From Halobacteria archaeon HArc-gm2 (lineage in GTDB: Archaea; Halobacteriota; Halobacteria; Halobacteriales; Haloarculaceae): a DNA stretch of 64,000 nt. Below, one piece after another: positions 1-64,000 of this stretch. The notes beneath the pieces are model-generated. The model had not been told where the DNA came from and ran no database searches. It saw nothing but the letters and a program-made list of their open reading frames with translations. The stretch is from the NCBI GenBank assembly GCA_025517465.1, contig JAOPKE010000008.1, positions 1 to 64,000 of the forward strand. The letters are read 5' to 3'. Both the position numbers and the translations under genes were made by a program. The stretch's first letter is position 1. Every line of letters begins with the position of its first letter.

Positions 1-77
1 ATTGTCCGCTTGACCCGCGCCTGAAGACGCGGGTATGCGCTCGCACTATGTATCACGGTGTGTACTCACCGCAGCAT

Positions 78-719
78 TCACCAGACGTCGTCCGGGGTGG
101 AGTCTTCGGCGACGTCCGTGTCGAGGTCGATGTCCTGGATGAGGTCGACCAGCGCCTGGAGTTCCGGGAAGGTGTAGACAGTGAGGTCGATGTCCGTATC
201 TTCCGAGACTACGTGGGAGTCGATGACGAACACGAGGTCGGACCTGGGCCAGCCGCCCATGTCGTCGATGATGGCGGGCGTGCGGTCGAACAGCAACTGT
301 GGCGTGCCCATGTCGATGGTCGTGTCGAGCACGTTCGCCCAGCCGTCGATGAACCCCGAGGTGAGGATGTTACCGATCTCCTGGAGGCCGCTGCGTTCCA
401 TGTCGGTGAAGCCGCCACCATCGTCTTCGCTCCCCACGCCGCCCATCATCTGTCCCACCAGGTGCCTGGCGTCGGTCGGGTCGAGGAGGAACAGCACGTA
501 GCCGCCGGGCGCCTCGGTCAGTTCGACGTAGATGCCGACCCGTCGCTCGTCGCCCATGTGGGTCTTCACGTCGCCGATGTCGAGAAAGTTGATCTGGGAG
601 GTCCGGACTGCGGCCGGCACCCCGGTCAGCTGTTCGAGGTGGTCGGCGACCGTGCTCGACCCCTCCTTCGCCATCGTGTTGAAGAGGTCGAGCTTCCGGA
701 CGTCGACTTCGAGACTCAT
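78..719 (-). CDS. cheC: CheC-like chemotaxis phosphatase
   Basis: Predicted CheC-family protein of 213 residues, which in archaea removes phosphate from CheY-P and helps adaptation of archaellum-based taxis. The second CheC site is well kept: S110, E114 and N117 in SGLQEIGNIL, with P140 downstream. The first site is degenerate: E19 is present, but the position of the partner Asn is Ser22. The acidic tail and length fit haloarchaeal CheC proteins. No other chemotaxis gene follows within the window, so its partners must lie to the left or elsewhere. The ATG at 719 gives a typical N-terminus (MSLEVDVRKLDLFN). The family is clear; activity of the first site is doubtful. Confidence 0.85.
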   Translation of the reverse strand: MSLEVDVRKLDLFNTMAKEGSSTVADHLEQLTGVPAAVRTSQINFLDIGDVKTHMGDERRVGIYVELTEAPGGYVLFLLDPTDARHLVGQMMGGVGSEDDGGGFTDMERSGLQEIGNILTSGFIDGWANVLDTTIDMGTPQLLFDRTPAIIDDMGGWPRSDLVFVIDSHVVSEDTDIDLTVYTFPELQALVDLIQDIDLDTDVAEDSTPDDVW

Positions 720-868
720 ACGCCTCTGTGCGGAGCGAGCGGCTTAACGCCACCGACGGACCCGGGTTTGCATGTCAATTGGTTCGGACTCGTTGTCTCT
801 AAGAGCGGTCGAACTACTGTGTTGATCAGTTCGAGATAGAACGACTTCAACTGGTGCCGACAACAAAG

Positions 869-1008
869 GAAAGCCCCGGCCGGTTAGCCTGGAGAAACGG
901 GCGGGACTGAAAGGGGCCGACCGCTCGGGGAAGGCGGGCGCAGTAAGCACCGAGGCCGAAGGCCGAGGCGCGCAGCAAGCCCCCCGACCCGAGCGGGAGG
1001 GGGCTTTC
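869..1008 (+). repeat. Dispersed structured element, copy A (short form)
   Basis: The element starts GAAAGCCCCGG (869) and ends GGGGGCTTTC (1008). An internal CTGGAG...GGACTGAAAGG motif and a CGCAGTAAGCACCG motif match the right arms of the larger copies near 22.6 and 45.5 kb. The left arm seems collapsed to about 30 bases. The flank after the end, GGGCTGTTGTTTG, resembles flanks of other copies. It lies in the cheC-lrp gap and fills most of it. Whether it is transcribed cannot be told. Confidence 0.7.
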
Positions 1009-1161
1009 GGGCTGTTGTTTGTAGCTCCAGTAGCCGTCTCAACCCAAACTGATCAATCTAGTAGTTGGATCACTCGTGAACCATGCTATCGGAGTCAACG
1101 TCGCACGCGAACAGTCGATACCAGCCGCTACCCGGATGGAGTGTCGCGAAAAACGGAATCG

Positions 1162-1617
1162 TCAGTCGCCGCGGAGCGGCGACAGCGAGTCGTCGGCGAC
1201 GGTGTCGAGGACGACCGCGGTGGTCACCTCGGCGACGCCCTCGGTGGTGACGAGTTCGCCGACGCGTTCGTTGAGTTCGGCGGTGTCGCGGAACCGGCCG
1301 ACGGCGACGACGTCGTACTCCCCGGTCACCTCGTAGACGGTGACGTACTGGGCTGCCGTTCGCAACTCGTTCAGGACCTCGGCCCGTCTGGCGTCGGCGG
1401 CGGTCAACTGGACGACGGCGGTGACGTCGAACCCGAGTTCGCCGTAGTCGACGCGGGCCTCGTAGCCCGTGATGGCGTCGCGCTTCTCGAGTCCGGTGAC
1501 TCGCTGTTCGACGACGGGCGGGGAGATGCCCGTCGCGGCCGAGAGGTCGTTCGTCGTCGCCCGACCGTCCTCGGCCAGGGCCGCGAGCAGTTGGCGGTCG
1601 GTGTCGTCGACCTCCAT
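1162..1617 (-). CDS. Lrp/AsnC-family transcription regulator
   Basis: A 151-residue Lrp/AsnC regulator. It has an N-terminal helix-turn-helix of about residues 5-50 (DDTDRQLLAALAEDGRATTN, then the recognition helix around SPPVVEQRV). A RAM-type ligand domain follows at about 65-140, with the family pattern YVTVYEVTGEYDVVAVGRF. It begins 4 bases after the glnK stop, so it is probably the last gene of an amt-glnK-lrp transcript. That position suggests control of nitrogen or amino-acid genes, possibly this operon itself; this is inference from context. Confidence 0.9.
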   Translation of the reverse strand: MEVDDTDRQLLAALAEDGRATTNDLSAATGISPPVVEQRVTGLEKRDAITGYEARVDYGELGFDVTAVVQLTAADARRAEVLNELRTAAQYVTVYEVTGEYDVVAVGRFRDTAELNERVGELVTTEGVAEVTTAVVLDTVADDSLSPLRGD

Positions 1618-1621
1618 TCGC

Positions 1622-1979
1622 TTAGACGGCGTCGGGGCCGCTGTTACCGGTGCGGACCTGGACGGCGTCCGCGACCGGGAGGACGAAGATCTTGCCGTCG
1701 CCGGGCTCGCCCGTGTGGGCGGCCTCGCGGATGGCGTCGACCACGTCGTCGGCGGGGACGTCGGCGACGACGCACTCGATCTTTACCTTCTGGTGGAGGT
1801 CCACGACGTACTCCTCGCCGCGCCACTGGCCCTTCTTCGCGGGCTGGGAGCCGCGGCCGGAGACGTTGGTCACCGTCAGCGACGGGGCGCCGACGTCGGT
1901 CAGTGCTTCCTTGACGTCCGCCAGCTTGTCGGGGCGGACGATGGCCGTGATCATCTGGATGTCAGAGTCGGTTTCAGTT

Positions 1980-1987
<8 letters not shown>
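1622..1987 (-). CDS. glnK: P-II nitrogen regulatory protein GlnK
   Basis: P-II signal protein, 121 residues, that binds ATP/ADP and 2-oxoglutarate and plugs the Amt channel when nitrogen is plentiful. The T-loop is present, with Y60 in [15 protein letters not shown], the position uridylylated in many bacteria. The B-loop [14 protein letters not shown] and a C-terminal [10 protein letters not shown] are also seen. Its start overlaps the amt stop by 8 bases (ATGAGTGA), which indicates translational coupling and the standard amt-glnK pairing. An extra N-terminal stretch of about 10 acidic residues precedes the family core, as often in haloarchaea. Confidence 0.96.
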
Positions 1988-3317
<1,330 letters not shown>

Positions 3318-3329
3318 TATGATGTTCAC

Positions 3330-3812
3330 TTTGGTGGTTTTGGCTGCTTATCGTGATTGAACGTCCAACATTCTCTCGCAAACGCCCGGCTTTGTCATGC
3401 AGTTCACGGAGGAGGGGTGGGAATCACACTACATAAGGGTTAGCTTGAATATATCCAGAACCTGTGCCAGGATAATAGACGACCGTCCAGATTAGGGCAC
3501 AATATTATGGATATAAGGTGGTTGGCCGTCCAGAAAGGAGACGCTCCACAGCCACCGATTCCGACGTTCGTCCAGGGCATTTCCGCAAAAATAGCCGAAT
3601 GTGGCCCGAAATCCTCGCGCGCGCTCCCTCTCGGAACGGTCAGTGCCGCTGGTTCGAGCGGGCGAATGCCACACCAGCTTGACACCGATCGCCGTGGTTT
3701 CAGCGGCTAAGTGCGGCGGCCGGGCTGATAGCGCCGAGAGGACGTAGCGCCAATGGTGGGGCCGTTCCCCGGTCGATAGAGGAAGATGGGTAAAGAGCGA
3801 ACGCCGGCCCGC
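3330..3812. other. Intergenic region upstream of amt
   Basis: No convincing gene in 480 bases. Small open frames lack codon bias or recognisable motifs. The part next to amt is AT-richer, with TATA-like tracts around 3429-3460 when read on the minus strand, so promoter elements for amt may lie here. The exact box is not clear. Confidence 0.4.
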
Positions 3813-4535
3813 TCAGACAGTCCCAATGACCAGGTGTCGACGGACCAGGTAGTAGCCGCCGGTGATCGGGAACGCGACGGGCGTGAGGACGAAGAAGAAG
3901 ACGGCGAGGTTGAGGTAGTTCCCCGGGTTCGGTCGCCAGCCACTGGAGTTGAGCCGGACGTAGGTCACGTCGCGGTAGATGGCGAGCGGGAACGGAACGG
4001 CGGTCAGGATAGCGAGGCCAACCAGGAGGAAGGGCAAGACAGTGCCGCTGTTCATCCCGACGGAGAAGGCGAGCGCGAGTAAGATGGTCGGGAGGACAGT
4101 CCCGGCCGCCACGAACACCCACCAGAAGTCACGTTCGACCCAGTCGACGACGTACTGGTGACGCTTGTAGATGTGATGGAGCTTCATCAGGTAGCCGAAG
4201 AAGAGGCCGAGAACCGCGTACAGCACCGGACTCGGCTGCCACTCCAGGTCCGCCTCGTTGAGCTTCTTCGTGTCCAGGTAGAGGACGAACGGCGTCAACA
4301 GCCAGGAGACGAAAAAGAGGGCGATGCCACCGATCCACCACGCGCCCAGTGCTGCCACCGCTCCCATGACGCCCGCCTCGCTCTCGCCGAACCCGAGCAA
4401 GATGATACCGACCCCGAGCAGCGCGTAGAGTGCGATCGGTAACAGCAACAGGATCTCGACGCCGCGATACGCCTTCGAGGGGACGTCCTCGACCGTGACC
4501 ATCCCGGTTCTGGTTCCACCCATGAGTATCTGCAC
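3813..4535 (-). CDS. Polytopic membrane protein, unknown function
   Basis: A 240-residue integral membrane protein with about six hydrophobic helices (around residues 30-50, 58-88, 107-122, 140-162, 166-185 and 210-230). The cytoplasmic loop LYLDTKKLNEADLEWQPSP and a similar later motif (RDVTYVRLNSSGWRPNPGNY) look like a duplicated three-helix unit, each followed by a W-x-P segment. No enzymatic motif is visible. It stands alone between amt and hemB. The ATG could also be the later Met at residue 5 or 12. Codon use matches neighbours, so the gene is real, but I cannot assign a job. Confidence 0.8.
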   Translation of the reverse strand: MQILMGGTRTGMVTVEDVPSKAYRGVEILLLLPIALYALLGVGIILLGFGESEAGVMGAVAALGAWWIGGIALFFVSWLLTPFVLYLDTKKLNEADLEWQPSPVLYAVLGLFFGYLMKLHHIYKRHQYVVDWVERDFWWVFVAAGTVLPTILLALAFSVGMNSGTVLPFLLVGLAILTAVPFPLAIYRDVTYVRLNSSGWRPNPGNYLNLAVFFFVLTPVAFPITGGYYLVRRHLVIGTV

Positions 4536-4693
4536 GCACGTGTCGACCGGTCAGACATAATAATTTCAGCCGTTTCGGGCGGGAAAATGTCGCTCTCGGC
4601 CAGTCAGAGTCCGAGAGGGCGGACACTGCAGTGGGAGTGGGCGCCACCGCTGCCCCGAGTCACCGGCGCGACGGTGCGCGGAGGCCCCGCCGG

Positions 4694-5677
4694 TCAGTCC
4701 AGCCGACTCGCCAGGTCCTCCGCGAAGTAGGTGAGGATCAGGTCGGCGCCGGCGCGTTTGATAGAGAGCAGCGACTCGAAGGCGACTTCCTCCAGGTCGA
4801 GCCAGCCCTGTTCCGCGGCGGCGTGGAGCATCGCGTACTCGCCGCTGACGTTGTAGGCGGCGACGGGGTGGTCGTACTCACGCCGGACCGCGCTGACGAC
4901 GTCGAGGTAGGGCAGGGCGGGCTTGACCATCAGCACGTCCGCGCCCTCCTTCACGTCGAGTGCCACTTCACGCATCGCCTCGCGACCGTTCGCGGGGTCC
5001 ATCTGGTAGTGTCGGCGGTCGCCGAACACCGGGGCCCCGTCCGCCGCGTCGCGGAACGGCCCGTAGAACGCCGAGGCGAACTTCGCCGCGTAGCTCATGA
5101 TCGGCACCTCGTCGTAGTCCGCGTCGTCGAGCGCCGTCCTGATGGCCCCGACCATCCCGTCCATCGCCGCCGAGGGGGCGACCATGTCCGCGCCGGCCTC
5201 GGCGTGGGAGACGGCCGTCTTCGCGAGCAGGTCCAGCGTCTCGTCGTTGCGGACCGTGAGCGTCGGGTCGTCGGCCGCTTCGTCCTCGATCAGGCCGCAG
5301 TGGCCGTGCTCGGTGTACTCGCAGAGGCAGACGTCGGTGACGACGTAGGCGTCGGTTTCGGCCGCGATGTCGCGGACTGCCGCCTGGACGACGCCGTCCT
5401 CGGCCCAGGCCCGGGTTCCGCGCTCGTCCTTCGACTCGGGGATGCCGAACACCATCACGGCCTCGACACCGGTGTCGAGCACCTCCTCGACGCGAGGGAC
5501 TGCCTCGGCGACCGGGACGCGCTCGTGGCCCGGCATCGACTCGATGGGGACTCGCTCGTCGGCCGTCGCGTCGACGAACACCGGCGCGACGAGGTCCGAC
5601 GCCGACAGGTCCGTCTCGCGGACGAGCGAGCGGACGCCGTCGGCCCGCAGACGCCGGGGTCGGCGAGTGGGGTTCAT
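4694..5677 (-). CDS. hemB: Porphobilinogen synthase (ALA dehydratase)
   Basis: Condenses two 5-aminolevulinate molecules to porphobilinogen in haem, cobalamin and sirohaem synthesis. The 327-residue protein carries the Zn-binding DVCLCEYTEHGHC motif. It also has the two active-site lysines, in MSYAAKFASAFYGPFRDAA and in DVLMVKPALPYLDVV. The N-terminus NPTRRPRRLRADGVRSLVRE is the usual haloarchaeal start, so I took the ATG at 5677 rather than an in-frame one nine codons upstream. It has no operon partner; flanking genes are unrelated. Confidence 0.96.
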   Translation of the reverse strand: MNPTRRPRRLRADGVRSLVRETDLSASDLVAPVFVDATADERVPIESMPGHERVPVAEAVPRVEEVLDTGVEAVMVFGIPESKDERGTRAWAEDGVVQAAVRDIAAETDAYVVTDVCLCEYTEHGHCGLIEDEAADDPTLTVRNDETLDLLAKTAVSHAEAGADMVAPSAAMDGMVGAIRTALDDADYDEVPIMSYAAKFASAFYGPFRDAADGAPVFGDRRHYQMDPANGREAMREVALDVKEGADVLMVKPALPYLDVVSAVRREYDHPVAAYNVSGEYAMLHAAAEQGWLDLEEVAFESLLSIKRAGADLILTYFAEDLASRLD

Positions 5678-5936
5678 GCGTGACGTTGGGAGACTCCGGG
5701 GCAAGAACCCACCGCTCCGAACAGACCGTGAGCGCGACGACGCTGCCGCAGGTAAAAGAGGGAAGACGGGGCCAGCACTCGTGATGGCACCAGGTGGCGT
5801 CTCTCATCGGCGGGGCGTGACGAATGACCGTCCCGAGCGACCCTCGCGGACTCGAACAGCACTGAGACGGCGAGCTGGGTGGAATACATACAATGGATAC
5901 AAAAGCATACAACCCATACGATCCAAACGTCACGAT

Positions 5937-6389
5937 ATGCCGGTGAACTTCGACGATTACCGGGAAGCGCGGGACGACGGCGACGGCCTCCCGATCGATC
6001 CGGCGTCGAACGCCCACAGGATCCTCTCGTACCTCGCGGCGCACCCGGACCTGGGTTTCAAACCGGCAGAGATCCGCGAGCACGTCGACGTTCCGGCCGG
6101 CAGCGTCAATCCGACACTCGCCCGCCTCGAAGAACGCGGGCTGGTCGAACACGAGTCGCCGTACTGGTCCGCCGGCGACGACGACCGCCTGGCCGCCCTC
6201 GACGGAACCATCGCGAGCATGCGCGCCTTCGAGGACCGGCACGGCGACGACGATTTCGAGGGGTGGCACGAGTCAGACGTCGATCCCCGCGAACAGCGCC
6301 AGGGTCCTGACGATCACGAGCGGCGAGTGGGACACACCGATTCCGAGAGGGAGCCTCACGATACCGGGTCCCCGAGCGGCGATGAGTGA
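5937..6389 (+). CDS. Winged-helix protein, likely antitoxin partner
   Basis: A 150-residue protein with a MarR/ArsR-like winged helix at about residues 22-75 (ILSYLAAHPDLGFKPAEIRE, then SVNPTLARLEERGLVEHESPYW). A long acidic, likely disordered tail follows. The gene overlaps the PemK-like gene downstream by 8 bases (ATGAGTGA), the arrangement expected of a type II toxin-antitoxin pair with the antitoxin first. The fold is a DNA-binding one rather than the usual AbrB or RHH antitoxin. The start at 5937 follows a GC-poor leader; open frame upstream of it lacks haloarchaeal codon character. The antitoxin role is inferred from context. Confidence 0.78.
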   Translation: MPVNFDDYREARDDGDGLPIDPASNAHRILSYLAAHPDLGFKPAEIREHVDVPAGSVNPTLARLEERGLVEHESPYWSAGDDDRLAALDGTIASMRAFEDRHGDDDFEGWHESDVDPREQRQGPDDHERRVGHTDSEREPHDTGSPSGDE

Positions 6390-6726
6390 CGGGCCATTCC
6401 AGCGGGGGGACGTGATCTGGCACCCCGCGCCGTTCAAACCGGCGCCGCGAGAGCGCCCGTTCCTGATCCTCAGCGACGACTCGCATCCGTTTCACGGGTC
6501 CGAATACGCCGTCGTCGGGTTGACGCGGACCGAACGACAGCGAGCGAGCGAACTGACGCCGTCGTCGTGGGCTGCCGGCGATCCAGGCGGGGAGAGTTAC
6601 GCGTCGCCGTGGTACGTATTCACAATCAAACACGCGGACGTCGTCCGGCCGAAGGGGTCGCTCACCAAGGATGCGACGACCGACGTGGCGACCGCTGTGG
6701 CGCGGATGGTCGGCGTCACCTGCTAA
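6382..6726 (+). CDS. PemK/MazF-type toxin-like protein
   Basis: A 114-residue protein with the SH3-like PemK/MazF pattern. It opens with the diagnostic RGDVIWHPAPFKPAPRERPF block, then LILSDDSHP, an AVVGLT strand and a C-terminal region ending DVATAVARMVGV. MazF/PemK proteins are ribosome-independent or -dependent endoribonucleases that cut mRNA. The gene starts inside the winged-helix gene, so the two are co-translated. The long GSEYAVVGLTRTERQRASEL strand-loop fits haloarchaeal members. Family membership is good; actual toxicity is unknown. Confidence 0.8.
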   Translation: MSDGPFQRGDVIWHPAPFKPAPRERPFLILSDDSHPFHGSEYAVVGLTRTERQRASELTPSSWAAGDPGGESYASPWYVFTIKHADVVRPKGSLTKDATTDVATAVARMVGVTC

Positions 6727-6794
6727 CTTGGTTGGCCGTCGCCGACGATCCCGAACAGAAGACATTTGGACGCGACGCGAGTCACAGACGACTA

Positions 6795-7439
6795 ATGGCC
6801 TCCACGCAGTCCTCGCGCTCGCGCCTCCGCGTCTTCGCCGAGGACTACGGATTGCTCGTCATCGCCGTGACCTTCGCGCTGCTAGCTATCACTGGCGTTG
6901 TGCTCTTCTTCGTCGGCGACGCTGCCTTCGCCAAGGAACTCATCGAGACCTACGGCCTGTACGTCCTCTTCCTGATCTTCGTGCTCGAGGGGGCGATGTT
7001 GCTGTACTTCGCGCCGAGCGAGGGGATCGTCCCCTTCGCCATCGGCGCGCTCGCGACGACACCGTCGGGGTACGAGCTGGACACCATCGCGTTCATCATG
7101 GTCGTGGCCGTCGTCGGCGCGACTCTCGGCCAGACGGCCCTCTTCCTGCTCGCCAAGCGCGGCGGTCGGGAGTGGCTCCTCCAGAAACCGTGGTTCCGCG
7201 TCAGCGATTCGAAGCTGGAACGGTTCGAGGGCTGGTTCGACCGGTGGGGTCGCCCGGCCGTCCTCGTCAGCAACGCGCTGCTGTTCACCCGTGGCATGTT
7301 GACCGTCCCGGCCGGGGTCGCCGAGATGGACCTTCGTGAGTTCGTCGTGCTCTCGGCCGTCGGCACGCTGATCTTCGAGTCCTGGCTCGCCGTCGCCGCC
7401 TACTACTTCTTCGAGTTCGGCGTGATGGAACTGTTCTGA
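6795..7439 (+). CDS. DedA-family membrane protein
   Basis: A 214-residue DedA/SNARE-associated (VTT) protein. DedA proteins are polytopic and have been linked to lipid (polyprenyl phosphate or phospholipid) flipping. Typical blocks are seen: FVLEGAMLLYFAPSEGIVPF with the E-G-x4-P-F pattern, the re-entrant GATLGQTALFLLAKRGG segment, and the amphipathic FTRGMLTVPAGVAEMDLREF block. At least four membrane helices are visible. The ATG at 6795 is followed by a short Ser/Arg-rich cytoplasmic tail. A T-rich ACATTTGG tract 30 bases upstream could be the promoter. Confidence 0.85.
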   Translation: MASTQSSRSRLRVFAEDYGLLVIAVTFALLAITGVVLFFVGDAAFAKELIETYGLYVLFLIFVLEGAMLLYFAPSEGIVPFAIGALATTPSGYELDTIAFIMVVAVVGATLGQTALFLLAKRGGREWLLQKPWFRVSDSKLERFEGWFDRWGRPAVLVSNALLFTRGMLTVPAGVAEMDLREFVVLSAVGTLIFESWLAVAAYYFFEFGVMELF

Positions 7440-7452
7440 GCGCCAGGTTGTG

Positions 7453-8223
7453 TCACAGCCCTGCGGTGAGTACCGACAGGTAGTGTTCGACGATGCCGCC
7501 CGCCCAGAGCGTCGCGTGGGCTACCGACGGGACGACGAGGTTCCCCGTTCGTTCGTAAGCGAGGCCGAACACCAGGCCGCCGACGAACGTCTCTGCGACC
7601 ACTGCGAGCACTGGGCCCATCCCCTCTGACAGGAGCGCCATCGGAACGTGCATCAGTGCGAAACAGCCAGCAGCGAGGACGAGCGCCGGCACGACGTCGA
7701 ACGCCTCCCGCAACCGCCCCTGGACGACGCCCCGGAAGAGCAACTCCTCGGCCGGCGCGGCGAACAGGAACCAGACGGCCAACGCGAACAGCAGGAGCGC
7801 GGGCTGCGTGGCCAGTTCTGGAACGCCCTCTGAGCCACTCGTATGCGTGACGACGCCGAGGAACTCCAGCACCGGTCCGACGACGAACGCGACGGCCTTG
7901 AGAAGGGGAAAGATGGCCGCAATCCAGATGGCGTCACGTATCGTCGGTCGGCGGAATCGGGCGTACCGCCCTGGGGCGCCGCGGTAGACGACGTACCCGA
8001 CCGCGACGATCAGGAATCCGATCTGGACGTTCTTGTTCAGCAGTATCCGTGCGGCGGCCGAGTCGCTCACGCCGAGCAATCCGGCGACGGGCCATGCGAC
8101 GATAGCGACGGTGATGGCGACGACGGTGCCGACAACGGTCAGGCCGAGCGCTACGAGGACCGCGGCGTAGGGGCCGTCCCCGGATGCACCGAGCCGGTCC
8201 CCGAGCGAACGGATAGTTGACAT
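7453..8223 (-). CDS. CPBP-family intramembrane metalloprotease
   Basis: A membrane protein of 256 residues in the CPBP (Abi/CAAX-like) family, glutamic-type or metal-assisted intramembrane peptidases. Motif 1 is AEELLFRGVVQGRL (EExxxR). Motif 2 is FALMHVPMAL with the conserved His. Motif 3 is NLVVPSVAHATLW with a second His. About seven helices. I took the ATG at 8223 (MSTIRSLG); a further in-frame ATG lies nine codons upstream. It is convergent with the DedA gene, 13 bases apart. Substrate unknown. A second CPBP protein occurs at 18386-19414. Confidence 0.88.
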   Translation of the reverse strand: MSTIRSLGDRLGASGDGPYAAVLVALGLTVVGTVVAITVAIVAWPVAGLLGVSDSAAARILLNKNVQIGFLIVAVGYVVYRGAPGRYARFRRPTIRDAIWIAAIFPLLKAVAFVVGPVLEFLGVVTHTSGSEGVPELATQPALLLFALAVWFLFAAPAEELLFRGVVQGRLREAFDVVPALVLAAGCFALMHVPMALLSEGMGPVLAVVAETFVGGLVFGLAYERTGNLVVPSVAHATLWAGGIVEHYLSVLTAGL

Positions 8224-8295
8224 ATCCGAACTGACGGCCAGGGACCCCATAGGTCGTCCAGCAGAATTTCAGAGCCGGAAATCGTGTCGGTCCGG

Positions 8296-9036
8296 TCAGT
8301 CTGTGTGATCGACCACTTCGATCTCTTCTCGCAGCCACGCGACGGCGGCCTCGACCGCTTCCGAGTCGGTGCCGGTCACCTTCACCCGCCCCGGGTCGCT
8401 CCCCTTCACGGGATAGCTCCCCACCGTCACGTCGAACTGGCCGCGGATGTCTTCGAGCGCCGCGTACAGCGCGCCCTCCGGCGCCGGCGTGGTGAGCGTC
8501 TCCGATATCGCGTCGCCGCCGAAGTCCTCGGCCACCAGCGCGAACATGGCCCGGAGTTCCTCCGGGAACCCCGGGAAGACGAAGACGTTCTCGACGGCAC
8601 AGCCAGGCGCGAAGCTGGCGTCGGTGATCAGCGGTTCGGCGCCGTCGGGCAGGGCCGCCTGCGCGTCGAGGTCGATGTCGAAGTCGTATCCCTCGGCGAG
8701 GTCGGGGTTCTCCTCGCGGAACTGTCGGGCCTTCTCGGCGATGGTCTCGCGGACCGAATCCTGGACGACCAGATCCCGGTCCAGCGCGTCGGCGACGGCC
8801 TCGACCGTGAGGTCGTCGGGCGTTCCGCCGAGTCCGCCGGTGACGACGACGGCGTCGAACGACTCGCTCCATCGACGGACGTAGTCGGCGATCGTTTCCT
8901 CGTCGTCCGGCACGGTGAGGATTCGCCTGGCGGTGGCTCCGCGCTCCGTTAGCTGGCGAGCCAACCACGTCGCGTTGGTGTTCTCGGTGTCCCCCGAGAG
9001 GATCTCGTCGCCGACAGTGAGGATGGCGACCTCCAT
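8296..9036 (-). CDS. MoCF-domain protein, CinA/competence-damage like
   Basis: A 246-residue protein with an N-terminal molybdopterin-binding (MoaB/MogA/CinA) fold: VAILTVGDEILSGDTENTNA, then VVVTGGLGGTPDDLT, and a later VFVFPGFPEELRAMF block. This is the pattern of the CinA N-domain, which in bacteria has ADP-ribose pyrophosphatase or nicotinamide-mononucleotide-related roles. No amidohydrolase domain follows, as is usual for archaeal versions. The C-terminal part (FDVTVGSYPVKGSDPGRVKV) is a small alpha-beta subdomain. Stand-alone gene. Confidence 0.88.
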   Translation of the reverse strand: MEVAILTVGDEILSGDTENTNATWLARQLTERGATARRILTVPDDEETIADYVRRWSESFDAVVVTGGLGGTPDDLTVEAVADALDRDLVVQDSVRETIAEKARQFREENPDLAEGYDFDIDLDAQAALPDGAEPLITDASFAPGCAVENVFVFPGFPEELRAMFALVAEDFGGDAISETLTTPAPEGALYAALEDIRGQFDVTVGSYPVKGSDPGRVKVTGTDSEAVEAAVAWLREEIEVVDHTD

Positions 9037-9136
9037 GTGTGATCGGCGAGGGTCGCCGGCCGATTAAGCGTTGTTCGATGGGAAGCGGGGCGAGTCCCCC
9101 TGCCACCGAGCGGTGGACCGTCTAGATCCCGCCGGC

Positions 9137-9171
9137 CACCGGCTGACTCCCGCTGGTCGTCACCCGAGCCC
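9137..9171 (+). repeat. 35-bp dispersed motif, copy 1
   Basis: This stretch matches 24334-24368 at all but about four positions over 35 bases, including an unbroken CTGGTCGTCACCCGAGCCC. It lies just after the stop of the TauE-like gene on its 3' side. It may be a transcription end signal or part of a mobile relic. Confidence 0.5.
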
Positions 9172-9175
9172 GGCC

Positions 9176-10261
9176 TCACACAGTTCGGCCGGCCGCCATC
9201 AGGAAGAGAGCCACCGAGATGACGGCGAAGAGGACGGCGACGCCCTTCTTGATCGTCTCCGTATCGAGCGCGTTCGACACGTAGGGAGCGATCTGGCCAC
9301 CGAGGGCGGTCGCGGGAACGGTGAACACGACCATGTTCCACGGCGTCGTCGCGAGGCTCAGGGAGTGGCCGCCGGGAACGAGCCCACCCCCGAAGACGTG
9401 GACGATCGAGGCGATGATCGCCGTGGTCGCGACGACGACGTGGTTCGTGCCGATGGCGACCCGGACCGGCACGTTCGTCCGGAGCTTCGAGATGATGCCG
9501 AGTTCGCCGATGCCGAAGCCGGCCAGTCCCTGGAAGAGGCCGCCGACGGCGTAGTTAGCGAACCGTTCGAGGTAGCCCGACCACGTGTACGTGTAGGTGT
9601 CGCCACCGCGGTCGACCCGCGTCACGGTCCCCGCGTCGTCGATGCCGACGCCCGCGGGGCCGAGCTTCCCGTCGTCGTCCGGCAGGCCCGCGTCGGTCCC
9701 ACCGTCCGTCGCGACGTCGGCCCCGTCCTCCCCCGGCTCCTCGTGGCCGAGATTGGCCGTGAACATGAGATACGCGGCGGCGACGAGCGCCAGCGCGAGC
9801 AAGGCGTGAAACAGCGGCTCGGGAATGACGAACGACAGGAGCGCGCCCCCGACGACGAAGGGGAGCGCGCCGAGGACGAGCGTGAGCCCCAGCCGTCGGT
9901 CGACCAGGCCGTACTGGATGAACGCCAGCGCCGAACTCGACAGCCCGAAGGACTCGCTAATCAGCCCGACCTTCACGAGCGTCTCGGGTTCGAGCGGGTG
10001 AGCGAGCAACGGGAAGATGAAGATCAGGAACGGCACGAACAGCGCCGACCCGCTGATCCCGACGGTGTTGACGATCGTCGCCCCCAGCAGGAAGAAGGGG
10101 AACAGCCACCAGTAGTCGAGCCAGTACGACAGCCCGGTCCCCTCGGGCGTCGGAGCCGCCAGGGCGACCGCTGCGACGAACACCAGGGGCGCCGCGAAGA
10201 CGAACAGGTGCTGGTGGCGCAGGAACTCCCGCTGGACCAGCTGGGTAGAACTCGCGGACAT
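9176..10261 (-). CDS. TauE/SafE-family permease
   Basis: A 361-residue membrane protein of the TauE/SafE (DUF81) family, which exports sulfite, sulfoacetate or other organosulfonates. Two homologous halves are seen: FFLLGATIVNTVGISGSALF near the N-terminus, and GLFQGLAGFGIGELGIISKL in the second half. They are separated by a charged cytoplasmic loop of about 60 residues (DGADVATDGGTDAGLPDDDG). About eight to nine helices. Transport direction and substrate cannot be read from the sequence. Confidence 0.88.
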   Translation of the reverse strand: MSASSTQLVQREFLRHQHLFVFAAPLVFVAAVALAAPTPEGTGLSYWLDYWWLFPFFLLGATIVNTVGISGSALFVPFLIFIFPLLAHPLEPETLVKVGLISESFGLSSSALAFIQYGLVDRRLGLTLVLGALPFVVGGALLSFVIPEPLFHALLALALVAAAYLMFTANLGHEEPGEDGADVATDGGTDAGLPDDDGKLGPAGVGIDDAGTVTRVDRGGDTYTYTWSGYLERFANYAVGGLFQGLAGFGIGELGIISKLRTNVPVRVAIGTNHVVVATTAIIASIVHVFGGGLVPGGHSLSLATTPWNMVVFTVPATALGGQIAPYVSNALDTETIKKGVAVLFAVISVALFLMAAGRTV

Positions 10262-10699
10262 CGTCAGGTGATGTGCTGTCGCCCGTCCGTTCGCGACGCG
10301 CTCGACGACCCCACGGCGCGTAGCGGCGGTGAACCCCCATTCGAGAGGGCGATGGTGGACCGATCGCGACCGTGATCGTCGACACTACCGACCATAGCCA
10401 AGGGCGTGGGATTACCAGTTGAAAAAATCTGTGCGTCGAACCGCGTGTGTTCGTCGTTCCCACACAAATGCGCCCCGATCGCGTGGATTTCTTCCGTTCG
10501 TGGCTCTTTCGACAGATTTTCGCTGAATCGCCGTGCAGGGAACTCGCTTCTATGGCCATTCCGCTGGTCGTTCACTCCGTTCACGACCAGCCTACCTCGC
10601 GGGTCACTCCGTTCCCCGCTCGTCATTTAGTTGGTGCTCGCTGCGCTCGCACCAACCTACCTCGCATCCTTTATGCCCACCCACACCCACCCTTCGCCC
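10262..10699. other. Intergenic region with hairpins upstream of rfcS
   Basis: No gene is supported here. Several near-palindromes occur, such as TTGGTGC...GCACCAA (10631-10655) and CTGGTCGTTCACTCCGTTCACGACCAG-like pairing around 10563-10590. These belong to the hairpin-rich intergenic style seen across the window. The last 35 bases hold the rfcS promoter. Confidence 0.45.
10668..10675 (+). promoter_or_regulatory. TATA box of rfcS
   Basis: CCTTTATG lies 25-32 bases before the rfcS ATG. This places transcription initiation at or next to the start codon, the usual leaderless arrangement in haloarchaea. Confidence 0.55.
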
Positions 10700-11674
10700 A
10701 TGAGCGAGGCCGAGGCCGAAGCGGTCGGGCGGGAGGAAGTCTGGATCGAAAAGTACCGCCCGACGTCGTTCGACGACATCGTCGGCCACGAGGACATCGT
10801 GGAACGGCTGCGGAGCTACGTCTCCCGCAACGAGCTGAGCCACATGTTGTTCTCGGGACCGGCGGGGACGGGCAAGACGACGAGCGCCGTCACCATCGCC
10901 CACGAACTGTACGGCGAGGACTGGCAGGAGCACTTCCTGGAACTCAACGCCTCCGACGAGCGGGGGATCGACGTGGTCCGGGACCGGATCAAGAGCTTCG
11001 CGCGCACGAGTTTCGGCGGCGTCGACTACCGCATCATCTTCCTGGACGAGGCCGACGCGCTGACCAGCGACGCCCAGTCGGCGCTGCGCCGCACGATGGA
11101 GCAGTTCTCCAACAACGTCCGCTTCATCCTCTCGTGTAACTACTCCAGTCAGATCATCGACCCGATCCAGTCCCGGTGTGCCGTCTTCCGCTTCTCGCCG
11201 CTGTCGGACGCGGCGGTCGAGGAGGAGATCCGACACATCGCCGACGTCGAAGGGATCGAACTGACCGAGGACGGCGTCGACGCGCTGGTCTACGCCGCCG
11301 ACGGCGACATGCGGAAGGCCATCAACGGGCTCCAGGCGGCCTCGATTACGGGGAGCGTCGTCGACGAGGCGGCGGTCTTCGAGATAACGTCGACCGCCAG
11401 GCCCGAAGAGATACAGACCATGGTCGAGTCCGCGCTGGGCGGCGACTTCACCGCCTCGCGGTCCAAGCTCGACGAGCTCCTCACCGACGAGGGTATCGCG
11501 GGCGGCGACGTCATCAACCAGATCCACCGGTCAGTGTGGGAGTTCGGCCTCGACGACGAGCAGGCCGTGCGCGTGCTCGACCGCGTCGGCGAGACCGACT
11601 ACCGCATCACCCAGGGCGCCAACGAGCGCGTCCAGCTCGAGGCCATGCTGGCGTCGCTGGCGCTCGGGAAGTAG
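10700..11674 (+). CDS. rfcS: Replication factor C small subunit
   Basis: Clamp-loader small subunit of 324 residues; with RFC-L it loads PCNA on DNA. AAA+ motifs are intact: [15 protein letters not shown] box, Walker [10 protein letters not shown], Walker [10 protein letters not shown], sensor 1 SCNYSSQI and the arginine finger in [10 protein letters not shown], followed by the C-terminal oligomerisation region. No intein is present. The ATG at 10700 ([15 protein letters not shown]) was chosen because the TATA box sits just upstream of it and the family begins there. Confidence 0.96.
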
Positions 11675-11689
11675 CGAGAGACGGCCGTT

Positions 11690-12163
11690 CTACTCGACGT
11701 AATGTGGAATGCTCGTCAGCCCGAAAGTCTCGAAGTCGCCGTCGAACGTGAGAACGTGGTCGACCGACAGCGAATCCGCGTGAACCGCGATGACGTGGTC
11801 GGTGAAGGATAGCTCCCCGTGATCGTCGAACTCCCTGAACTGGTCGACCGCGTCAGCCAGGACGTCGTCGGTGACCGAGCGAAAATCGAACGCCGAACCG
11901 TCGTACAGGCTATCGAGCGCTTCTGTTGCCACGTCGAAGTTCGCGTGCCGACGGAGCCTGGTGACGACCTCGTCGAGGACGTAGTCGTTCGTGAAGAGGG
12001 GGCGATACGGGAGCGAACCGGTTCGTTCGGCCTCGAAAAACGCTCGCGCCGTCTCGTGGCACTGATCCCGCGGGTAGAAGTAGGCGTACAGCGCGCTGGA
12101 ATCGACGAAGAGCCCCGTCGCACCGGCCGTCTTCGGCTGGAACCTGTCGAGTTCGTTCGTCAC
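11690..12163 (-). CDS. vapC: PIN-domain toxin, VapC-like
   Basis: A 157-residue PIN-domain protein, predicted Mg-dependent RNase toxin. Acidic site residues are seen in LFVDSSALYAYFY (first Asp), NDYVLDEVVTRL (Glu/Asp), LSFTDHVIAVHAD (third Asp) and HVLTFDGDFETFGL (last Asp). The start overlaps the upstream antitoxin-like gene by four bases (ATGA). It carries an N-terminal extension of about 15 residues before the PIN fold. Convergent with rfcS, with only about 15 bases between stops. Confidence 0.88.
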   Translation of the reverse strand: MTNELDRFQPKTAGATGLFVDSSALYAYFYPRDQCHETARAFFEAERTGSLPYRPLFTNDYVLDEVVTRLRRHANFDVATEALDSLYDGSAFDFRSVTDDVLADAVDQFREFDDHGELSFTDHVIAVHADSLSVDHVLTFDGDFETFGLTSIPHYVE

Positions 12164-12423
12164 GCGCTGTCCCCGTACAGGTCCTCGTCCATCTCCCGGG
12201 CGTCAGTCTCGTCGTCGGCTGCGGCGTCGGCGTCGACCCGGTCGTGAAAGGTGAAAAAGGGGTCCTCTGGGTCGGGACGGTCCTTCGCTTCGAGGTACGC
12301 GCCCGTCGCTCGCCGTAGGGCTTCTTTCAGCGAGATCCCTTCCTCGTCGGCGAGTTGCCGGAGTCGCCGATACTCGGACTCGGGAAGTTCCGTCTGGACG
12401 ACCTTGGCATCTGTTCGTGACAT
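12160..12423 (-). CDS. RHH-type antitoxin, VapB-like
   Basis: An 87-residue protein with a ribbon-helix-helix type N-terminus (KVVQTELPESEYRRLRQLAD, then EGISLKEALRRATGAYLEA) and an acidic tail that would wrap the PIN partner. The ATG at 12423 gives MSRTDAKVVQTEL; the longer open frame upstream has no haloarchaeal coding character. The four-base overlap with the PIN gene and its acidic tail support a VapBC-type pair. It probably represses its own operon. Confidence 0.82.
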   Translation of the reverse strand: MSRTDAKVVQTELPESEYRRLRQLADEEGISLKEALRRATGAYLEAKDRPDPEDPFFTFHDRVDADAAADDETDAREMDEDLYGDSA

Positions 12424-12633
12424 GGGATTTCGTCTGTTCATGAGATCGTCGAACCTGAATGGACAAAATTGTTCGCATAAGCGGCGAGACGAAGGGGGCC
12501 GATCGGGGCGGCCGACGGGAGGGAAACGGCGGGAAGGAGACGGCGTCCGCGTCGAAACGGGTAGCACGTGGCGGCCAGATCCGCACGTAGTCGGGCGATT
12601 GGGCGAGTATCCGCGCTCGACCCCTTCGGAACA

Positions 12634-12640
12634 GTTTTAG
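12634..12640 (+). promoter_or_regulatory. TATA-like box of alaS
   Basis: An AT tract, GTTTTAGG, lies about 28 bases before the alaS ATG. The spacing is correct for a leaderless transcript. Confidence 0.45.
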
Positions 12641-12665
12641 GCGCTGGTGGGCCAAAGATACCGCA

Positions 12666-15452
12666 ATGAGCGACCTCGCCGACGAATACCGACTAGAGTA
12701 CTTCGAGGAGGAGGGGTTCGTCCGCCGGGAGTGTTCCGAGTGCGGGGCCAACTTCTGGACCAGGGACGAGTCCCGCGAGACCTGCGGCGAACCGCCGTGT
12801 GCGGAGTACGGGTTCATCGACGACCCCGGTTTCGACGAGGCGTACACCCTGGAGGAGATGCGCGAGGCCTTCCTCTCCTTCTTCGAGGACCACGGCCACG
12901 AACGTATCGAGCCCTACCCCGTCGCCGCGAACCGCTGGCGCGACGACGCCCTCCTGACCCAGGCCTCGATCTACGACTTCCAGCCGCTGGTCACCTCGGG
13001 GTCGACGCCGCCGCCGGCGAACCCGCTGACCATCAGCCAGCCCTGCATCCGGATGCAGGACATCGACAACGTGGGCAAGACCGGCCGGCACACGATGGCC
13101 TTCGAGATGATGGCCCACCACGCGTTCAACGCCCGCGAAGATATCGAGGACCCCGAGCAGTACGCCTACCAGGGCGAGGTGTACTGGAAGGAGGAGACCG
13201 TCCAGTACTGCGACGAACTGTTCGAGTCGCTGGGCGCGGACCTCGACGAACTCGTCTACATCGAGGACCCCTGGGTCGGCGGGGGTAACGCCGGGCCCGC
13301 GCTCGAAGTTATCTACAAGGGCGCCGAGCTGGCGACGCTGGTCTTCATGTCGATGGAGCAGGACCCCGAGGGCGAGTACGAACTGAAGGACGGCAACACG
13401 TACGCCCCGATGGACACCTACGTCGTCGACACGGGCTACGGGCTCGAACGGTGGACGTGGATGTCCCAGGGGACGCCGACCGTGTACGAGGCGATCTACC
13501 CCGACATGATCGCCTTCCTGAAGGACAACGCCGGCGTCGAGATGACCGACGAGGAGGCCGAAATCGTCCACCGCGCCGCCAAGCTGGCCGGCCACATGGA
13601 CATCGACGAGGCCGAGGACATCGAGGCCGCCCGGGACACCATCGCAGACCAGGTCGACGTCTCGACCGACGAGCTGCTGGACCTGATGGAACCGCTCGAA
13701 GACATCTACGCCATCGCGGACCACTGCCGGACGCTCGCGTACATGCTGGGCGACGAGATCGTCCCCTCCAACGTCGGGACAGGCTACCTCGCCCGGATGG
13801 TGCTTCGCCGGACGAAACGGCTCTGTGACACCGTCGGCGTCGACGCGCCGCTGGACGAACTCGTCGACATGCAGGCCGAGCGGCTGGGCTACGAGAACCG
13901 CGACCACGTTCGCGACGTCGTCCGCACCGAGGTCGAGAAGTACCGCGAGACGCTGGACCGGGGCGGCCGACGCGTCCGGCAACTGGCCGACGAGTACGCC
14001 GAGACGGGCGAGGCCATCCCGGTCGACGAGCTCATCGAGCTGTACGACTCTCACGGCATCCAGCCCGACATGGTCGAGGAGATCGCCGCCGAGAAGGACG
14101 TCGACGTCGAGGTACCCGACGACTTCTACGCGCTCGTCGCCGGCCGCCACGAGGGCGGCCAGGCCTTCGAGGACGAGGCGGGCGTCCCCTACGCCGACCG
14201 CATCGCCGAACTGCCCGACACCGAGCAGCTCTACTACGAGGACCAGAACCGCATGGAGTTCGAGGCCGTCGTCCTCGAGGTGTTCGACCGCGAAGACGGC
14301 GACTTCGACGTCGTGCTAGACCAGACGATGTTCTACCCCGAAGGCGGTGGCCAGCCCGCCGACCACGGGACGCTCGCGACCGACGACGTCACCGGTGAGG
14401 TGACGGACGTCCAGCTCCACGACGGCGTCATCGTCCATACCACCAGCGAGGACCCGGGTAAGGGCGAGTTCGTCCGCGGCCAGATCGACGCGACCCGACG
14501 CCGCCGCCTGATGCGACACCACACCGCGACCCACCTCGTCGTCCACGCCGCCCGGCAGGTGCTGGGCGACCACATCCGGCAGGCCGGCGCCCAGAAAGGC
14601 ACCGAGAGCTCCCGCATCGACGTCAGCCACTACGAGTCCATCTCGCGCGAGGAGGTCGAGGCCATCGAGCACTACGCCAACGAGATCGTCATGGACAACG
14701 TCGCGGTCACCCAGGAGTGGCCCGACCGTCACGACGCCGAAGCCGAACACGGCTTCGACCTCTACCAGGGCGGCATCCCGCCGGGCGAACAGATCCGCCT
14801 CATCCACGTCGCCGAGGACGTTCAGGCCTGCGGCGGCACCCACGTCGCCCGCACGGGTGACGTCGGGACGATCAAGATGTTGGGCACCGAGCGCGTCCAG
14901 GACGGCGTCATCCGGCTCACCTTCGCCGCCGGCGACGCCGCCATCGAGGCGACCCAGCGCACCGAGAACGCCCTGAACGAGGCCGCCAAAATCCTCGACG
15001 TCAGCCCCGAGGACGTTCCCGAAACCGCCGAGCGGTTCTTCTCCGAGTGGAAGGCCCGGGGTAAGGAGATAGAGGAACTCAAGTCCCAGCTCGCCGAGGC
15101 ACGGGCCTCGGGCGGCGGCGACGCCGAGGAGGTCGACGTCGGCGACGCGACCGCAGTCATCCAGCGCATCGACGCCGACATGGACGAACTCCGCGCCCAG
15201 GCCAACGCCGTCGTCGAGCAGGGCAACATCGCCGTACTGGGCTCGGGTGCCGACGGCGCCCAGTTCGTCGTCGCCGTCCCCGACGACGCCGACGTCAACG
15301 CCGGACAGGTCGTCGGCGAACTGGCGGGGATGGTCGGCGGCGGCGGTGGCGGTCCCGCCGACTTCGCCCAGGGGGGCGGTCCCGACGCCGACGCACTGGA
15401 CGAGGCGCTCGAAGACGCGCCCGACGTCTTGCGGCGGGTCGCCAACGCCTGA
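12666..15452 (+). CDS. alaS: Alanyl-tRNA synthetase (archaeal type)
   Basis: Charges tRNA-Ala. The 928-residue protein has the archaeal N-terminal zinc ribbon ([26 protein letters not shown]). The class II catalytic core follows, with [18 protein letters not shown] and [13 protein letters not shown]-like blocks. The editing domain shows [13 protein letters not shown] and the distant [13 protein letters not shown] zinc-site motif. A coiled coil around [16 protein letters not shown] and a glycine-rich C-Ala domain ([16 protein letters not shown]) complete it. All expected parts are present. Confidence 0.97.
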
Positions 15453-15625
15453 GTTCGTTCGCCGCCCACTGTTTTTCGCCGACCGCCGTTCCGCCAGCGA
15501 CAGCCTCGCCACGGTCACCGACCGGGACCACTCAGTTCCGTCCCGTCTGGTAAACCACTGGATCCGGCCACCACCTATCTGTCCGCCGTCGGCCAGTTTC
15601 ACTTTCACTCCCCTGTTAACGGGGG

Positions 15626-15632
15626 TTTATAT
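15626..15632 (+). promoter_or_regulatory. TATA box of radA
   Basis: TTTATAT, flanked by G and C runs, lies 24-30 bases ahead of the radA ATG. It is a strong haloarchaeal TATA element for a leaderless mRNA. The G5/C6 runs either side form a small symmetrical frame around the box. Confidence 0.7.
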
Positions 15633-15655
15633 CCCCCCACGCATAATGGAAATCC

Positions 15656-16705
15656 ATGGCAGCACAGGAAGAACTCGAAGACCTGCCGGGCGTCGGTCCG
15701 GCGACCGCGGAGAAGCTCAAGGAGAACGGTTTCGACAACTACCAGGGCATCGCCGTCGCCAGTCCCGGGGAACTGTCGAACACCGCCGACGTCGGCGAGT
15801 CCTCTGCCGCCGACATCATCCAGGCCGCCCGGAAGGCCGCCGACATCGGCGGCTTCGAGACCGGTGCCACAGTGCTAGAGCGACGCGAACAGATCGGCAA
15901 ACTCACCTGGGGCGTGGACGAGGTCGACGAGCTGCTCGGCGGCGGCGTCGAGACACAGTCGATCACCGAGGTGTACGGCGAGTTCGGGGCCGGCAAGTCC
16001 CAGGTGACTCACGAACTTTCGGTGACTGTTCAGCTCCCCGCCGAACACGGCGGCCTGGAGGGTTCTACCATCTTCGTCGACTCCGAGGACACCTTCCGGC
16101 CCGAGCGTATCGACCAGATGGTCCGCGGCCTCGACGACGAGGTCCTCGCGGACACGATGGAACTCCACGGCGTCGTCGGCGAGGACGAGACGGCCGACCC
16201 CACCGACGAGGCCAACCTCGAGGCGCTCGTCGAGTCGGTGCTGGACAAGATCCACGTCGCGAAGGCGTTCAACTCCAACCACCAGATCCTGCTCGCCGAG
16301 AAGGCCCAGGAGATCGCCAGCGAGAGCCAGGACGAGGAGTTCCCCGTCCGCCTGCTCTGCGTCGACTCACTGACCGCCCACTTCCGCGCCGAGTACGTCG
16401 GCCGTGGCGAGCTCGCCGACCGACAGCAGAAGCTCAACAAGCACCTCCACGACCTGATGCGCGTCGGTGACCTCAACAACACCGCCGTCGTCGTCACGAA
16501 TCAGGTCGCCTCGAACCCCGATTCGTTCTTCGGCGACCCGACCCAGCCCATCGGTGGCAACATCCTGGGCCACACCTCTACCTTCCGCATCTACCTCCGC
16601 AAGTCCAAGGGGACCAAGCGGATCGTCAAGCTCGTCGACGCGCCGAACCTCCCCGACGGCGAAGCCGTGATGCGCGTCGAGGAAGAGGGACTGCTGAACG
16701 AGTAG
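15656..16705 (+). CDS. radA: DNA repair and recombination protein RadA
   Basis: Archaeal RecA/Rad51 recombinase, 349 residues. An N-terminal helix-hairpin-helix domain ([20 protein letters not shown]) is followed by an ATPase core with Walker [10 protein letters not shown], Walker [13 protein letters not shown] and a DNA-binding L2 region around [20 protein letters not shown]. The C-terminus ends in [11 protein letters not shown]. Forms nucleoprotein filaments on ssDNA for strand exchange. No intein. It follows alaS by 200 bases with its own promoter. Confidence 0.97.
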
Positions 16706-17083
16706 GGTTCGCCACTCGCCGTTTCTATCGCTTTCTCGATCATCGTCTGACGCCGGAGTGGATCTGTCGTGGTACGACCCCGCAACCGCAGTACTGCGGC
16801 CAGCTTCGAGCTGAAAGAAACGGGTTGTGAACCACTCACGTACAGATGAAATGCTTCGAACGCTGACGTTCCAGCCAGAAGCATCCGCTCGGCGTGGCGT
16901 CGAACCCCTCTCTTTCAACTCGAATCGGTCGCTGTCTTGCGTCTGACCGGTGTCTGACGCCGGAGCGAAACTCGAGACACGATGGCGAAAAACGCAATCC
17001 GTGAGTGGGTTTCGAGGTGAAGCGGAGGGGTTGGCTCGACTTCCAGTCGAGAGTGGGGTCGGCGGGGCGTCGTCGACCGGGTA
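16706..17083. other. Intergenic gap between radA and aldo/keto reductase
   Basis: No gene supported. A 14-base direct repeat, GTCTGACGCCGGAG, occurs near 16745 and 16951, and there is a short GCAGTACTGCGGCCAGC near-palindrome around 16789. Otherwise I see nothing in it. Confidence 0.35.
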
Positions 17084-18148
17084 TCAGTCGCCGGCGGACT
17101 TCATGCCGGTCCCCTTCAGGTCAGCGCCGTCGACAGAGGACCGAAGGGCGTCCATCCCGTCGTCGCGGTCGATCCCGAAGTTGTCCTCGTAGAGGGCCTG
17201 CACGCGCTCGTACTCCGCGTCGGAGAGCGGCGGCGTCTCGGAGGCGCCCGCCCACTCGTCGACGTCGTCGGTGGTCCGGAAGGTGGGCGTGACGCTGGCG
17301 ACCTCGTCGTGGGCCAGCAGCCACTGGATGGCGGCCTGGGCCATCGTCCGCGTGCCGTCGGCGTGGTCGGGGTCTTCGAGGAAGCGAAGCGTCTCCACCT
17401 TCTCCCAGCCCGTCTCGTACCACTCGTCGGGGCGGAACCCGCGGTGGTCGCCCTCGTCGAGTTCCGTGTCGGGGGTGACCTGCTCGTTCAGCAGGCCGGA
17501 GGAGTGGGGGACGCGAGGGAGCACGCTCGTGTCGGCGTCGAGTTCCCGAATCGTGTCGATGAAGTGCTGACCGGGGGTCTGCTCGAACAGGTTGAACACG
17601 ACCTGGACGGCGTCGAACTCGTTCTCGACGGCGGCGTCGCCCTCGGCGAGCCAGCCGATGGAGGGGCCCAGCGCCCAGCCGATGGCCTCGACCCTGCCCT
17701 CCTCCCGGAGTTCGTCGAGGAGTTCGAGGACGTCGGGCGTCACCTCGTCGACGTTGGCGTTGTGGAGCATCAGCAGGTCCACGTAGTCGGTGTCCAGGCG
17801 CTCCAGGGAGCGGTCGAACGCCGTCCGGAGGTACTCGGCGTCCATCTCCTTCGGGAGTTCGCCGTGGCCCGCCTGCGGGTTGTTGTAGAAGTCGTAGCCC
17901 ACTTTCGTCGAGAGGGTCACCTCGTCGCGGTGTTCGGCCAGCGCCTCGCCGACGAGTTCCTCGGAGTTCCCGTGGCCGTAGACGTCGCCCGTGTCGAAGA
18001 ACGTCACGCCCTCGTCCAGCGCGTGCTGGACCATGCCGATCGCCTGCTCGCGCGTGCGGTCCCCCCACCAGTCGGTGCCGACGACCCAGGCGCCGAAGCC
18101 GACCTCCGACACCTCGACGCCGGAGTTGCCGAGCTCGCGGTAGTGCAT
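17084..18148 (-). CDS. Aldo/keto reductase
   Basis: NAD(P)H-dependent oxidoreductase of 354 residues. The AKR pattern is complete: YRELGNSGVEVSEVGFGAW, catalytic Asp/Tyr in FFDTGDVYGHGNSEELVGEA, Lys in VTLSTKVGYDF and His in VDLLMLHNANVD. NADP-binding blocks follow (AAIQWLLAHDEVASVTPTFR). A YxxNPQAGHGELPKEMD insertion marks a haloarchaeal subgroup. The ATG at 18148 (MHYRELGN) is right for the family. The substrate is not predictable. Confidence 0.92.
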   Translation of the reverse strand: MHYRELGNSGVEVSEVGFGAWVVGTDWWGDRTREQAIGMVQHALDEGVTFFDTGDVYGHGNSEELVGEALAEHRDEVTLSTKVGYDFYNNPQAGHGELPKEMDAEYLRTAFDRSLERLDTDYVDLLMLHNANVDEVTPDVLELLDELREEGRVEAIGWALGPSIGWLAEGDAAVENEFDAVQVVFNLFEQTPGQHFIDTIRELDADTSVLPRVPHSSGLLNEQVTPDTELDEGDHRGFRPDEWYETGWEKVETLRFLEDPDHADGTRTMAQAAIQWLLAHDEVASVTPTFRTTDDVDEWAGASETPPLSDAEYERVQALYEDNFGIDRDDGMDALRSSVDGADLKGTGMKSAGD

Positions 18149-18244
18149 GATCGGATAATACGTGTGGCCGCACTTAGCCCTCGTGGTTCGTTCGAGAGTG
18201 GGTAGTGGATCAGTGTCGGTGAAGACAGACGACAGCAACAACTC

Positions 18245-18356
18245 GAAAGCCCCGGGCGGTTCGACTCGGGAGGCTCGTTGCGCGCTTCGCTCACTCCGTT
18301 CGCTGCAGTGCTTACGTCGCCTGCCTTCGTCGAACCGCCCGCCCCTTTCAGTCCAC
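18245..18356 (-). repeat. Dispersed structured element, single arm B
   Basis: Read on the plus strand it runs from GAAAGCCCC to GCCCCTTTCAGTCCACC. Just inside the ends, GGGCGGTTCGAC pairs perfectly with GTCGAACCGCCC, a 12-bp stem around a loop that contains the GCAGTGCTTAC motif shared by other arms. It sits between the aldo/keto reductase start and the CPBP gene end. Strand is given by analogy with the right arms of the composite copies. Confidence 0.75.
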
Positions 18357-18385
18357 CCCACGGCCCGTGGTTTGCTCCAGCCACG

Positions 18386-19414
18386 TTACTCGCTCTCGGT
18401 GCGTGGTTCCGGTGACTTCCGGAGGTCGGGCACCGCGACGCCAGTGGGGAACCAGTCCGAGGCACCGCCCCGGCGGACCCACCACCAGGTCAGGCCGATA
18501 GCGACGCCGAGTGCGAGGTAGACGACCAGGCCAGCCTCGGGGCCGAAGGGACCGCCAGTGATCAGGGGGTCGCCGGTCTGGCGGACGTCGAGTATCGTCG
18601 CCGGCGTCGTCAGTCCGCTGACCGGGAAGCCGTACACCGACGAGAGCGAGAGGTTCCAGGTGATGTGGACGCCGATGGCGATGCCCAGGTCCTCAGTCAC
18701 GACGTACGTCCAGGCGAGGAAGAGGCCGACGACGGTGATGTTGAACGCGGAGACGAGGGTGGCGTTCGGGTTGGTGATGTGGACGACGCCGAACACCGCG
18801 GAGGTGAGGACGGCCGCGACGCCGAGGGCGGTCCGGGGACCGATCGGTCCCAGGCCGTTGAGTCCCTCAGCAATATTCGTCAGCAGGTACCCCCGGAAGA
18901 GCACCTCTTCGCCGACGCCGACGGCGACGAACATGAGGACGACGAGGACGAACGCGACGGGGAACGGCTGGTCGATACCGAGCCCGGGCCTGCTGAGGAA
19001 CAGCTGTTCGACCGTGATCAGCCCGGCGGCGAGTTCGACGGCGAACACGGCCGTCGTCATCGCCACTCCGAGGAGGAGGCCGAAACCGAGGTTGCGCCAC
19101 CAGCGCCGGCCGCCCAGACCCAGGTCGGGGAGCGTCCGGCGGTCGACGAACCACGCGGCGACCACGAACACGCCCGTGACGAGGACGTTCGACGCGGTCT
19201 GGGCCACGAGCGTCGAGGCCAGGATTCCGCCGACGACCAGCGGGCCGGCGAACGACAGGATCGCCTGGGCGTAGTCGACGGCGAGGAACAGTGCCAGCGA
19301 CGCGAGGACGAGAATGAATGTCGCAGCGATCAACCGCCACCCGGCCCGGAGTCGCCGTTCACGTCCGTTCACGAACACGCGTCTCGTCAGCGACCGGTCG
19401 CCCGGCTCTGTCAT
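18386..19414 (-). CDS. CPBP-family intramembrane protease
   Basis: A 342-residue polytopic protein with CPBP motifs: VGEEVLFRGYLLTNI (EExxxR), FGVVHITNPN (His) and IAIGVHITWNLSLS (second His). It begins with an Arg-rich segment (RRVFVNGRERRLRAGWRLI) and has about eight helices. Longer at the N-terminus than the CPBP protein at 7453-8223. No toxin or bacteriocin gene is next to it, so a maturation role for some membrane or lipidated substrate is only a possibility. Confidence 0.88.
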   Translation of the reverse strand: MTEPGDRSLTRRVFVNGRERRLRAGWRLIAATFILVLASLALFLAVDYAQAILSFAGPLVVGGILASTLVAQTASNVLVTGVFVVAAWFVDRRTLPDLGLGGRRWWRNLGFGLLLGVAMTTAVFAVELAAGLITVEQLFLSRPGLGIDQPFPVAFVLVVLMFVAVGVGEEVLFRGYLLTNIAEGLNGLGPIGPRTALGVAAVLTSAVFGVVHITNPNATLVSAFNITVVGLFLAWTYVVTEDLGIAIGVHITWNLSLSSVYGFPVSGLTTPATILDVRQTGDPLITGGPFGPEAGLVVYLALGVAIGLTWWWVRRGGASDWFPTGVAVPDLRKSPEPRTESE

Positions 19415-19545
19415 GGCCGATCCGTCTCGAAGCTAGACCTTAGTTGTGGCTGAAGTATACCTATTCACCGGCTAACACGCTTACGTCGGGCGGTTACACT
19501 CGGGTAACGGAAACCCCTTTGTCTGCCCACTGTGTTGAGCAGTGT

Positions 19546-20448
19546 ATGACCAAGCGTCACGTCTCGTTACCGCCGCTCGCGGAGGAGGGGCTGCGGGCGT
19601 TCATCTCCGACGTCGACGAGCGCCTCTCGGGGGAGGAGAACACGTGCGACGTCGTCGAGGACGTGCTGATCGACCTCCACGGGGACCGGGCGGCCTACGA
19701 GCGCTGGCAGGCCGGCGAGAAGGTTTCGCCCGCCGAGCGGGTGCGCCTGCAGGGGTACGACCCCTGTAACGCGACACTGGAGAGCGAGTACTACGCCGAG
19801 AAGGACGAAGAGCGGTTCACCCGGTCGAAACACCTCCAGTGGCTCTGGCGCCAGTTCGACGCGACGCCGATGGCCGACAACGTCGAGTTCGCGCTGCGCT
19901 TCCGGAAGATGATCGCCGAGCACCTCTTCGACGAGGTGGGGGAGAACTGCCGCTTCTTCAAGGGCATCTCCTTCACCTACGGCCACAACATCTCCGTGGG
20001 CGACAACGTCGTGATCCACGACGACGTCCACCTCGACGACCGCGGCAAACTCACCATCGGCGACCGCGTCTCCATCTCCGACGACGCCCACGTGTACAGC
20101 CACGACCACGACGTCAACGACCAGACCGCCATCGAGAACTATCACACTATCATCGAGGACGACGTCCGGGTGACCTACGACGCGATGGTCCGGGCCGGCG
20201 TCCGCCTCGGCGAGAATAGCGTCCTCGCCGCCAAGTCGATCGCCGCACGCGACGTCCCGGCCCACCACGTCGCCGCCGGGACGCCCGCCAAGAGCGTCAA
20301 GATCAAACCGGGCTGGGAGTCCGTCGCCGAGCCCATCGATGACGCCAACGTCGACCGCCGCGACGAACGGGAACTCGACTACGCGGTCCCCGACGACGTG
20401 GAGACGTTCGACGAGTTCGGGCGCGACCGGACCCCGCCGGACGCCTGA
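19546..20448 (+). CDS. Hexapeptide-repeat acyltransferase
   Basis: A 300-residue acyltransferase of the left-handed beta-helix (maltose O-acetyltransferase-like) type. The N-terminal half is a helical domain. Residues about 140-250 hold hexapeptide repeats, e.g. ISVGDNVVIHDDVHLDDRGK and LTIGDRVSISDDAHVYSHDH. The C-terminal ALAAKSIAARDVPAHHVAAG-like cap precedes AGTPAKSVKIKPGW. It probably transfers an acetyl group from acetyl-CoA to a sugar or other small acceptor. The start at 19546 (MTKRHVSLPP) is preferred because the upstream frame crosses an AT-rich promoter region. Confidence 0.88.
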   Translation: MTKRHVSLPPLAEEGLRAFISDVDERLSGEENTCDVVEDVLIDLHGDRAAYERWQAGEKVSPAERVRLQGYDPCNATLESEYYAEKDEERFTRSKHLQWLWRQFDATPMADNVEFALRFRKMIAEHLFDEVGENCRFFKGISFTYGHNISVGDNVVIHDDVHLDDRGKLTIGDRVSISDDAHVYSHDHDVNDQTAIENYHTIIEDDVRVTYDAMVRAGVRLGENSVLAAKSIAARDVPAHHVAAGTPAKSVKIKPGWESVAEPIDDANVDRRDERELDYAVPDDVETFDEFGRDRTPPDA

Positions 20449-20606
20449 CCGAGCCCAGCGCCGCGGGCACGAGCGTCGGGGCCACCAGCGTCGCTCCCTC
20501 GCCGCCACGCAGCAGTCACCAGATACGGACTGGGAGACGGCCAGATCCCGTCTGACTCGCTTCTCGCCCCAAAATATCCAAGTATCTTGCCAACGTATGA
20601 CACAGT

Positions 20607-20888
20607 ATGGAAGCGCTGGGCTGGCTCGTCGCCTACGTCCTCGGGTTCGCACTCGTCCAGCTCTTGCTCTACCGCTACATCCAGCGGGACGACGCCTCGC
20701 CGGACGCCGCTCCCGGCTCCGTCGACCGCTCCGCACGCCGGTCGATGGAACAGCCGTCCGCTCGACCCGGAGCAGGTGACGGGGACGGCGACGGCGAGGA
20801 GGGAGTCCACTGTCGCCACTGCGGAACCCTCAACGACTACGAACAGCAGTTCGCCTACTGCCGGGAGTGCGTCCAGCCGCTCCAGTGA
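20607..20888 (+). CDS. Small membrane-anchored zinc-ribbon protein
   Basis: A 93-residue protein. One N-terminal membrane helix (ALGWLVAYVLGFALVQLLLY) is followed by a disordered acidic linker and a C-terminal zinc ribbon with CRHC and CREC knuckles. Such anchored ribbons are common in haloarchaea and have no established role. Its stop codon TGA is the first three bases of a 23-bp tandem repeat. Confidence 0.8.
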   Translation: MEALGWLVAYVLGFALVQLLLYRYIQRDDASPDAAPGSVDRSARRSMEQPSARPGAGDGDGDGEEGVHCRHCGTLNDYEQQFAYCRECVQPLQ

Positions 20889-20991
20889 CCGTTGTCGGCC
20901 CGCGCCAGTGACTGTTGTCGGCCCGCGCCAGTGACTGTTGTCGGCCCGCGCCAGTGACCGTTGTCGGCCCGCGCCAGTGACTGTTGTCGGC
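20886..20991 (+). repeat. 23-bp tandem repeat, 4.6 copies
   Basis: Units of 23 bp begin TGACYGTTGTCGGCCCGCG at 20886, 20909, 20932 and 20955, with a partial fifth at 20978. They differ only at a C/T site (GACCG or GACTG). The first unit contains the stop codon of the zinc-ribbon gene. 23 bp is not a codon multiple, so expansion is tolerated only because it is outside the frame. Confidence 0.92.
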
Positions 20992-21082
20992 GACGGCTCG
21001 TCGGGGGGCGAGTTTTCAGGGATCCGGCCGCACCCACCTGACCGGCCAGTCGGTTATCAGCCCTGAAAACCGAGCGCAAACA

Positions 21083-21090
21083 CCTATACC
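21083..21090 (+). promoter_or_regulatory. TATA-like box of KaiC-like gene
   Basis: CCTATACC lies 23-30 bases before the ATG at 21113, consistent with a leaderless start. Confidence 0.5.
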
Positions 21091-21112
21091 GGGAGTTGGC
21101 ATTGCAGGCAGT

Positions 21113-21799
21113 ATGCGCGTTTCGAGCGGCGTTCCGGGATTCGATCAGCTCGTCGAGGGTGGGCTTCTCGAGGACCGACTGTACGTCATCAGCGGCCCGC
21201 CAGGGAGCGGCAAGACCACGTTCTGTGCGCAGTTCATCACCCAGGGCGCGAAGAAGGGCGAGGACTGCCTCTACGTGACGATGCACGAGACCCAGACCGA
21301 GCTGATGCAGGACATGTCGGGCTACGAGTTCGGCTTCGACCGGGCGATGCAGTCCGACGCCATCCAGTTCCTGAACCTGGTGACCGAGAGCGGCAAGCGG
21401 ACTATCTCGCAGTTCGGCACCGAGAGCGGGCTGACGAACCGGCTCATCGCCTTCATCGAGCAGAACGGCGTCGACCGCGTCGTCGTCGACTCGACGATGC
21501 TCCTCCAGCACTTCCTCACCGACGTCTCCCAGGAGATAACGGGCTTCCTCTCGGCGCTCAAGCAGACGGACGCGACCATCCTGCTCATCTCCGAGATGAC
21601 CGACCCCTCCTCCTACAGCGACGAGCACTACCTCGCCCACGGCGTCATCTTCTTCCACAACTTCCTCGACCGCGGGAGCATGACCCGGGGGATGCAGGTG
21701 ATCAAGATGCGCGGCACGGCCATCGACTGCGACATCCGCCAGATCGAGTTCTCCGACAGGGGACTGCAGGTGTTCCCGGACGAGAAGATCGAGTCATGA
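21113..21799 (+). CDS. KaiC/RAD55-like single-domain ATPase
   Basis: A 228-residue RecA-superfamily ATPase: Walker A ISGPPGSGKTTF, the KaiC-like signature SSGVPGFDQLVEGGLLEDRL at the N-terminus, and Walker B DRVVVDSTMLL. A C-terminal FFHNFLDRGSMTRGMQVIKM block is typical of archaeal RAD55/KaiC-like regulators (HTR-like, GvpD-like). Such proteins act in signalling, motility or gene control. It overlaps the next gene by four bases (ATGA), so the two are made together and the small protein is a candidate partner. Confidence 0.87.
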   Translation: MRVSSGVPGFDQLVEGGLLEDRLYVISGPPGSGKTTFCAQFITQGAKKGEDCLYVTMHETQTELMQDMSGYEFGFDRAMQSDAIQFLNLVTESGKRTISQFGTESGLTNRLIAFIEQNGVDRVVVDSTMLLQHFLTDVSQEITGFLSALKQTDATILLISEMTDPSSYSDEHYLAHGVIFFHNFLDRGSMTRGMQVIKMRGTAIDCDIRQIEFSDRGLQVFPDEKIES

Positions 21800-22206
21800 G
21801 CCTCTACGAGCGCGAGTACGACAGCGACTGGGACATCCTGGACAAGGACGAGGCCACCGAACGGGCCTACGCCATCGGCGTCGCCGAGAAACTCGGCGAG
21901 TACAACCGCGACGAACTGGAGGCCGTCTACGACGAGATGGACACCTCCTACAACAAGAGCCTGGTCGAACTCGCCTACCGCGAGGGGCGCCAGGAGGCCA
22001 CCGAGGCCGCCGAGCGGTCCAGCGCGGACGGCGACGCGGTCTGGGCCGAACTCGTCGAGGGCGAGACCGTGACTGTGGATCCCGACGACCGCCCCACCGG
22101 CGGCCGCGACGGCCTTCCGAAAGCGCTGGAGACGAGCGACGTGCTCGACCGCCAGGAGGTCGACAGCACCGACGTCGTCGACCGACCCGAGTTCCTGGAC
22201 CGGTAG
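21796..22206 (+). CDS. Conserved acidic protein, partner of KaiC-like ATPase
   Basis: A 136-residue protein with no motif I recognise. An N-terminal helical, charged region (WDILDKDEATERAYAIGVAE, then EYNRDELEAVYDEMDTSYNK) is followed by an acidic and probably flexible C-terminus. The four-base overlap with the ATPase gene, shared codon use and lack of its own promoter suggest a subunit or regulator of that ATPase. Function unknown. Confidence 0.75.
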   Translation: MSLYEREYDSDWDILDKDEATERAYAIGVAEKLGEYNRDELEAVYDEMDTSYNKSLVELAYREGRQEATEAAERSSADGDAVWAELVEGETVTVDPDDRPTGGRDGLPKALETSDVLDRQEVDSTDVVDRPEFLDR

Positions 22207-22316
22207 TTCGACGTCGAGTTTTCGGAGTGAGCGGTAATGTTTGCTCAGTACAGATCAAGGAGTTAGCGATCGGTGGCTTCCAGGATTGTCGCTGTTAGCA
22301 CGACGTCAAACACCTC

Positions 22317-22692
22317 GAAAGCCCTCGGCGCGCTCGACTCGTGCGAACCCGCTGCGCGCGCTCGTTCCTCGCGTGCTTGCGGGTTCGGACTTCGTCGACC
22401 GCACCTCGCCCTTTCAGTCCACCAGGAATCAGCACCGCTCGTGCACGGAGGCACTCGCGATTAGACCGCCACCCCTCCCCGAACCCGCCGCGTCCGCGGC
22501 GGGTCACGCTTCCTTCAGTAACCACCCGGCCGGGAGCGCGTTTCATCGCGCGACCAGGGGAAGGGCAGGGCTGCGGTGCTTTCCTGGAGGACTGAAAGGG
22601 CGAGGCGTGGTCCGGGAACCCGGGCGCAGTAAGCACCGCAACGCAGTGAGGAGCGCAGCGAGCCCCGGGACCGGAGCGCGCCGAGGGCTTTC
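22317..22692. repeat. Composite structured element, copy 1 (arms C, D and core)
   Basis: The whole element is bounded by GAAAGCCCTCGG (22317) and CCGAGGGCTTTC (22692). The left arm ends CCCTTTCAGTCCACCAGG and the right arm begins CCTGGAGGACTGAAAGGG, so the arms face outward. Between them, the core (about 22440-22580) has two clean hairpins: ACCCGCCGCG-tc-CGCGGCGGGT (22483-22504) and GCGCG-tttcat-CGCGC (22536-22551). It ends GGGCAGGGCTGCGGTGC. The same layout, with different stem sequences, occurs near 34.4 and 45.2 kb. No protein-coding signal. Confidence 0.85.
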
Positions 22693-22848
22693 TGGCTGTT
22701 GTTGATATCGTTTCTTCCATCGAGATCGCGACGAACCAACTGGTCTGTACACAGATGACGAGAACGGCCGAGCCTCTCGCCACAGATGTACGAGTGAATC
22801 CTGGGACGCCATCACACACCACAAGAACACCACCGAAAAGAGACCGAC

Positions 22849-23136
22849 CTAAATCGAGAGCTGATCGGGGCCGTCCTCGCTGATCGACACCGGATCGCGG
22901 TCGGAGTAGCCCACGCGGCCGATGCCCTTCGACGAGACGGCGCTGTACATCGCCAGGCGCGCCTGGTCGGCGCTCTGGTACGTCTCGGGCGTGAGGCGTT
23001 CGAGCACGTCGCCGAGGGACTCCGTGCCGTTCGGGAGGTCGAGTTGCACGTCGCCGTAGGCCTCGATGAGATCGCCTGTCGTCGCGGGGTAGTCGTGGTC
23101 GTTCATCGGCGTCGTCGCGCTGTCGAGTAGTCGCAT
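22849..23136 (-). CDS. DUF5789-like small haloarchaeal protein
   Basis: A 95-residue protein matching a widespread haloarchaeal family: HDYPATTGDLIEAYGDVQLD, PNGTESLGDVLERL, a QARLAMYSAVSSKGIGR helix and YSDRDPVSISEDGPDQLSI at the end. Function is unknown; members are small, acidic and often stand alone. The start may be the ATG at 23136 or the one ten codons later at 23106. A TTTATTAA tract near 23160 on the minus strand would be the promoter. Confidence 0.82.
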   Translation of the reverse strand: MRLLDSATTPMNDHDYPATTGDLIEAYGDVQLDLPNGTESLGDVLERLTPETYQSADQARLAMYSAVSSKGIGRVGYSDRDPVSISEDGPDQLSI

Positions 23137-23255
23137 ACACCAGCATTCTTCATGGTCGTTAATAAACTTTCACTATTAATCGTACAATGCCACCAAGGGC
23201 GTATAAGGTGCACACCGGAACCGGCATAGGGTGAGCGGCCGAGGGTCGAGTCGAG

Positions 23256-24032
23256 ATGGTCGTCGCCGACCTGCACGTCCACACGACGAACTCCGACGGG
23301 ACGCTGACGCTGCCGGAAGTGCCCGGTATCGCTCGTGAGGCCGGTCTCGACGCCGTGGCCATCACGGACCACGACCGCCTCCACCCCGACCTCGACGGGC
23401 CCGTCGTCGAGCGCGACGGGATACTGGTGATCCACGGCATCGAACTCCGGGTCGACGCCGGCGACCAGCGCGTCGACCTGCTCGGCTACGGCGCCCGACC
23501 GACCCGAGCGCTCCGCGAGGAGTGCGACCGAATACAGGCGAATCGCGAGGAACGCGGCGCCGCCATCATCGACTGCGTCGAGGAGCGCCTGAACGTCTCG
23601 CTGCCCGTCGAGCCCCGATCCGGACTCGGCCGCCCCCACATCGCACGCGCCATAGCCGACGTGAGCGAGTACGACGTCCAGGGCGCCTTCGACGACCTGA
23701 TCGGCGACGACTGCCCGTGTTACGTCCCCCGCGAGCTGCCCTCGTTCGAACGCGGGCGCGACCTCCTCGCCGACGCCTTCGGGCTGGTCGGCCTGGCGCA
23801 TCCGCTGCGGTACCCCGACCCCGACGACGCGCTCGCCCTGTGTGACTCGCTGGACGCCGTCGAACGCTGGTACCCCTACGACGACGCGGTCGATACGGCG
23901 CCCGTCGACCGGGCCGTCGAGCGGTACGACCTGCTCGAAACTGGCGGGAGTGACGCCCACGAAGACGTTCTCGGCGTCGCCGGGCTCGACGCCGCTGCCT
24001 TCGAGCGCATCCGGACGGCCCTCGGCGTCTGA
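23256..24032 (+). CDS. PHP-domain phosphoesterase
   Basis: A 258-residue PHP-family metal-dependent phosphoesterase. Metal ligands are all seen: HVHTTNSDG, VAITDHD, a HGIEL strand, GRPHIARAI, the GLAHPLRYP block and the final TGGSDAH. Related single-domain proteins hydrolyse nucleoside 3',5'-bisphosphates or 5'-phosphorylated oligonucleotides. The TGA stop is also the start of a short TGATAGTGGT motif shared with an inverted-repeat element at 53.4 kb. Confidence 0.9.
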   Translation: MVVADLHVHTTNSDGTLTLPEVPGIAREAGLDAVAITDHDRLHPDLDGPVVERDGILVIHGIELRVDAGDQRVDLLGYGARPTRALREECDRIQANREERGAAIIDCVEERLNVSLPVEPRSGLGRPHIARAIADVSEYDVQGAFDDLIGDDCPCYVPRELPSFERGRDLLADAFGLVGLAHPLRYPDPDDALALCDSLDAVERWYPYDDAVDTAPVDRAVERYDLLETGGSDAHEDVLGVAGLDAAAFERIRTALGV

Positions 24033-24123
24033 TAGTGGTAGTCGTAATCCATTACAACCGTCCGTCTGACGCCTGGCATGCGAGAACGGAGGGTTCAATG
24101 CCCCCCAGTCCATAACGCCTGCC

Positions 24124-24288
24124 ATGCAGTGCCACTACTGCGAGAACGAGGCCGACGTCGCCGTCGAGAAAGACGCGGTGAAGGTCGGCGTCTGCCAGGT
24201 GCACTTCCGCGAGCAACTGGAAGAGCTCGAGGAAGCCGAGTGGCTCTCGGACGTGGACGAAGAGCTCGACATCGACCGGTCCGAGTGA
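24124..24288 (+). CDS. Small zinc-knuckle protein, 54 residues
   Basis: A short gene encoding MQCHYCENEADVAVEKDAVK, then VGVCQVHFREQLEELEEAEW and an acidic end. CHYC and C-x2-H make a plausible zinc site, and haloarchaea carry many such micro-proteins. Codon use is GC3-rich and the frame is closed by TGA just before a region of hairpins. Possibly part of the DUF6757-type group; the role is unknown. Confidence 0.75.
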   Translation: MQCHYCENEADVAVEKDAVKVGVCQVHFREQLEELEEAEWLSDVDEELDIDRSE

Positions 24289-24333
24289 GTCCCGCCGCCC
24301 ACACTCGCCCGTAGTTCTCCGACAGCGGTCGGA

Positions 24334-24368
24334 CACCGGGTGACTTCCACTGGTCGTCACCCGAGCCC
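24334..24368 (+). repeat. 35-bp dispersed motif, copy 2
   Basis: Matches 9137-9171 at most positions. Here GGTGAC and GTCACC can pair around ttccactggtc. It abuts the two-hairpin repeat that follows. Confidence 0.5.
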
Positions 24369-24433
24369 TGTCGTCCGAAAATCTTCGGTTTTCGGGATGA
24401 GCGTGGGACGCTTCGAGTCCCACGAACCATGCG
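24368..24433 (+). repeat. 66-bp two-hairpin repeat, copy 1
   Basis: CTGTCGTCCGAAAAT...TTTTCG folds as one hairpin and GTGGGAC-gcttcga-GTCCCAC as a second, followed by GAACCATGCG. The same 66 bases, differing mainly in the loops, occur at 56779-56844 inside another repeat. Two further perfect hairpins follow it directly (24436-24454 and 24466-24486), both closed by a GCGAAGC centre. Confidence 0.75.
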
Positions 24434-24603
24434 AACGGGCGGCGAAGCCGCCCGTGAACAGATGACGAGAGAGCGAAGCTCTCTCGAACCACTTCACTTC
24501 GTTCAGCAGGACGCGAGTCCGATCGATTCCGTTCCGCCGGCGACCGTTCTCCCGAGACGTCTCCGCAGATTTCAGCGGCAGCGCCGCCCCGCACGCCCAG
24601 TAC

Positions 24604-24610
24604 CTTTACT
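24604..24610 (+). promoter_or_regulatory. TATA-like box of cupin/zinc-ribbon gene
   Basis: CTTTACT lies about 25-30 bases before the ATG at 24634. Confidence 0.45.
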
Positions 24611-24633
24611 CGCTGGCCGCCCAACCATCAGAC

Positions 24634-25101
24634 ATGGAGAAGGTCACTCTCGACGCCGTCGACTCGCGGATGGGTCCCGCAGACGTCAAGCGCCCCCTCT
24701 CGGACGCGCTCGACGCGGACGACGTCGCGGTGAACTACTACGAGCTCGCCCCCGGCGATAGCTTCGGCTTCGGCTACCACCGCCACGCCGACCAGGAGGA
24801 AGTGTTCCACGTCCAGCGCGGTACCGTCACGTTCGAGACGGAGGACGGTGACGTCGACGTGGGTGCTGGCGAGCTCATCCGCTTCGCCCCCGGCGAGTGG
24901 CAACTCGGCACCAACCGGGGTGACGAGCGGGTGGTCGCCCTCGCCATGGGCGCCCCCGCCGACGCCGGCGCGACCGAGATGCTCCGGGAATGCGCCGACT
25001 GCGGCGGCCGCACCGAGAACCGCATCGAAATGACCGACGACCGCGACGCACTCGTGACGGTCTGCGAGCAGTGCGACGCGGAGACGGGCCGATTCACCTG
25101 A
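24634..25101 (+). CDS. Cupin domain protein with zinc ribbon tail
   Basis: A 155-residue protein. Residues about 30-105 are a cupin barrel, with motif 1 GYHRHADQEEVFHVQRGTVT (H-x-H, later E) and motif 2 around GELIRFAPGEWQLGTN, which lacks the usual second His. The C-terminal 45 residues form a zinc ribbon (ECADCGG, then CEQCDAETG). The fusion is unusual for simple cupins and suggests nucleic-acid or protein binding. It ends two bases before the DCC gene, so the two are co-transcribed. Confidence 0.85.
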   Translation: MEKVTLDAVDSRMGPADVKRPLSDALDADDVAVNYYELAPGDSFGFGYHRHADQEEVFHVQRGTVTFETEDGDVDVGAGELIRFAPGEWQLGTNRGDERVVALAMGAPADAGATEMLRECADCGGRTENRIEMTDDRDALVTVCEQCDAETGRFT

Positions 25102-25102
25102 G

Positions 25103-25492
25103 ATGGCCGCACGCACCGCACGAACCGCGGCCGTACCGCGGCTCGTCTACGACGACCAGTGTGGCTTCTGTACCTGGTCGGTCGAACTCGCACTCCGCCA
25201 CGGCGAGTTCGAGGCCGTCGGCTTCTCGGAGCTCTCGCCGGACCAGCGCGCCCGCCTGCCCGAGTCCTACGACCGGTGCATGCACCTGCTGACCGACGAC
25301 GCGGCGTACTCCTGTGGCGCCGCCGCCGAGCGGACCATCGAACTGGCGCTCCCGGCGACGCGGCCACTGTTCGGCGCCCTCAGGCAGGTCCCCGGCTACG
25401 CCCGTTTCCGCGAGGGGCTCTACCGCTGGATCGGCGACCGACGCGCGATCTGGGGGCGCTACCGGAGCGCCTCCCCGCCGGCGGGTCGGTGA
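25103..25492 (+). CDS. DCC-family thiol-disulfide protein (DUF393)
   Basis: A 129-residue protein starting with the DCC signature: LVYDDQCGFCTWSVELALRH, i.e. D-x-x-C-x-x-C at the start of a thioredoxin-like fold. The remainder (TDDAAYSCGAAAERTIELAL, then FREGLYRWIGDRRAIWGRYR) also matches the family. DCC proteins are predicted thiol-disulfide oxidoreductases. It forms a two-gene unit with the cupin/zinc-ribbon gene. Confidence 0.88.
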   Translation: MAARTARTAAVPRLVYDDQCGFCTWSVELALRHGEFEAVGFSELSPDQRARLPESYDRCMHLLTDDAAYSCGAAAERTIELALPATRPLFGALRQVPGYARFREGLYRWIGDRRAIWGRYRSASPPAGR

Positions 25493-25751
25493 CACCCAGG
25501 TAGTCACGCCAGTGACACCCGGAACAGTCGACGACAGTCGTCTCTCCAACAGTCACGGATAATCAGTGCACGGACACGCATAATCTAAATGTTCAGTTTT
25601 GACATCACTTCTGTCGCCGTCTGTCGCTTTCCACATTCCTCGAGTTAGTGATACGACGGTTCGAGGTACTGGAGTCGTACCCCCAGATCGCCCGACGTAG
25701 GCGCGTCTGACAAACGATTAAGTGGGTAGAACGAGCAACAGTAACACATCA

Positions 25752-26177
25752 ATGGGCAACAAGAACAAGACCATCTCGTTCAGGGTCAGCCAGGAGAAGT
25801 TCGAGACGCTCCGGGACATCGCAGAGGAACGTGACATCTCGCTGTCTGCAGTCTTCCGCGACTACGTCGACATGCTCGTCGCCCACGACGGCCAGGTCGA
25901 GGTCGTCCCCGAACACGAAGTCGGCGAGTCCGAGAGCACCACCGAGAGCTTCCCGCCCAAGGTCGAGGTCCCCAAGAGCTTCGTCCGGGAACACGAGCGT
26001 CTCGAACTCGAGGCCGACCACCTGCGCGAACAGCTCGAAGAGCACAAGCGCTACGTCACGAAACTCCGCCAGCAACTCGACGAGAACGACGACGAGGACG
26101 TCGTCCAGCTCGAAGACCTCGACGGCGACGACGACGAGGAGACCTCCTACCGCATCGGGAGCTTCGAAGACGTCTAA
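25752..26177 (+). CDS. RHH-like DNA-binding protein with coiled coil
   Basis: A 141-residue protein. The N-terminal 45 residues (NKNKTISFRVSQEKFETLRD, then ISLSAVFRDYVDMLV) look like a ribbon-helix-helix DNA-binding domain. The middle is a long charged coiled coil (SFVREHERLELEADHLREQL, then EEHKRYVTKLRQQLDEN) and the C-terminus is strongly acidic. The RHH plus coiled-coil layout suggests a dimeric or higher-order transcription factor or a chromatin-associated protein. The ATG at 25752 was chosen over one ten codons upstream because the RHH core begins here. No partner toxin is adjacent. Confidence 0.8.
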   Translation: MGNKNKTISFRVSQEKFETLRDIAEERDISLSAVFRDYVDMLVAHDGQVEVVPEHEVGESESTTESFPPKVEVPKSFVREHERLELEADHLREQLEEHKRYVTKLRQQLDENDDEDVVQLEDLDGDDDEETSYRIGSFEDV

Positions 26178-26210
26178 CTGAACTCGGCCCGACAGACTCC
26201 GTTCTGCCGT

Positions 26211-26663
26211 CTATATCAGGTCGTCCCGTTTCTGCCGCGCTTTCGCCGCGACGTCTCCCTGCCCGTCGACCTCTGCCAGTGCCTCGACCGCTTCCAGCGT
26301 CCGGATCGAGTCGTCGAGGAAGTTCCGCACGTCGCCGGGATAGGCGTACAGCATGTAGTCGTCGCCCATCACGTCGACGACGCCCTGGGGACCCAGGCCC
26401 TGCTCGCGGAGTTCGAGGAGATAGCGAGTGAACTTCCGCTCGGCACAGCCGCAGTGGGGGTTGGCCTGGCAGTCACAGTCCAGGAAGTCCTCGGCGAACT
26501 CGAGGACCCGGTCGCGACTGGCCTCGTTGAGCTTCGCCAGCCCCTCGCCCTGAAACAGGATGTCCAGGGTCGCGCCCTTGAACGCACCCTTCGGGAACGA
26601 CGTCTCCAGCTGAGAGGCGAGCTGGCGGTGGTTCTTGACGTATATCTTGTCCGTGATAGCCAC
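26211..26663 (-). CDS. DUF5814-like domain, stand-alone
   Basis: A 150-residue protein: IYVKNHRQLASQLETSFPKG, ATLDILFQGEGLAKLNEASR and a Cys-rich segment CDCQANPHCGCAERKFTRYL, then LGPQGVVDVMGDDYMLYAYP. From memory of the family this is the DUF5814 domain, which in many archaea is the C-terminal part of a helicase. Here it is a separate gene, while a helicase of that type lies at 32220-34262. The four Cys may bind zinc. Its start is divergent from tRNA-His, about 100 bases away. Confidence 0.72.
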   Translation of the reverse strand: MAITDKIYVKNHRQLASQLETSFPKGAFKGATLDILFQGEGLAKLNEASRDRVLEFAEDFLDCDCQANPHCGCAERKFTRYLLELREQGLGPQGVVDVMGDDYMLYAYPGDVRNFLDDSIRTLEAVEALAEVDGQGDVAAKARQKRDDLI

Positions 26664-26726
26664 GCTTGCACGGGAAAAGACGGTCCGGGTGCAAAAGCCT
26701 CTCGAACCGAGGGGGGAGTCGTAACG

Positions 26727-26735
26727 TATATTTAT
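26727..26735 (+). promoter_or_regulatory. TATA box of tRNA-His
   Basis: TATATTTAT lies 32-40 bases before the mature tRNA 5' end. It is a near-consensus archaeal TATA box and the likely promoter for the tRNA gene. Confidence 0.7.
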
Positions 26736-26766
26736 CTCAGCGGATAACTGATTCTTGCGAAGATGT

Positions 26767-26838
26767 GTCCGGGCTGGGGTAGTGGTATCCTACAGCCTTG
26801 TGGTGGCTGTGACGCGGGTTCGATTCCCGCGCCTGGAC
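26767..26838 (+). tRNA. tRNA-His (GTG)
   Basis: A complete cloverleaf. The acceptor is G-1 (26767) followed by TCCGGGC, pairing with GCCTGGA and C73 (26838). The encoded G-1:C73 pair is the tRNA-His identity signature. T8 and A14 are present; the anticodon stem CAGCC/GGCTG closes the loop TTGTGGT with anticodon GTG; the T-loop is TTCGATT. No CCA is encoded and there is no intron. Confidence 0.95.
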
Positions 26839-26946
26839 TGGTTAAATTTCTTACATGTTTTTGCCCCCACAGCGTCAGGTATAGTTTCACTTTCACCGCG
26901 CTTGGACAGCCTTAATTACAATTCCAATCCGCGAGATAATTACGCG

Positions 26947-27765
26947 ATGTACTCGTGTCCAACCTGCGGACGAGACTTCGATTCGCATCGGGGTCTCAGT
27001 GTCCACCACAGTCGAGTTCACGACGACCAACTACCGAATCGGGCGTGTGACCACTGTGAAGAGTCGTTCTACTGTGACTACGAGCGGAAGTACTGTAGCG
27101 ACGATTGTCACGACGAAGCCGTCTCATTCGAGGGGCGGTCCAATCCCAATTACGGTGGTGGAAAAGAGAGAACGACTTGCGAACTCTGTGATCAGTCGTT
27201 CGAATACTACCCGTCCGAAAAAGATGGGGTCTACTGCCCAAATTGCGTCGAAAACGCCTCGTGGCGCGACCCACCCGTCATCAGTGGGACCGATCACCAC
27301 AGCTGGAACGGCGGCAAGCTGACTCTCTCCTGTGACGTCTGCGAGGCGACGGTCGAACGCTACCCCAGTGCTGTCAACGGCGAGGCTACCCTGTGTGACC
27401 GGGAATGCTTCGAGGCATGGCTCTCCGAGGAGTTCACCGGCGATGGCCACCCGAACTGGCTCGGTGGCGGGACTGGCTCCTACGGAAAGGGGTGGAACCA
27501 GGTCCGGAAACGAGCGCTGGAGCGCGATGGACACGCATGCGTGATGTGTGAAACCGGCGCCGACGAACTCGGGCGCAACCCGGACGTCCACCACCTGATC
27601 CCGGTTCGCGTGTTCGTCGAGTCGCCGCTGTTGACCATCGAGGACGCCCACACGCTCGACAACGTCGTCTCACTGTGCCCGGCGTGTCACCGTCGCGCCG
27701 AGTTCGGTCACCATTCGAGGGCGGAGCTCCGCTGGCGGGCCGGCGTTAGAGCGGCACCGTGTTGA
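26947..27765 (+). CDS. HNH nuclease with multiple zinc fingers
   Basis: A 272-residue protein. It begins with a C2H2 finger (YSCPTCGRDFDSHRGLSVHH), followed by three C-x2-C pairs (CDHCEESFYC, CELCDQSF, CDVCEATV). A C-terminal HNH domain follows: RKRALERDGHACVMCETGA, PDVHHLIPV, then LDNVVSLCPACHRRAEFGHH. HNH proteins of this type are frequent in haloarchaeal accessory DNA. A tRNA gene directly upstream makes an integrated origin possible, although codon use resembles the host. No homing target is visible. Confidence 0.85.
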   Translation: MYSCPTCGRDFDSHRGLSVHHSRVHDDQLPNRACDHCEESFYCDYERKYCSDDCHDEAVSFEGRSNPNYGGGKERTTCELCDQSFEYYPSEKDGVYCPNCVENASWRDPPVISGTDHHSWNGGKLTLSCDVCEATVERYPSAVNGEATLCDRECFEAWLSEEFTGDGHPNWLGGGTGSYGKGWNQVRKRALERDGHACVMCETGADELGRNPDVHHLIPVRVFVESPLLTIEDAHTLDNVVSLCPACHRRAEFGHHSRAELRWRAGVRAAPC

Positions 27766-27926
27766 GTGACGATAGAACGGACTACGTACGTGCCAATTGG
27801 TGATACTTTTAGTTCGTGCTGTGTGCAATACCGCCGTACTGCGGCGAGACATTCCATCTGATCACACCCATAGAAATCCAGATAGTTACCACCCGAAGTT
27901 AAGGTGGACGAGAGTAATCACCGTCT

Positions 27927-28412
27927 GTGCAGTCACAGACACGAATCGCGGTACTGCAGTCGATTTTTCTGGTCGTCGCCCTGTCGCTGGTCGGAGTGCC
28001 AGCCCTCGCGGGGACCGCTGTGCAGCCGACCGGGATGGACGGAACTGTCTCCGCGAACGCCGAGGCGGACGCGACGAACGGCAGCGGCGGCGGCGAGTCG
28101 CTGGCCGGCGAGACGGTCACCCTCCACGTGTCGAGCGGTGACGGCATAGAGAGGGCGACGTTCTCCTTCGAGATGACCGAGAACGGGCGTATCGAAGGGC
28201 TCGAACGCGGGGCGCGCGAGAACGCGACGGTCGAGATGCGGACCGACCGGCAGACGTTCGAGCGAGTCGCACACGCGCCGAACCCGGAGCGGGCGTTCCG
28301 GGCGGCGATCGAGCGCGGCGACGTCGAGACGCGCGTCGCCGACGACGCGGACGACGACGAGTGGAACGTGTTCAGCGGCGTCGAGGAACTCGCCCGGTCG
28401 CTCGGCCTCTGA
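27927..28412 (+). CDS. Secreted protein of unknown function
   Basis: A 161-residue protein starting at GTG. It has a Sec-type signal peptide (RIAVLQSIFLVVALSLVGVP, then ALAGTA) and a mature part that is acidic, with one beta-rich segment (GETVTLHVSSGDGIERATFS, then MTENGRIEGLERGARENATV). No motif is recognised. Convergent with the S2P-type protease at 28448. The protein could be exported to the cell surface. Confidence that it is a gene comes from codon use and the signal peptide. Confidence 0.7.
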   Translation: MQSQTRIAVLQSIFLVVALSLVGVPALAGTAVQPTGMDGTVSANAEADATNGSGGGESLAGETVTLHVSSGDGIERATFSFEMTENGRIEGLERGARENATVEMRTDRQTFERVAHAPNPERAFRAAIERGDVETRVADDADDDEWNVFSGVEELARSLGL

Positions 28413-28447
28413 GCGCGGGCCAGTGTAGCGCGTCTGGCGGACGGTTC

Positions 28448-29638
28448 TCAGGACTGGGGCCGGAAGACGGCGGCGTCGCTCTCCTCGGCGCCGTTCTGGT
28501 AGTTCGGACTCGATTTGATGATGGTCAGCGCGGTCATGATGTCGGTGCGGGTGAGCAGGCCGAGGAAGCGCTCGTCGTCGAGGACGAGCAGGCGACCGAC
28601 CTCGTTGTCGTCGAGTTCGGTGAGCGCCGTCATCACGTCGTCGTCGGGCGAGACGGTGAACAGCTCGGTGGTCATGACGTCCCTGACGCGGTAGGCGTCG
28701 CGCTCGACGTCGCGGACGGCGCGGGCGTCGTCGAGCGTCACGAGGCCGACGACGTCGTCGCCGACGGCGACGGGATAGCCGGTGTGGCGCTCGCGGAACA
28801 TCGTCTGGATGAGTTCGCTGACGCTCGTCTCCGGGTCGACGGTGGTGACGCGCTCGGCGGGCGTCATCACGTCGCGGACGGTGACGCCCTCGAAGGCCGC
28901 CCGCATGACCGTCTGTCGGGACTCGCTCTCGGCGCCGATGTAGATGAAGAAGGCCAGTCCGATGAGCAGTGGGTTGAACGGTGGGATCAGGCCGAAGAGG
29001 CCCAGCAGGATGGCGAACCACTTGCCGACTTCGGCGGCGAGTTCGGTCGCGCGGGCGAACGGGCGGTTGCGGGCCAGCAGCGCCCGGAGGACGCGCCCCC
29101 CGTCCATCGGGAACCCGGGGAGGAGGTTGAACCCGGCGAGCGCGACGTTCATCAGCGCGAGGTAGCCCAGCACGAAGCGGGCGGCCTGGAACCCCGTCTC
29201 CGCCGACCCCGGGACGACGACGAAGGCGACGTAAGAGAGGACGCCGAGGACGACGCTGACGATGGGCCCGGCGATGGCGATGGTGAGTTCCTGGCGCCAG
29301 TCCTCGGGCATCTCGGTCAGCTGGGCGATGCCGCCGAACAGCCACAGCGTGATGGAGTCGATGGGGTAGCCGTAGCGTCTGGCCACCAGCGAGTGGCCCA
29401 GTTCGTGGAGGACGACGCCGGTGAACAGCCCGACGGCGGCGGCGACGCCCAGGACCCACGGGAGCGAGCCGGTGGTGAGGACCGCCGCGTCGAGACCGGC
29501 GCCGGTCCGGTTGAGCAGGTCGACGGTCTGGGTGACCTGCGAGCCGATGATCCAGGCGAAGATGGGCAGGATGAGCAGGAAGGTGAGATCGAGCTGGATG
29601 GGGATCCCGAACGCACTCCCGATTCGGAACCGTCGCAT
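28448..29638 (-). CDS. Site-2 protease family metalloprotease with CBS pair
   Basis: A 396-residue membrane protease. The zinc site HELGH is in LHELGHSLVARRYGYP and the second motif is NLLPGFPMDGGRVLRALLAR. About six helices are followed by two CBS domains (VRDVMTPAERVTTVDPETSV and VRDVMTTELFTVSPDDDVMT) that probably sense a nucleotide. S2P enzymes cleave membrane-bound regulators. The ATG at 29638 (MRRFRIGSAFGIPIQLD) matches the family start; the extra 41 codons upstream are not protein-like. Confidence 0.93.
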   Translation of the reverse strand: MRRFRIGSAFGIPIQLDLTFLLILPIFAWIIGSQVTQTVDLLNRTGAGLDAAVLTTGSLPWVLGVAAAVGLFTGVVLHELGHSLVARRYGYPIDSITLWLFGGIAQLTEMPEDWRQELTIAIAGPIVSVVLGVLSYVAFVVVPGSAETGFQAARFVLGYLALMNVALAGFNLLPGFPMDGGRVLRALLARNRPFARATELAAEVGKWFAILLGLFGLIPPFNPLLIGLAFFIYIGAESESRQTVMRAAFEGVTVRDVMTPAERVTTVDPETSVSELIQTMFRERHTGYPVAVGDDVVGLVTLDDARAVRDVERDAYRVRDVMTTELFTVSPDDDVMTALTELDDNEVGRLLVLDDERFLGLLTRTDIMTALTIIKSSPNYQNGAEESDAAVFRPQS

Positions 29639-29748
29639 GCGCGGAGCTAGAGTGGGGACGGTCTTAAGCCCCCCTGTGGAGGACAGATTCCGGCCGGTCG
29701 AGGACGCTGGTCGATACGCCTTTTGGCCGGGCGGGCGAACGCTCGCAC

Positions 29749-30117
29749 ATGAGCGACCCACTCGTTCGCCGTGCGGCGGACATCGAGTACGAGGACGTCG
29801 GCGCAGCCGACGGGATGGCGAAGGGCGTACTGGTGGGGGAGAATCATGGCGCGCCGAACCTGGCCATCCGCCGGTTTACGCTCGAACCCGGTGGATCCGT
29901 CCCGAAACACACCAACGAGATAGAACACGAACAGCACGTCCTCTCGGGGGCCTACACCGTCGGAATCGAAGGAGAGGAGTACGAGGTCGAGGCGGGCGAC
30001 AGCCTCCACATCCCCGCCGGCGCAGTCCACTGGTATCGCAACGACGGCGACGAGGAAGGTGCCTTCCTCTGTGCAGTCCCGGCCGGCGACGACGCCATCG
30101 AACTGGTCGAAGAGTAG
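29749..30117 (+). CDS. Single-domain cupin protein
   Basis: A 122-residue cupin. Motif 1 is PGGSVPKHTNEIEHEQHVLS, giving the H-x-N-x3-E-H pattern; motif 2 is GDSLHIPAGAVHWYRNDG with the conserved His. Metal ligands therefore look intact, and the small size fits a one-barrel enzyme or sensor. No substrate is indicated. Upstream bases 29720-29730 (GCCTTTTGG) may be the promoter. Confidence 0.88.
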   Translation: MSDPLVRRAADIEYEDVGAADGMAKGVLVGENHGAPNLAIRRFTLEPGGSVPKHTNEIEHEQHVLSGAYTVGIEGEEYEVEAGDSLHIPAGAVHWYRNDGDEEGAFLCAVPAGDDAIELVEE

Positions 30118-30229
30118 GCAACAGACCGAAAGGGGGCGCACGTGGATGGTCGCGCGGCAACGGCGTTATAATATAGCTTCATTGTGGTGGAATCAACCCG
30201 GGGCGACGGCTCGCCCGGGTCGACCTGCA

Positions 30230-30613
30230 ATGACATCGAAAGACCGCGCGATAGATATCGTAACGGTGGTGTGCGGACTCCTGGTCAGTCTCGGGCTCGT
30301 GACCGACGGCTACCAGGAGTTCGAACGGGGCGCCCCGATGGCCGAGTGGGTCCCGCTGCTGTCGCTGGGCCTGGTCGTCGGATCCTTTCTGGTCGTGACG
30401 AGAGTCGCGGCGCGATTCGACGACGACCCGAAGACCACGGAGGGCTTCCCACTCGCTCTCCGGGCCGCGACGGGAGGCTTCGTTCTCACGGTCGCGGCCG
30501 GGATAGTCTACGTGACGTCGAATTTCACGGCTATCCTGAGCTGGGGGCACGTGGTCATGGGGGTCGGCGGCCTGCTGGTGATGCTCTGGGCGTGGCTGCG
30601 AATGCGCTCGTGA
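30230..30613 (+). CDS. Small four-helix membrane protein
   Basis: A 127-residue integral membrane protein with about four helices: IDIVTVVCGLLVSLGLVTDG, WVPLLSLGLVVGSFLVV, ALRAATGGFVLTVAAGIVYV and SWGHVVMGVGGLLVMLWAWL. No functional motif. An AT-rich stretch around 30167-30182 (GTTATAATATAGC) is a good TATA region about 50 bases ahead of the ATG at 30230. Function unknown. Confidence 0.75.
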   Translation: MTSKDRAIDIVTVVCGLLVSLGLVTDGYQEFERGAPMAEWVPLLSLGLVVGSFLVVTRVAARFDDDPKTTEGFPLALRAATGGFVLTVAAGIVYVTSNFTAILSWGHVVMGVGGLLVMLWAWLRMRS

Positions 30614-30629
30614 GCGGCACAGTATCCCC

Positions 30630-32042
30630 TCACACCGCCGGTCCGAACGCGTAGAGGCCGTCGACGGCGTTGACGTAGAGCCCGCCGTCGGCGACCACCG
30701 GCTGGGACTCGACGCCGCCCATCACCTGGTCGCCGCCGACGACTTTGTCCGGGAAGTCGTGACGCCAGTGCTCGCTGCCGTCGGTCGGGTCGAGGACGAC
30801 CAGGGGCGCATCGAGGCCGATGGTCCCGACGTAGACGGCGTCGGTACCGACCGCCACCGACTGGACGGACCCGCTCTCCGAATCGGGGACGACCTGCCAG
30901 TCGGTACTCCCATCGCTCGCGGCGAGCGCGGACAGGGTCGACCCCCTGGCGACGTAGACGGTCCCGCCGTCGACGGTGATGCCCCGGGGCCGGTCGTCGA
31001 ACTCGCGTCGCCAGCGTTCGCTCCCGTCGTCGAGAGCCACTGCGCGCACGGAGTCGTCGTAACTCCCGACGTACACGGTTCCGTCGGCGACAACGGGCGT
31101 CGTGAAGGCGTCCCCCGCTACCTCGGTCCGCCACCGTTCGCTCCCGTCCGCAAGCGACAGACCGAGAACGACGCCGGTGCCGTCCCAGCCGCCGGAGACG
31201 ACGGCGACGGTGTCGTCGGCGACCGCGACGCCGTTCTGGCGCTTCGGCGGCTCGACCGACCAGCGCTCCTCGCCGTCGGCGAGCGCGTAGGCGCGAACCG
31301 CGGGGCGACGGACGTACTCGCCGGACTGTCCGTCGACGGCGCCGGAGAACGGAACGACGACGCAGTCGTCGACGACGGTCGGATCGGTCGGGCTGTCGTC
31401 GCCGACGTCGACTCGCCAGGCCGGGCTGCCGTCCGCGACGTCGAACGCAGCGACCTCTCCTTTCACGCAGGTTATCGCCCATCCGTCGGTGAGGGCCGGC
31501 CAGCCACGGCTCGCGTCGGGGAGCGACTGCGTCCACTCTATCCGGCCGTCGCTCGCGTCGCGAGCCACGAGTGCGGGCGCGCCGTCGACGGTGTGGACGA
31601 GCGTGTCCTCCTCGGGGGTCGGCGTCAAAGTGGGCCGGCCGCTGGTGTCCTCGCCGAGTTCCGCGTAGTGGAACAGCCGACCGTCGGCCAGTACGGGCGG
31701 GCCGCTGCGGATCCGCCGGAGGTGCCAGTACGGTTCGCCGTCCTCGGGGAGGCCGGACGCGTCCGTGAGGCCGGTGTGGCCCGCGTCGTCGCCGAACTGC
31801 GACCAGGCGCCGGCGACGTCGAGGGACTTCGGGGAGCGTTCGGTCGCCGTCGGTCTGTCCTCGTCGCCCGTGGGCGCCGTCGTGGTTTCGTCGGTGTCAG
31901 TGCGGTCGGTGTCGGTATCGTCGGCGACGGTGCCGTCGGTGGACGTACCGGGCGCGTCGCGGTCGCTACAGCCGGCGAGGGCGAGCGGGGCCGCCGTCGC
32001 GACGGCGCGGAGGGCACGCCGTCGGGACCAGGAGTCGGGCAT
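30630..32042 (-). CDS. PQQ-type beta-propeller lipoprotein
   Basis: A 470-residue exported protein. It opens with a Tat signal (SWSRRRALRAVATAAPLALA) and a lipobox LAGCSD, so it is likely exported folded and lipid-anchored. A Thr/Asp-rich linker follows, then repeated beta-propeller blades of the quinoprotein type, each carrying W or GS-rich turns such as DGSERWRTEV, DGSERWRREF and DGSTDWQVVP. Lacking a catalytic dehydrogenase region, it is more likely a binding or scaffold protein of the BamB type. The start at 32042 fits the Tat signal. Confidence 0.9.
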   Translation of the reverse strand: MPDSWSRRRALRAVATAAPLALAGCSDRDAPGTSTDGTVADDTDTDRTDTDETTTAPTGDEDRPTATERSPKSLDVAGAWSQFGDDAGHTGLTDASGLPEDGEPYWHLRRIRSGPPVLADGRLFHYAELGEDTSGRPTLTPTPEEDTLVHTVDGAPALVARDASDGRIEWTQSLPDASRGWPALTDGWAITCVKGEVAAFDVADGSPAWRVDVGDDSPTDPTVVDDCVVVPFSGAVDGQSGEYVRRPAVRAYALADGEERWSVEPPKRQNGVAVADDTVAVVSGGWDGTGVVLGLSLADGSERWRTEVAGDAFTTPVVADGTVYVGSYDDSVRAVALDDGSERWRREFDDRPRGITVDGGTVYVARGSTLSALAASDGSTDWQVVPDSESGSVQSVAVGTDAVYVGTIGLDAPLVVLDPTDGSEHWRHDFPDKVVGGDQVMGGVESQPVVADGGLYVNAVDGLYAFGPAV

Positions 32043-32219
32043 GTGTCTCGACGCAGAGGTCTCCTGTCGGGAGGTAAGTGCTTTCCGTGCGTTCACAGCG
32101 GCGTTTCACCGTTCGGGTGTAGTCCGCGGGCCCCGAGACGGAACGGTGGTGTGTTCCCCGTGATCGTACCACGTAGGTAGTCCGAACATCTCAAGTAGCG
32201 CAGCCTCCTCTACACGGCT

Positions 32220-34262
32220 GTGTCTCAGCAGGTCGCGCAGGTGGACACGCTGTTCCTCCACGAGCGAGGGGACGACTACCGGGTGGCCGTCCAGCGGGAC
32301 GGCGACCGCGTGTTCCACGGCGTGCTCGAATGCAAGGAAACCGACGCCGGGCCCCGTCCCCGGCGGTTGCGGATCAAGGACGGGTCCAGCGAGGAGCTGC
32401 GCAGCCCGGACCAGTTCGTCGAACTGGCCCGCCGAGCGGAGCGTATCCACGTCTCCCAGCAGACCTCACCTGCGGGTCGCGAGGAGATTCGCGAGATGCT
32501 GGCGGGGTACCAGCTGGAGTGCACCGTCGTCCGGACCTGCCGGTTCTGTGCCAGCAGCGGCGAGTACTCGCCGATAACTTCTAATACTGCGATCGACGCC
32601 GACGGCGAGTCCATCTGTCCGGACTGTGCGAAGGCCGAACTCGACCGGGAACTGGCCTTCAGCGGCGGGATCACCAGCGACGCCAGGGACCGCCTGGAGG
32701 ATCTGCTGCTGGAGGTGCAGGATCTGGAGCGGATTTCGAACCTCCTGAAGGGGAACCTTGACCCCGATCTCACGAAGTTCGACGAGATTTCGGCGACGAC
32801 GGACGACGTCGACCCGGTCCGCGTCGACTCGCTCGGCCTCCACCCGGGCATCCAGCAGCACCTGGAGGGACGCTTCGAGCACCTCCTGCCCGTCCAGAGC
32901 CTCGCCGTCGAGCACGGCGCCACCGACGGCGATGACCAGCTCGTCGTGTCGGCGACGGCGACGGGGAAGACCCTCATCGGCGAGATGGCCGGACTGGACA
33001 GGGTGCTCAACGGCAAGGGGAAGATGCTCTTCCTCGTGCCGCTGGTCGCCCTGGCGAACCAGAAGTACGAGAAATTCCAGGAGCGCTACGGCGACATGGT
33101 CGACGTGACGTTGCGCGTGGGCTCGTCCCGCGTCGGCGGCGACGGCAACCGCTTCGACCCTTCCGCGGACGTCATCGTCGGCACCTACGAGGGCATCGAC
33201 CACGCGCTGCGGACGGGGAAGAACCTGGGCGATATCGGGACGGTCGTCATCGACGAGGTCCACACCCTCGGCGAGGAGGAGCGGGGGCATCGGCTGGATG
33301 GGCTGATTTCCAGATTGAAGTACTACTGCGAAGAGAACCCCGGCGCGGACGGCACCCAGTGGATCTACCTCTCGGCGACGGTGGGGAATCCGGGCCAGCT
33401 GGGCGACCAGCTCGGCGCCAAACTCATCGAGTTCGAGGAGCGTCCGGTGCCCATCGAACGCCACGTCACCTTCGCCGACGGCCAGGAGAAGACCGACATC
33501 GAGAACAAGCTCGTTCGGCGCGCGTTCGACAGCAAGTCGAGCAAAGGGTACCGAGGCCAGACGATCATCTTCACCAACTCCCGGCGGCGCTGTCACCAGA
33601 TCTCTCGGAAGCTGGAGTACGATTCGGCCCCCTACCACGCCGGCCTGGACAACCGCAAGCGCAACCGGGTCGAGCGGCAGTTCGCCGACCAGGAGATCGC
33701 CGCCGTCGTGACCACTGCGGCGCTCGCGGCCGGGGTCGACTTCCCCGCCTCCCAGGTCGTCTTCGACTCGCTGGCGATGGGCATCGAGTGGCTCACCGTC
33801 CAGGACTTCTCCCAGATGCTGGGTCGGGCTGGCCGCCCGGACTACCACGACAAGGGGACGGTGTACCTCCTCGTCGAGCCGGACTGCTCGTACCACAACA
33901 GCATGGAGATGACCGAGGACGAGGTGGCGTTCAAGCTTCTCAAGGGCGAGATGGAGCCCGTCATCACCACCTACGACGAATCGGCCGCCGTCGAGGAGAC
34001 CCTGGCCAACGTGACCGTCGGTGGCAAGGCCGCCAAGCGCCTCAACGACCGCATGGTCGGCGAAGTCCCGACCAAGCACGCGCTGGGCAAGCTGCTGGAG
34101 TACGACTTCATCGACGGACTGCGGCCGACGCCGCTGGGCCGCGCCGTGACGCGGTTCTTCCTCGCCCCGGACGAGGCGTTCGCGATTCTCGACGGGGTTC
34201 GGAAGGGTGACCACCCCTACGACGTCGTCGCCGACATGGAACTCCGTGACGAGTACGAGTGA
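32220..34262 (+). CDS. DEAD/DEAH-box (Ski2-like) helicase
   Basis: A 680-residue superfamily 2 helicase starting at GTG. Walker A is VSATATGKTLIGE, the DEVH box is VVIDEVHTLGEE, motif III is YLSATVGNPGQ, and motif VI is QMLGRAGRPDYHDKG. An N-terminal zinc module (RTCRFCASSGEYS ... ICPDCAKAEL) precedes the core. Archaeal members are thought to act in RNA or DNA metabolism. The C-terminal DUF5814 domain I associate with this family is absent here, but a stand-alone copy lies at 26211-26663. The GTG start is supported by the VDTLFLHERGDDYRVAVQR fold beginning at once. Confidence 0.9.
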   Translation: MSQQVAQVDTLFLHERGDDYRVAVQRDGDRVFHGVLECKETDAGPRPRRLRIKDGSSEELRSPDQFVELARRAERIHVSQQTSPAGREEIREMLAGYQLECTVVRTCRFCASSGEYSPITSNTAIDADGESICPDCAKAELDRELAFSGGITSDARDRLEDLLLEVQDLERISNLLKGNLDPDLTKFDEISATTDDVDPVRVDSLGLHPGIQQHLEGRFEHLLPVQSLAVEHGATDGDDQLVVSATATGKTLIGEMAGLDRVLNGKGKMLFLVPLVALANQKYEKFQERYGDMVDVTLRVGSSRVGGDGNRFDPSADVIVGTYEGIDHALRTGKNLGDIGTVVIDEVHTLGEEERGHRLDGLISRLKYYCEENPGADGTQWIYLSATVGNPGQLGDQLGAKLIEFEERPVPIERHVTFADGQEKTDIENKLVRRAFDSKSSKGYRGQTIIFTNSRRRCHQISRKLEYDSAPYHAGLDNRKRNRVERQFADQEIAAVVTTAALAAGVDFPASQVVFDSLAMGIEWLTVQDFSQMLGRAGRPDYHDKGTVYLLVEPDCSYHNSMEMTEDEVAFKLLKGEMEPVITTYDESAAVEETLANVTVGGKAAKRLNDRMVGEVPTKHALGKLLEYDFIDGLRPTPLGRAVTRFFLAPDEAFAILDGVRKGDHPYDVVADMELRDEYE

Positions 34263-34378
34263 CTAGCAGATTTGTGTCGGATTTTCGGGTAACTGCTAGA
34301 CCGTGACGGCGTGGCTGGACCCACTGGAACGTTCTCTGCCCGCTCTCTCGTGAGCGATGCTACTACCGCAAACACGAA

Positions 34379-34820
34379 GAAAGCCCTCGGCTCGCTCGAC
34401 TCGCGCACCACAGTCTGCGCTCCTCGCTCTGCTGCGGTGCCCTCAGCGAAGCTGAGGACTACGCGAGAGCTTCGCTCTCGCGGTCGCTTGACGTGTCGTG
34501 CTTCGTCGACCACGCCTCGCCCTTTCAGTCCTCCAGGGACAGCCTCGCCCGCGCGATAAAACGCGCTCGCGATTAGAACCACCAGACCTCCCCGGTCGCG
34601 CCTGGCGGCGCGACACGCTTCCTGACCGCTCCGCAACCGCCCGGCCGGGAGCACGTGCCCGAACGAACGTGAGGGCCGTGCGACCAGGGGGAGGGCAGGG
34701 CTGCGGTGCCTGGAGGACCGAAAGGGCGAGGTGGGCTCGGGGAAGCCGGGACCCCCAAGCACCGGAGCGGAGCGAGGAGCGCAGGGTGGTCCCCGCGACC
34801 CGAGCACGCCGAGGGCTTTC
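34379..34820. repeat. Composite structured element, copy 2 (arms E, F and core)
   Basis: Bounded by GAAAGCCCTCGG (34379) and CCGAGGGCTTTC (34820). The core has hairpins GTCGCGCC-tggc-GGCGCGAC (34595-34614) and GCACG...CGTGC (34651-34681), and CCTCCCC (34587) can pair with GGGGAGG (34688). Arm E holds two added perfect hairpins, CCTCAGC-gaa-GCTGAGG and CGCGAGAGC-ttc-GCTCTCGCG. A further loose end, GAGAGCGCACCGAGGGCTTT plus C, lies at 34851-34871. Most of the gap between the helicase and the acidic protein is this element. Confidence 0.85.
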
Positions 34821-35024
34821 GAGGTGTTGGCGGTTACTATTCAGACTGTCGAGAGCGCACCGAGGGCTTTCTGAATGTTATTGGGTTTGACTTCGACTGC
34901 TAGCGAGCAAATTGATTCAACACCACTACTCACAGAAGAGATGCCACCCACATACCAATAGTCTAGCTTTCATATCCGAGAAATCGGGAGATAGTTTCTT
35001 GTGTGCCGATGAAATGGGGGAGAT

Positions 35025-37205
35025 ATGGGCGTGTTCGACTTTCTCCCCGGTCGGGGTGGGGACGGCGAGGGGGCATCGTCGTCCGAAGACGGCTCGACCG
35101 ACGGGGAGGGGGCAGGGGGAACCGACCGAATCGAAGACCTGACAGCGGCGGACTTTCGCGAGCGCGCCGAGACGCTGGCGAAGCGTTCGGACGTGCCGAC
35201 GCTGGATTTCACCGTCGACTCGCTGGCGGCGCTCGACGACCTGGCGACCGGGTCGGCGGGCGGCATCGGCGAGGTCGCCTACGGCAGCTACCTCGGCGAG
35301 ACCATCGTCCGCGAGTACGGCGGCGAGTGGACCGACGAGGACGGCTGGCAGGTGGCCGTCGCGCTGGCCGACGACCGGACGACCGTCGCCGTCTTCGACG
35401 CCGCAGGGATGTCCATCGAAGGCGACCCCGTCTTCAGCAAGGTCGCGGCCCGACTGGAGGCCGAGGGCGCGGTGCGGATGCCCGACGTCCCCGGAAGCCC
35501 GCCGGACCCCGAGGAGGCAGCCCCGAAACGAGACGTGAGGACCGACTCGACGGCGAGCGATGCGGGCAGCGAACCCGCGACCGACAGCGTGGTCACCGAC
35601 GATCCGGCGGGCGACGAAGCGGACGACAGTCCGGCCAGGGACGAGGACGGCGGTACGGCCGACGACGCCACGATCGAGGCCGACGTCACAGTTGAGGACA
35701 GCGCCGCTGTCGAGGCCGACGCCGGATCTGGCGACGTCGGGGGGCCCGAGACGGACGTCGGGGCCGACATCGAGGACGACGCGGACCCGACGGGAATCGA
35801 CGGCGTCGGTTCGGACGACGTGGCGTTCGGCATCGACGACGGCACGGCCGGCGACGACGATGACGACACCGACGACCGAACCAGCGTCCTGCCCTTCGGC
35901 GGGTCGAGCGACGCGACGGGATCCGACACCGAGGACGACTCCGAAGCGTCGGTGACGACCGACGACGGCCCGTCGGAACTGGCGACCGACGACGAGACCG
36001 GTGCCTCCGCGGGGCTCGCGGAGGAGGTTGCCAGCCAGGTAGCCAGCGACTCGGCCGTCGGCGGCGTGGCGCCGGAGGACGACGAAGAGTCGTCGGGAGA
36101 CGACGACGCGCCGGGCATCGACGTGGGCGCTTCGAGCACCACCACGGACGACGCGACCGACGAGAGCGGACCAGCCGGGAATAGTTCAGTCGGGAACAGT
36201 TCAGCCGGGAATAGTTCAGTCGGCAACAGTCCAGTCGGGAACAGTCCAGCCGGGAACAGTTCAGCCGGGAGCGATCTGGATGGCGCCGCCTCCGCGAACG
36301 CCGCCGCGCCCCGTGGCGACACCGACGGGGAGGACGAGCCGACGGCGCCGAAACGGTACGTCCTCCGGGAGACCGCGGAGGAACTCGCGGACGGCTGGCC
36401 GTCGCGGGACCTCGACTTCACGCCCGCGTCGCTGCCCAGGCTGGATACCTTCGTCGAGGAGCAGTGGGACGGTCGGTTCCGCGCGAGTAGCCTGGCCGAC
36501 CGGACTGTCGACCACGAGGACACCGGCGACCCGCTCGCCCAGCTCGGCACCTACTACGCCGAGGTGCTCGTCCGATGGCTCGACGGCGAGTGGATCGCCA
36601 CCGACGACGGCGAGGGCGCCATCGAGGTGCCGGACGTCGGCGAGAAGGTCCAGCGGGTCGCCGTCTTCGACGTCGCCCGGGAGTGTCTGATCCCGCCGTC
36701 GACGTTCGCCTACCGCTACGACGCGCTAGTCAACCGACTGTACGCCGACGAGGAAGCCGTCAGCGACGGCCGCGCCGACGTGTTCGACGACGACCGCGCC
36801 TCGCTCACCTCCTCGGACGTTATCACCCAGTTCGCCGACACGGCCGACGAGTTCGTCGAGTCCTGGCCGAAGTACCCGCTCGACTACTCGCCGCGGTCGG
36901 TCCGGGCGCTCGACGAGATCGCCCAGCGCCAGACCAGGGACTGGGACCCGAGCGGCGTCCCCCTGGCCGAGGGCACCGACCCCGAGTCGCTGCGCCTGAC
37001 CGCGCGGGCGACGGCCGCCGGCGCCTACTTCGCAGCCGTCCTGGTCAGACACCGGGACGCCCAGTGGCGGATCGACGGCGACGACGTCGAACTGGTCGTC
37101 GCCCGGCCCGCCGGCGAGCGAACGGTCGACCCCGTCGCCACCGCCGCCGACGCGCTTCGCGGCCGGGGGAGCTTCCTCGATACGTACGGGCGCCTCGACG
37201 ACTGA
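35025..37205 (+). CDS. Large acidic protein with three repeated domains
   Basis: A 726-residue protein. Three related alpha-beta units occur at about residues 40-145, 445-555 and 600-705; each begins with a phrase like LDFTVDSLAALDDLA, LDFTPASLPRLDTFV or LDYSPRSVRALDEIA and holds a GEWxxDDG-type turn. They resemble DUF3806-type domains. Between the first and second lies about 280 residues of very acidic low-complexity sequence that includes six DNA-level 15-bp repeats coding GNSSA/V-type pentapeptides. No signal peptide. Probably a cytoplasmic scaffold or binding protein; its role is unknown. Flanked by a repeat element and a permease. Confidence 0.85.
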   Translation: MGVFDFLPGRGGDGEGASSSEDGSTDGEGAGGTDRIEDLTAADFRERAETLAKRSDVPTLDFTVDSLAALDDLATGSAGGIGEVAYGSYLGETIVREYGGEWTDEDGWQVAVALADDRTTVAVFDAAGMSIEGDPVFSKVAARLEAEGAVRMPDVPGSPPDPEEAAPKRDVRTDSTASDAGSEPATDSVVTDDPAGDEADDSPARDEDGGTADDATIEADVTVEDSAAVEADAGSGDVGGPETDVGADIEDDADPTGIDGVGSDDVAFGIDDGTAGDDDDDTDDRTSVLPFGGSSDATGSDTEDDSEASVTTDDGPSELATDDETGASAGLAEEVASQVASDSAVGGVAPEDDEESSGDDDAPGIDVGASSTTTDDATDESGPAGNSSVGNSSAGNSSVGNSPVGNSPAGNSSAGSDLDGAASANAAAPRGDTDGEDEPTAPKRYVLRETAEELADGWPSRDLDFTPASLPRLDTFVEEQWDGRFRASSLADRTVDHEDTGDPLAQLGTYYAEVLVRWLDGEWIATDDGEGAIEVPDVGEKVQRVAVFDVARECLIPPSTFAYRYDALVNRLYADEEAVSDGRADVFDDDRASLTSSDVITQFADTADEFVESWPKYPLDYSPRSVRALDEIAQRQTRDWDPSGVPLAEGTDPESLRLTARATAAGAYFAAVLVRHRDAQWRIDGDDVELVVARPAGERTVDPVATAADALRGRGSFLDTYGRLDD
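36177..36269 (+). repeat. 15-bp in-frame tandem repeat (6 copies)
   Basis: Units GGGAAYAGTYCAGYC repeat at 15-base spacing from 36177 to 36266, plus a GGG remnant. Each encodes a GNS(S/P)(A/V) pentapeptide within the linker of the acidic protein. The variation is at third positions and one Ser/Pro site. Confidence 0.9.
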
Positions 37206-37274
37206 CTGGCGCACGCAGTCCCGTCGATAGCCCGAATCCCCACCTTTTTCGTCGCTGCGGGCGCCTCATCTGAC

Positions 37275-39185
37275 GTGCCACTCGCAGCCGTCACGCCGGA
37301 GATGGCCTTCGTCTTCGCGCTCGTGGTGGCCTCGCTCGTCCTCTTCGCCACGGAAGTCGTCCCCGTCGACGTCACCGCCATCGGCGTGATGGTCGCGCTG
37401 TTACTCGCCGAGCCGGTCACCGTCATGCTGGCCGACGCTGGCCTGATCGCTGGGCCGCTGTACGTCCTCCACCAGCCCGGCGACGACATCTCGCCCGTCA
37501 GTCAGGGCCTCTCGGGCTTCGCCTCCACAGCGACCATCACCGTGCTGGCGATGTTCATCCTCTCGGCCGGCGTCCAGCGCACTGGCGTCATCCAGGTGCT
37601 CGGTTCGAAGGTGGCGAGTTTCACCGGTGACGACGAAGGGCGCCAACTCGGGGCGACCATCGGCCTCGTGGGCCCCATCTCCGGGTTCATCAACAACACC
37701 GCCGCCGTCGCCATCCTGCTGCCGATGGTCACCGACCTCGCCCACGAGGGGCGCACCTCGCCGTCGAAGCTCCTCCTGCCCCTCTCGTACGCCTCGATGT
37801 TCGGCGGGACGCTCACCCTCATCGGGACGTCGACGAACATCCTCGCGAGCGAACTCGCCGGCAACCTGGCACGGCAGAACCCGGCCCGTTACGGCGCGCT
37901 CCGCGAGTTCACCATGTTCGAGTTCACCCAGCTCGGCGTCATCGTGCTCGTCGTGGGCTCGGTGTACCTCATGACCGTCGGCCGGTGGCTGACGCCCGCT
38001 CGCATCAAGCCCGATTCCGACCTCACCGAGGAGTTCGAGATGGCCGACTACCTCACCGAGGTGGTCGTCCGCGCGGACTCACCGCTGGTCGGCGACACCG
38101 TCCGCGACGCGCTCATGGCGACCGACCTCGACATCGACCTCGTCCAGCTGATCCGCGACGAGGAGGTGTTCCTCGAACCGCTCGGTCCGAGGGTCATCCG
38201 GGCCGGCGACGTGTTCGCGCTCCGGACCGACCGCGACACCCTCGTCGAGTTGCTCGACACCGAGGGGCTCGACATCGTCCCCGACGCCATCCTCGACGAG
38301 GACGACCTCGAGGCCGCCGAGGAGCGCCAGAACCTCGTCGAGGTGGTCGTCTCCCCCGGCTCCTCGCTCGTCGGTAACTCGCTGGTCTCCGCCAGCTTCC
38401 GCCAGCGCTACGACGCTTCCGTCCTCGCAATCCGCCGCGGCGGCGAACTCATCCGCCGCCGGATGGACGAGGCCGCCCTCCGCGTCGGCGACACGCTGCT
38501 GGTCCAGGGGACCGCCGACAGCATCGACCGGCTGAACAACAACCCCAACTTCATCGTCGCCCAGGAAGTCGAGCGACCGGACTTCCGGCAGTCGAAGATT
38601 CCCGTCGCCGTCGGCATCGTGGCGCTGGTCGTCGGCCTCGCCGCGGTGACGCCCATCCCCATCGTCGTCTCCGCGCTCGCCGGCGCGCTCGCGATGGTGC
38701 TGACCGGCACGCTCCGGGCGACCGAGCTGTACGACTCCATCCAGTGGGACGTCATCTTCTTGCTCGCCGGTGTCATCCCGCTCGGGCTGGCGCTCCGGGA
38801 GACCGGCGGCGCAGGCCTGATCGCCGACCTGCTGGTGCTGGCCGCGCCCGCCCTGCCGGCGATGGTCGTCCTCGGCCTGGTGTACGTCGTCACCGCGCTG
38901 TTGACCAACGTCATCTCCAACAACGCCAGCGTCGTCCTGATGATCCCCGTCGCCGCGGAGGCCGCCGTCCAGCTCGGCGCCAACGCCTTCGCGTTCATCC
39001 TGGCGGTGACCTTCGCCGCGTCGACGGCGTTCATGACGCCCGTGGGCTACCAGACCAACCTCTTCGTCTACGGTCCCGGTGGCTACCGATTCATGGACTA
39101 CGTCAAAGTCGGGGCGCCGCTGCAGGCGATCTTCGCGGTGGTGACGACTGTGGGAATCGCCTACTTCTGGGGCCTGACGCCCTAG
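37275..39185 (+). CDS. SLC13/DASS-like permease with two RCK_C domains
   Basis: A 636-residue membrane transporter starting at GTG. Two SLC13-type halves each carry a substrate-loop signature: GPISGFINNTAAVAILLPMV with GGTLTLIGTSTNI in the first half, and LTNVISNNASVVLMIPVA in the second. Between them sit two cytoplasmic RCK_C (TrkA-C) domains starting at TEVVVRADSPLVGDTVRD and VEVVVSPGSSLVGNSLVS. Such proteins move sodium with sulfate, phosphate or dicarboxylates, and RCK_C domains bind nucleotides or ions as regulators. Substrate unresolved. Confidence 0.92.
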   Translation: MPLAAVTPEMAFVFALVVASLVLFATEVVPVDVTAIGVMVALLLAEPVTVMLADAGLIAGPLYVLHQPGDDISPVSQGLSGFASTATITVLAMFILSAGVQRTGVIQVLGSKVASFTGDDEGRQLGATIGLVGPISGFINNTAAVAILLPMVTDLAHEGRTSPSKLLLPLSYASMFGGTLTLIGTSTNILASELAGNLARQNPARYGALREFTMFEFTQLGVIVLVVGSVYLMTVGRWLTPARIKPDSDLTEEFEMADYLTEVVVRADSPLVGDTVRDALMATDLDIDLVQLIRDEEVFLEPLGPRVIRAGDVFALRTDRDTLVELLDTEGLDIVPDAILDEDDLEAAEERQNLVEVVVSPGSSLVGNSLVSASFRQRYDASVLAIRRGGELIRRRMDEAALRVGDTLLVQGTADSIDRLNNNPNFIVAQEVERPDFRQSKIPVAVGIVALVVGLAAVTPIPIVVSALAGALAMVLTGTLRATELYDSIQWDVIFLLAGVIPLGLALRETGGAGLIADLLVLAAPALPAMVVLGLVYVVTALLTNVISNNASVVLMIPVAAEAAVQLGANAFAFILAVTFAASTAFMTPVGYQTNLFVYGPGGYRFMDYVKVGAPLQAIFAVVTTVGIAYFWGLTP

Positions 39186-39233
39186 GAGAACGGTGAATCG
39201 AGACTACAACTGACGAAATCACCACAAACAAAA

Positions 39234-39381
39234 GAAAGCCCCCGGGCGGTCACGGCGCTTCGCGCCGTTTCCTCGGGAGAGCTTGCTCTCCCGGCGGTCG
39301 CTGGCTGCGAACGCCGCTGCGCGCGGCCTTCGGCCGTGCTTGCGGGTTCTCGCTCAGCGACCGCCCGGCCCCTTTCATTCC
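39234..39381 (-). repeat. Dispersed structured element, single arm I
   Basis: GAAAGCCCC begins the arm and GGCCCCTTTCATTCCTACC ends it. CGGGCGGTC and GACCGCCCG form the closing stem. Inside are perfect hairpins ACGGCGC-ttc-GCGCCGT (39252-39268) and CGGGAGAGC-tt-GCTCTCCCG (39274-39293). It lies between the permease stop and the tRNA-Pro promoter region. Strand as for arm B. Confidence 0.75.
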
Positions 39382-39466
39382 TACCCGGCGTTGATCGTGT
39401 CGGTCGGTGTCGTGGACTGACCCGCAACGAAACGCTTTACCTTGCGAGGGATGCATGTGTTAGTGC

Positions 39467-39537
39467 GGGACCATGGGTTAGTGGTATACTTCGAGCCTTG
39501 GGTGCTCGTGACCCCGGTTCGAATCCGGGTGGTCCCA
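39467..39537 (+). tRNA. tRNA-Pro (TGG)
   Basis: Complete cloverleaf: acceptor GGGACCA/TGGTCCC with discriminator A at 39537, T8 at 39474, an anticodon stem CGAGC/GCTCG closing loop CTTGGGT with anticodon TGG, and T-arm CCCGG TTCGAAT CCGGG. No CCA and no intron. A TATA-like CTTTACC lies about 25-30 bases upstream. The 3' end is repeated 118 bases downstream. Confidence 0.95.
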
Positions 39538-39670
39538 CTGAACTTTTCGCGCCGCTCACTTGCGAGCGGCGCGTAGGTGAAGCGAGCCCCGGATTCGAAC
39601 CCTGGAAGTCGCAGCGGCCGAACGGAGTGAGGCCGACCGTCTTCCTCCGGTGAGGATCCGGGTGGTCCCA
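39523..39670 (+). repeat. tRNA-Pro 3'-end direct repeat, attachment-like
   Basis: The last 15 bases of tRNA-Pro, ATCCGGGTGGTCCCA (39523-39537), recur exactly at 39656-39670. Between them lie a 10-bp hairpin CGCGCCGCTC...GAGCGGCGCG (39548-39573) and, inverted, CCCGGATTCGAACC (39588-39601), which is the complement of the tRNA T-arm. This is the footprint of an integration/excision or template-switch event at a tRNA gene. Confidence 0.7.
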
Positions 39671-39701
39671 TCCGCTTTTCAGAGCAACATGGACCGAGAA
39701 G

Positions 39702-39929
39702 TCACGAAGAGTCGATAGCGGCGTCGAGGCGGTCGCGGTCACGCCCGCGGAGTCGTTCGACAGCGTCCTTGGCCGTTTCGGCTTCCGCTTCCGACAGAAG
39801 GCCGGCGACGTCGTCTGGATCGGGGCAGCGCGTTATCCGTCGGAGCATCTCTTCCATCGTCTCGTCGTCCTCCCTGTGGGCTCGAAGCCACTCGTAGTAC
39901 TCCTCAGAGATGTGGATGTCCTCACCCAT
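39702..39929 (-). CDS. VapB-like small antitoxin-type protein
   Basis: A 75-residue protein whose N-terminus, GEDIHISEEYYEWLRAHRED and DETMEEMLRRIT, resembles the haloarchaeal VapB/DUF7557 antitoxin pattern (ISEEAYE.LK.H...ESFSD). The C-terminus is highly charged. No PIN-domain toxin gene is next to it; the neighbouring sequence at 39950-40260 is a decayed gene. It may be an orphan antitoxin or a small DNA-binding protein. Confidence 0.7.
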   Translation of the reverse strand: MGEDIHISEEYYEWLRAHREDDETMEEMLRRITRCPDPDDVAGLLSEAEAETAKDAVERLRGRDRDRLDAAIDSS

Positions 39930-39949
39930 GCGATCTATTCAGTGATATT

Positions 39950-40260
39950 GGTCAAAGAGTTTTCTGGTGGGACCTCCGGCACCCTGACCGGCCCACCAAG
40001 TATGAGGTGAAATCGACGGCGACGTCTATCGGACAGAAGTATAACAGTGACGGGCGCTTCCGAGTCTGGAAGGGTCAGACACGGTCGCTCATCGCCTCAG
40101 ATGCGAATGCCGTCGCGTGGTACGCGTTCGTACTGCTGGACGAGGAGAACGCACAGATCCGGATTCAGCGCAAGAAGCCCTCGACGGTCAATGCGATCGT
40201 TCAGGAATGCGGTGGTGGAATCGATCTGGACACGAAACGATGGGGCGACGGCGCGAGTTG
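39950..40260 (+). pseudogene. Decayed gene, truncated and frameshifted
   Basis: In one frame a protein-like run appears: FWWDLRHPDRPTKYEVKSTA, then GRFRVWKGQTRSLIASDANA and WYAFVLLDEENAQIRIQRKK, ending STVNAIVQECGG. Near 40215 the likely continuation (WNRSGHETMGRRRELL) lies two frames over, so a small indel has split it. No start codon with upstream homology is visible, so the 5' end is missing. I recall haloarchaeal proteins of this general type without known function. It lies just after the VapB-like gene and the tRNA-Pro scar. Confidence 0.6.
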
Positions 40261-40290
40261 CTACGGGCGTCTGGGAAACCAGGCGGCGTC

Positions 40291-40632
40291 TCAGACGACG
40301 ACGATGGTCGCAGCGAAGCACCAGAGGACAATTCCGAGGAGGTAGAACGTGAGGATCACTCGATTGTTCGTTGGGAGTGAGGATCCGACGTACAGCGGTG
40401 ATGTGGAGGAATCCACCTCCGTATAGTTGCTTTGTCCACCGTCTCCACCGCCATCCATCGTCATGGCCGGGCCGGTCCCAGTCCGTGCGTGGAGAACGGA
40501 GAACACGAACAGAGACGCAACGAGCAGCAGGACGATGGCTCGCCCGGAGAGATACGCGAGTGGAACGACCGTTACGCCCGCTGCAACAACGGTGTACGCG
40601 AGGAGAGCGGCGGCGAGCGCGTGTCGGTCCAT
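40291..40632 (-). CDS. Small membrane protein, three helices
   Basis: A 113-residue membrane protein with helices around residues 5-22, 28-46 and 92-112 and a soluble Gly/Ser/Thr-rich loop between (DGGGDGGQSNYTEVDSSTSP). The loop is probably extracellular. No motif. It overlaps the end of the decayed gene on the other strand. An AT-rich tract around 40655-40690 upstream may hold the promoter. Function unknown. Confidence 0.7.
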   Translation of the reverse strand: MDRHALAAALLAYTVVAAGVTVVPLAYLSGRAIVLLLVASLFVFSVLHARTGTGPAMTMDGGGDGGQSNYTEVDSSTSPLYVGSSLPTNNRVILTFYLLGIVLWCFAATIVVV

Positions 40633-40987
40633 GGATCATTGCGATAGGAGGTGGCCAAAAGTTTTGTGGAGAGACCGACGTTTATTCGGTGACGAGCTCT
40701 GATTCAGCCGGTGGGAGACGGCGTCGATTACACGGCCCCCCTGTTTCCGTCTCTCCCGTGTCGACGTCCGCAAGGAGAGCCTGTCATTCCCGGACCGCTG
40801 ATCCCGATACGAGACGCACGAGCGGTAGAAGAGACTGAACTGGCCGGGTAGCGATGGAACCGGCAACGAGCTGGTTCGCTCTCCCGCGTGTTGGAGCGGC
40901 TCCAGGCACATCGAATTGACGTGACCCGTACGCCTGTCCACCGCTCGACCCCCAACCCACTTCTCTACCCGTCCCAAACACCGACCA
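40633..40987. other. Intergenic region
   Basis: About 355 bases with mixed composition, no gene and no clear repeat. I see nothing definite in it beyond possible promoters for the flanking divergent genes. Confidence 0.35.
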
Positions 40988-41500
40988 ATGACCGAACCGG
41001 ACGACCCGGACCTCACGGTCGACGAGTTCGTCGACTACTGCCGGACGCAGGCGGGCCTGCTCTCGGGGCACATCGAGACCATCGGGACCGAAGCCGACGA
41101 GTTGCTGGACGAGATCGACGCGGAGATGGTCGAGATCCGCGAGCAACTCGACGACGGGGACGGGTCGGTCCAGCGCACGAGCGCGCCCGAATCGACGGCC
41201 GGGCCGGACGAACCGGAGGAGACTGGCGTCGACGTCGCGGCCCTGGAGGAGCGCGAGGCAGACCTGGCGTCGAAACAGAAGTTGGTCGAGGCCAAGCAGG
41301 CGCGGATGCGGGCCTATCAGGATCTGGCCGCCGGCTACACCGCGCTGGCCGGGGAACTAGAGTCCGAGGCGGGAGATGGCCAGGCGGCGATGACGCGGGT
41401 GGTGGAGTTCGAGGCCGAGGAGGACGCGCCGGCGTACTTCGAGGAGCAGACCGTGCTGGAGGCCGCCGTGGAATCGGCCGACGACAACGGCGAGGCGTAA
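40988..41500 (+). CDS. Coiled-coil acidic protein, unknown
   Basis: A 170-residue, highly acidic protein, mostly helical. Two heptad-like regions (GHIETIGTEADELLDEIDAE and ALEEREADLASKQKLVEAKQ) flank a Ser/Pro/Glu-rich linker. No catalytic or binding motif. Convergent with the next gene. Possibly a structural or regulatory adaptor; function unknown. Confidence 0.72.
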   Translation: MTEPDDPDLTVDEFVDYCRTQAGLLSGHIETIGTEADELLDEIDAEMVEIREQLDDGDGSVQRTSAPESTAGPDEPEETGVDVAALEEREADLASKQKLVEAKQARMRAYQDLAAGYTALAGELESEAGDGQAAMTRVVEFEAEEDAPAYFEEQTVLEAAVESADDNGEA

Positions 41501-41524
41501 GGACGATCGAATCCGACCCAGCGG

Positions 41525-41938
41525 TCAGCCGTGGGCCTCGTGCAACGTGTTCTCGATGGTGATCTGGACGTCGTCGACGGAGGCGGTGACGTCGAGGGCG
41601 ACGAAGACGGCAGCCGAGTCCGCGTGGGCCCGGACGACGATGCCGTGGTCGAGGAACGTGACGAACGTGCCGACCTCGCCGAGCCAGAGCATGTCCGCCA
41701 GCAGGTCGCGTTCGAGGAAGTCGATGTGGTAGTAGTCGAACAGGGAGTCGGCCTCGTCCTCGACGCCGTCGAGGCCGCCGTGTTGCTCGGCCACGTCGTC
41801 GGCGACGTGCAGGAGCTGGTAGGACTGGGCGTCGAACTCCGCGATCACCTGCAGGTCGTCGGCCGCGACCGACTCCAGCGCCTCCGCCAGCGCGTCCGCC
41901 GGTGGGCCGACGATGGTCGACGCTCGCTTGAAGGGCAT
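41525..41938 (-). CDS. DUF7522-like haloarchaeal protein
   Basis: A 137-residue soluble protein, mixed alpha/beta: ALAEALESVAADDLQVIAEF, SYQLLHVADDVAEQHGG, SLFDYYHIDFLERDLLADML and VRAHADSAAVFVALDV. This is the shape of a haloarchaeal family sometimes seen near bacterio-opsin or signalling genes, without established function. It may be a small sensor domain. Codon use is native. The start at 41938 (MPFKRASTIV) is the only sensible one. Confidence 0.72.
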   Translation of the reverse strand: MPFKRASTIVGPPADALAEALESVAADDLQVIAEFDAQSYQLLHVADDVAEQHGGLDGVEDEADSLFDYYHIDFLERDLLADMLWLGEVGTFVTFLDHGIVVRAHADSAAVFVALDVTASVDDVQITIENTLHEAHG

Positions 41939-42075
41939 CGTTCACGATCGATCGCCACGTATCCGGTTAACGGTTGAGCCTATACTGTTAGGAAGTGGCA
42001 GCAGTCCGGTATTCTACCGGCCAGGAGCCGGTCGGCTGTCGACGCCGGTGGATGAACGCGGTGTGGCGAGCGCCG

Positions 42076-43095
42076 TCAGGGGTCCACCGTGACGACGACC
42101 TTCCCCTGGTGTTCGCCGGCCTCGACGTACCGGTAGGCATCCTGCACCTCGTCGAAGCCGAAGGTGCGGTCGACCACGGGCTCCATCTCGCTGGCGGCCA
42201 TGGCCCGGAGCATCCGGTCGAACATGGCGCGGCTGCCGACGCCCATCACGCCCTCGATGGTGAGTGCTTTGCCGAGCGCCGGAGAGGGGTCGACCTGACC
42301 GCCCGGGCCGGCGAGGACGCCGATGAGGTGGACGTGGCCGCCGAACGCTGCGGCGTCGAGCGACTGGTCGAGCGTTCCCACGCCACCGACCTCGACGACG
42401 TGGTCGACGCCGCCGACGCGCTCCTGGACGGCCTGGCCCCACTCCGGGGTCGCCTCGTAGTTGACCGTCTCGTCGGCGCCCAGGTCGCGGGCCCGCTCCA
42501 GTTTCGCGTCGCTGGAGGAGGTGACGACCGTGCTGGCGCCGTGTAACTCGGCGAACTGGAGCGCGAACGTCGAGACGCCGCCGGTCCCCAGCGCGAGGAG
42601 GGACTCGCCGGCACCCAGGTCACCGTCCTCTATGAGGGCGCGCCACGCCGTGAGACCGGCACACGACAGCGTCGCCCCCTGCTCGTAGGAGAGATAGTCG
42701 GGGAGGACGGCGAGGCTCTCGGCGGGGAAGGTGGCGTACTCCGCGAGCGCGCCGTCGACGTTGCCGCCCGTCGAGCGGCCGACCTTCGCCGGGGTGGCCT
42801 CACCCTCGATCCAGTCGGGGGCGAACGGGGTCGCGACCCGGTCACCGGCCGAGAGCCGGTGAACCTCGTCCCCGACCGCGACGACTTCGCCGGCGCCGTC
42901 GGATAGGGGGACCACCGGGAGGTCAGTCTGTGGGTAGAACAGCTCTGAACTGGCGATGGCCAGGTCGCGGTAGTTGAGCGAACAGGCGCGGATCCGGACG
43001 AGCGCCTCGTCGGCGGCCGGCGCTGGTCGGTCGCGTTCGGTCCGCACGACGCCGTCGTAGTCGCTGGTAGCCTCCTGTGCTTCGTACAGTTTCAT
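42076..43095 (-). CDS. Zinc-type alcohol dehydrogenase/quinone reductase
   Basis: A 339-residue medium-chain dehydrogenase. Substrate-domain blocks are SLNYRDLAIASSELFYPQTD and LPVVPLSDGAGEVVAVGDEV; the nucleotide fold has LLALGTGGVSTFALQFAELH followed by TVVTSSSDAKLERARDLGAD. The usual structural-zinc Cys cluster is absent, so it belongs to the zinc-independent quinone oxidoreductase-type branch. NADPH-dependent reduction of quinones or enals is likely but unproven. The ATG at 43095 (MKLYEAQEATSDYDG) is used instead of one nine codons upstream. Confidence 0.88.
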   Translation of the reverse strand: MKLYEAQEATSDYDGVVRTERDRPAPAADEALVRIRACSLNYRDLAIASSELFYPQTDLPVVPLSDGAGEVVAVGDEVHRLSAGDRVATPFAPDWIEGEATPAKVGRSTGGNVDGALAEYATFPAESLAVLPDYLSYEQGATLSCAGLTAWRALIEDGDLGAGESLLALGTGGVSTFALQFAELHGASTVVTSSSDAKLERARDLGADETVNYEATPEWGQAVQERVGGVDHVVEVGGVGTLDQSLDAAAFGGHVHLIGVLAGPGGQVDPSPALGKALTIEGVMGVGSRAMFDRMLRAMAASEMEPVVDRTFGFDEVQDAYRYVEAGEHQGKVVVTVDP

Positions 43096-43182
43096 TCCAC
43101 GTGGAACAAAGGTCTCCCCCATGTTCGGCGTTCCGGTCCGGACGGATGGGTGAACGGACCCGCGCCGGGAGTCGCCAGGAAG

Positions 43183-43785
43183 CTACTCCCGATACCGGTC
43201 GGGGACGTGGTGGTCGACGGACGCGGGGACGTGGCCGGCGACGACCGGGGCGAGGGCGGCGAGTCGGCGCCGCAGGAGCCCGTAGGTGACGCCGATGGCC
43301 AGGGCCGCTGCCGCCGCCCACCGGAACGGGCCGTCGAGGGCGACGAGCAGTGGCGCCCCGAGGCCCACGGCGAGCAGGACGTCCTCGGGGGCGCCGTCGT
43401 AGCGGACCCACCGCTTGGGCCGTCGCCACCGGCCCCTGGCGTGGTCGTAGACGGCGCGGTCCGACCCGTTCTCCCAGGGGCGCAGTTCCAGGCCGCCGCC
43501 GTAGCGGTCCATCTGGCAGTGGAGCGCGGCGCCGGCGAAGAGGAACGCCGCGGCGACCAGCGGCGGCGTCGCCAGGACGAGCGCGAGAGAGCCGACTGCG
43601 ACCGCAGCGATGCCGTAGCCGACCGGGTAGTGCAGCGTCCGCCGGTGGCCGGCGTACAGGTCGAGGTCGGGGAGGACGGCCCCGACCAGCGCACCAGCGA
43701 GCGCGACGGGCGCGAACTCCGGGGCCAGCGCGACCAGCGGCGCCGCGATCGCCAGGCCGGTCAGCGCGTGCGTCGGCAGCATCAT
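43183..43785 (-). CDS. YdjM/DUF457-type membrane hydrolase-like protein
   Basis: A 200-residue integral membrane protein of the metal-dependent hydrolase/LexA-binding type: MMLPTHALTGLAIAAPLVAL, GALVGAVLPDLDLYAGHRRT (D-x-D...H-R pattern), then GAALHCQMDRYGGGLELRPW with a His. About five helices and several conserved His/Asp near the membrane face. A similar protein is at 50450-51049. The enzymatic role is unproven. Start chosen at 43785 where the hydrophobic N-terminus begins. Confidence 0.82.
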   Translation of the reverse strand: MMLPTHALTGLAIAAPLVALAPEFAPVALAGALVGAVLPDLDLYAGHRRTLHYPVGYGIAAVAVGSLALVLATPPLVAAAFLFAGAALHCQMDRYGGGLELRPWENGSDRAVYDHARGRWRRPKRWVRYDGAPEDVLLAVGLGAPLLVALDGPFRWAAAAALAIGVTYGLLRRRLAALAPVVAGHVPASVDHHVPDRYRE

Positions 43786-43906
43786 AGAACGATCGAGGGG
43801 AGTGAGCGAAATAAGGTCGTCGGCGGTCGCCGTCCAGAAGGCCACCGAGACGGTCCGCGGCGAACTCCGGGAGCGCCGCGCCGGCCTTCGCGTGGTCGGA
43901 ACGACC

Positions 43907-44452
43907 CTACGGCGTCCGCTCGCCGGCGGGAATCGTCGTCTCCAGCCAGTTCTCCTCGGGCGGCAGCGGACAGGAGAAGCTCTCGCTGAACGCACAGAAC
44001 GGCGTGTAGGCGAGGTTGAAATCCAGCGTCACCTCGTCGCCGTCGGTGAGCGCGCCCTCGGTCTCGAGTTCCATGTACCGACCGGCGTGGTAGCTCTGCT
44101 GGCCCGTCGTCTTGTCGCGGAAGGGGACGAACAGAGCCGCCGACTCCTCGCCCTCGCGCCGATAGCCGTCGAGTTCGACGGAGTCGCCGTCGACGTCGAA
44201 CGAGAACGTGACGACGCGGAGGTACCGGACGGTCCGGTCGTCCGTCGTCTCCAGGTCGACGGCGTCGGGGTCGTCGTGGACCGTGGCCGTCGCCGCGACG
44301 CGGTAGTCCGGATCCGGCGGGAAGTAGTCGAGGCCGTCGAAGTCCTCGCGCTCCCCCGGCGGGATCGGTGACTGGCGATGCTCGGCCAGGAACTGGTCCT
44401 TCTCCGCCCGGTTAGCTTCGAGGCGGTCGGCCCAGTCGTCGGCGTCGCTCAT
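43907..44452 (-). CDS. DUF1684 protein
   Basis: A 181-residue protein matching DUF1684: helix DWADRLEANRAEKDQFLAEH, then SPIPPGEREDFDGLDYFPPD, beta-rich body, and the diagnostic YHAGRYMELETEGALTDGDE plus DFNLAYTPFCAFSESFSCPL with a conserved Cys pair at the C-end. DUF1684 proteins are found across bacteria and archaea with unknown function. Full length. Confidence 0.9.
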   Translation of the reverse strand: MSDADDWADRLEANRAEKDQFLAEHRQSPIPPGEREDFDGLDYFPPDPDYRVAATATVHDDPDAVDLETTDDRTVRYLRVVTFSFDVDGDSVELDGYRREGEESAALFVPFRDKTTGQQSYHAGRYMELETEGALTDGDEVTLDFNLAYTPFCAFSESFSCPLPPEENWLETTIPAGERTP

Positions 44453-44840
44453 ACCGATGCTACCGGCTCCGGTCGTTTCAGTCCGACGGCTCGGGCCGGC
44501 GAGCCAGTTGGGCGAGCGATGGCCGCGTGGCCGCCCCGTACACGCTGATTTCTCCGCCGTAGTGTCCGTATACCGCCGGCCGGCGACGGGATGTAAGCTA
44601 TCGTCGACGGGCGCGAGACGGTGCGGCGCGCCCCACCACGGCGAAGGCGACCCGTTCCGGGGCCTCGCAAAATGGATCTGGAGCGCCGACCGTGACGGCA
44701 GGTGACCCGGGAGTGGCAGCCGAATGGTCCGGTACTCGCAGGCGATCCCTTTTCGCGGTGACCGAGCCGCTATCTGGCGTATAACAAGGGACCTGTCCCT
44801 CCTGCGTGTTACTGTGGTCGCGACGTGCGGCCAGCCCGGT
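44453..44840. other. Leader region of tRNA-like genes
   Basis: No protein gene. GTATAACA near 44778 is a possible TATA box, followed by the small hairpin AGGGAC-ct-GTCCCT, with the first tRNA-like gene starting at 44841. Elsewhere nothing is recognised. Confidence 0.4.
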
Positions 44841-44926
44841 GAAAGGGTCGCTCAGCCTGGTAGAGCATCCACGGCGGTCGTGGGTGGCCGGCAACGGTCT
44901 CGGTGGTTCGAATCCACCCCCTTTCG
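44841..44926 (+). tRNA. tRNA-like gene 1, class II shape, odd anticodon loop
   Basis: An 86-nt cloverleaf: acceptor GAAAGGG/CCCTTTC with discriminator G, T8, D-stem GCTC/GAGC with A14 and GG, T-stem GGTGG/CCACC with loop TTCGAAT, and a long variable arm GCCG-gcaa-CGGT. The anticodon stem TCCAC/GTGGG closes GGCGGTC, where the invariant T33 is G; nominal anticodon CGG (Pro). The 32:38 G-C pair would shrink the loop to five bases. It may be a degenerate or non-translational tRNA-like RNA. Confidence 0.6.
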
Positions 44927-44931
44927 TCCGC

Positions 44932-45002
44932 GCACGGGTGGTGTAATGGCAACATGCGGTCGGTCCACGACCGAGCTGGAGGTTCGACTCCTCCCCCCTG
45001 CA
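44932..45002 (+). tRNA. tRNA-like gene 2, Gly-like, odd anticodon loop
   Basis: Only five bases after the first. Acceptor GCACGGG/CCCCTGC has one C-C mismatch; T8, A14 and a tRNA-Gly-like D-arm (GGTGTAATGGCAACAT) follow; the T-arm is GGAGG TTCGACT CCTCC and the discriminator is A. The anticodon stem CGGTC/GACCG closes GGTCCAC, giving nominal anticodon TCC (Gly) with G at position 33. As in its neighbour, positions 32-33 are GG and 38 is C. Confidence 0.55.
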
Positions 45003-45119
45003 TTCCTCTTCCCGTGGTGTCTGTGTCGCTGGCGTTTGTTCTGTAGGGCGAGTATCAGTAACGGACTTCGCAATCTGGTGTGTTCGAATTTTCGACACGG
45101 TCGGGGACGGCAAGACTTT

Positions 45120-45141
45120 GAAAGCCCTCGGCGCGCTCTCT
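45120..45141 (+). repeat. Isolated element end, left of copy 3
   Basis: GAAAGCCCTCGGCGCGCTCT followed by C is an element terminus without an arm. Its inverted partner GAGAGCGCGCCGAGGGCTTT plus C lies at 45583-45604, so a second, outer pair of ends encloses copy 3. Confidence 0.7.
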
Positions 45142-45169
45142 GGAGTCGGAGTCGGGACCGACGACAAAG

Positions 45170-45553
45170 GAAAGCCCTCGGCCCGCTGAACTCGCGCGGA
45201 CCGCACTGCGCTCCTCGCTCCGCTGCGGTGCTTATGGGTCCGTGCTTCGTTCACCGCACCTCGCCCTTTCAGTCCTCCAGGTTCCGCATCGCTCGCGCGA
45301 TAAAACGCGCTCACGATTAGAACCACCAAGCCTCCCCGGATTCGGCGCGTCCGCGCCGAATCACGCATCCTGACCGCTCCACAACCGCCTGGCCGGGAGG
45401 CCGTCTCGTCGGCCGACCAGGGGGAGGGCAGGGCTGCGGTGCTGTGCTAGCCCTGGAGGAATGAAAGGGCGAGGGACGGTCCGGGAACCCCGGACCCGTA
45501 AGCACCGACGGCGCGCAGCGGGTCCGCGGGACCGGACCGGCCCGAGGGCTTTC
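45170..45553. repeat. Composite structured element, copy 3 (arms G, H and core)
   Basis: Bounded by GAAAGCCCTCGG (45170) and CCGAGGGCTTTC (45553). Core hairpins are GATTCGGCGCG-tc-CGCGCCGAATC (45339-45362) and GGCCG-tctcgt-CGGCC (45399-45414). CCTCCCC (45331) can pair with GGGGAGG (45421). The core shares CGATTAGAACCACC and GGGCAGGGCTGCGGTGC with the other copies. Right and left arms each carry their own internal stems. Confidence 0.87.
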
Positions 45554-45582
45554 GAGACATTGCTGAATCCGTTGTCCACTTC

Positions 45583-45604
45583 AGAGAGCGCGCCGAGGGC
45601 TTTC
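45583..45604 (-). repeat. Isolated element end, right of copy 3
   Basis: The inverted match to 45120-45141 over 21 bases (with the terminal C outside the run). A similar loose end is found at 34851-34871 next to copy 2. Confidence 0.7.
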
Positions 45605-45746
45605 TTCGTCTTGCTGTCTCCGTTTCTTGCGGTGCGTTTCTCGCGAGTCCAGCAGCCACCTCACACCCAGACAGATCCAATCCATCCCGAGCCGAATCAT
45701 TAGAAATCCCACACGATTATTACGCGCGCGACGCGACGGGGAGAAC

Positions 45747-47783
45747 GTGCAAGCGCTGGACCGTCGGGCGGTCGTCTGCGCGCTAGCCCTGCTCGCCGTG
45801 CTCGGCGGCGTGAGCGGCGGCGCTGTGGCGCAGGCGACCGACACCCCAGCGGCGAACGAGACGGTCCAGCACGAGCGGCCGGAAGAAGCGGGGGAGTCGG
45901 GGGACCTCCAGGAGCTCCAGCGGTGGCTCGACGGGCGGTTGAGCGGGCAGCTGGGGTCGAGTACGGTGGCCCTGAGCGAGGGCGAGTACGAGCGGGCCAG
46001 GGCGATGCTCGGCGACGACTACGACGAGCGCCTCGAACAGTACGTCGACGTCGCGGGGGAGACTGGCGAAGGTGAGGACACGGGCGAGACGTACCGTGAC
46101 GTGCGGGAGTCACAGCGCGACCTGGCGACGCAGGCCGAGCGCTTCGAGAGCGCCAGCGAGCGCTACGAGCGAGCGCGCGAGAACGGCAACGAGACCGCCG
46201 CGCGGCAGGCGGCCCGCGAGATGAACCGGCTGGGCGACCGGATCGGTCGAAGCGGGGCGAACACGACGCGGGGCTACGTCACCCTGGAGAACCAGACGGG
46301 CGTCGACACGGACCCGGAGCGGGCCGTCGTCCAGAATCTCACCGCGGACGTCAGCGAGCGACAGGAGGCGGTGCGGCAGGCCACCTTCGTCGAGACCGAA
46401 CTCACCGTCCTCGAGGCGACGCGGACAATCTCCTTCACCGACCCGCTGGCACTGACCGGTCGCCTGACGGCCGAGAACGGGACGGCGGTGGCCAATCGGG
46501 ACGTGACCATCGCCGTCGCCGACCGGCCCCACGCCACGACCACCGACGCGGAGGGGCGGTTCACCGTCAGCTACCGACCGCGAACGCTCCGGACGAACGC
46601 GACGAGCGTCGAGGTGGCGTACGTTCCGCGGAACGAGTCGGCGTATCTCGGGTCGAACGCGAGCGGGCCCGTCGACGTCCAGCAGGTCGAGCCGACGATC
46701 ACGGTCCGCGAACACACCGAAGAGACGAGTTTCGGAGAGCCCGCCGGCGCGATCGTCGCGGTCACCGTCGACGGCCAGCCGGTGGACGGCGTGCCAGTCG
46801 TCGCCGACGTCGCGGGCCAGCGGGTCGGGCGAGCGACCACCAACGACGAGGGCGCGGTCCGCGTCGACGGCCCGCTGCCCGCGGCGGTGCCCGCCGGCGA
46901 CCAGGAACTGCGCGTCGCCGTCCCGCTCCGGGACCGGGCCATCGCGGCCGCCGACGAGCAGGTCACCACCACGGTCGACGAAACCGGGACGGCCCTGAAC
47001 GTCAGCGGCGAGCGCCAGGGGAGCGAGGCGACGGTCAGCGGCCGGCTTGTCACCGACGACGGTCGGCCGGTCGAGGGCCAGCAGGTCCAGCTCTCACGAA
47101 ACGGGACCGTCGTCACGACCGTCGAGACCGGGCCGAACGGGAGGTACGCCGCGACGGTCCCGCTGGCGCCGCAGGATGCGGCGCCGAGCGGTCGGGTCCA
47201 GATGGCGGCGAGTTTCGACGGTGCGGGGACGAACCTCGACGCCGCTCGCGCGACCACGACGTTCGACGTCGGCCAGGCCGGGTCCGGGGGATCGAGTGGG
47301 CTCCTCCAGGAGTGGGGCGCGGGCGACGGCACCCTGTCCGTCCTGGTGGGCGTCGGCGTGGCCGTTCTCGGGCTGGTGCTCCTGGGCGTCTGGCTGGTCC
47401 GGCGCCGGGGTTCGAACCCGGACGGGGAGCGCGACGACGCGCCAGCGGTGAGCCAGTCGACCACGGCGCCAACCGACGAGTCGCCCGACCGCGCGCCCGC
47501 CATCGAGCGCGCCGAGACGTTCCTCGAACGCGGCGCCGCGGGGGCGGCTGTCCGGGCGGCATACGCGGCCATCCGCGAGCGGTACGCCCCCGACGAGGCG
47601 CCCCGGACGCACGCGGAACTCGTGGCGACCACCGAGTCCCTCGGGGAGGACGAACGGCAGGCGTTCGAGCGCGTCACGCGGGCCTACGAGCGGGAGGCGT
47701 TCGCGCGCGGGAGCGTCGACGAGCACGGGGCTCGTGACGCGCTGGATGCCGCAGGAGAACTGGTCGAGCGCCGGGAGTCCTAG
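45747..47783 (+). CDS. Secreted/membrane protein with Ig-like repeats and DUF4129-like tail
   Basis: A 678-residue protein from a GTG start. Signal peptide around DRRAVVCALALLAVLGGVSG; a helical, charged domain (about 35-190); two or three carboxypeptidase-regulatory/Ig-like beta domains (ALTGRLTAENGTAVANRDVT, VSGRLVTDDGRPVEGQQVQL with DGRFTVSY-type turns); one membrane helix (SVLVGVGVAVLGLVLLGVWL) and a cytoplasmic DUF4129-like helical domain (RAETFLERGAAGAAVRAAYA...). DUF4129 domains often accompany transglutaminase-like proteins. Probably a surface-anchored signalling or assembly protein. An AT tract around 45700-45725 may hold the promoter. Confidence 0.82.
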   Translation: MQALDRRAVVCALALLAVLGGVSGGAVAQATDTPAANETVQHERPEEAGESGDLQELQRWLDGRLSGQLGSSTVALSEGEYERARAMLGDDYDERLEQYVDVAGETGEGEDTGETYRDVRESQRDLATQAERFESASERYERARENGNETAARQAAREMNRLGDRIGRSGANTTRGYVTLENQTGVDTDPERAVVQNLTADVSERQEAVRQATFVETELTVLEATRTISFTDPLALTGRLTAENGTAVANRDVTIAVADRPHATTTDAEGRFTVSYRPRTLRTNATSVEVAYVPRNESAYLGSNASGPVDVQQVEPTITVREHTEETSFGEPAGAIVAVTVDGQPVDGVPVVADVAGQRVGRATTNDEGAVRVDGPLPAAVPAGDQELRVAVPLRDRAIAAADEQVTTTVDETGTALNVSGERQGSEATVSGRLVTDDGRPVEGQQVQLSRNGTVVTTVETGPNGRYAATVPLAPQDAAPSGRVQMAASFDGAGTNLDAARATTTFDVGQAGSGGSSGLLQEWGAGDGTLSVLVGVGVAVLGLVLLGVWLVRRRGSNPDGERDDAPAVSQSTTAPTDESPDRAPAIERAETFLERGAAGAAVRAAYAAIRERYAPDEAPRTHAELVATTESLGEDERQAFERVTRAYEREAFARGSVDEHGARDALDAAGELVERRES

Positions 47784-47808
47784 ACAGCCCAGCCGAAAAA
47801 TCGACGGT

Positions 47809-48213
47809 CTATCGGGTGAACGCGAACTGTTCGCCGTCGACGTCGCCGGAGACGCCACGGTCGTTCCGCAGCCGATCCAGTTTCTCGTCGGTCGCCCGCA
47901 GTCGTTCGACGGCCGGCCGGAGGTCCTCGAAGCCGGGAGAGCGGACGACGTCGCCGCTCCGGACGTCGAACTCGAGGACGCCGTGTTGCTCGAGTCTGGG
48001 GAGGTGGTTGTGGTGGAGCGATATCTTGACCTGCCGCCGCGCCGCCTCGTCGACCGATGTGACGGATTCGTCCCGCTCCCAGGCCGCGAGCTGCACGGAG
48101 AGAGAGTCGATATCGGTGTACTCGTTCGAGAGGAGATAGTACAGCGCGAGCCGTCGCCGCGACTTTCCGAGCACTGCGCTGAGTCGATCGTCTGTGACTG
48201 GTGACCCCGCCAT
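47809..48213 (-). CDS. DUF7344-like winged-helix regulator
   Basis: A 134-residue protein with a haloarchaeal winged-helix domain: LSAVLGKSRRRLALYYLLSN, TDIDSLSVQLAAWERDES, then RRQVKISLHHNHLPRLEQHG and a C-terminal coiled region. The LHHNHLPRLEQHGVLEFD motif is characteristic of this regulator class (also seen at 51326). Probably a transcription factor with unknown ligand. Convergent with the DUF4129-type gene. Confidence 0.85.
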   Translation of the reverse strand: MAGSPVTDDRLSAVLGKSRRRLALYYLLSNEYTDIDSLSVQLAAWERDESVTSVDEAARRQVKISLHHNHLPRLEQHGVLEFDVRSGDVVRSPGFEDLRPAVERLRATDEKLDRLRNDRGVSGDVDGEQFAFTR

Positions 48214-48402
48214 AGCTACCTGATGGAGTATGCCCTCCCTTACAACACGATTGCCTAACCAGTTAGGGACGATCCGACGCGCGTCTGACGTCTCGCGACA
48301 CTGCCGAGTTCTTCCCCCTCGGAACCGCTCTCGGGGATCGAGGGGGTTTCGACCAGGAGTGACCCGGGAAGCGACCGCCGTGGGCTCCCGGCCTGCGGTC
48401 CC

Positions 48403-48825
48403 TTACCCCCACGTCCAGCGGGCGTCGAGGACGTACCGGTAGAGCCCGCTGACGCCGATGGCGACCGCGTTAGCGAACAGGTAGGAGATGGCCTGCCACT
48501 CGACCAGGACGAACAGCACCGCGAGCTGGATGGGGATGGCCGTCCCGCGCACCACGTTCGTCTTCACCAGGCCGGTCAGGTAGTCGACCCGACCCGTGTT
48601 CCGGGAGGCGCGAAACGTCCAGGCGTTGTTGAGCACGTACGAGAGGACGATGGTGATCTCGATGGCGATGGTCGCCCCGACCAGGTAGTTGAGCCCCCCG
48701 GCGTCGACGAACGTCCACAACAACACCATCTGGACCCCGGCCGCGACGGTGCCGACGGCGACGAACTTGCGCAGTTGCGGCGCGATGGGCCCGTCCAGGA
48801 GGTTGCGCAGCAGCTCCCGGACCAT
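48403..48825 (-). CDS. GtrA-family membrane protein
   Basis: A 140-residue, four-helix GtrA-like protein: FVAVGTVAAGVQMVLLWTFV, YLVGATIAIEITIVLSYVLN, NAWTFR motif, then GTAIPIQLAVLFVLVEWQAI and YRYVLDARWTWG. GtrA proteins help move lipid-linked sugars across the membrane during surface glycosylation. The ATG overlaps the sulfatase stop by one base (TAATG), so the two are translationally coupled, suggesting a common role in surface glycan handling. Confidence 0.88.
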   Translation of the reverse strand: MVRELLRNLLDGPIAPQLRKFVAVGTVAAGVQMVLLWTFVDAGGLNYLVGATIAIEITIVLSYVLNNAWTFRASRNTGRVDYLTGLVKTNVVRGTAIPIQLAVLFVLVEWQAISYLFANAVAIGVSGLYRYVLDARWTWG

Positions 48826-50255
48826 TATCGATAGCCGAGCGCCTCCAGTCGTGCCCCGAGGTCGTCGCCGACCTCGTCGGTCGTCGAGCGCTCGGTCCGG
48901 TCGCGGAGGCGGGCGGCGTGGGCGGCGACGAGGGGTGCGAACCGGTCTATCACCGCCGCCGCCTCCTCGGTCGGGTCCGTCGACAGGTCCGTCTGCTGGG
49001 TCGGGTCGTCGGGCCGGTAGTACAGTTCGGTCGTCGCCGCGTCGACGTTCTCGACGTAGGTCCACTCGCGGTCACGGACGCTGACCAGCAGGTCGCCGTC
49101 GTCGAGCGAGCGGGGGATGGGCTGGGACGTCACGTCCTCTCCGCGGACCGTGACGGAGACGACCGGGTCGTCGTCGGGGGACTCGCCGTCGAGGACGCTC
49201 GACGTGAGGCTCGTCCCCGCCCACTCCTCGGGCGCGTCGACGTCGAGCAGGTCGACCACCGTCGGCGGGACGTCGTCGAGGCCGACCTGTCCGTCGATCC
49301 GCCGGCCCTCGGCGCCGGGGACGTCGACGAGGAGCGGGACACCGATTAGTTCGTCGTAGAGCTTCGGGTAGTGGGCGAGGTGGCCGTGCTCCTGGAACTC
49401 CTCGCCGTGGTCGCCCGCCACGACGACGGCGGTGTCGTCGGCGACGTCGTTCGCGGAGAGCGCCTCGAGGAGGCGACCGATACTGGCGTCGACCTGCCGC
49501 ACCGCGGCCTGGTACAGCGTTCGCAGATCCGCCAGGGTCCGCTCGCCGACGTCCCAGCCAAGTCCGGTCCGCGTGTGCGCGTGGAGCATCCGGTGGGTCC
49601 CCAGGCGGTCCGAGGACACCTCACGGATGTAGCGAGGCGCGGGGACGTACGGGGTGTGTGCGTCCATGTAGTGGACCCAGAGGAAGAAGGGGCCCTCGGT
49701 CTCCGCGACGAACTCGGTCGCGGCGTGTTCGACGTCGAACATGCGCGAGGTGTCCAGGAACGGCCGGTCGTCGGTGTTGCCGCGCAGCCAGGAACCGAGC
49801 CGCCGGACCGGCGAGGTCGCGAGCTGGAGCCACGCCTCGACCGTCGGGTGGGTCGCGAGGTAGCGACTGTAGAGGCTGGAGCCGACGCTGGCGACGAAGG
49901 GCTCGAACGCGTCGAAGCCGTCGTCGTACCCCCAGTGAGAGGTGAGAAAGCCGTTGGCGGCGTTGAACCCGCCCGTCGACAGGCCGGCCTCGGAGAGCGT
50001 CCGCGCGAGCGTGGGCGCGCCGTCGACGCCGATCTGGCCCGTATCGGCGAACACCGGCCGCGACCCCAGTAGCGAGGGGAAGGAGAAGGGCGTCCAGTTG
50101 CCCGTCGCGAACGCGCGCTCGAAGACGGTGCCGCGCTCGGCGAGCGAATCGAGCACCGGCGTGTGCCGGGCGTCGTCGTAAGCGCCGATAGCGTCCGCTC
50201 GCAGCGAGTCGACCGTCACCAGAACGACGTTCGAGGGTGCTGTAGCAGGAGTCAT
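48825..50255 (-). CDS. Sulfatase-family (alkaline phosphatase superfamily) hydrolase
   Basis: A 476-residue metal-dependent hydrolase of the sulfatase/AlkP superfamily: VVLVTVDSLRADAIGAY (metal Asp), FFLWVHYMDAHTPYVPAP, VVVAGDHGEEFQEHGHLAHY (metal Asp/His) and LIGVPLLVDVPG. The nucleophile region NWTPFSFPSLLGSR has Ser but not the canonical C/S-x-P-x-R motif, so formylglycine activation is unlikely and a phosphoester or phosphonate substrate is plausible. Coupled to the GtrA gene. Not preceded by a signal peptide. A second family member lies at 61074-62009. Confidence 0.87.
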   Translation of the reverse strand: MTPATAPSNVVLVTVDSLRADAIGAYDDARHTPVLDSLAERGTVFERAFATGNWTPFSFPSLLGSRPVFADTGQIGVDGAPTLARTLSEAGLSTGGFNAANGFLTSHWGYDDGFDAFEPFVASVGSSLYSRYLATHPTVEAWLQLATSPVRRLGSWLRGNTDDRPFLDTSRMFDVEHAATEFVAETEGPFFLWVHYMDAHTPYVPAPRYIREVSSDRLGTHRMLHAHTRTGLGWDVGERTLADLRTLYQAAVRQVDASIGRLLEALSANDVADDTAVVVAGDHGEEFQEHGHLAHYPKLYDELIGVPLLVDVPGAEGRRIDGQVGLDDVPPTVVDLLDVDAPEEWAGTSLTSSVLDGESPDDDPVVSVTVRGEDVTSQPIPRSLDDGDLLVSVRDREWTYVENVDAATTELYYRPDDPTQQTDLSTDPTEEAAAVIDRFAPLVAAHAARLRDRTERSTTDEVGDDLGARLEALGYR

Positions 50256-50449
50256 AGTCGAACGTGGGACGTGTCGCTCGGCCCGCGTCCGGCGTGTTCA
50301 CCCGCGGGCAGTCGACGACTGGGCCGTCGTAACTGCCGCTGGCGGTGAGTGCGTACCGTCCCGACCGGCCGGGGCGTCAGAACCGCCACGATACTACTGA
50401 ACGGTCAGTCAGTCGCTTGAGCGTTTCGGTCTCACTGAACACCGCCGCG

Positions 50450-51049
50450 TCAATCGGCGTCGAATCGGCGGTCGGCAGTCGTCACGGCGACGTCGTCGTC
50501 GGCCGCGTCGCCGGGGAGCCGCCGCCGTTCAAGTGCAGCCCGGATCTCCGGGGCGGCGAAGAGCAGGCCGAACAGGACGAGGCCGACCGCGACCTGGCCG
50601 TAGCGCGCCGGGGAGACGCGGCGAAAGTAGTAGAGGAACGCCGTCGTCCCCGAGGCCGGGACCGGCGCCAGGGGCCACACGAGACTCGCGACGTAGGTGC
50701 CCGCCCACTGGTCCGGCGACGTGTACAGGAGCGCCCGGTAGACGTCACCGACGACGTGGGTGAGGTAGCCAAAGCCGAACAGCGGACCGAGTTCGGCGCG
50801 TCCGCGACGGGCCGCGAGCACGCTGACGAGGACGACGACCGGGACGGCGACCAGCAGCGAGTGAGCCAGCGAACGCCCGCTGGGCAGGAGGTGGAGGCTC
50901 CAGGCAAGGGGCTTGTCGATCAGGTCCGGGAGCTGCGAGGCCACGAGCAGGAAGACGGTGGCCCGCCGCGACGGCAGGTCCCGGTGGCCCACCAGCCGGT
51001 AGACGAGGTAGGGGAGGAAGGCGACGGCGAAGTGGCCCCACGGCATCAT
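50450..51049 (-). CDS. YdjM-type membrane hydrolase-like protein
   Basis: A 199-residue membrane protein of the same broad type as 43183-43785: PWGHFAVAFLPYLVYRLVGH, ASQLPDLIDKPLAWSLHLLP, RSLAHSLLVAVPVVVLVSVL and GYLTHVVGDVYRALLYTSPD. Conserved His/Asp residues near membrane ends support a metal site. About five helices and an acidic, flexible C-tail. Function unproven. Confidence 0.82.
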   Translation of the reverse strand: MMPWGHFAVAFLPYLVYRLVGHRDLPSRRATVFLLVASQLPDLIDKPLAWSLHLLPSGRSLAHSLLVAVPVVVLVSVLAARRGRAELGPLFGFGYLTHVVGDVYRALLYTSPDQWAGTYVASLVWPLAPVPASGTTAFLYYFRRVSPARYGQVAVGLVLFGLLFAAPEIRAALERRRLPGDAADDDVAVTTADRRFDAD

Positions 51050-51167
51050 CGTTGATATCCACTCACCGGCAGCAGTGATAACTCACAGGGACTAAAATAT
51101 CATCGGTGAGAACTGGTCGGGGTGCGAGAGTGAGCGGCTAACGCTCGGACGACGCTGCACAGGACGG

Positions 51168-51259
51168 GACGGTCTGCACGGAACAGAACGAGACAGTCTG
51201 CACGGAACAGAACGAGACAGTCTGCACGGAACAGAACGAGACAGTCTGCACGGGACAGA
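51168..51259 (+). repeat. 24-bp tandem repeat, 3.8 copies
   Basis: GACAGTCTGCACGGAACAGA plus ACGA repeats at 51168, 51192, 51216 and 51240 (the last partial and with one change). It lies between two genes in an otherwise unremarkable spacer. The unit contains a GTCTGCACGG...CAGAC partial dyad. Confidence 0.9.
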
Positions 51260-51325
51260 CTGCCGACGCGACGACGGTCACTAGTGAGTCGGTTCGGTGT
51301 CCGGCGGGAGTCGCGACGAACGCGA

Positions 51326-51709
51326 CTAGAGGTATCGCCGAATGGCTTTCTCTCCCGCCGCCGTGATACGGACGGTCATATCGCGCTGGTCGAAGGTGAC
51401 CAGATCCGCCGCGGCCAGTTTGGGGAGGTGGACGTGGTAGAGTCGCAGTTCGACGGGGGCGTCGGGGTCGACGGGGCCCGGCACGGCGTCGCCGACGGCG
51501 TGAGACCGGACGACCGCCGTCGCGAGGTCCGCCACCGACAGTTCCTCCTCGACGTCGTCGAGCGCGGTGAGGACCCGCCGGCGCACCGGATGCGTGAGGA
51601 CGGCGACGATCTCGTCCAGTCGGGGGCGGTCGACGTGGCCGACCCCGTACCCGGTCGAACAGTCGTCGTGGTCACACTCTTCATCGTTTCCACTACCGTC
51701 GCCAGTCAT
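51326..51709 (-). CDS. ArsR-like winged-helix regulator (DUF7344 type)
   Basis: A 127-residue regulator. It has an N-terminal acidic tail with two Cys and a His (EECDHDDCSTGYG), then a winged helix RRVLTALDDVEEELSVADLA and VELRLYHVHLPKLAAADLVT. The LYHVHLPKL block is the haloarchaeal DUF7344/ArsR signature. Possible metal binding by the N-terminal CxHxxC. Divergent from nothing obvious; the next regulator lies about 100 bases upstream on the same strand. Confidence 0.85.
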   Translation of the reverse strand: MTGDGSGNDEECDHDDCSTGYGVGHVDRPRLDEIVAVLTHPVRRRVLTALDDVEEELSVADLATAVVRSHAVGDAVPGPVDPDAPVELRLYHVHLPKLAAADLVTFDQRDMTVRITAAGEKAIRRYL

Positions 51710-51811
51710 CGGTCGGTGACAGGGCCGTCTCCCAGATTACGTTACCCCGTGCATCCGATGCACGCCGTGCAACGGCGGTGGCCAGCGACGGACGCACTCG
51801 GGAGAAGCGGA

Positions 51812-52607
51812 CTACGCGAAGTCCCCTGGAGCCAGTTCCGTCGCGCGGTCGCGATAGGACCGGTAGACGTCGTCGGCCCAGGTTCGGACGGGCTCGCGGT
51901 CCGTCTCCAGGAGGGCCTGCGGGACGCCGTCGTCGTCCTCGACACCGATCTGGACCACGCCCTCACCGTCGAGCCCGAGGTAGAAGGGCACCGCCTCGTC
52001 GAGGCCGAACACGGACGAGCCGGCGTCGATCTGCTCGCCGAAGAGCCGGGCGTACTCGCCGTCGCAGATGGTCTCGCGGACGTCGTGACCGACGACCACC
52101 TCGGTCGCCAGATCCCCGGTCGTGATCCGCTCGTGGGCCACGCGAGTGCCGTCGATGTCGATAGACGGCAGGAGCGCACGGACGCGACTCGCGGTCCGGA
52201 GGAGTTCGGTCTGTTCTCGCGCCGGCGCGTAGGGATCGCCGGGACTCGGCGTCGTCACCGTCGCGCCGTACAGGTGCGTCAGGTCGAGGTCGAACTCCTC
52301 GTGGGGGGAACCACTGCAGAAACGGGCCGAGATCCGTGGTCTCGTCCAGTCCGTCCAGGAGTTCGCAGAACTCGTCGGCGACCAGCGTTCCGGTCCCCGT
52401 AGCACGGACCACGCCGTCGTCGCGCTCGACCCAGCCGCGTCGTTCCAGCGCCTGGACCGAGCGGACGACCGTCGACTGGGAGGCCTCGAGGCGGTCCCGG
52501 AGCGTTCGCCGGCTCGTGGGCCCCCGGTCGCTGAGGAGCGCGAGGAGACAGACGCGGGTCTTCGAGCGAGAGAGAAAGGCGACGTGGTCGAACGGGTCCT
52601 CTGACAT
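51812..52607 (-). pseudogene. Frameshifted haloarchaeal HTH regulator
   Basis: From 52607 the frame reads a regulator N-terminus: DHVAFLSRSKTRVCLLALLS, RTLRDRLEASQSTVVRSVQA, ending at GPFLQWFPP. After the G6 run at 52303-52308 (C6 on the coding strand) the continuation is one frame over: EEFDLDLTHLYGATVTTPSP, TELLRTASRVRALLPSIDID and ICDGEYARLFGEQ to 51812. Five C bases would restore F-P-H-E-E-F-D. Full length about 264 residues. It is either a real disabled gene, a phase-variable tract, or a sequencing error. Confidence 0.8.
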
Positions 52608-52696
52608 TCCTGTATTCCCCGTTCACAGTTGGATACTTTACTGTATTCCTCGAAATAGTCGATCGTTTTGCAAATTTCGTTGACTGTAGGGCCGTG

Positions 52697-53221
52697 CTAC
52701 TCCTCGGTGAGCGGGGCTTCCATCGAGACGACGTCGAGGACGATCTCGTCGGCCGTGTCGCTGATCGCCGCGACTTCGCCGGCGACGGCGAGGTGCGAGC
52801 GCGGCGTCGGCCCGACGACGATCGGGTCACCGACCGACACCTGGTCGACCGACCCCTGGAAGTGGACGTGCGCGGTGCACTCGGTCGGGTGGAAGACGTT
52901 CGGAAAGCGGATCCGGTCGACGGTCACGTCGACGCGCTCGAAGTCCTGGGCGAGCGTGACAGAGGCCCGCTCGTCGAGGTCCTCGCGCTGCAGGACGTCG
53001 AAAGCGGCGTCGGTCGGGCGATAGCCGCCGTGCGGCCCAGGGACCCCCTCGACCAGGTCGAGGGCCTTCAGTCCCTGCATCGTGTTCCGGACCGTCGACG
53101 CCCGCTGGTCGACCACGTCCGCGATGGTGCTCCCCTTCACGGGGTCGCCGGACGCCTGGTACTCGTTGACGAGGACGGTCACGATTTGAAGCTGACTGTT
53201 AGACAGGTCGACGCTCCCCAT
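52697..53221 (-). CDS. HTH regulator with conserved C-terminal domain
   Basis: A 174-residue protein found widely in haloarchaea: LSNSQLQIVTVLVNEYQASG, VKGSTIADVVDQRASTVRNT and MQGLKALDLVEGVPGPHGGY form a winged helix; the C-terminal beta domain includes VFHPTECTAHVHFQGSVDQV and SVGDPIVVGPTPRSHLAVAG. I associate it with the DUF7839-type, Rrf2/TrmB-like regulators; target unknown. ATG at 53221 is the first in the family block. Confidence 0.85.
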   Translation of the reverse strand: MGSVDLSNSQLQIVTVLVNEYQASGDPVKGSTIADVVDQRASTVRNTMQGLKALDLVEGVPGPHGGYRPTDAAFDVLQREDLDERASVTLAQDFERVDVTVDRIRFPNVFHPTECTAHVHFQGSVDQVSVGDPIVVGPTPRSHLAVAGEVAAISDTADEIVLDVVSMEAPLTEE

Positions 53222-53373
53222 ATCCTACCCTTCTCGTGGACGCCCCTGAGAGTACCGCTCGTCCCCGGCGACGAGTCCGACCGGCGACGGACCACTCGAA
53301 ACCGTCACCCGGATGGTGAAGACGTCAGGATAGAGGTGTCGTGTCCCGACTGCGAGTACGCGGACACGGTCTG

Positions 53374-53455
53374 ATAGTGGTCGTTGTAAGCCCTTACCGG
53401 CGTTCGACGTGGACGGTACCGGCGAACGCCGATAAAAAGTTACAACGACCACTAT
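53374..53455. mobile_element. 82-bp inverted-repeat element, MITE-like
   Basis: ATAGTGGTCGTTGTAA (53374-53389) is exactly complementary to TTACAACGACCACTAT (53440-53455). Inside, CGGCGTTCG pairs with CGAACGCCG. The whole element folds as one long hairpin with an unpaired centre. A part-copy of the outer arm (TGATAGTGGTAGTCGTAAT) starts at the stop of the PHP gene at 24030. It could be a small non-autonomous transposon or a bidirectional terminator. Confidence 0.7.
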
Positions 53456-53480
53456 GAGAGGCTGTCAGTCAGTACGGCAG

Positions 53481-53588
53481 TCACGTCCACCTGCCACAGC
53501 GCAGACAGACCGTGGGCAACCACGGTTTGTCCTCCAGCACTCGCTGCTCGTCCTCGCAGTGGGGACAGTACGTCACATATCGTGGCAT
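53481..53588 (-). CDS. 35-residue zinc-ribbon microprotein
   Basis: The frame from 53588 reads MPRYVTYCPHCEDEQRVLED, then KPWLPTVCLRCGRWT, with CPHC and CLRC knuckles spaced as in a zinc ribbon. Haloarchaea encode many such microproteins. It ends just beside the inverted-repeat element. A 16-bp palindrome containing TATATATA (53641-53656) lies about 55 bases upstream of its ATG. Confidence 0.65.
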   Translation of the reverse strand: MPRYVTYCPHCEDEQRVLEDKPWLPTVCLRCGRWT

Positions 53589-54029
53589 ATGGACTACACT
53601 TCTGGGACGACCCTCATAGCTGTTGCCAATAGCAGGACGTGTCGATATATATCGACGTGGAGGGGAGAATCCGAGCCCAACAGTGCGATCGGTACCAGGT
53701 CGATGGACGTAGCCACCAGCTTTGTCGCCGGAAACGCAAGCTGCCGACTGCGAGTGGCCCCACGATTAATATGCTGGTAAGTACGCCGCAGCCGCCTGGG
53801 AGACATCGGAAGACGCTCTCTAGGGTGGCGAACCCATCGCATAACAATGCGCCAACAAGTCGATGGGCAAGTCAGGAATGGCACGACAGATACCGACGAC
53901 GACGCGCCGGGCGAACGCGCCCGGTGAGTCGACACACGACAGCCTGACAGAACGGCCCAGTCCGCGAGGACGGGCGATACCGGTCCAGTATCGAACTGAC
54001 GACCGGAGCGCGACCCGGAGGGCCGGTCG
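53589..54029. other. Spacer with a 16-bp palindrome
   Basis: No protein gene. GTCGATATATATCGAC at 53641-53656 is a perfect 16-base palindrome with a TATATATA centre. It is an operator/promoter candidate for the small zinc-ribbon gene to its left, or for the surface-protein gene to its right, though that gene starts nearly 400 bases away. The rest is featureless. Confidence 0.5.
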
Positions 54030-56606
54030 ATGACGGACGCACGCACGCGCCTCACGGCCCTCGTGCTCGCGGTGGTGATGGTCACGAGCGTCGCGGTGAC
54101 CGGCGTCGCCGTCGCGGAAACGTCCGGCAACGACGCCACGGCTGGCAACGACGCGCCCACCGAGGAGCCGACCGAGGAACCCACCGAAGAACCAACCGAA
54201 GAACCCACTGAACAACCAACCGAAGAACCCACTGAACAACCAACCGAAGAACCAACCGAGGAACCCACTGAAGAACCAACCGAAGAACCAACCGAGGAGC
54301 CAACCGAGGAGCCAACCGAGGAACCGACCGAAGAGCCAACCGAGGAGCCAACCGAGGAACCGACCGAAGAGCCAACCGAGGAACCGACCGAAGAGCCAAC
54401 CGAGGAGCCGAGTGACGATGGACCAGGCGAGGAGACGTTCGTCGTCCAGCAGGGCGAGAACTGTTACGCGGCGACGACGCTCGGCGACGGCACCGAGACG
54501 GTCGAATCCTTCTACAACTACAGCGCGGACTACGACTGGAGCTCCGAGGGGACCAAGCACCTCCAGGAGAACCAGGTGAGCAACCTCTTCGTCTACGAGG
54601 GCTCGGAGGGATACAGCCTGGTGTTCGTCCACGACAAGCACGGTGACGGTCCCTACGGGGGCACCATCACCTTCACCGTCGACGGCCAGCCCGCCGACGG
54701 CGAGTGGGCCGTCGAGGACGACGACTACCAGGGTCGCGACGACAACTTCGACCACCACGGCACCTACAGCGAGATCGACTGGAAGTGGTCGTCCGACCGC
54801 AACGACGGCGGCGCCTTCCGCGGCCTGACGGCCGAAGACGACGTCGCCATCACCGTCGACCCGGCATTCAACGAGGAGGCCGAGGCCTGGGGCGAGTGGC
54901 CCTACTCCGGCGACGAGAACAACCGGACCGAGTCGTGGCAACTGCTCGGCGCGGACGGCGAGCCGGTGACGACGCTCGACATGACCGAGAACGTCACCGT
55001 GACGACCGGGACCTGCGCGAGCGACGAACTCAGCGCGGCCCTGTCGGTGAACGACTCCACGGTGGAGCCCAACCAGTCCGTCGCGTTCGACGCCAGCGGG
55101 TCAACCAGTGACGAATCGATCGTCGAGTACCGCTGGGACTTCGACGGCGACGGCGAGACCGACGCGACGACCGAGTCGGCGACCACCACGCACGCGTACG
55201 CGAGCGACGGCGAGTTCGACGCGACCGTGACGGTCCTCGACGAGGCCGGAGAGACGGACGCCGCGAGTGCGACAATCGCCGTGTCGGCGAAAGACGACGG
55301 GACGGACGACGAGAAAGATGAGACGGACGAAACGGACGAGACGAACGACGGGAAGACGGGCGACGCGCCGACGGCGAAGCTCGACGCGCCCGACCAGGTA
55401 GCGACCGAGACGAAGCTGACGCTCGACGCGAGCGCCTCGACCGACGACGAGGGCATCGTCGAGTACCGCTGGGACCTCGACGGCGACGGTGAAATCGACG
55501 AGACGACCGAATCGGCGACGTACGACAAGTGGGCGACGTACCCCGGTGAGTTCGACGTCTCCGTGACGGTGGTCGACGCCGACGGGAACACCGACACCGC
55601 GAGTACCGTCCTCACGGTCACCGACGGCGAACCGCCGACCGCCGACCTGCAGGTTCCCGACGAGGTGACGGTCGGTGAGGAGTTCACCGTGAAAGCGACC
55701 AACGTCTCGGACCACAGCGGCGTCGCCCACGTCTGCTGGTACGCCGACGGTGAACCCGGTCCCGACGGCGAGACGATGACGCTCTCGTTCGACTCGACCG
55801 GCGAACACACCGTCTCCGTCCTCCTGCGCGACGAGGCGGGGAACGAGCAAAAACTCACACGGACCATCCAGGTCGTCGCAGCCGACTCGGGTGAGGACTC
55901 GAAGGATTCGGACGATTCGACGGACGGTGACGACTCGAAGGACTCCGACGACTCCACCGACGACGAGTCGGACGATAACGACGACAACGACGACAAGTCT
56001 GACGACAACGACGACTCGGACGACGATTCGAACTCGACGCCGCTCAGCAACGACCACGACACCGACGACGACGAGCCCGACATCTCCATCACGTCGGTGA
56101 ACGTCAGTACCGACGAGGTCGACGTCGGCGAGAACGTGTCGGTCACCGTCACGCTCGCGAACGACGGCGACGCCGACGGCACCCACACGGTGTCCCTCTC
56201 GGCCACCGGTCCCGACGAGAACGTGACCACCGAGAACGCGACGGTCGACGTCGACGCAGGCGAGATGCGCAACGTCACCCTCACGACGTCGTTCGCGACG
56301 GCAGGTGAGTACAACCTCTCGGTCGACGGCGAGACGTTCGCGCTCACTGTGGTCGACGAGGAGGCTGAGAGCGAGGAATCGGACGAGTCGGACGCCGACG
56401 AATCGGACGACGATGACTCGGACGAGTCGGACGAAGCCGGTGACAACAACCAGGGCGACACCGAGACGGAGAGCGACGACGCCGGCGGCGCTCAGGAGCC
56501 CGACGGCGACGACTCGGCCACCGGTGCCAGCGGGCCCGGATTCGGCGTGCTGAGCGTGCTCGTCGCTACACTGGTCGGCGTCGGCATGCTCGTGCGACGG
56601 CTGTAG
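54030..56606 (+). CDS. PGF-CTERM surface protein with PKD repeats and PTEE tract
   Basis: An 858-residue secreted protein. Signal peptide TALVLAVVMVTSVAVTGVAV; about 21 repeats of PTEE/PTEQ (residues about 42-126), giving an extended, rod-like, acidic region; a beta domain; two PKD domains (NQSVAFDASGSTSDESIVEY and ETKLTLDASASTDDEGIVEY); a conserved Cys-containing Ig-like unit; a long Asp/Ser-rich linker; a CARDB-like domain (VNVSTDEVDVGENVSVTVTL); and the C-terminal PGF-CTERM signal GPGFGVLSVLVATLVGVGML-VRRL. The C-terminus marks it as an archaeosortase A substrate to be lipid-anchored on the cell surface. Confidence 0.92.
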   Translation: MTDARTRLTALVLAVVMVTSVAVTGVAVAETSGNDATAGNDAPTEEPTEEPTEEPTEEPTEQPTEEPTEQPTEEPTEEPTEEPTEEPTEEPTEEPTEEPTEEPTEEPTEEPTEEPTEEPTEEPTEEPSDDGPGEETFVVQQGENCYAATTLGDGTETVESFYNYSADYDWSSEGTKHLQENQVSNLFVYEGSEGYSLVFVHDKHGDGPYGGTITFTVDGQPADGEWAVEDDDYQGRDDNFDHHGTYSEIDWKWSSDRNDGGAFRGLTAEDDVAITVDPAFNEEAEAWGEWPYSGDENNRTESWQLLGADGEPVTTLDMTENVTVTTGTCASDELSAALSVNDSTVEPNQSVAFDASGSTSDESIVEYRWDFDGDGETDATTESATTTHAYASDGEFDATVTVLDEAGETDAASATIAVSAKDDGTDDEKDETDETDETNDGKTGDAPTAKLDAPDQVATETKLTLDASASTDDEGIVEYRWDLDGDGEIDETTESATYDKWATYPGEFDVSVTVVDADGNTDTASTVLTVTDGEPPTADLQVPDEVTVGEEFTVKATNVSDHSGVAHVCWYADGEPGPDGETMTLSFDSTGEHTVSVLLRDEAGNEQKLTRTIQVVAADSGEDSKDSDDSTDGDDSKDSDDSTDDESDDNDDNDDKSDDNDDSDDDSNSTPLSNDHDTDDDEPDISITSVNVSTDEVDVGENVSVTVTLANDGDADGTHTVSLSATGPDENVTTENATVDVDAGEMRNVTLTTSFATAGEYNLSVDGETFALTVVDEEAESEESDESDADESDDDDSDESDEAGDNNQGDTETESDDAGGAQEPDGDDSATGASGPGFGVLSVLVATLVGVGMLVRRL
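54159..54410 (+). repeat. 12-bp tandem array encoding PTEE repeats
   Basis: About 21 copies of a 12-bp unit (CCNACNGARGAR-like) encode PTEE with two PTEQ variants. The repeats are in-frame, differ at third positions, and could vary in copy number. Confidence 0.92.
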
Positions 56607-56743
56607 TCGACCCGAAGACTGGCTGCCAGGGAGTTCGGCTCCCGTTCGACGATTTTCTTTGCGGGTTGCGGACTTCTTTTGAATCGAGTGCTTGCGAGTG
56701 AGAGCGATTGTTTCAGCAGACGATACCGGTACTTCAAACAGAG

Positions 56744-56908
56744 GAAAGCCCTCGGCTGACTCCGGTGCCGAAAGATCGCTGTCGTCCGAAAATTGGAGAT
56801 TTTCGTGATGAGCGTGGGACTCTTTGAGTCCCACGAACCATGCGCCTCACTTCGTTCGGTACTTACTTCGTCGGACTTCGTCGACCGCCCCTAGCCCTTT
56901 CAGTCCAC
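56744..56908 (-). repeat. Dispersed structured element, single arm J with nested repeat
   Basis: Starts GAAAGCCCTCGG and ends GCCCTTTCAGTCCACC as other arms. Inside it sits the 66-bp two-hairpin repeat (56779-56844) that is otherwise found at 24368-24433, so one element has inserted into, or been exchanged with, the variable part of the other. Confidence 0.7.
56779..56844 (+). repeat. 66-bp two-hairpin repeat, copy 2
   Basis: CGAAAAT-tggag-ATTTTCG and GTGGGACTC-ttt-GAGTCCCAC hairpins followed by GAACCATGCG. Compared with copy 1 most differences fall in loops. Confidence 0.75.
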
Positions 56909-56939
56909 CAAGGGGCTTGCTTTTGTCCGACTACTGGGC

Positions 56940-57010
56940 CCCATCCCTCTCGGTCGCGAGAAGTCCGTCGACGAAGCCACGCTTCGAGAAGAGTGCGAAG
57001 CGGTCATTGG
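56940..57010 (-). pseudogene. DUF234-type ATPase fragment (small)
   Basis: On the minus strand this reads RFALFSKRGFVDGLL, the same as part of the larger fragment at 58436-58905. Nothing else of the domain remains. It is a decayed or duplicated piece of a DUF234-containing archaeal ATPase gene. Confidence 0.6.
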
Positions 57011-57024
57011 CCTTGCCATCCTCC

Positions 57025-57494
57025 TTACGGCAAGTTGTTCTGGTCATTTAGACGGCCTGGCTCGCTGTCTTTCACTGCTGCGAACCACGTTGTCCCCACT
57101 GCGATTGTCACAAGTTCTGGCGGGAGCTCGCCTTCGATGCAGGAGGGGAGATGGTTACTCAGGTCGCTGGGTGGGTGAAAGTGGCGGACTGGGTTCGACG
57201 TGTCCACGTTGTCCGCTTCCCGACCGAAGCGGAATTCCAGCCCTTTTTCCCTGTAGTGGTATTTGTAGTCCCCGTTCGTCCACCACTGAATATCGAAGTA
57301 TCCACCAGCCTGGTGAATACCAGGGACTACGGTCACCCTCGCCTCGTGAGGTGTCCGACACGCAGACTCGAATTGTCCGTCCCTGAGTTCTTGTATCGGA
57401 TCCTGTGGACACATTCCCCCAGTCTATCCTCGAAAGCATTTGTCGCCGCTGCGATCGCCTCTTCGTCGAGGGGCTCCCCACTTCCCATTCCCAT
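57025..57494 (-). pseudogene. Second gene of HTH pair, frameshifted
   Basis: From 57494 the frame reads MGMGSGEPLDEEAIAAATNA, FEDRLGECVHRIRYK and then leaves sense. One frame over, ELRDGQFESACRTPHEARVT, GYFDIQWWTNGDYKYHYREK, EFRFGREADN and FHPPSDLSNHLPSCIEGELP follow to 57025. A single missing base near 57394 (AAG[G]AAC) would join R-Y-K-E-L-R-D. It begins about 8 bases after the HTH gene stop, so the two form an operon. Family unknown; the conserved WW, H and Cys positions suggest an enzyme or toxin-like protein. Confidence 0.65.
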
Positions 57495-57502
57495 TTTTCC
57501 AC

Positions 57503-58171
57503 CTAGAGCGGAGAGACGCGAGTATCGTCCTGTCGCGTCTTCTGCGATCCGTTCGTCGCACACTCTCTCGCCTCTCGGAATCGGTAGGCCGCACGGAGGA
57601 ACGTGAGGTCGCGCATGGCAGTCCGCCACTGAGATATCTCCTCGAGTTCCGCTTCGGAGAGGTCGCCATCCGAGACGAGTACCTCCTCAGGCATGTCGGT
57701 CCCGTACGTATCACGATATTCAGCCAACTCCTGCTGGAGATTCTGGATTTGATCGACCAGCGAATCGGACTTCGCCAGTCGCTGAACCCGTTGCATCAGA
57801 TACCAGTCGGGGTCGCGCTGATAGAGTTTCCCGTTGTCCGTCCGCTCGGCCAGGACTGTGCCCTCCGCTGCGAGATCGTTGAGCTTCTTTCGAGCAGTCG
57901 TCGTCGATACCTCCGCTATCGCAGCGATATCGCCAGCGGTCTTCGGACTGGCGGCCCGCTTGATCACGTCTTGCACTCGATCTCTGGCCGTCGTCGATTC
58001 GACCCACTCCGCTTTCGCGAAGTCGTTGATATCGTCGAAATCGGCAGGGTCCACCTCGAATGGAGACATCTCGTCGACGGAAAGAGGCTCCTCCGGGAGC
58101 TCGTCCGAGTCCGGAAACTCGTCAGGACCGCTCTCTTCAGTGAGAGGGTCACCTGGTTTCTCGTCGGTCAT
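57503..58171 (-). CDS. DUF7342-like winged-helix protein
   Basis: A 222-residue protein: acidic N-terminus; WVESTTARDRVQDVIKRAAS; the helix-turn-helix AGDIAAIAEVSTTTARKKLN with DLAAEGTVLAERTDNGKLYQ wing; and a C-terminal helical part (LVDQIQNLQQELAEYRDTYG) that ends with a divergent repeat. This matches the haloarchaeal DUF7342 pattern. Such proteins often precede a small partner gene, here a frameshifted one, making a toxin-antitoxin or regulator-effector operon possible. Start at 58171 (MTDEKPGDPL). Confidence 0.82.
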   Translation of the reverse strand: MTDEKPGDPLTEESGPDEFPDSDELPEEPLSVDEMSPFEVDPADFDDINDFAKAEWVESTTARDRVQDVIKRAASPKTAGDIAAIAEVSTTTARKKLNDLAAEGTVLAERTDNGKLYQRDPDWYLMQRVQRLAKSDSLVDQIQNLQQELAEYRDTYGTDMPEEVLVSDGDLSEAELEEISQWRTAMRDLTFLRAAYRFREARECATNGSQKTRQDDTRVSPL

Positions 58172-58435
58172 CGTGCATAGTAGTACTAAGTAGAGCCAAA
58201 TATATGTTTCGCGCACAGATATTTGTCATCCAACGACAGCGTGTTTGCATATAGAGAGACCAAATGCAAACAGTGGCTTCTGGTGAGTGGCTTCGTTGCA
58301 TTCCGGCAGCCCAGATGCAATCGTGGCCTCGTATCCCCGTCGCTCTCTCATTCAGGCCAGCTGATGCAAGAGAGGAGATGGCCCGGTAACTGACTCCGTC
58401 CCCTTTCGCATCTCGCACTTTCGGTCCTCAGGGAC

Positions 58436-58905
58436 TTACTGTCCGGGTGCGAGGAGCGCTTCGAGGTAGTCCATATCGTACAGCGACCACTCGCCGTCGA
58501 GGTCGGCTTCGAGTCCGTCGACGAAGCCACGCTTCGAGAAGAGCGTGAAGCGTTCTGCTCGGTCGTCTGGCCCCCATCGGACGCTGTCCGCCTTCGCTCG
58601 CAGGTCGTCGACCAGTGCGTGGCCGACCGGTTCGGCAGTCCACTTACATTCTGCGAGGAGGCTCCAGTCGTCGTTCGGGGCGAGCGCGACGACGTCGGCA
58701 TCGTCTCTCCCGTGCCACCATCGGCCGACCTGAGAGTAGGGGTCGAACTCGCCGCGTCGGACCCCCACCCAGACCGCCTCGATACAGACGTCTTCGAACG
58801 TCGTCGCGACGTGGCTCGGAAGGTCGGGTTCGATCGTTCCGTCGAACACGACGTCGGGCGCCTCTTCGATCCCCGGACGGTTCGGTTCGACGTAGCTTCA
58901 GTACT
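58436..58905 (-). pseudogene. C-terminal DUF234 fragment of archaeal ATPase
   Basis: In one frame: VVFDGTIEPDLPSHVATTFE, EVWVGVRRGEFDPYSQVGRW-like segment, ADVVALAPNDDWSLLAECKW and FTLFSKRGFVDGL, ending DYLEALLAPGQ. This is the nuclease-like C-terminal domain of archaeal AAA ATPases of the DUF234 group, with the D...E-x-K core (ADVVALA, ECKW). The ATPase part is missing: homology begins near 58905 with SYVEPNRPGIEEAPD. A second small piece is at 56940-57010. Confidence 0.7.
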
Positions 58906-59009
58906 GACATCGAATTGCAATTTGTTTCTTTTGTCGAAGGAGCCTGCTATTTTGTTAAAGTCCTAGAGCCGTGGATTTATTACTGATTGACTGAAACTCG
59001 GTGACGAGG

Positions 59010-59135
59010 ATGTCGGTTCCAAGTACCTGCCCTGAGTGTGGGACACTACTGAATCACGTCAAAGCGTCTCCCGGAGGAACGAACGCCCCGATGACGATGT
59101 CGTGCCCGGACTGCGGGTTCGAAGAGACGGTTTGA
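59010..59135 (+). CDS. 41-residue zinc-ribbon microprotein
   Basis: ATG at 59010 reads SVPSTCPECGTLLNHVKASP and ends SCPDCGFEETV. Two CPxC knuckles about 25 residues apart make a zinc ribbon. Upstream bases 58970-58990 (GATTTATTACTG) are AT-rich and could hold the promoter. Flanked by degenerate sequence, so it may be a surviving piece of a larger accessory region. Confidence 0.65.
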   Translation: MSVPSTCPECGTLLNHVKASPGGTNAPMTMSCPDCGFEETV

Positions 59136-60372
59136 GGGTGGATAGGGTGGTCTAGTGTTCACATCGTGGGTGGAACTGGAGGTCCAACCAAGATGAGGAC
59201 AGTAACGTCCCCTCCTGCAGTCGCGTCCCAGAGCGTGGCCCTCACTCATTGATCAGCTCCCCCGGTGGGCACCATGACAAACTCGGTCTAGGGGATTGAG
59301 TGGAGATGAGAGATTGCCTCGGACGTTCTCAGCCCCTTATCGAGCCTTCAAAACCGGTTGAATCGTCCGGGAGGACCATAGAGAGTGGGCCAACAGACAG
59401 AACTAGACGCCCAACCAGAGCCACAGCGAGAAGTCAACCGACAGCTGTTTCGCCGGTGAGAGATGGTGAGAGGTACAATCTAAGAAACGGGGGGTGCCCA
59501 GCCGGTGGCAAAGATACGGGGGGTGAGAACTTCATAATCGGTTGCAGTCTGTCGGTTTCTGAGGGTTCTGAGTTGCCAGTTTCCCGGCAATAATCCCCTC
59601 GGAGAAAGAGTCTACACCGCGATCGATGGGGCCAAATCCACGTGAGACGCCGAATCAACAAACCCTCGTTGAGAACCAGTCGAGACAGTCGAATTCAGGC
59701 AGTATTGAGTGAGAGACCAGGCCTGCATGGGCCGTCAGCGATCGGGAGGACGAACGATTAGCCCGATTTCCCGAGCACGACCGGTGATCGAGGGTCAAAT
59801 TCGACAAACCTTGTTTCAGACGCCTTCGTCCCGGAGATTTCGCGAGGCCAGGCGAACTCTGGTTCACCGACGTCGAATCCCAGAACCGACGTCTCGTCGC
59901 CAGCATTCCCACGCTTGTCTTCACGGCCTACTTCCTCGGCAGTCGACCGTCTAGTTCGCTGTCGGCAGTGTTGCGCACTCTTCCTTGCGGACGGTAGAAC
60001 CGGTTTGGACCCACCACCGAACGATACAAATCCTCTTAGAGCGGTGCTCGACGCCGCTGGCAGTCTGGAAGAAGGTTTGGAAGGAGAACACTGGGTTGCT
60101 CTCTTTGTACGAGGAGACAATTTGCGCTGGGTGATGCCACCATTGTTACAGACCCGCGCAGTTATCCCTCGACGATTCGAGAGTGTGGGATAATGGAGAA
60201 TCGAACTGGCAAAGCCGGGAGGGAGAAGTGATCTTGGCCAGGAGTCGTGGGATTTCTGAAAGGAATTATCCGTGGAATTTTCGGGTTTCGACGGGCGAAA
60301 CCACCGATATATTGAAGGGCCTAGATACGTGAGTTCCGGGTATCTGGGTGTGGGCGCTCAGGGAACTCACCG
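59136..60372. other. Non-coding or degenerate region
   Basis: About 1.24 kb without a protein-like frame; the few open frames have no codon bias and no motif. Composition is less GC-rich than the genome core. It is flanked by gene fragments and microprotein genes, so it looks like decayed accessory DNA. I see no IS or repeat structure. Confidence 0.5.
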
Positions 60373-60576
60373 ATGTCTTCACACAACAAACTCGGCGGGG
60401 CTCGGGGAACAGTTCGAAACGGGTCCGAAGCGGACCACCCACAGGTGATCTGTACGGCGTGTCAACGACCGATCGAGGACGGCAAGCGAAGCGACTGGCG
60501 GGGGGAGCCAGTTCACTTCGAATGCGGGGCCGAGTTGCGGTGTGGTGTATCGGTTGGCGGAAGCGGATCTGAATAG
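60373..60576 (+). CDS. Small zinc-binding protein, 67 residues
   Basis: Core VICTACQRPIEDGKRSDWRG followed by EPVHFECGAEL: a CxxC plus H/C arrangement that could bind zinc. It resembles short haloarchaeal zinc-binding proteins. Start at 60373 (MSSHNKLGGARGTV). The codon usage is less biased than in neighbouring real genes, so confidence is moderate. Confidence 0.55.
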   Translation: MSSHNKLGGARGTVRNGSEADHPQVICTACQRPIEDGKRSDWRGEPVHFECGAELRCGVSVGGSGSE

Positions 60577-60593
60577 AGGTACCAGAGGTATCA

Positions 60594-60956
60594 AGCAGCC
60601 GCTTCTTCGGCCCCCGTAAGTCGTTCTTCTGCCTCGTCGCGGTCCTCGGGATACCCAATATCCATGCGCCAGCCTTTGAGTCCGATAGCGTCGATCGTTC
60701 GCCCGCTCTTTATAAGGAGGTCGATGGCGTCCGAGATCTCGTACTCGCCGCGGTTCGACGGCTGGACGAGGTGGCAGGCGTGGAAGATAGCTGGCGAGAA
60801 CGTGTAGAAGCCAGTCATCACGAGATTCGACGGCGGGTCGTCGGGCTTCTCGACGACGTCGACGATCTCGCCGTAGTTGTTGGTATCACAGACCCCGTAG
60901 CTGGACGCTTCCTCCAAGGGGACCTCCTCGACGAGGAACGCCGCATCGGCGCGGTC
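60594..60956 (-). pseudogene. Sugar-nucleotidyltransferase fragment
   Basis: Reads RADAAFLVEEVPLEEASSYG, VVEKPDDPPSNLVMTGFYTF, RGEYEISDAIDLLIKSGRTI and GLKGWRMDIGYPEDRDEAEE. That is the C-terminal half of a glucose-1-phosphate thymidylyl/uridylyl-transferase-type enzyme. The N-terminal half with the G-x-G-T-R-x-x-P site is absent. Upstream of 60956 the sequence becomes AT-rich and unrelated, so the gene was truncated at a sharp junction. Confidence 0.78.
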
Positions 60957-61073
60957 TTTTAGACTTACTTTAATATAAGTGGTGGTCGGTCGGGTTTTGA
61001 CCAACTGAAGTACTACTAGAAGAGCAGCCTTGGCAGATTGTACTCCGTTCGTGATTTGAGGTACCAGTTGGAA

Positions 61074-62009
61074 CTACTGATATCCGAGAGCTTTGAGTTG
61101 ATCTTCTACTTCCTGAGCCCCTGCAGTCGTCTTTGAGTCAATGTCGCCTTCGACAATCTCGGGCCGGTCATCTGATGGCAATACACCCCACGGAACGTCA
61201 ATCAATCCGTGAGTACGGTGGCCAATCGGATGGCCGCTGTATTCGAATGGAATAGGGAATGACCGACGAGGAAAGACGTTGCCGTGGTCAGAGGTCACGA
61301 TGCGTCGCCCCATCCCGTCGGCCTGAAGTACTTTTTCAACTTCGGGGAGAACATACTCCAGCGTATCTCGATATCCTTCCCATGCTTCGTCTTCGGTCAC
61401 TAAGCCACGCTGAACGGCTTCCCAGACGTTACCTGCCCCCTCGTTACCTTCTGGAGTGAGTCCCTCAAAATCCCCATACGAGGTGAATTGTAACTCTGGA
61501 TGGTCGTAGAACGGGGCATGCGGTTGCATATAATGTACGACAATTCGCTTGTTCGGGTATTCGTTTCGGGCCTCGATCGCAGCTTCAGTGACCGTTACTG
61601 GGTCAATTACGTTTTCCTCTTCGTTCCACGCATCCTGCCAGACTTCAATTAATTCATGGAAAGATTCAGAAACGTGTTCAGAAACCATCGGATTTCCTGC
61701 GACGTAGACGATATCCCCATACTTGTCGGGAAAAGTCACTTTAAGCCATTCTGGTGTCGTCGACGCGCGGCTGGTCGCTTTTTGAAAGGTATCGAACCAA
61801 GACGGTGCATCTGTTTCGCAGAAAAGGTCGTATCGACAGGCGTCGCAGACAACTAGTGTGTCCCAGTCGGCAGCCTCGACGTCAATTCCACTCCGGCCAG
61901 GCCAAATACGCGTCTGGAAGTTCGCATTCACCCGATACATCAGTAATCCGCGCCACCACTTGCGGCTGAAGACACTCGATTTAGCTGCCTCCAAACGGTT
62001 CGAATTCAT
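61074..62009 (-). CDS. Alkaline-phosphatase-like (sulfatase-type) hydrolase
   Basis: A 311-residue protein: ADWDTLVVCDACRYDLFCET (metal Asp and nucleophile region), VVHYMQPHAPFYDHPEL, RRIVTSDHGNVFPRRSFPIP with D-H and the final GHRTHGLIDVPWGVLPS block. Haloarchaeal glycosylation islands often hold such AlkP-superfamily proteins. The base composition is clearly lower in GC than most of the window, indicating transfer. Start at 62009 (MNSNRLEAAKSSVFSRKWWR); an in-frame ATG seven codons upstream is also possible. Confidence 0.82.
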   Translation of the reverse strand: MNSNRLEAAKSSVFSRKWWRGLLMYRVNANFQTRIWPGRSGIDVEAADWDTLVVCDACRYDLFCETDAPSWFDTFQKATSRASTTPEWLKVTFPDKYGDIVYVAGNPMVSEHVSESFHELIEVWQDAWNEEENVIDPVTVTEAAIEARNEYPNKRIVVHYMQPHAPFYDHPELQFTSYGDFEGLTPEGNEGAGNVWEAVQRGLVTEDEAWEGYRDTLEYVLPEVEKVLQADGMGRRIVTSDHGNVFPRRSFPIPFEYSGHPIGHRTHGLIDVPWGVLPSDDRPEIVEGDIDSKTTAGAQEVEDQLKALGYQ

Positions 62010-62204
62010 TTCTTCATGTGACTTTTTCACCGGCTGACATCAAATAACTGGTCCATGCCAATGGATAGGGGGAGGGGTTCTATCCAAAGGACCGGGGGTA
62101 TTGAGTGTGGAAAATATACGCGTAGACATGGAAAGAGTGCATGGAAGGAGAGATTCAATACCGTTCGAAGAAGTTTTGGTTGGGCCTGTTGAGGAGATTT
62201 AATA

Positions 62205-62471
62205 ATGGCCCAGCCAATGAAATACATGGCTTCGGTGGTCTCTCTTCAAATGGGCATCCTTCTAATCCTCGCTGCCGCAAGTAAACTCACACTCCCTCTG
62301 TATTTTGTGCTAGGGACTTTCGGATTTGTTATTGTTACTTTTTCAGTCGGTCCAAAGTGGGTACCATATAGCAGATTCACCCGTTTGAAATATTTTGCCT
62401 ATATCAGCGGAGTTGTCGCTGCACTTGTTGCAATGTGGCAAGTCATTCCAAACATCATACAGCAAGTTTAG
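62205..62471 (+). CDS. Small membrane protein
   Basis: An 88-residue protein with two or three hydrophobic helices (MASVVSLQMGILLILAAASK, LYFVLGTFGFVIVTFSVGPK and KYFAYISGVVAALVAMWQV). Low-GC like its neighbours. Convergent overlap of a few bases with the next gene. No motif; role unknown. Confidence 0.6.
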   Translation: MAQPMKYMASVVSLQMGILLILAAASKLTLPLYFVLGTFGFVIVTFSVGPKWVPYSRFTRLKYFAYISGVVAALVAMWQVIPNIIQQV

Positions 62472-64000
62472 TTTCTATAATTCGCTTCCCTGAATATATA
62501 CACATCCCCGTTTTCATACACCTTCTGAGTTAAGGGGCTTTCTGAATATTTGGCGGGGAACTCATCCTCTGGAGGCTTCGCGTAGGCTACAAAGAGTGAA
62601 ACACCACGTCTTTCCATCTCCTCAGAGAAAATAAGGTAGGTAGCGTCTGATGTCTGGGAAATCGATTGTCGTTCCTTCACCTGGTCTATAGCTTCAAGCC
62701 CCTGCCGAGCAGTCCCTGAATAATAGACCTCTTCTAACCTCTCATCATAGTCCCGATCATATCCCATATGAATAGCCAGGATCGCACGTTGGTCTGCGTA
62801 CAACATCGTCATACCTAGTCGTCCATCGGAAAATACAGGATTTGACTGAGGAATGTTTCCCTCTGCAAACTTCACGCTTTCCGCTTCATGGACCGTTACG
62901 CTACTTTCCCCATAGGATGGTTGGGTAACAATAGCTACTGACGTAGAGGCAAAAACAACAAAAATAGCCATTCCAATGATCCAGCGGCGGCGGGATGACG
63001 CCCGAACAATCAATGCACCAGTGGCTAAAACCACGAACCACATTAGTGCAGCTCCGGATCGTTGAACTGCAGGACCGAGTCCATTCCATAAATAGAACGC
63101 GAGAATCACGAAGGGGCCACTAAAAATGCCGAGTATCACGACTCGGTCAACGGGAGTTTGGACTACGCTTTCCCAAGTATCTTCCATGCCGGTTTTGAAT
63201 CTATTAAATACGTACCAACTCATAAGGAAGAACGCTGCCGCCAATGCTAACACCGTTGAAATCACTCGAGGGTGGAATACGTTGGTAGCAGCACTTTGGA
63301 GCTGAGAAGAAAACACCGTCTCGTATCCCGGGTCGGATGGCAGGAGAAGGCCGATACCCTTCCCCAGAAGCTCACTTATACGATTATTTATGTAAACCCC
63401 AATTGCAGTGTATAGGAGGAGGGCTGAAAAAAGAAGTTCAGAATTTATAGAGCGGCTCCAATACTGCCCCGGCAGAAATCGATTTCCCAGAAAAAATACG
63501 CCCATTATGACCAAGAAAACCATAGCATGTGTATGATAGGCCATTGAAGCTGCTGATACGGAAATGAGGAGTATAATCAGCTGCTTCCTATGGTCTCGTA
63601 CTATTATTAGGGTTACCAGAAAGAGAACGATGTAGGCGATCGCCATATTGGCAGTATGATATCCATGAGCAACTGAGCCAAATCCCTGATATGTGGGCAA
63701 TACGGCAAAAGCAAAGATACCTACAGATGCTACCGGATTAGTAATTCCTGCACGACGGGCGCCAGCGACCAAGAGGAGTGGGATAATCAAAGCGCCAATG
63801 AGTGGTGCTTGCTGGATTAAAGCGAGCCCGGAATCAGCAGATTCAGTTCCAGTAACGATATTAACCATCGCGAGGAGTCTCGAACCAATGTCATAGAATT
63901 GTGCAGTGCCCCACTGAGAGAGTAACGTCAAACCTTCCCCGTTGCTTTCAGGTCTGCCATTTTCTACGATTAACTGGCGGGTCATATCGACATTTGCGCC
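62468..64000 (-). CDS. Polytopic membrane protein, partial (5' end outside window)
   Basis: At least 505 residues with ten or more helices followed by a soluble C-terminal region (YYSGTARQGLEAIDQVKERQ, YLIFSEEMERRGVSLFVAYA). The pattern of short extracellular loops and a terminal periplasmic-like domain resembles the GT-C / dolichol-linked oligosaccharide transferase group or related surface-sugar proteins. An in-frame ATG is at 63985, but the frame stays open to the window edge (codons GANVD), so the true start may be outside. Low-GC. Function inferred only from topology. Confidence 0.7.
   Translation of the reverse strand, partial: GANVDMTRQLIVENGRPESNGEGLTLLSQWGTAQFYDIGSRLLAMVNIVTGTESADSGLALIQQAPLIGALIIPLLLVAGARRAGITNPVASVGIFAFAVLPTYQGFGSVAHGYHTANMAIAYIVLFLVTLIIVRDHRKQLIILLISVSAASMAYHTHAMVFLVIMGVFFLGNRFLPGQYWSRSINSELLFSALLLYTAIGVYINNRISELLGKGIGLLLPSDPGYETVFSSQLQSAATNVFHPRVISTVLALAAAFFLMSWYVFNRFKTGMEDTWESVVQTPVDRVVILGIFSGPFVILAFYLWNGLGPAVQRSGAALMWFVVLATGALIVRASSRRRWIIGMAIFVVFASTSVAIVTQPSYGESSVTVHEAESVKFAEGNIPQSNPVFSDGRLGMTMLYADQRAILAIHMGYDRDYDERLEEVYYSGTARQGLEAIDQVKERQSISQTSDATYLIFSEEMERRGVSLFVAYAKPPEDEFPAKYSESPLTQKVYENGDVYIFREANYRN

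Follow-up and report, generated by a model that had tools for sequence, protein, structure and literature searches.

In bacteria, REPIN and BIME elements consist of mirror imperfect hairpins around a spacer and are present in dozens of intergenic copies. HEARO and omega RNAs, along with other large bacterial structured RNAs, likewise occur in many dispersed copies and have ties to mobile DNA. The haloarchaea harbor numerous transposase-free repeats with palindromes or inverted ends, among them the PATEs of Haloquadratum, which lack inverted ends, and the SMRs of ~110 bp; the sections of the report that describe these repeats make no mention of a covarying core (PMC3119063). Haloarchaea also harbor IS6 transposons and MITEs, and ISfinder has an IS6-type MITE named MITEHarch3 (PMC6807381).

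The window analyzed here is a 64-kb stretch of the 4.25-Mb genome G000, and it contains copies of a repeat that resembles each of these systems in part. Like REPINs and BIMEs, the repeat has a mirror hairpin pair and dozens of intergenic copies, but it is far larger and carries a conserved, strand-specific folded core. It resembles the PATEs and SMRs as one more palindromic haloarchaeal repeat, probably without a transposase, and differs from their descriptions in that core. With HEARO and omega RNAs it has in common that it is structured, multi-copy, and linked with mobile DNA, yet it has no Rfam match and no associated nuclease gene was seen in the repeat. Its arms have homologs among elements in sister species, which have the TIR GGYRGTGTTCAGATAAG in common with an IS6-family element; unlike the IS6 transposons and MITEs, the window copies are without the TIR or target duplications and possess an additional folded core.

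The absence of a named RNA with this layout, as originally predicted, agrees with an Rfam search at the gathering score and at E ≤ 1, in which no family matches the element and the only matches, to tRNA and RNase P RNA, lie outside it. No description of the element was found in the open-access literature. As judged from its sequence, it makes a good candidate for a structured RNA, or folded DNA, of a new kind. The known non-coding RNA classes of this archaeal group are few, and the repeat would add to them a structured element that no Rfam family covers.

Copies and layout of the repeat

The element is a non-coding repeat of ~0.5 kb with dozens of copies per genome. Exact copies of module M1, the 3' half of the core, number at least 58 in G000 and at least 44 in the sister species G006, and the core occurs at least ~40 times in G000 (BLAST, 40 candidates scored). 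The repeat is built of nested palindromes and, on length, is too short for the IS6-family transposase of 211 aa.

Three composite copies had been placed at 22317-22692, 34379-34820, and 45170-45553, and all three are found exactly there. The predicted composite layout of arms around a core is present, but the repeated region runs ~70 bp past the predicted arm ends. Copies 2 and 3 bear additional outer GAAAGCCCTCGG units at a spacing of ~51 bp, and alignment of the ends of copies reveals one to two such additional units, again at ~51-bp spacing, in many copies. With at most one mismatch, GAAAGCCCTCGG occurs 11 times in the 64-kb window versus 0.45 expected. The features of the three copies are listed below, with G029 denoting a genome of another genus in the same family.

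22245..22316, + strand: copy 1, left outer extension, from TCAGTACAGATCAAGG... up to the first GAAAGCCC; found in other copies (ends of ~50 copies aligned)
22317..22415, + strand: copy 1, left arm, consisting of GAAAGCCCTCG, a variable hairpin, and CCTCGCCCTTTC
22437..22456, + strand: copy 1, small hairpin A, GTGC/GCAC; GCGC/GCGC in most copies
22474..22480, + strand: copy 1, 5' side of the closing helix P1, CCTCCCC, predicted to pair with GGGG(A)AGG at 22557-22564
22482..22505, + strand: copy 1, hairpin B (hairpin 1 of the original prediction); both-side changes at 8/10 pairs, 106/108 paired in G029
22528..22569, + strand: copy 1, module M1, consisting of GGCCGGGAG, hairpin C (the predicted hairpin 2), and GACCAGGGGAAGGGCAGG
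22594..22692, + strand: copy 1, right arm, consisting of GAAAGGGCGAGG, a variable hairpin, and CCGAGGGCTTTC
22693..22752, + strand: copy 1, right outer extension (ends of ~50 copies aligned)
34379..34526, + strand: copy 2, left arm, in which a further hairpin cassette is nested
34547..34614, + strand: copy 2, hairpin A (34547-34568), P1 CCTCCCC (34587-34593), and hairpin B (34595-34614)
34643..34699, + strand: copy 2, module M1 with a long hairpin C that contains tandem G.A
34720..34820, + strand: copy 2, right arm; an additional outer CGAGGGCTTTC unit lies at 34861-34871
45120..45270, + strand: copy 3, left arm (45170-45270) preceded by an additional outer unit (45120)
45291..45362, + strand: copy 3, hairpin A (45291-45312), P1 CCTCCCC (45331-45337), and hairpin B (45339-45362)
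45391..45432, + strand: copy 3, module M1
45463..45604, + strand: copy 3, right arm (45463-45553) followed by an additional outer unit (to 45604)

Lone GAAAGCCC[CT]CGG motifs with no core are present in the window at 39234-39245 and 56744-56755 and are possible arm remnants. Genes for tRNA-Pro(CGG) and tRNA-Gly(TCC) lie at 44840-45002, directly upstream of copy 3, whose site is filled in G006 too.

Arms and copy dynamics

Each arm forms its own hairpin, and the pair constitutes mirror-image hairpins. A single long RNA stem formed by pairing of the two arms is rejected at the variable sites tested, which are uncoupled (19/39 complementary versus 19.7 expected). Two sister species, G001 and G003, have related arms that lack the core and are present inside elements of 0.3-0.5 kb bounded by GGYRGTGTTCAGATAAG. 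Exact 8-bp target duplications were computed at L234, L241, and L246, several other elements showing none, and duplications were read by eye around L044 (CATCGCTC) and L046 (GTTTCTTT). The GGYRGTGTTCAGATAAG ends also bound a 697-bp element that encodes an IS6-family transposase (NF033587, 8.8e-59). The IS6-type TIR GGNNGTGTTCAGATAAGC has no match in G000 and is present only in the arms-only relatives, target duplications are not in excess at the focal copies (a shared 8-mer at 2 versus 2.25 expected), and no intact transposase of this IS6 type was found in the G000 genome. Given these three results, we infer only that the arms descend from an IS6-related element, and family membership is not claimed for the window copies. 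At L048, a stemless right arm reads GAAAGGGCGAGGGCTTTC, as though the arm hairpin had been inserted with a CGAGG duplication.

The orthologous place of all three window copies is filled in G006. Between G000 and G006, the flanks match at L001/L075 and L011/L077 and the cassettes and arms differ. The core is flipped at two further sites, L067/L078 and window copy 2 relative to G006 C1:408704. One G006 element is absent from the orthologous place in G000, and the junctions show no duplication. These differences would be explained by ectopic conversion, inversion from arm to arm, and gain or loss. A separate small palindrome, TAGTGGTGGTTGTA...TACAACCACCACTA, adjoins a G006 copy at L073:1100-1200 and represents another unnamed repeat.

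The genes flanking 53 copies in the focal genomes, as called by a simple method based on codon composition, are convergent in 18 cases, tandem in 23, and divergent in 12. These mixed directions indicate that the element is not bound to one gene strand, and a near-random gene orientation is a poor match for a fixed cis-regulatory RNA.

Covariation and the folded strand of the core

Hairpin B is exact in all three copies (22483-22492/22495-22504, 34595-34602/34607-34614, and 45339-45349/45352-45362), and the predicted stems of hairpin C, GCGCG/CGCGC, GCACG/CGTGC, and GGCCG/CGGCC, are found as given. The joining segments, described as nearly fixed, are mostly so across 52 aligned cores; the exception is the CGATTAGA..CC segment, which is looser than claimed and consists of CGATT, a few variable bases, and CC. 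The prediction that letters change while pairing is kept is borne out by covariation well over background, both in the alignment described next and in the hairpins of G029.

In an alignment of 44 distinct cores (A1), scored against a named structure of 28 base pairs, changes on both sides preserve pairing at 17 of the 28 pairs. The covariation score of this alignment is 0.358 versus 0.099 after shuffling, with none of 500 shuffles as high, and paired cells amount to 95.3% versus 78.1% in the shuffled alignments. With the partners displaced by 1-3 columns, pairing falls to 37-47%, and the main helices predicted by RNAalifold agree with the named structure. The closing helix P1, CCTCCCC/GGGGAAGG, is invariant across the cores, and covariation cannot speak to it; beyond the focal relatives, only 1/57 loci has a complementary stretch of ≥10 upstream, and CCTCCCC is seen again in Haloglomus and others. 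The folding energy of the core is not significant on either strand (z -0.8 to -2.0), and hence the case for the core structure rests on covariation.

Hairpin B is present as a limited set of recurring types among copies. Because hairpin cassettes are swapped whole between copies, sequence counts exceed independent events, and the covariation stems partly from this exchange. The cores of G029, which were not part of structure building and whose hairpin B letters are unlike the focal ones, form an independent set. A covariance model generated from the focal cores (R1) matches 16 cores in G029 at 46-92 bits, with weaker matches in Haloglomus and Haloarcula rara, and 106 of the 108 outer pairs of hairpin B in G029 are Watson-Crick versus 72 with the arms shuffled among copies. 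Some copies carry insertions in which the fold is kept: in L063, L065, L066, L072, and L073, a common hairpin-bearing insert of ~58 bp separates GACC from GGGGAAGG, and palindromic inserts lie within hairpin C of L019 and L062.

Which strand folds was addressed with 87 distinct M1 hairpins, using a scoring blind to mismatch type. Stem mismatches in these hairpins are G.T in 31 cases versus A.C in 6 (p 4e-5, ignoring relatedness), and isolated internal mismatches with paired neighbors display the same bias (G.T 23 versus A.C 5, p 0.0009, likewise ignoring relatedness). Mismatches of G.A outnumber those of T.C by 104 to 3, and a tandem G.A/A.G step is present in 46 distinct M1 hairpins, with the complementary tandem T.C/C.T in none. 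The bias indicates that one strand is the folded one, as RNA or single-stranded DNA, rather than a simple palindrome in DNA. From a process that acts on palindromes in double-stranded form, no strand bias would be expected, and the bias in M1 therefore speaks against such a process. In DNA, G.T is also the mildest mismatch and tandem G.A forms as well. The strand bias thus appears to fit RNA best, though single-stranded DNA has an equal mismatch preference. In the arms, the measures of the same test disagree, G.T favoring one orientation and purine mismatches the opposite.

Module M1 across the order and explanations of the fold

Hairpin C is part of module M1, which has the form GGCCGG-GA, variable stem, GA-CCNGGGGRAGGGCAGG and makes up the 3' half of the core as GGCCGGGAG, hairpin, GACCNGGGGRAGGGCAGG. 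A search of 195 Halobacteriales genomes revealed M1 in 32, with a reversed-pattern control of zero throughout; the genera include Haloarcula, Natrinema, Natronococcus, Haloterrigena, Natronomonas, Haloglomus, Halorientalis, and others. The base of M1 is fixed while the letters of the stem vary widely from locus to locus, and the two pairs that flank the basal G.A step co-vary in a few loci (T-A, A-T, T-G, C-G). As read from the sequence, the N of GACCNGGGG behaves like an unpaired bulge. A kink-turn at the base of M1 is ruled out from the sequence, in which the G.A step has no neighboring 3-nt bulge. Beyond the focal genus, M1 is often without arms, located in intergenic gaps and adjoining T-rich hairpins.

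The original prediction described a selected RNA or folded-DNA structure. Its selected single-strand fold is supported by covariation, whereas the dispersed, transposon-like context and the swapping of cassettes were overlooked. The explanation favored here, to which we give about an even chance, is a non-autonomous transposon-like repeat that carries a selected, probably RNA, fold, with hairpins exchanged between copies and arms that would be IS6-derived. The core would fold on one strand, with P1 as its closing helix and with hairpin B and M1 as further parts; the variable hairpin of M1 would rest on a tandem G.A step together with a short helix of two pairs. Copies would trade hairpins via gene conversion, and the core would be retained because it works as a folded RNA, produced by read-through from the neighborhood or from an unseen promoter. 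Recognition may occur via the conserved base GGCCGG-GA ... GA-CCNGGGGRAGGGCAGG instead of the stem letters, in which case the hairpins would be spacers tolerant of length and sequence, and the likeliest job of the putative RNA would be protein binding or transcript stabilization. A more tentative proposal, to which we lean somewhat less, is that M1 and its flanking helices represent a new class of structured RNA that spans the haloarchaeal order, is recognized via the G.A step and conserved base, and was captured and amplified by mobile repeats, with the hairpins as exchangeable cassettes. The ~60 copies per genome that exchange stems with the fold preserved would provide a natural experiment, and the question of whether short archaeal transposon-like repeats carry a functional RNA becomes testable.

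The repeated, transposon-like nature of the element, its mirrored hairpin arms, and its close to random gene orientation also suit a fold that acts as single-stranded DNA, either as a transposase or recombinase substrate or as a structure formed in replication; REPIN/RAYT and IS200/IS605-type elements are the precedents. DNA, too, forms stable sheared tandem G.A and small loops, which count for the same reading. However, the TIR, 8-bp duplication, and IS6 DDE transposase of the relatives belong to the double-strand DDE type, which uses no folded single strands, and M1 is found outside the arms too; we regard a role as single-stranded DNA as unlikely. It is more doubtful that the pairing is unselected, preserved in a decaying repeat by DNA-level processes such as template switching or conversion of whole palindromic cassettes. 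Swapping of whole cassettes is clear and would yield paired changes without selection, and palindromic inserts are present at many points. Yet such processes are blind to strand, while the mismatches are strongly biased (G.T 31 versus A.C 6; G.A versus T.C), and the sequences on either side of the M1 hairpin are conserved order-wide despite differing stems.

The lowest probability is given to M1 as an element of gene ends, that is, a 3' UTR structure or the companion of a bidirectional terminator. At many loci, arm-free M1 is located in intergenic gaps, where its distance to the 3' end of the gene on the right is nearly constant at 150-200 nt, and it adjoins T-rich hairpins. In contrast, orientation in the focal genomes is mixed, with 12 of the 53 copies between divergent genes, and the M1 strand is antisense to both neighbors at many loci beyond the focal genus.

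Individual loci display further arrangements of M1. Two M1-like units lie back to back on opposite strands, with overlap, at L183:797-880 in Haloarcula rara. In Haloarcula vallismortis, the gene for RNase P RNA (L131:7512-7957, match to Rfam RF00373) has an M1 module ~230 bp upstream, at L131:7280-7297. An M1 unit occupies a common place in five Natrialbaceae genomes (L112, L114, L121, L138, and L174), beside a gene starting about MYEAVHAHPDGQSTVARL, which possibly encodes the RNase P p30 subunit.
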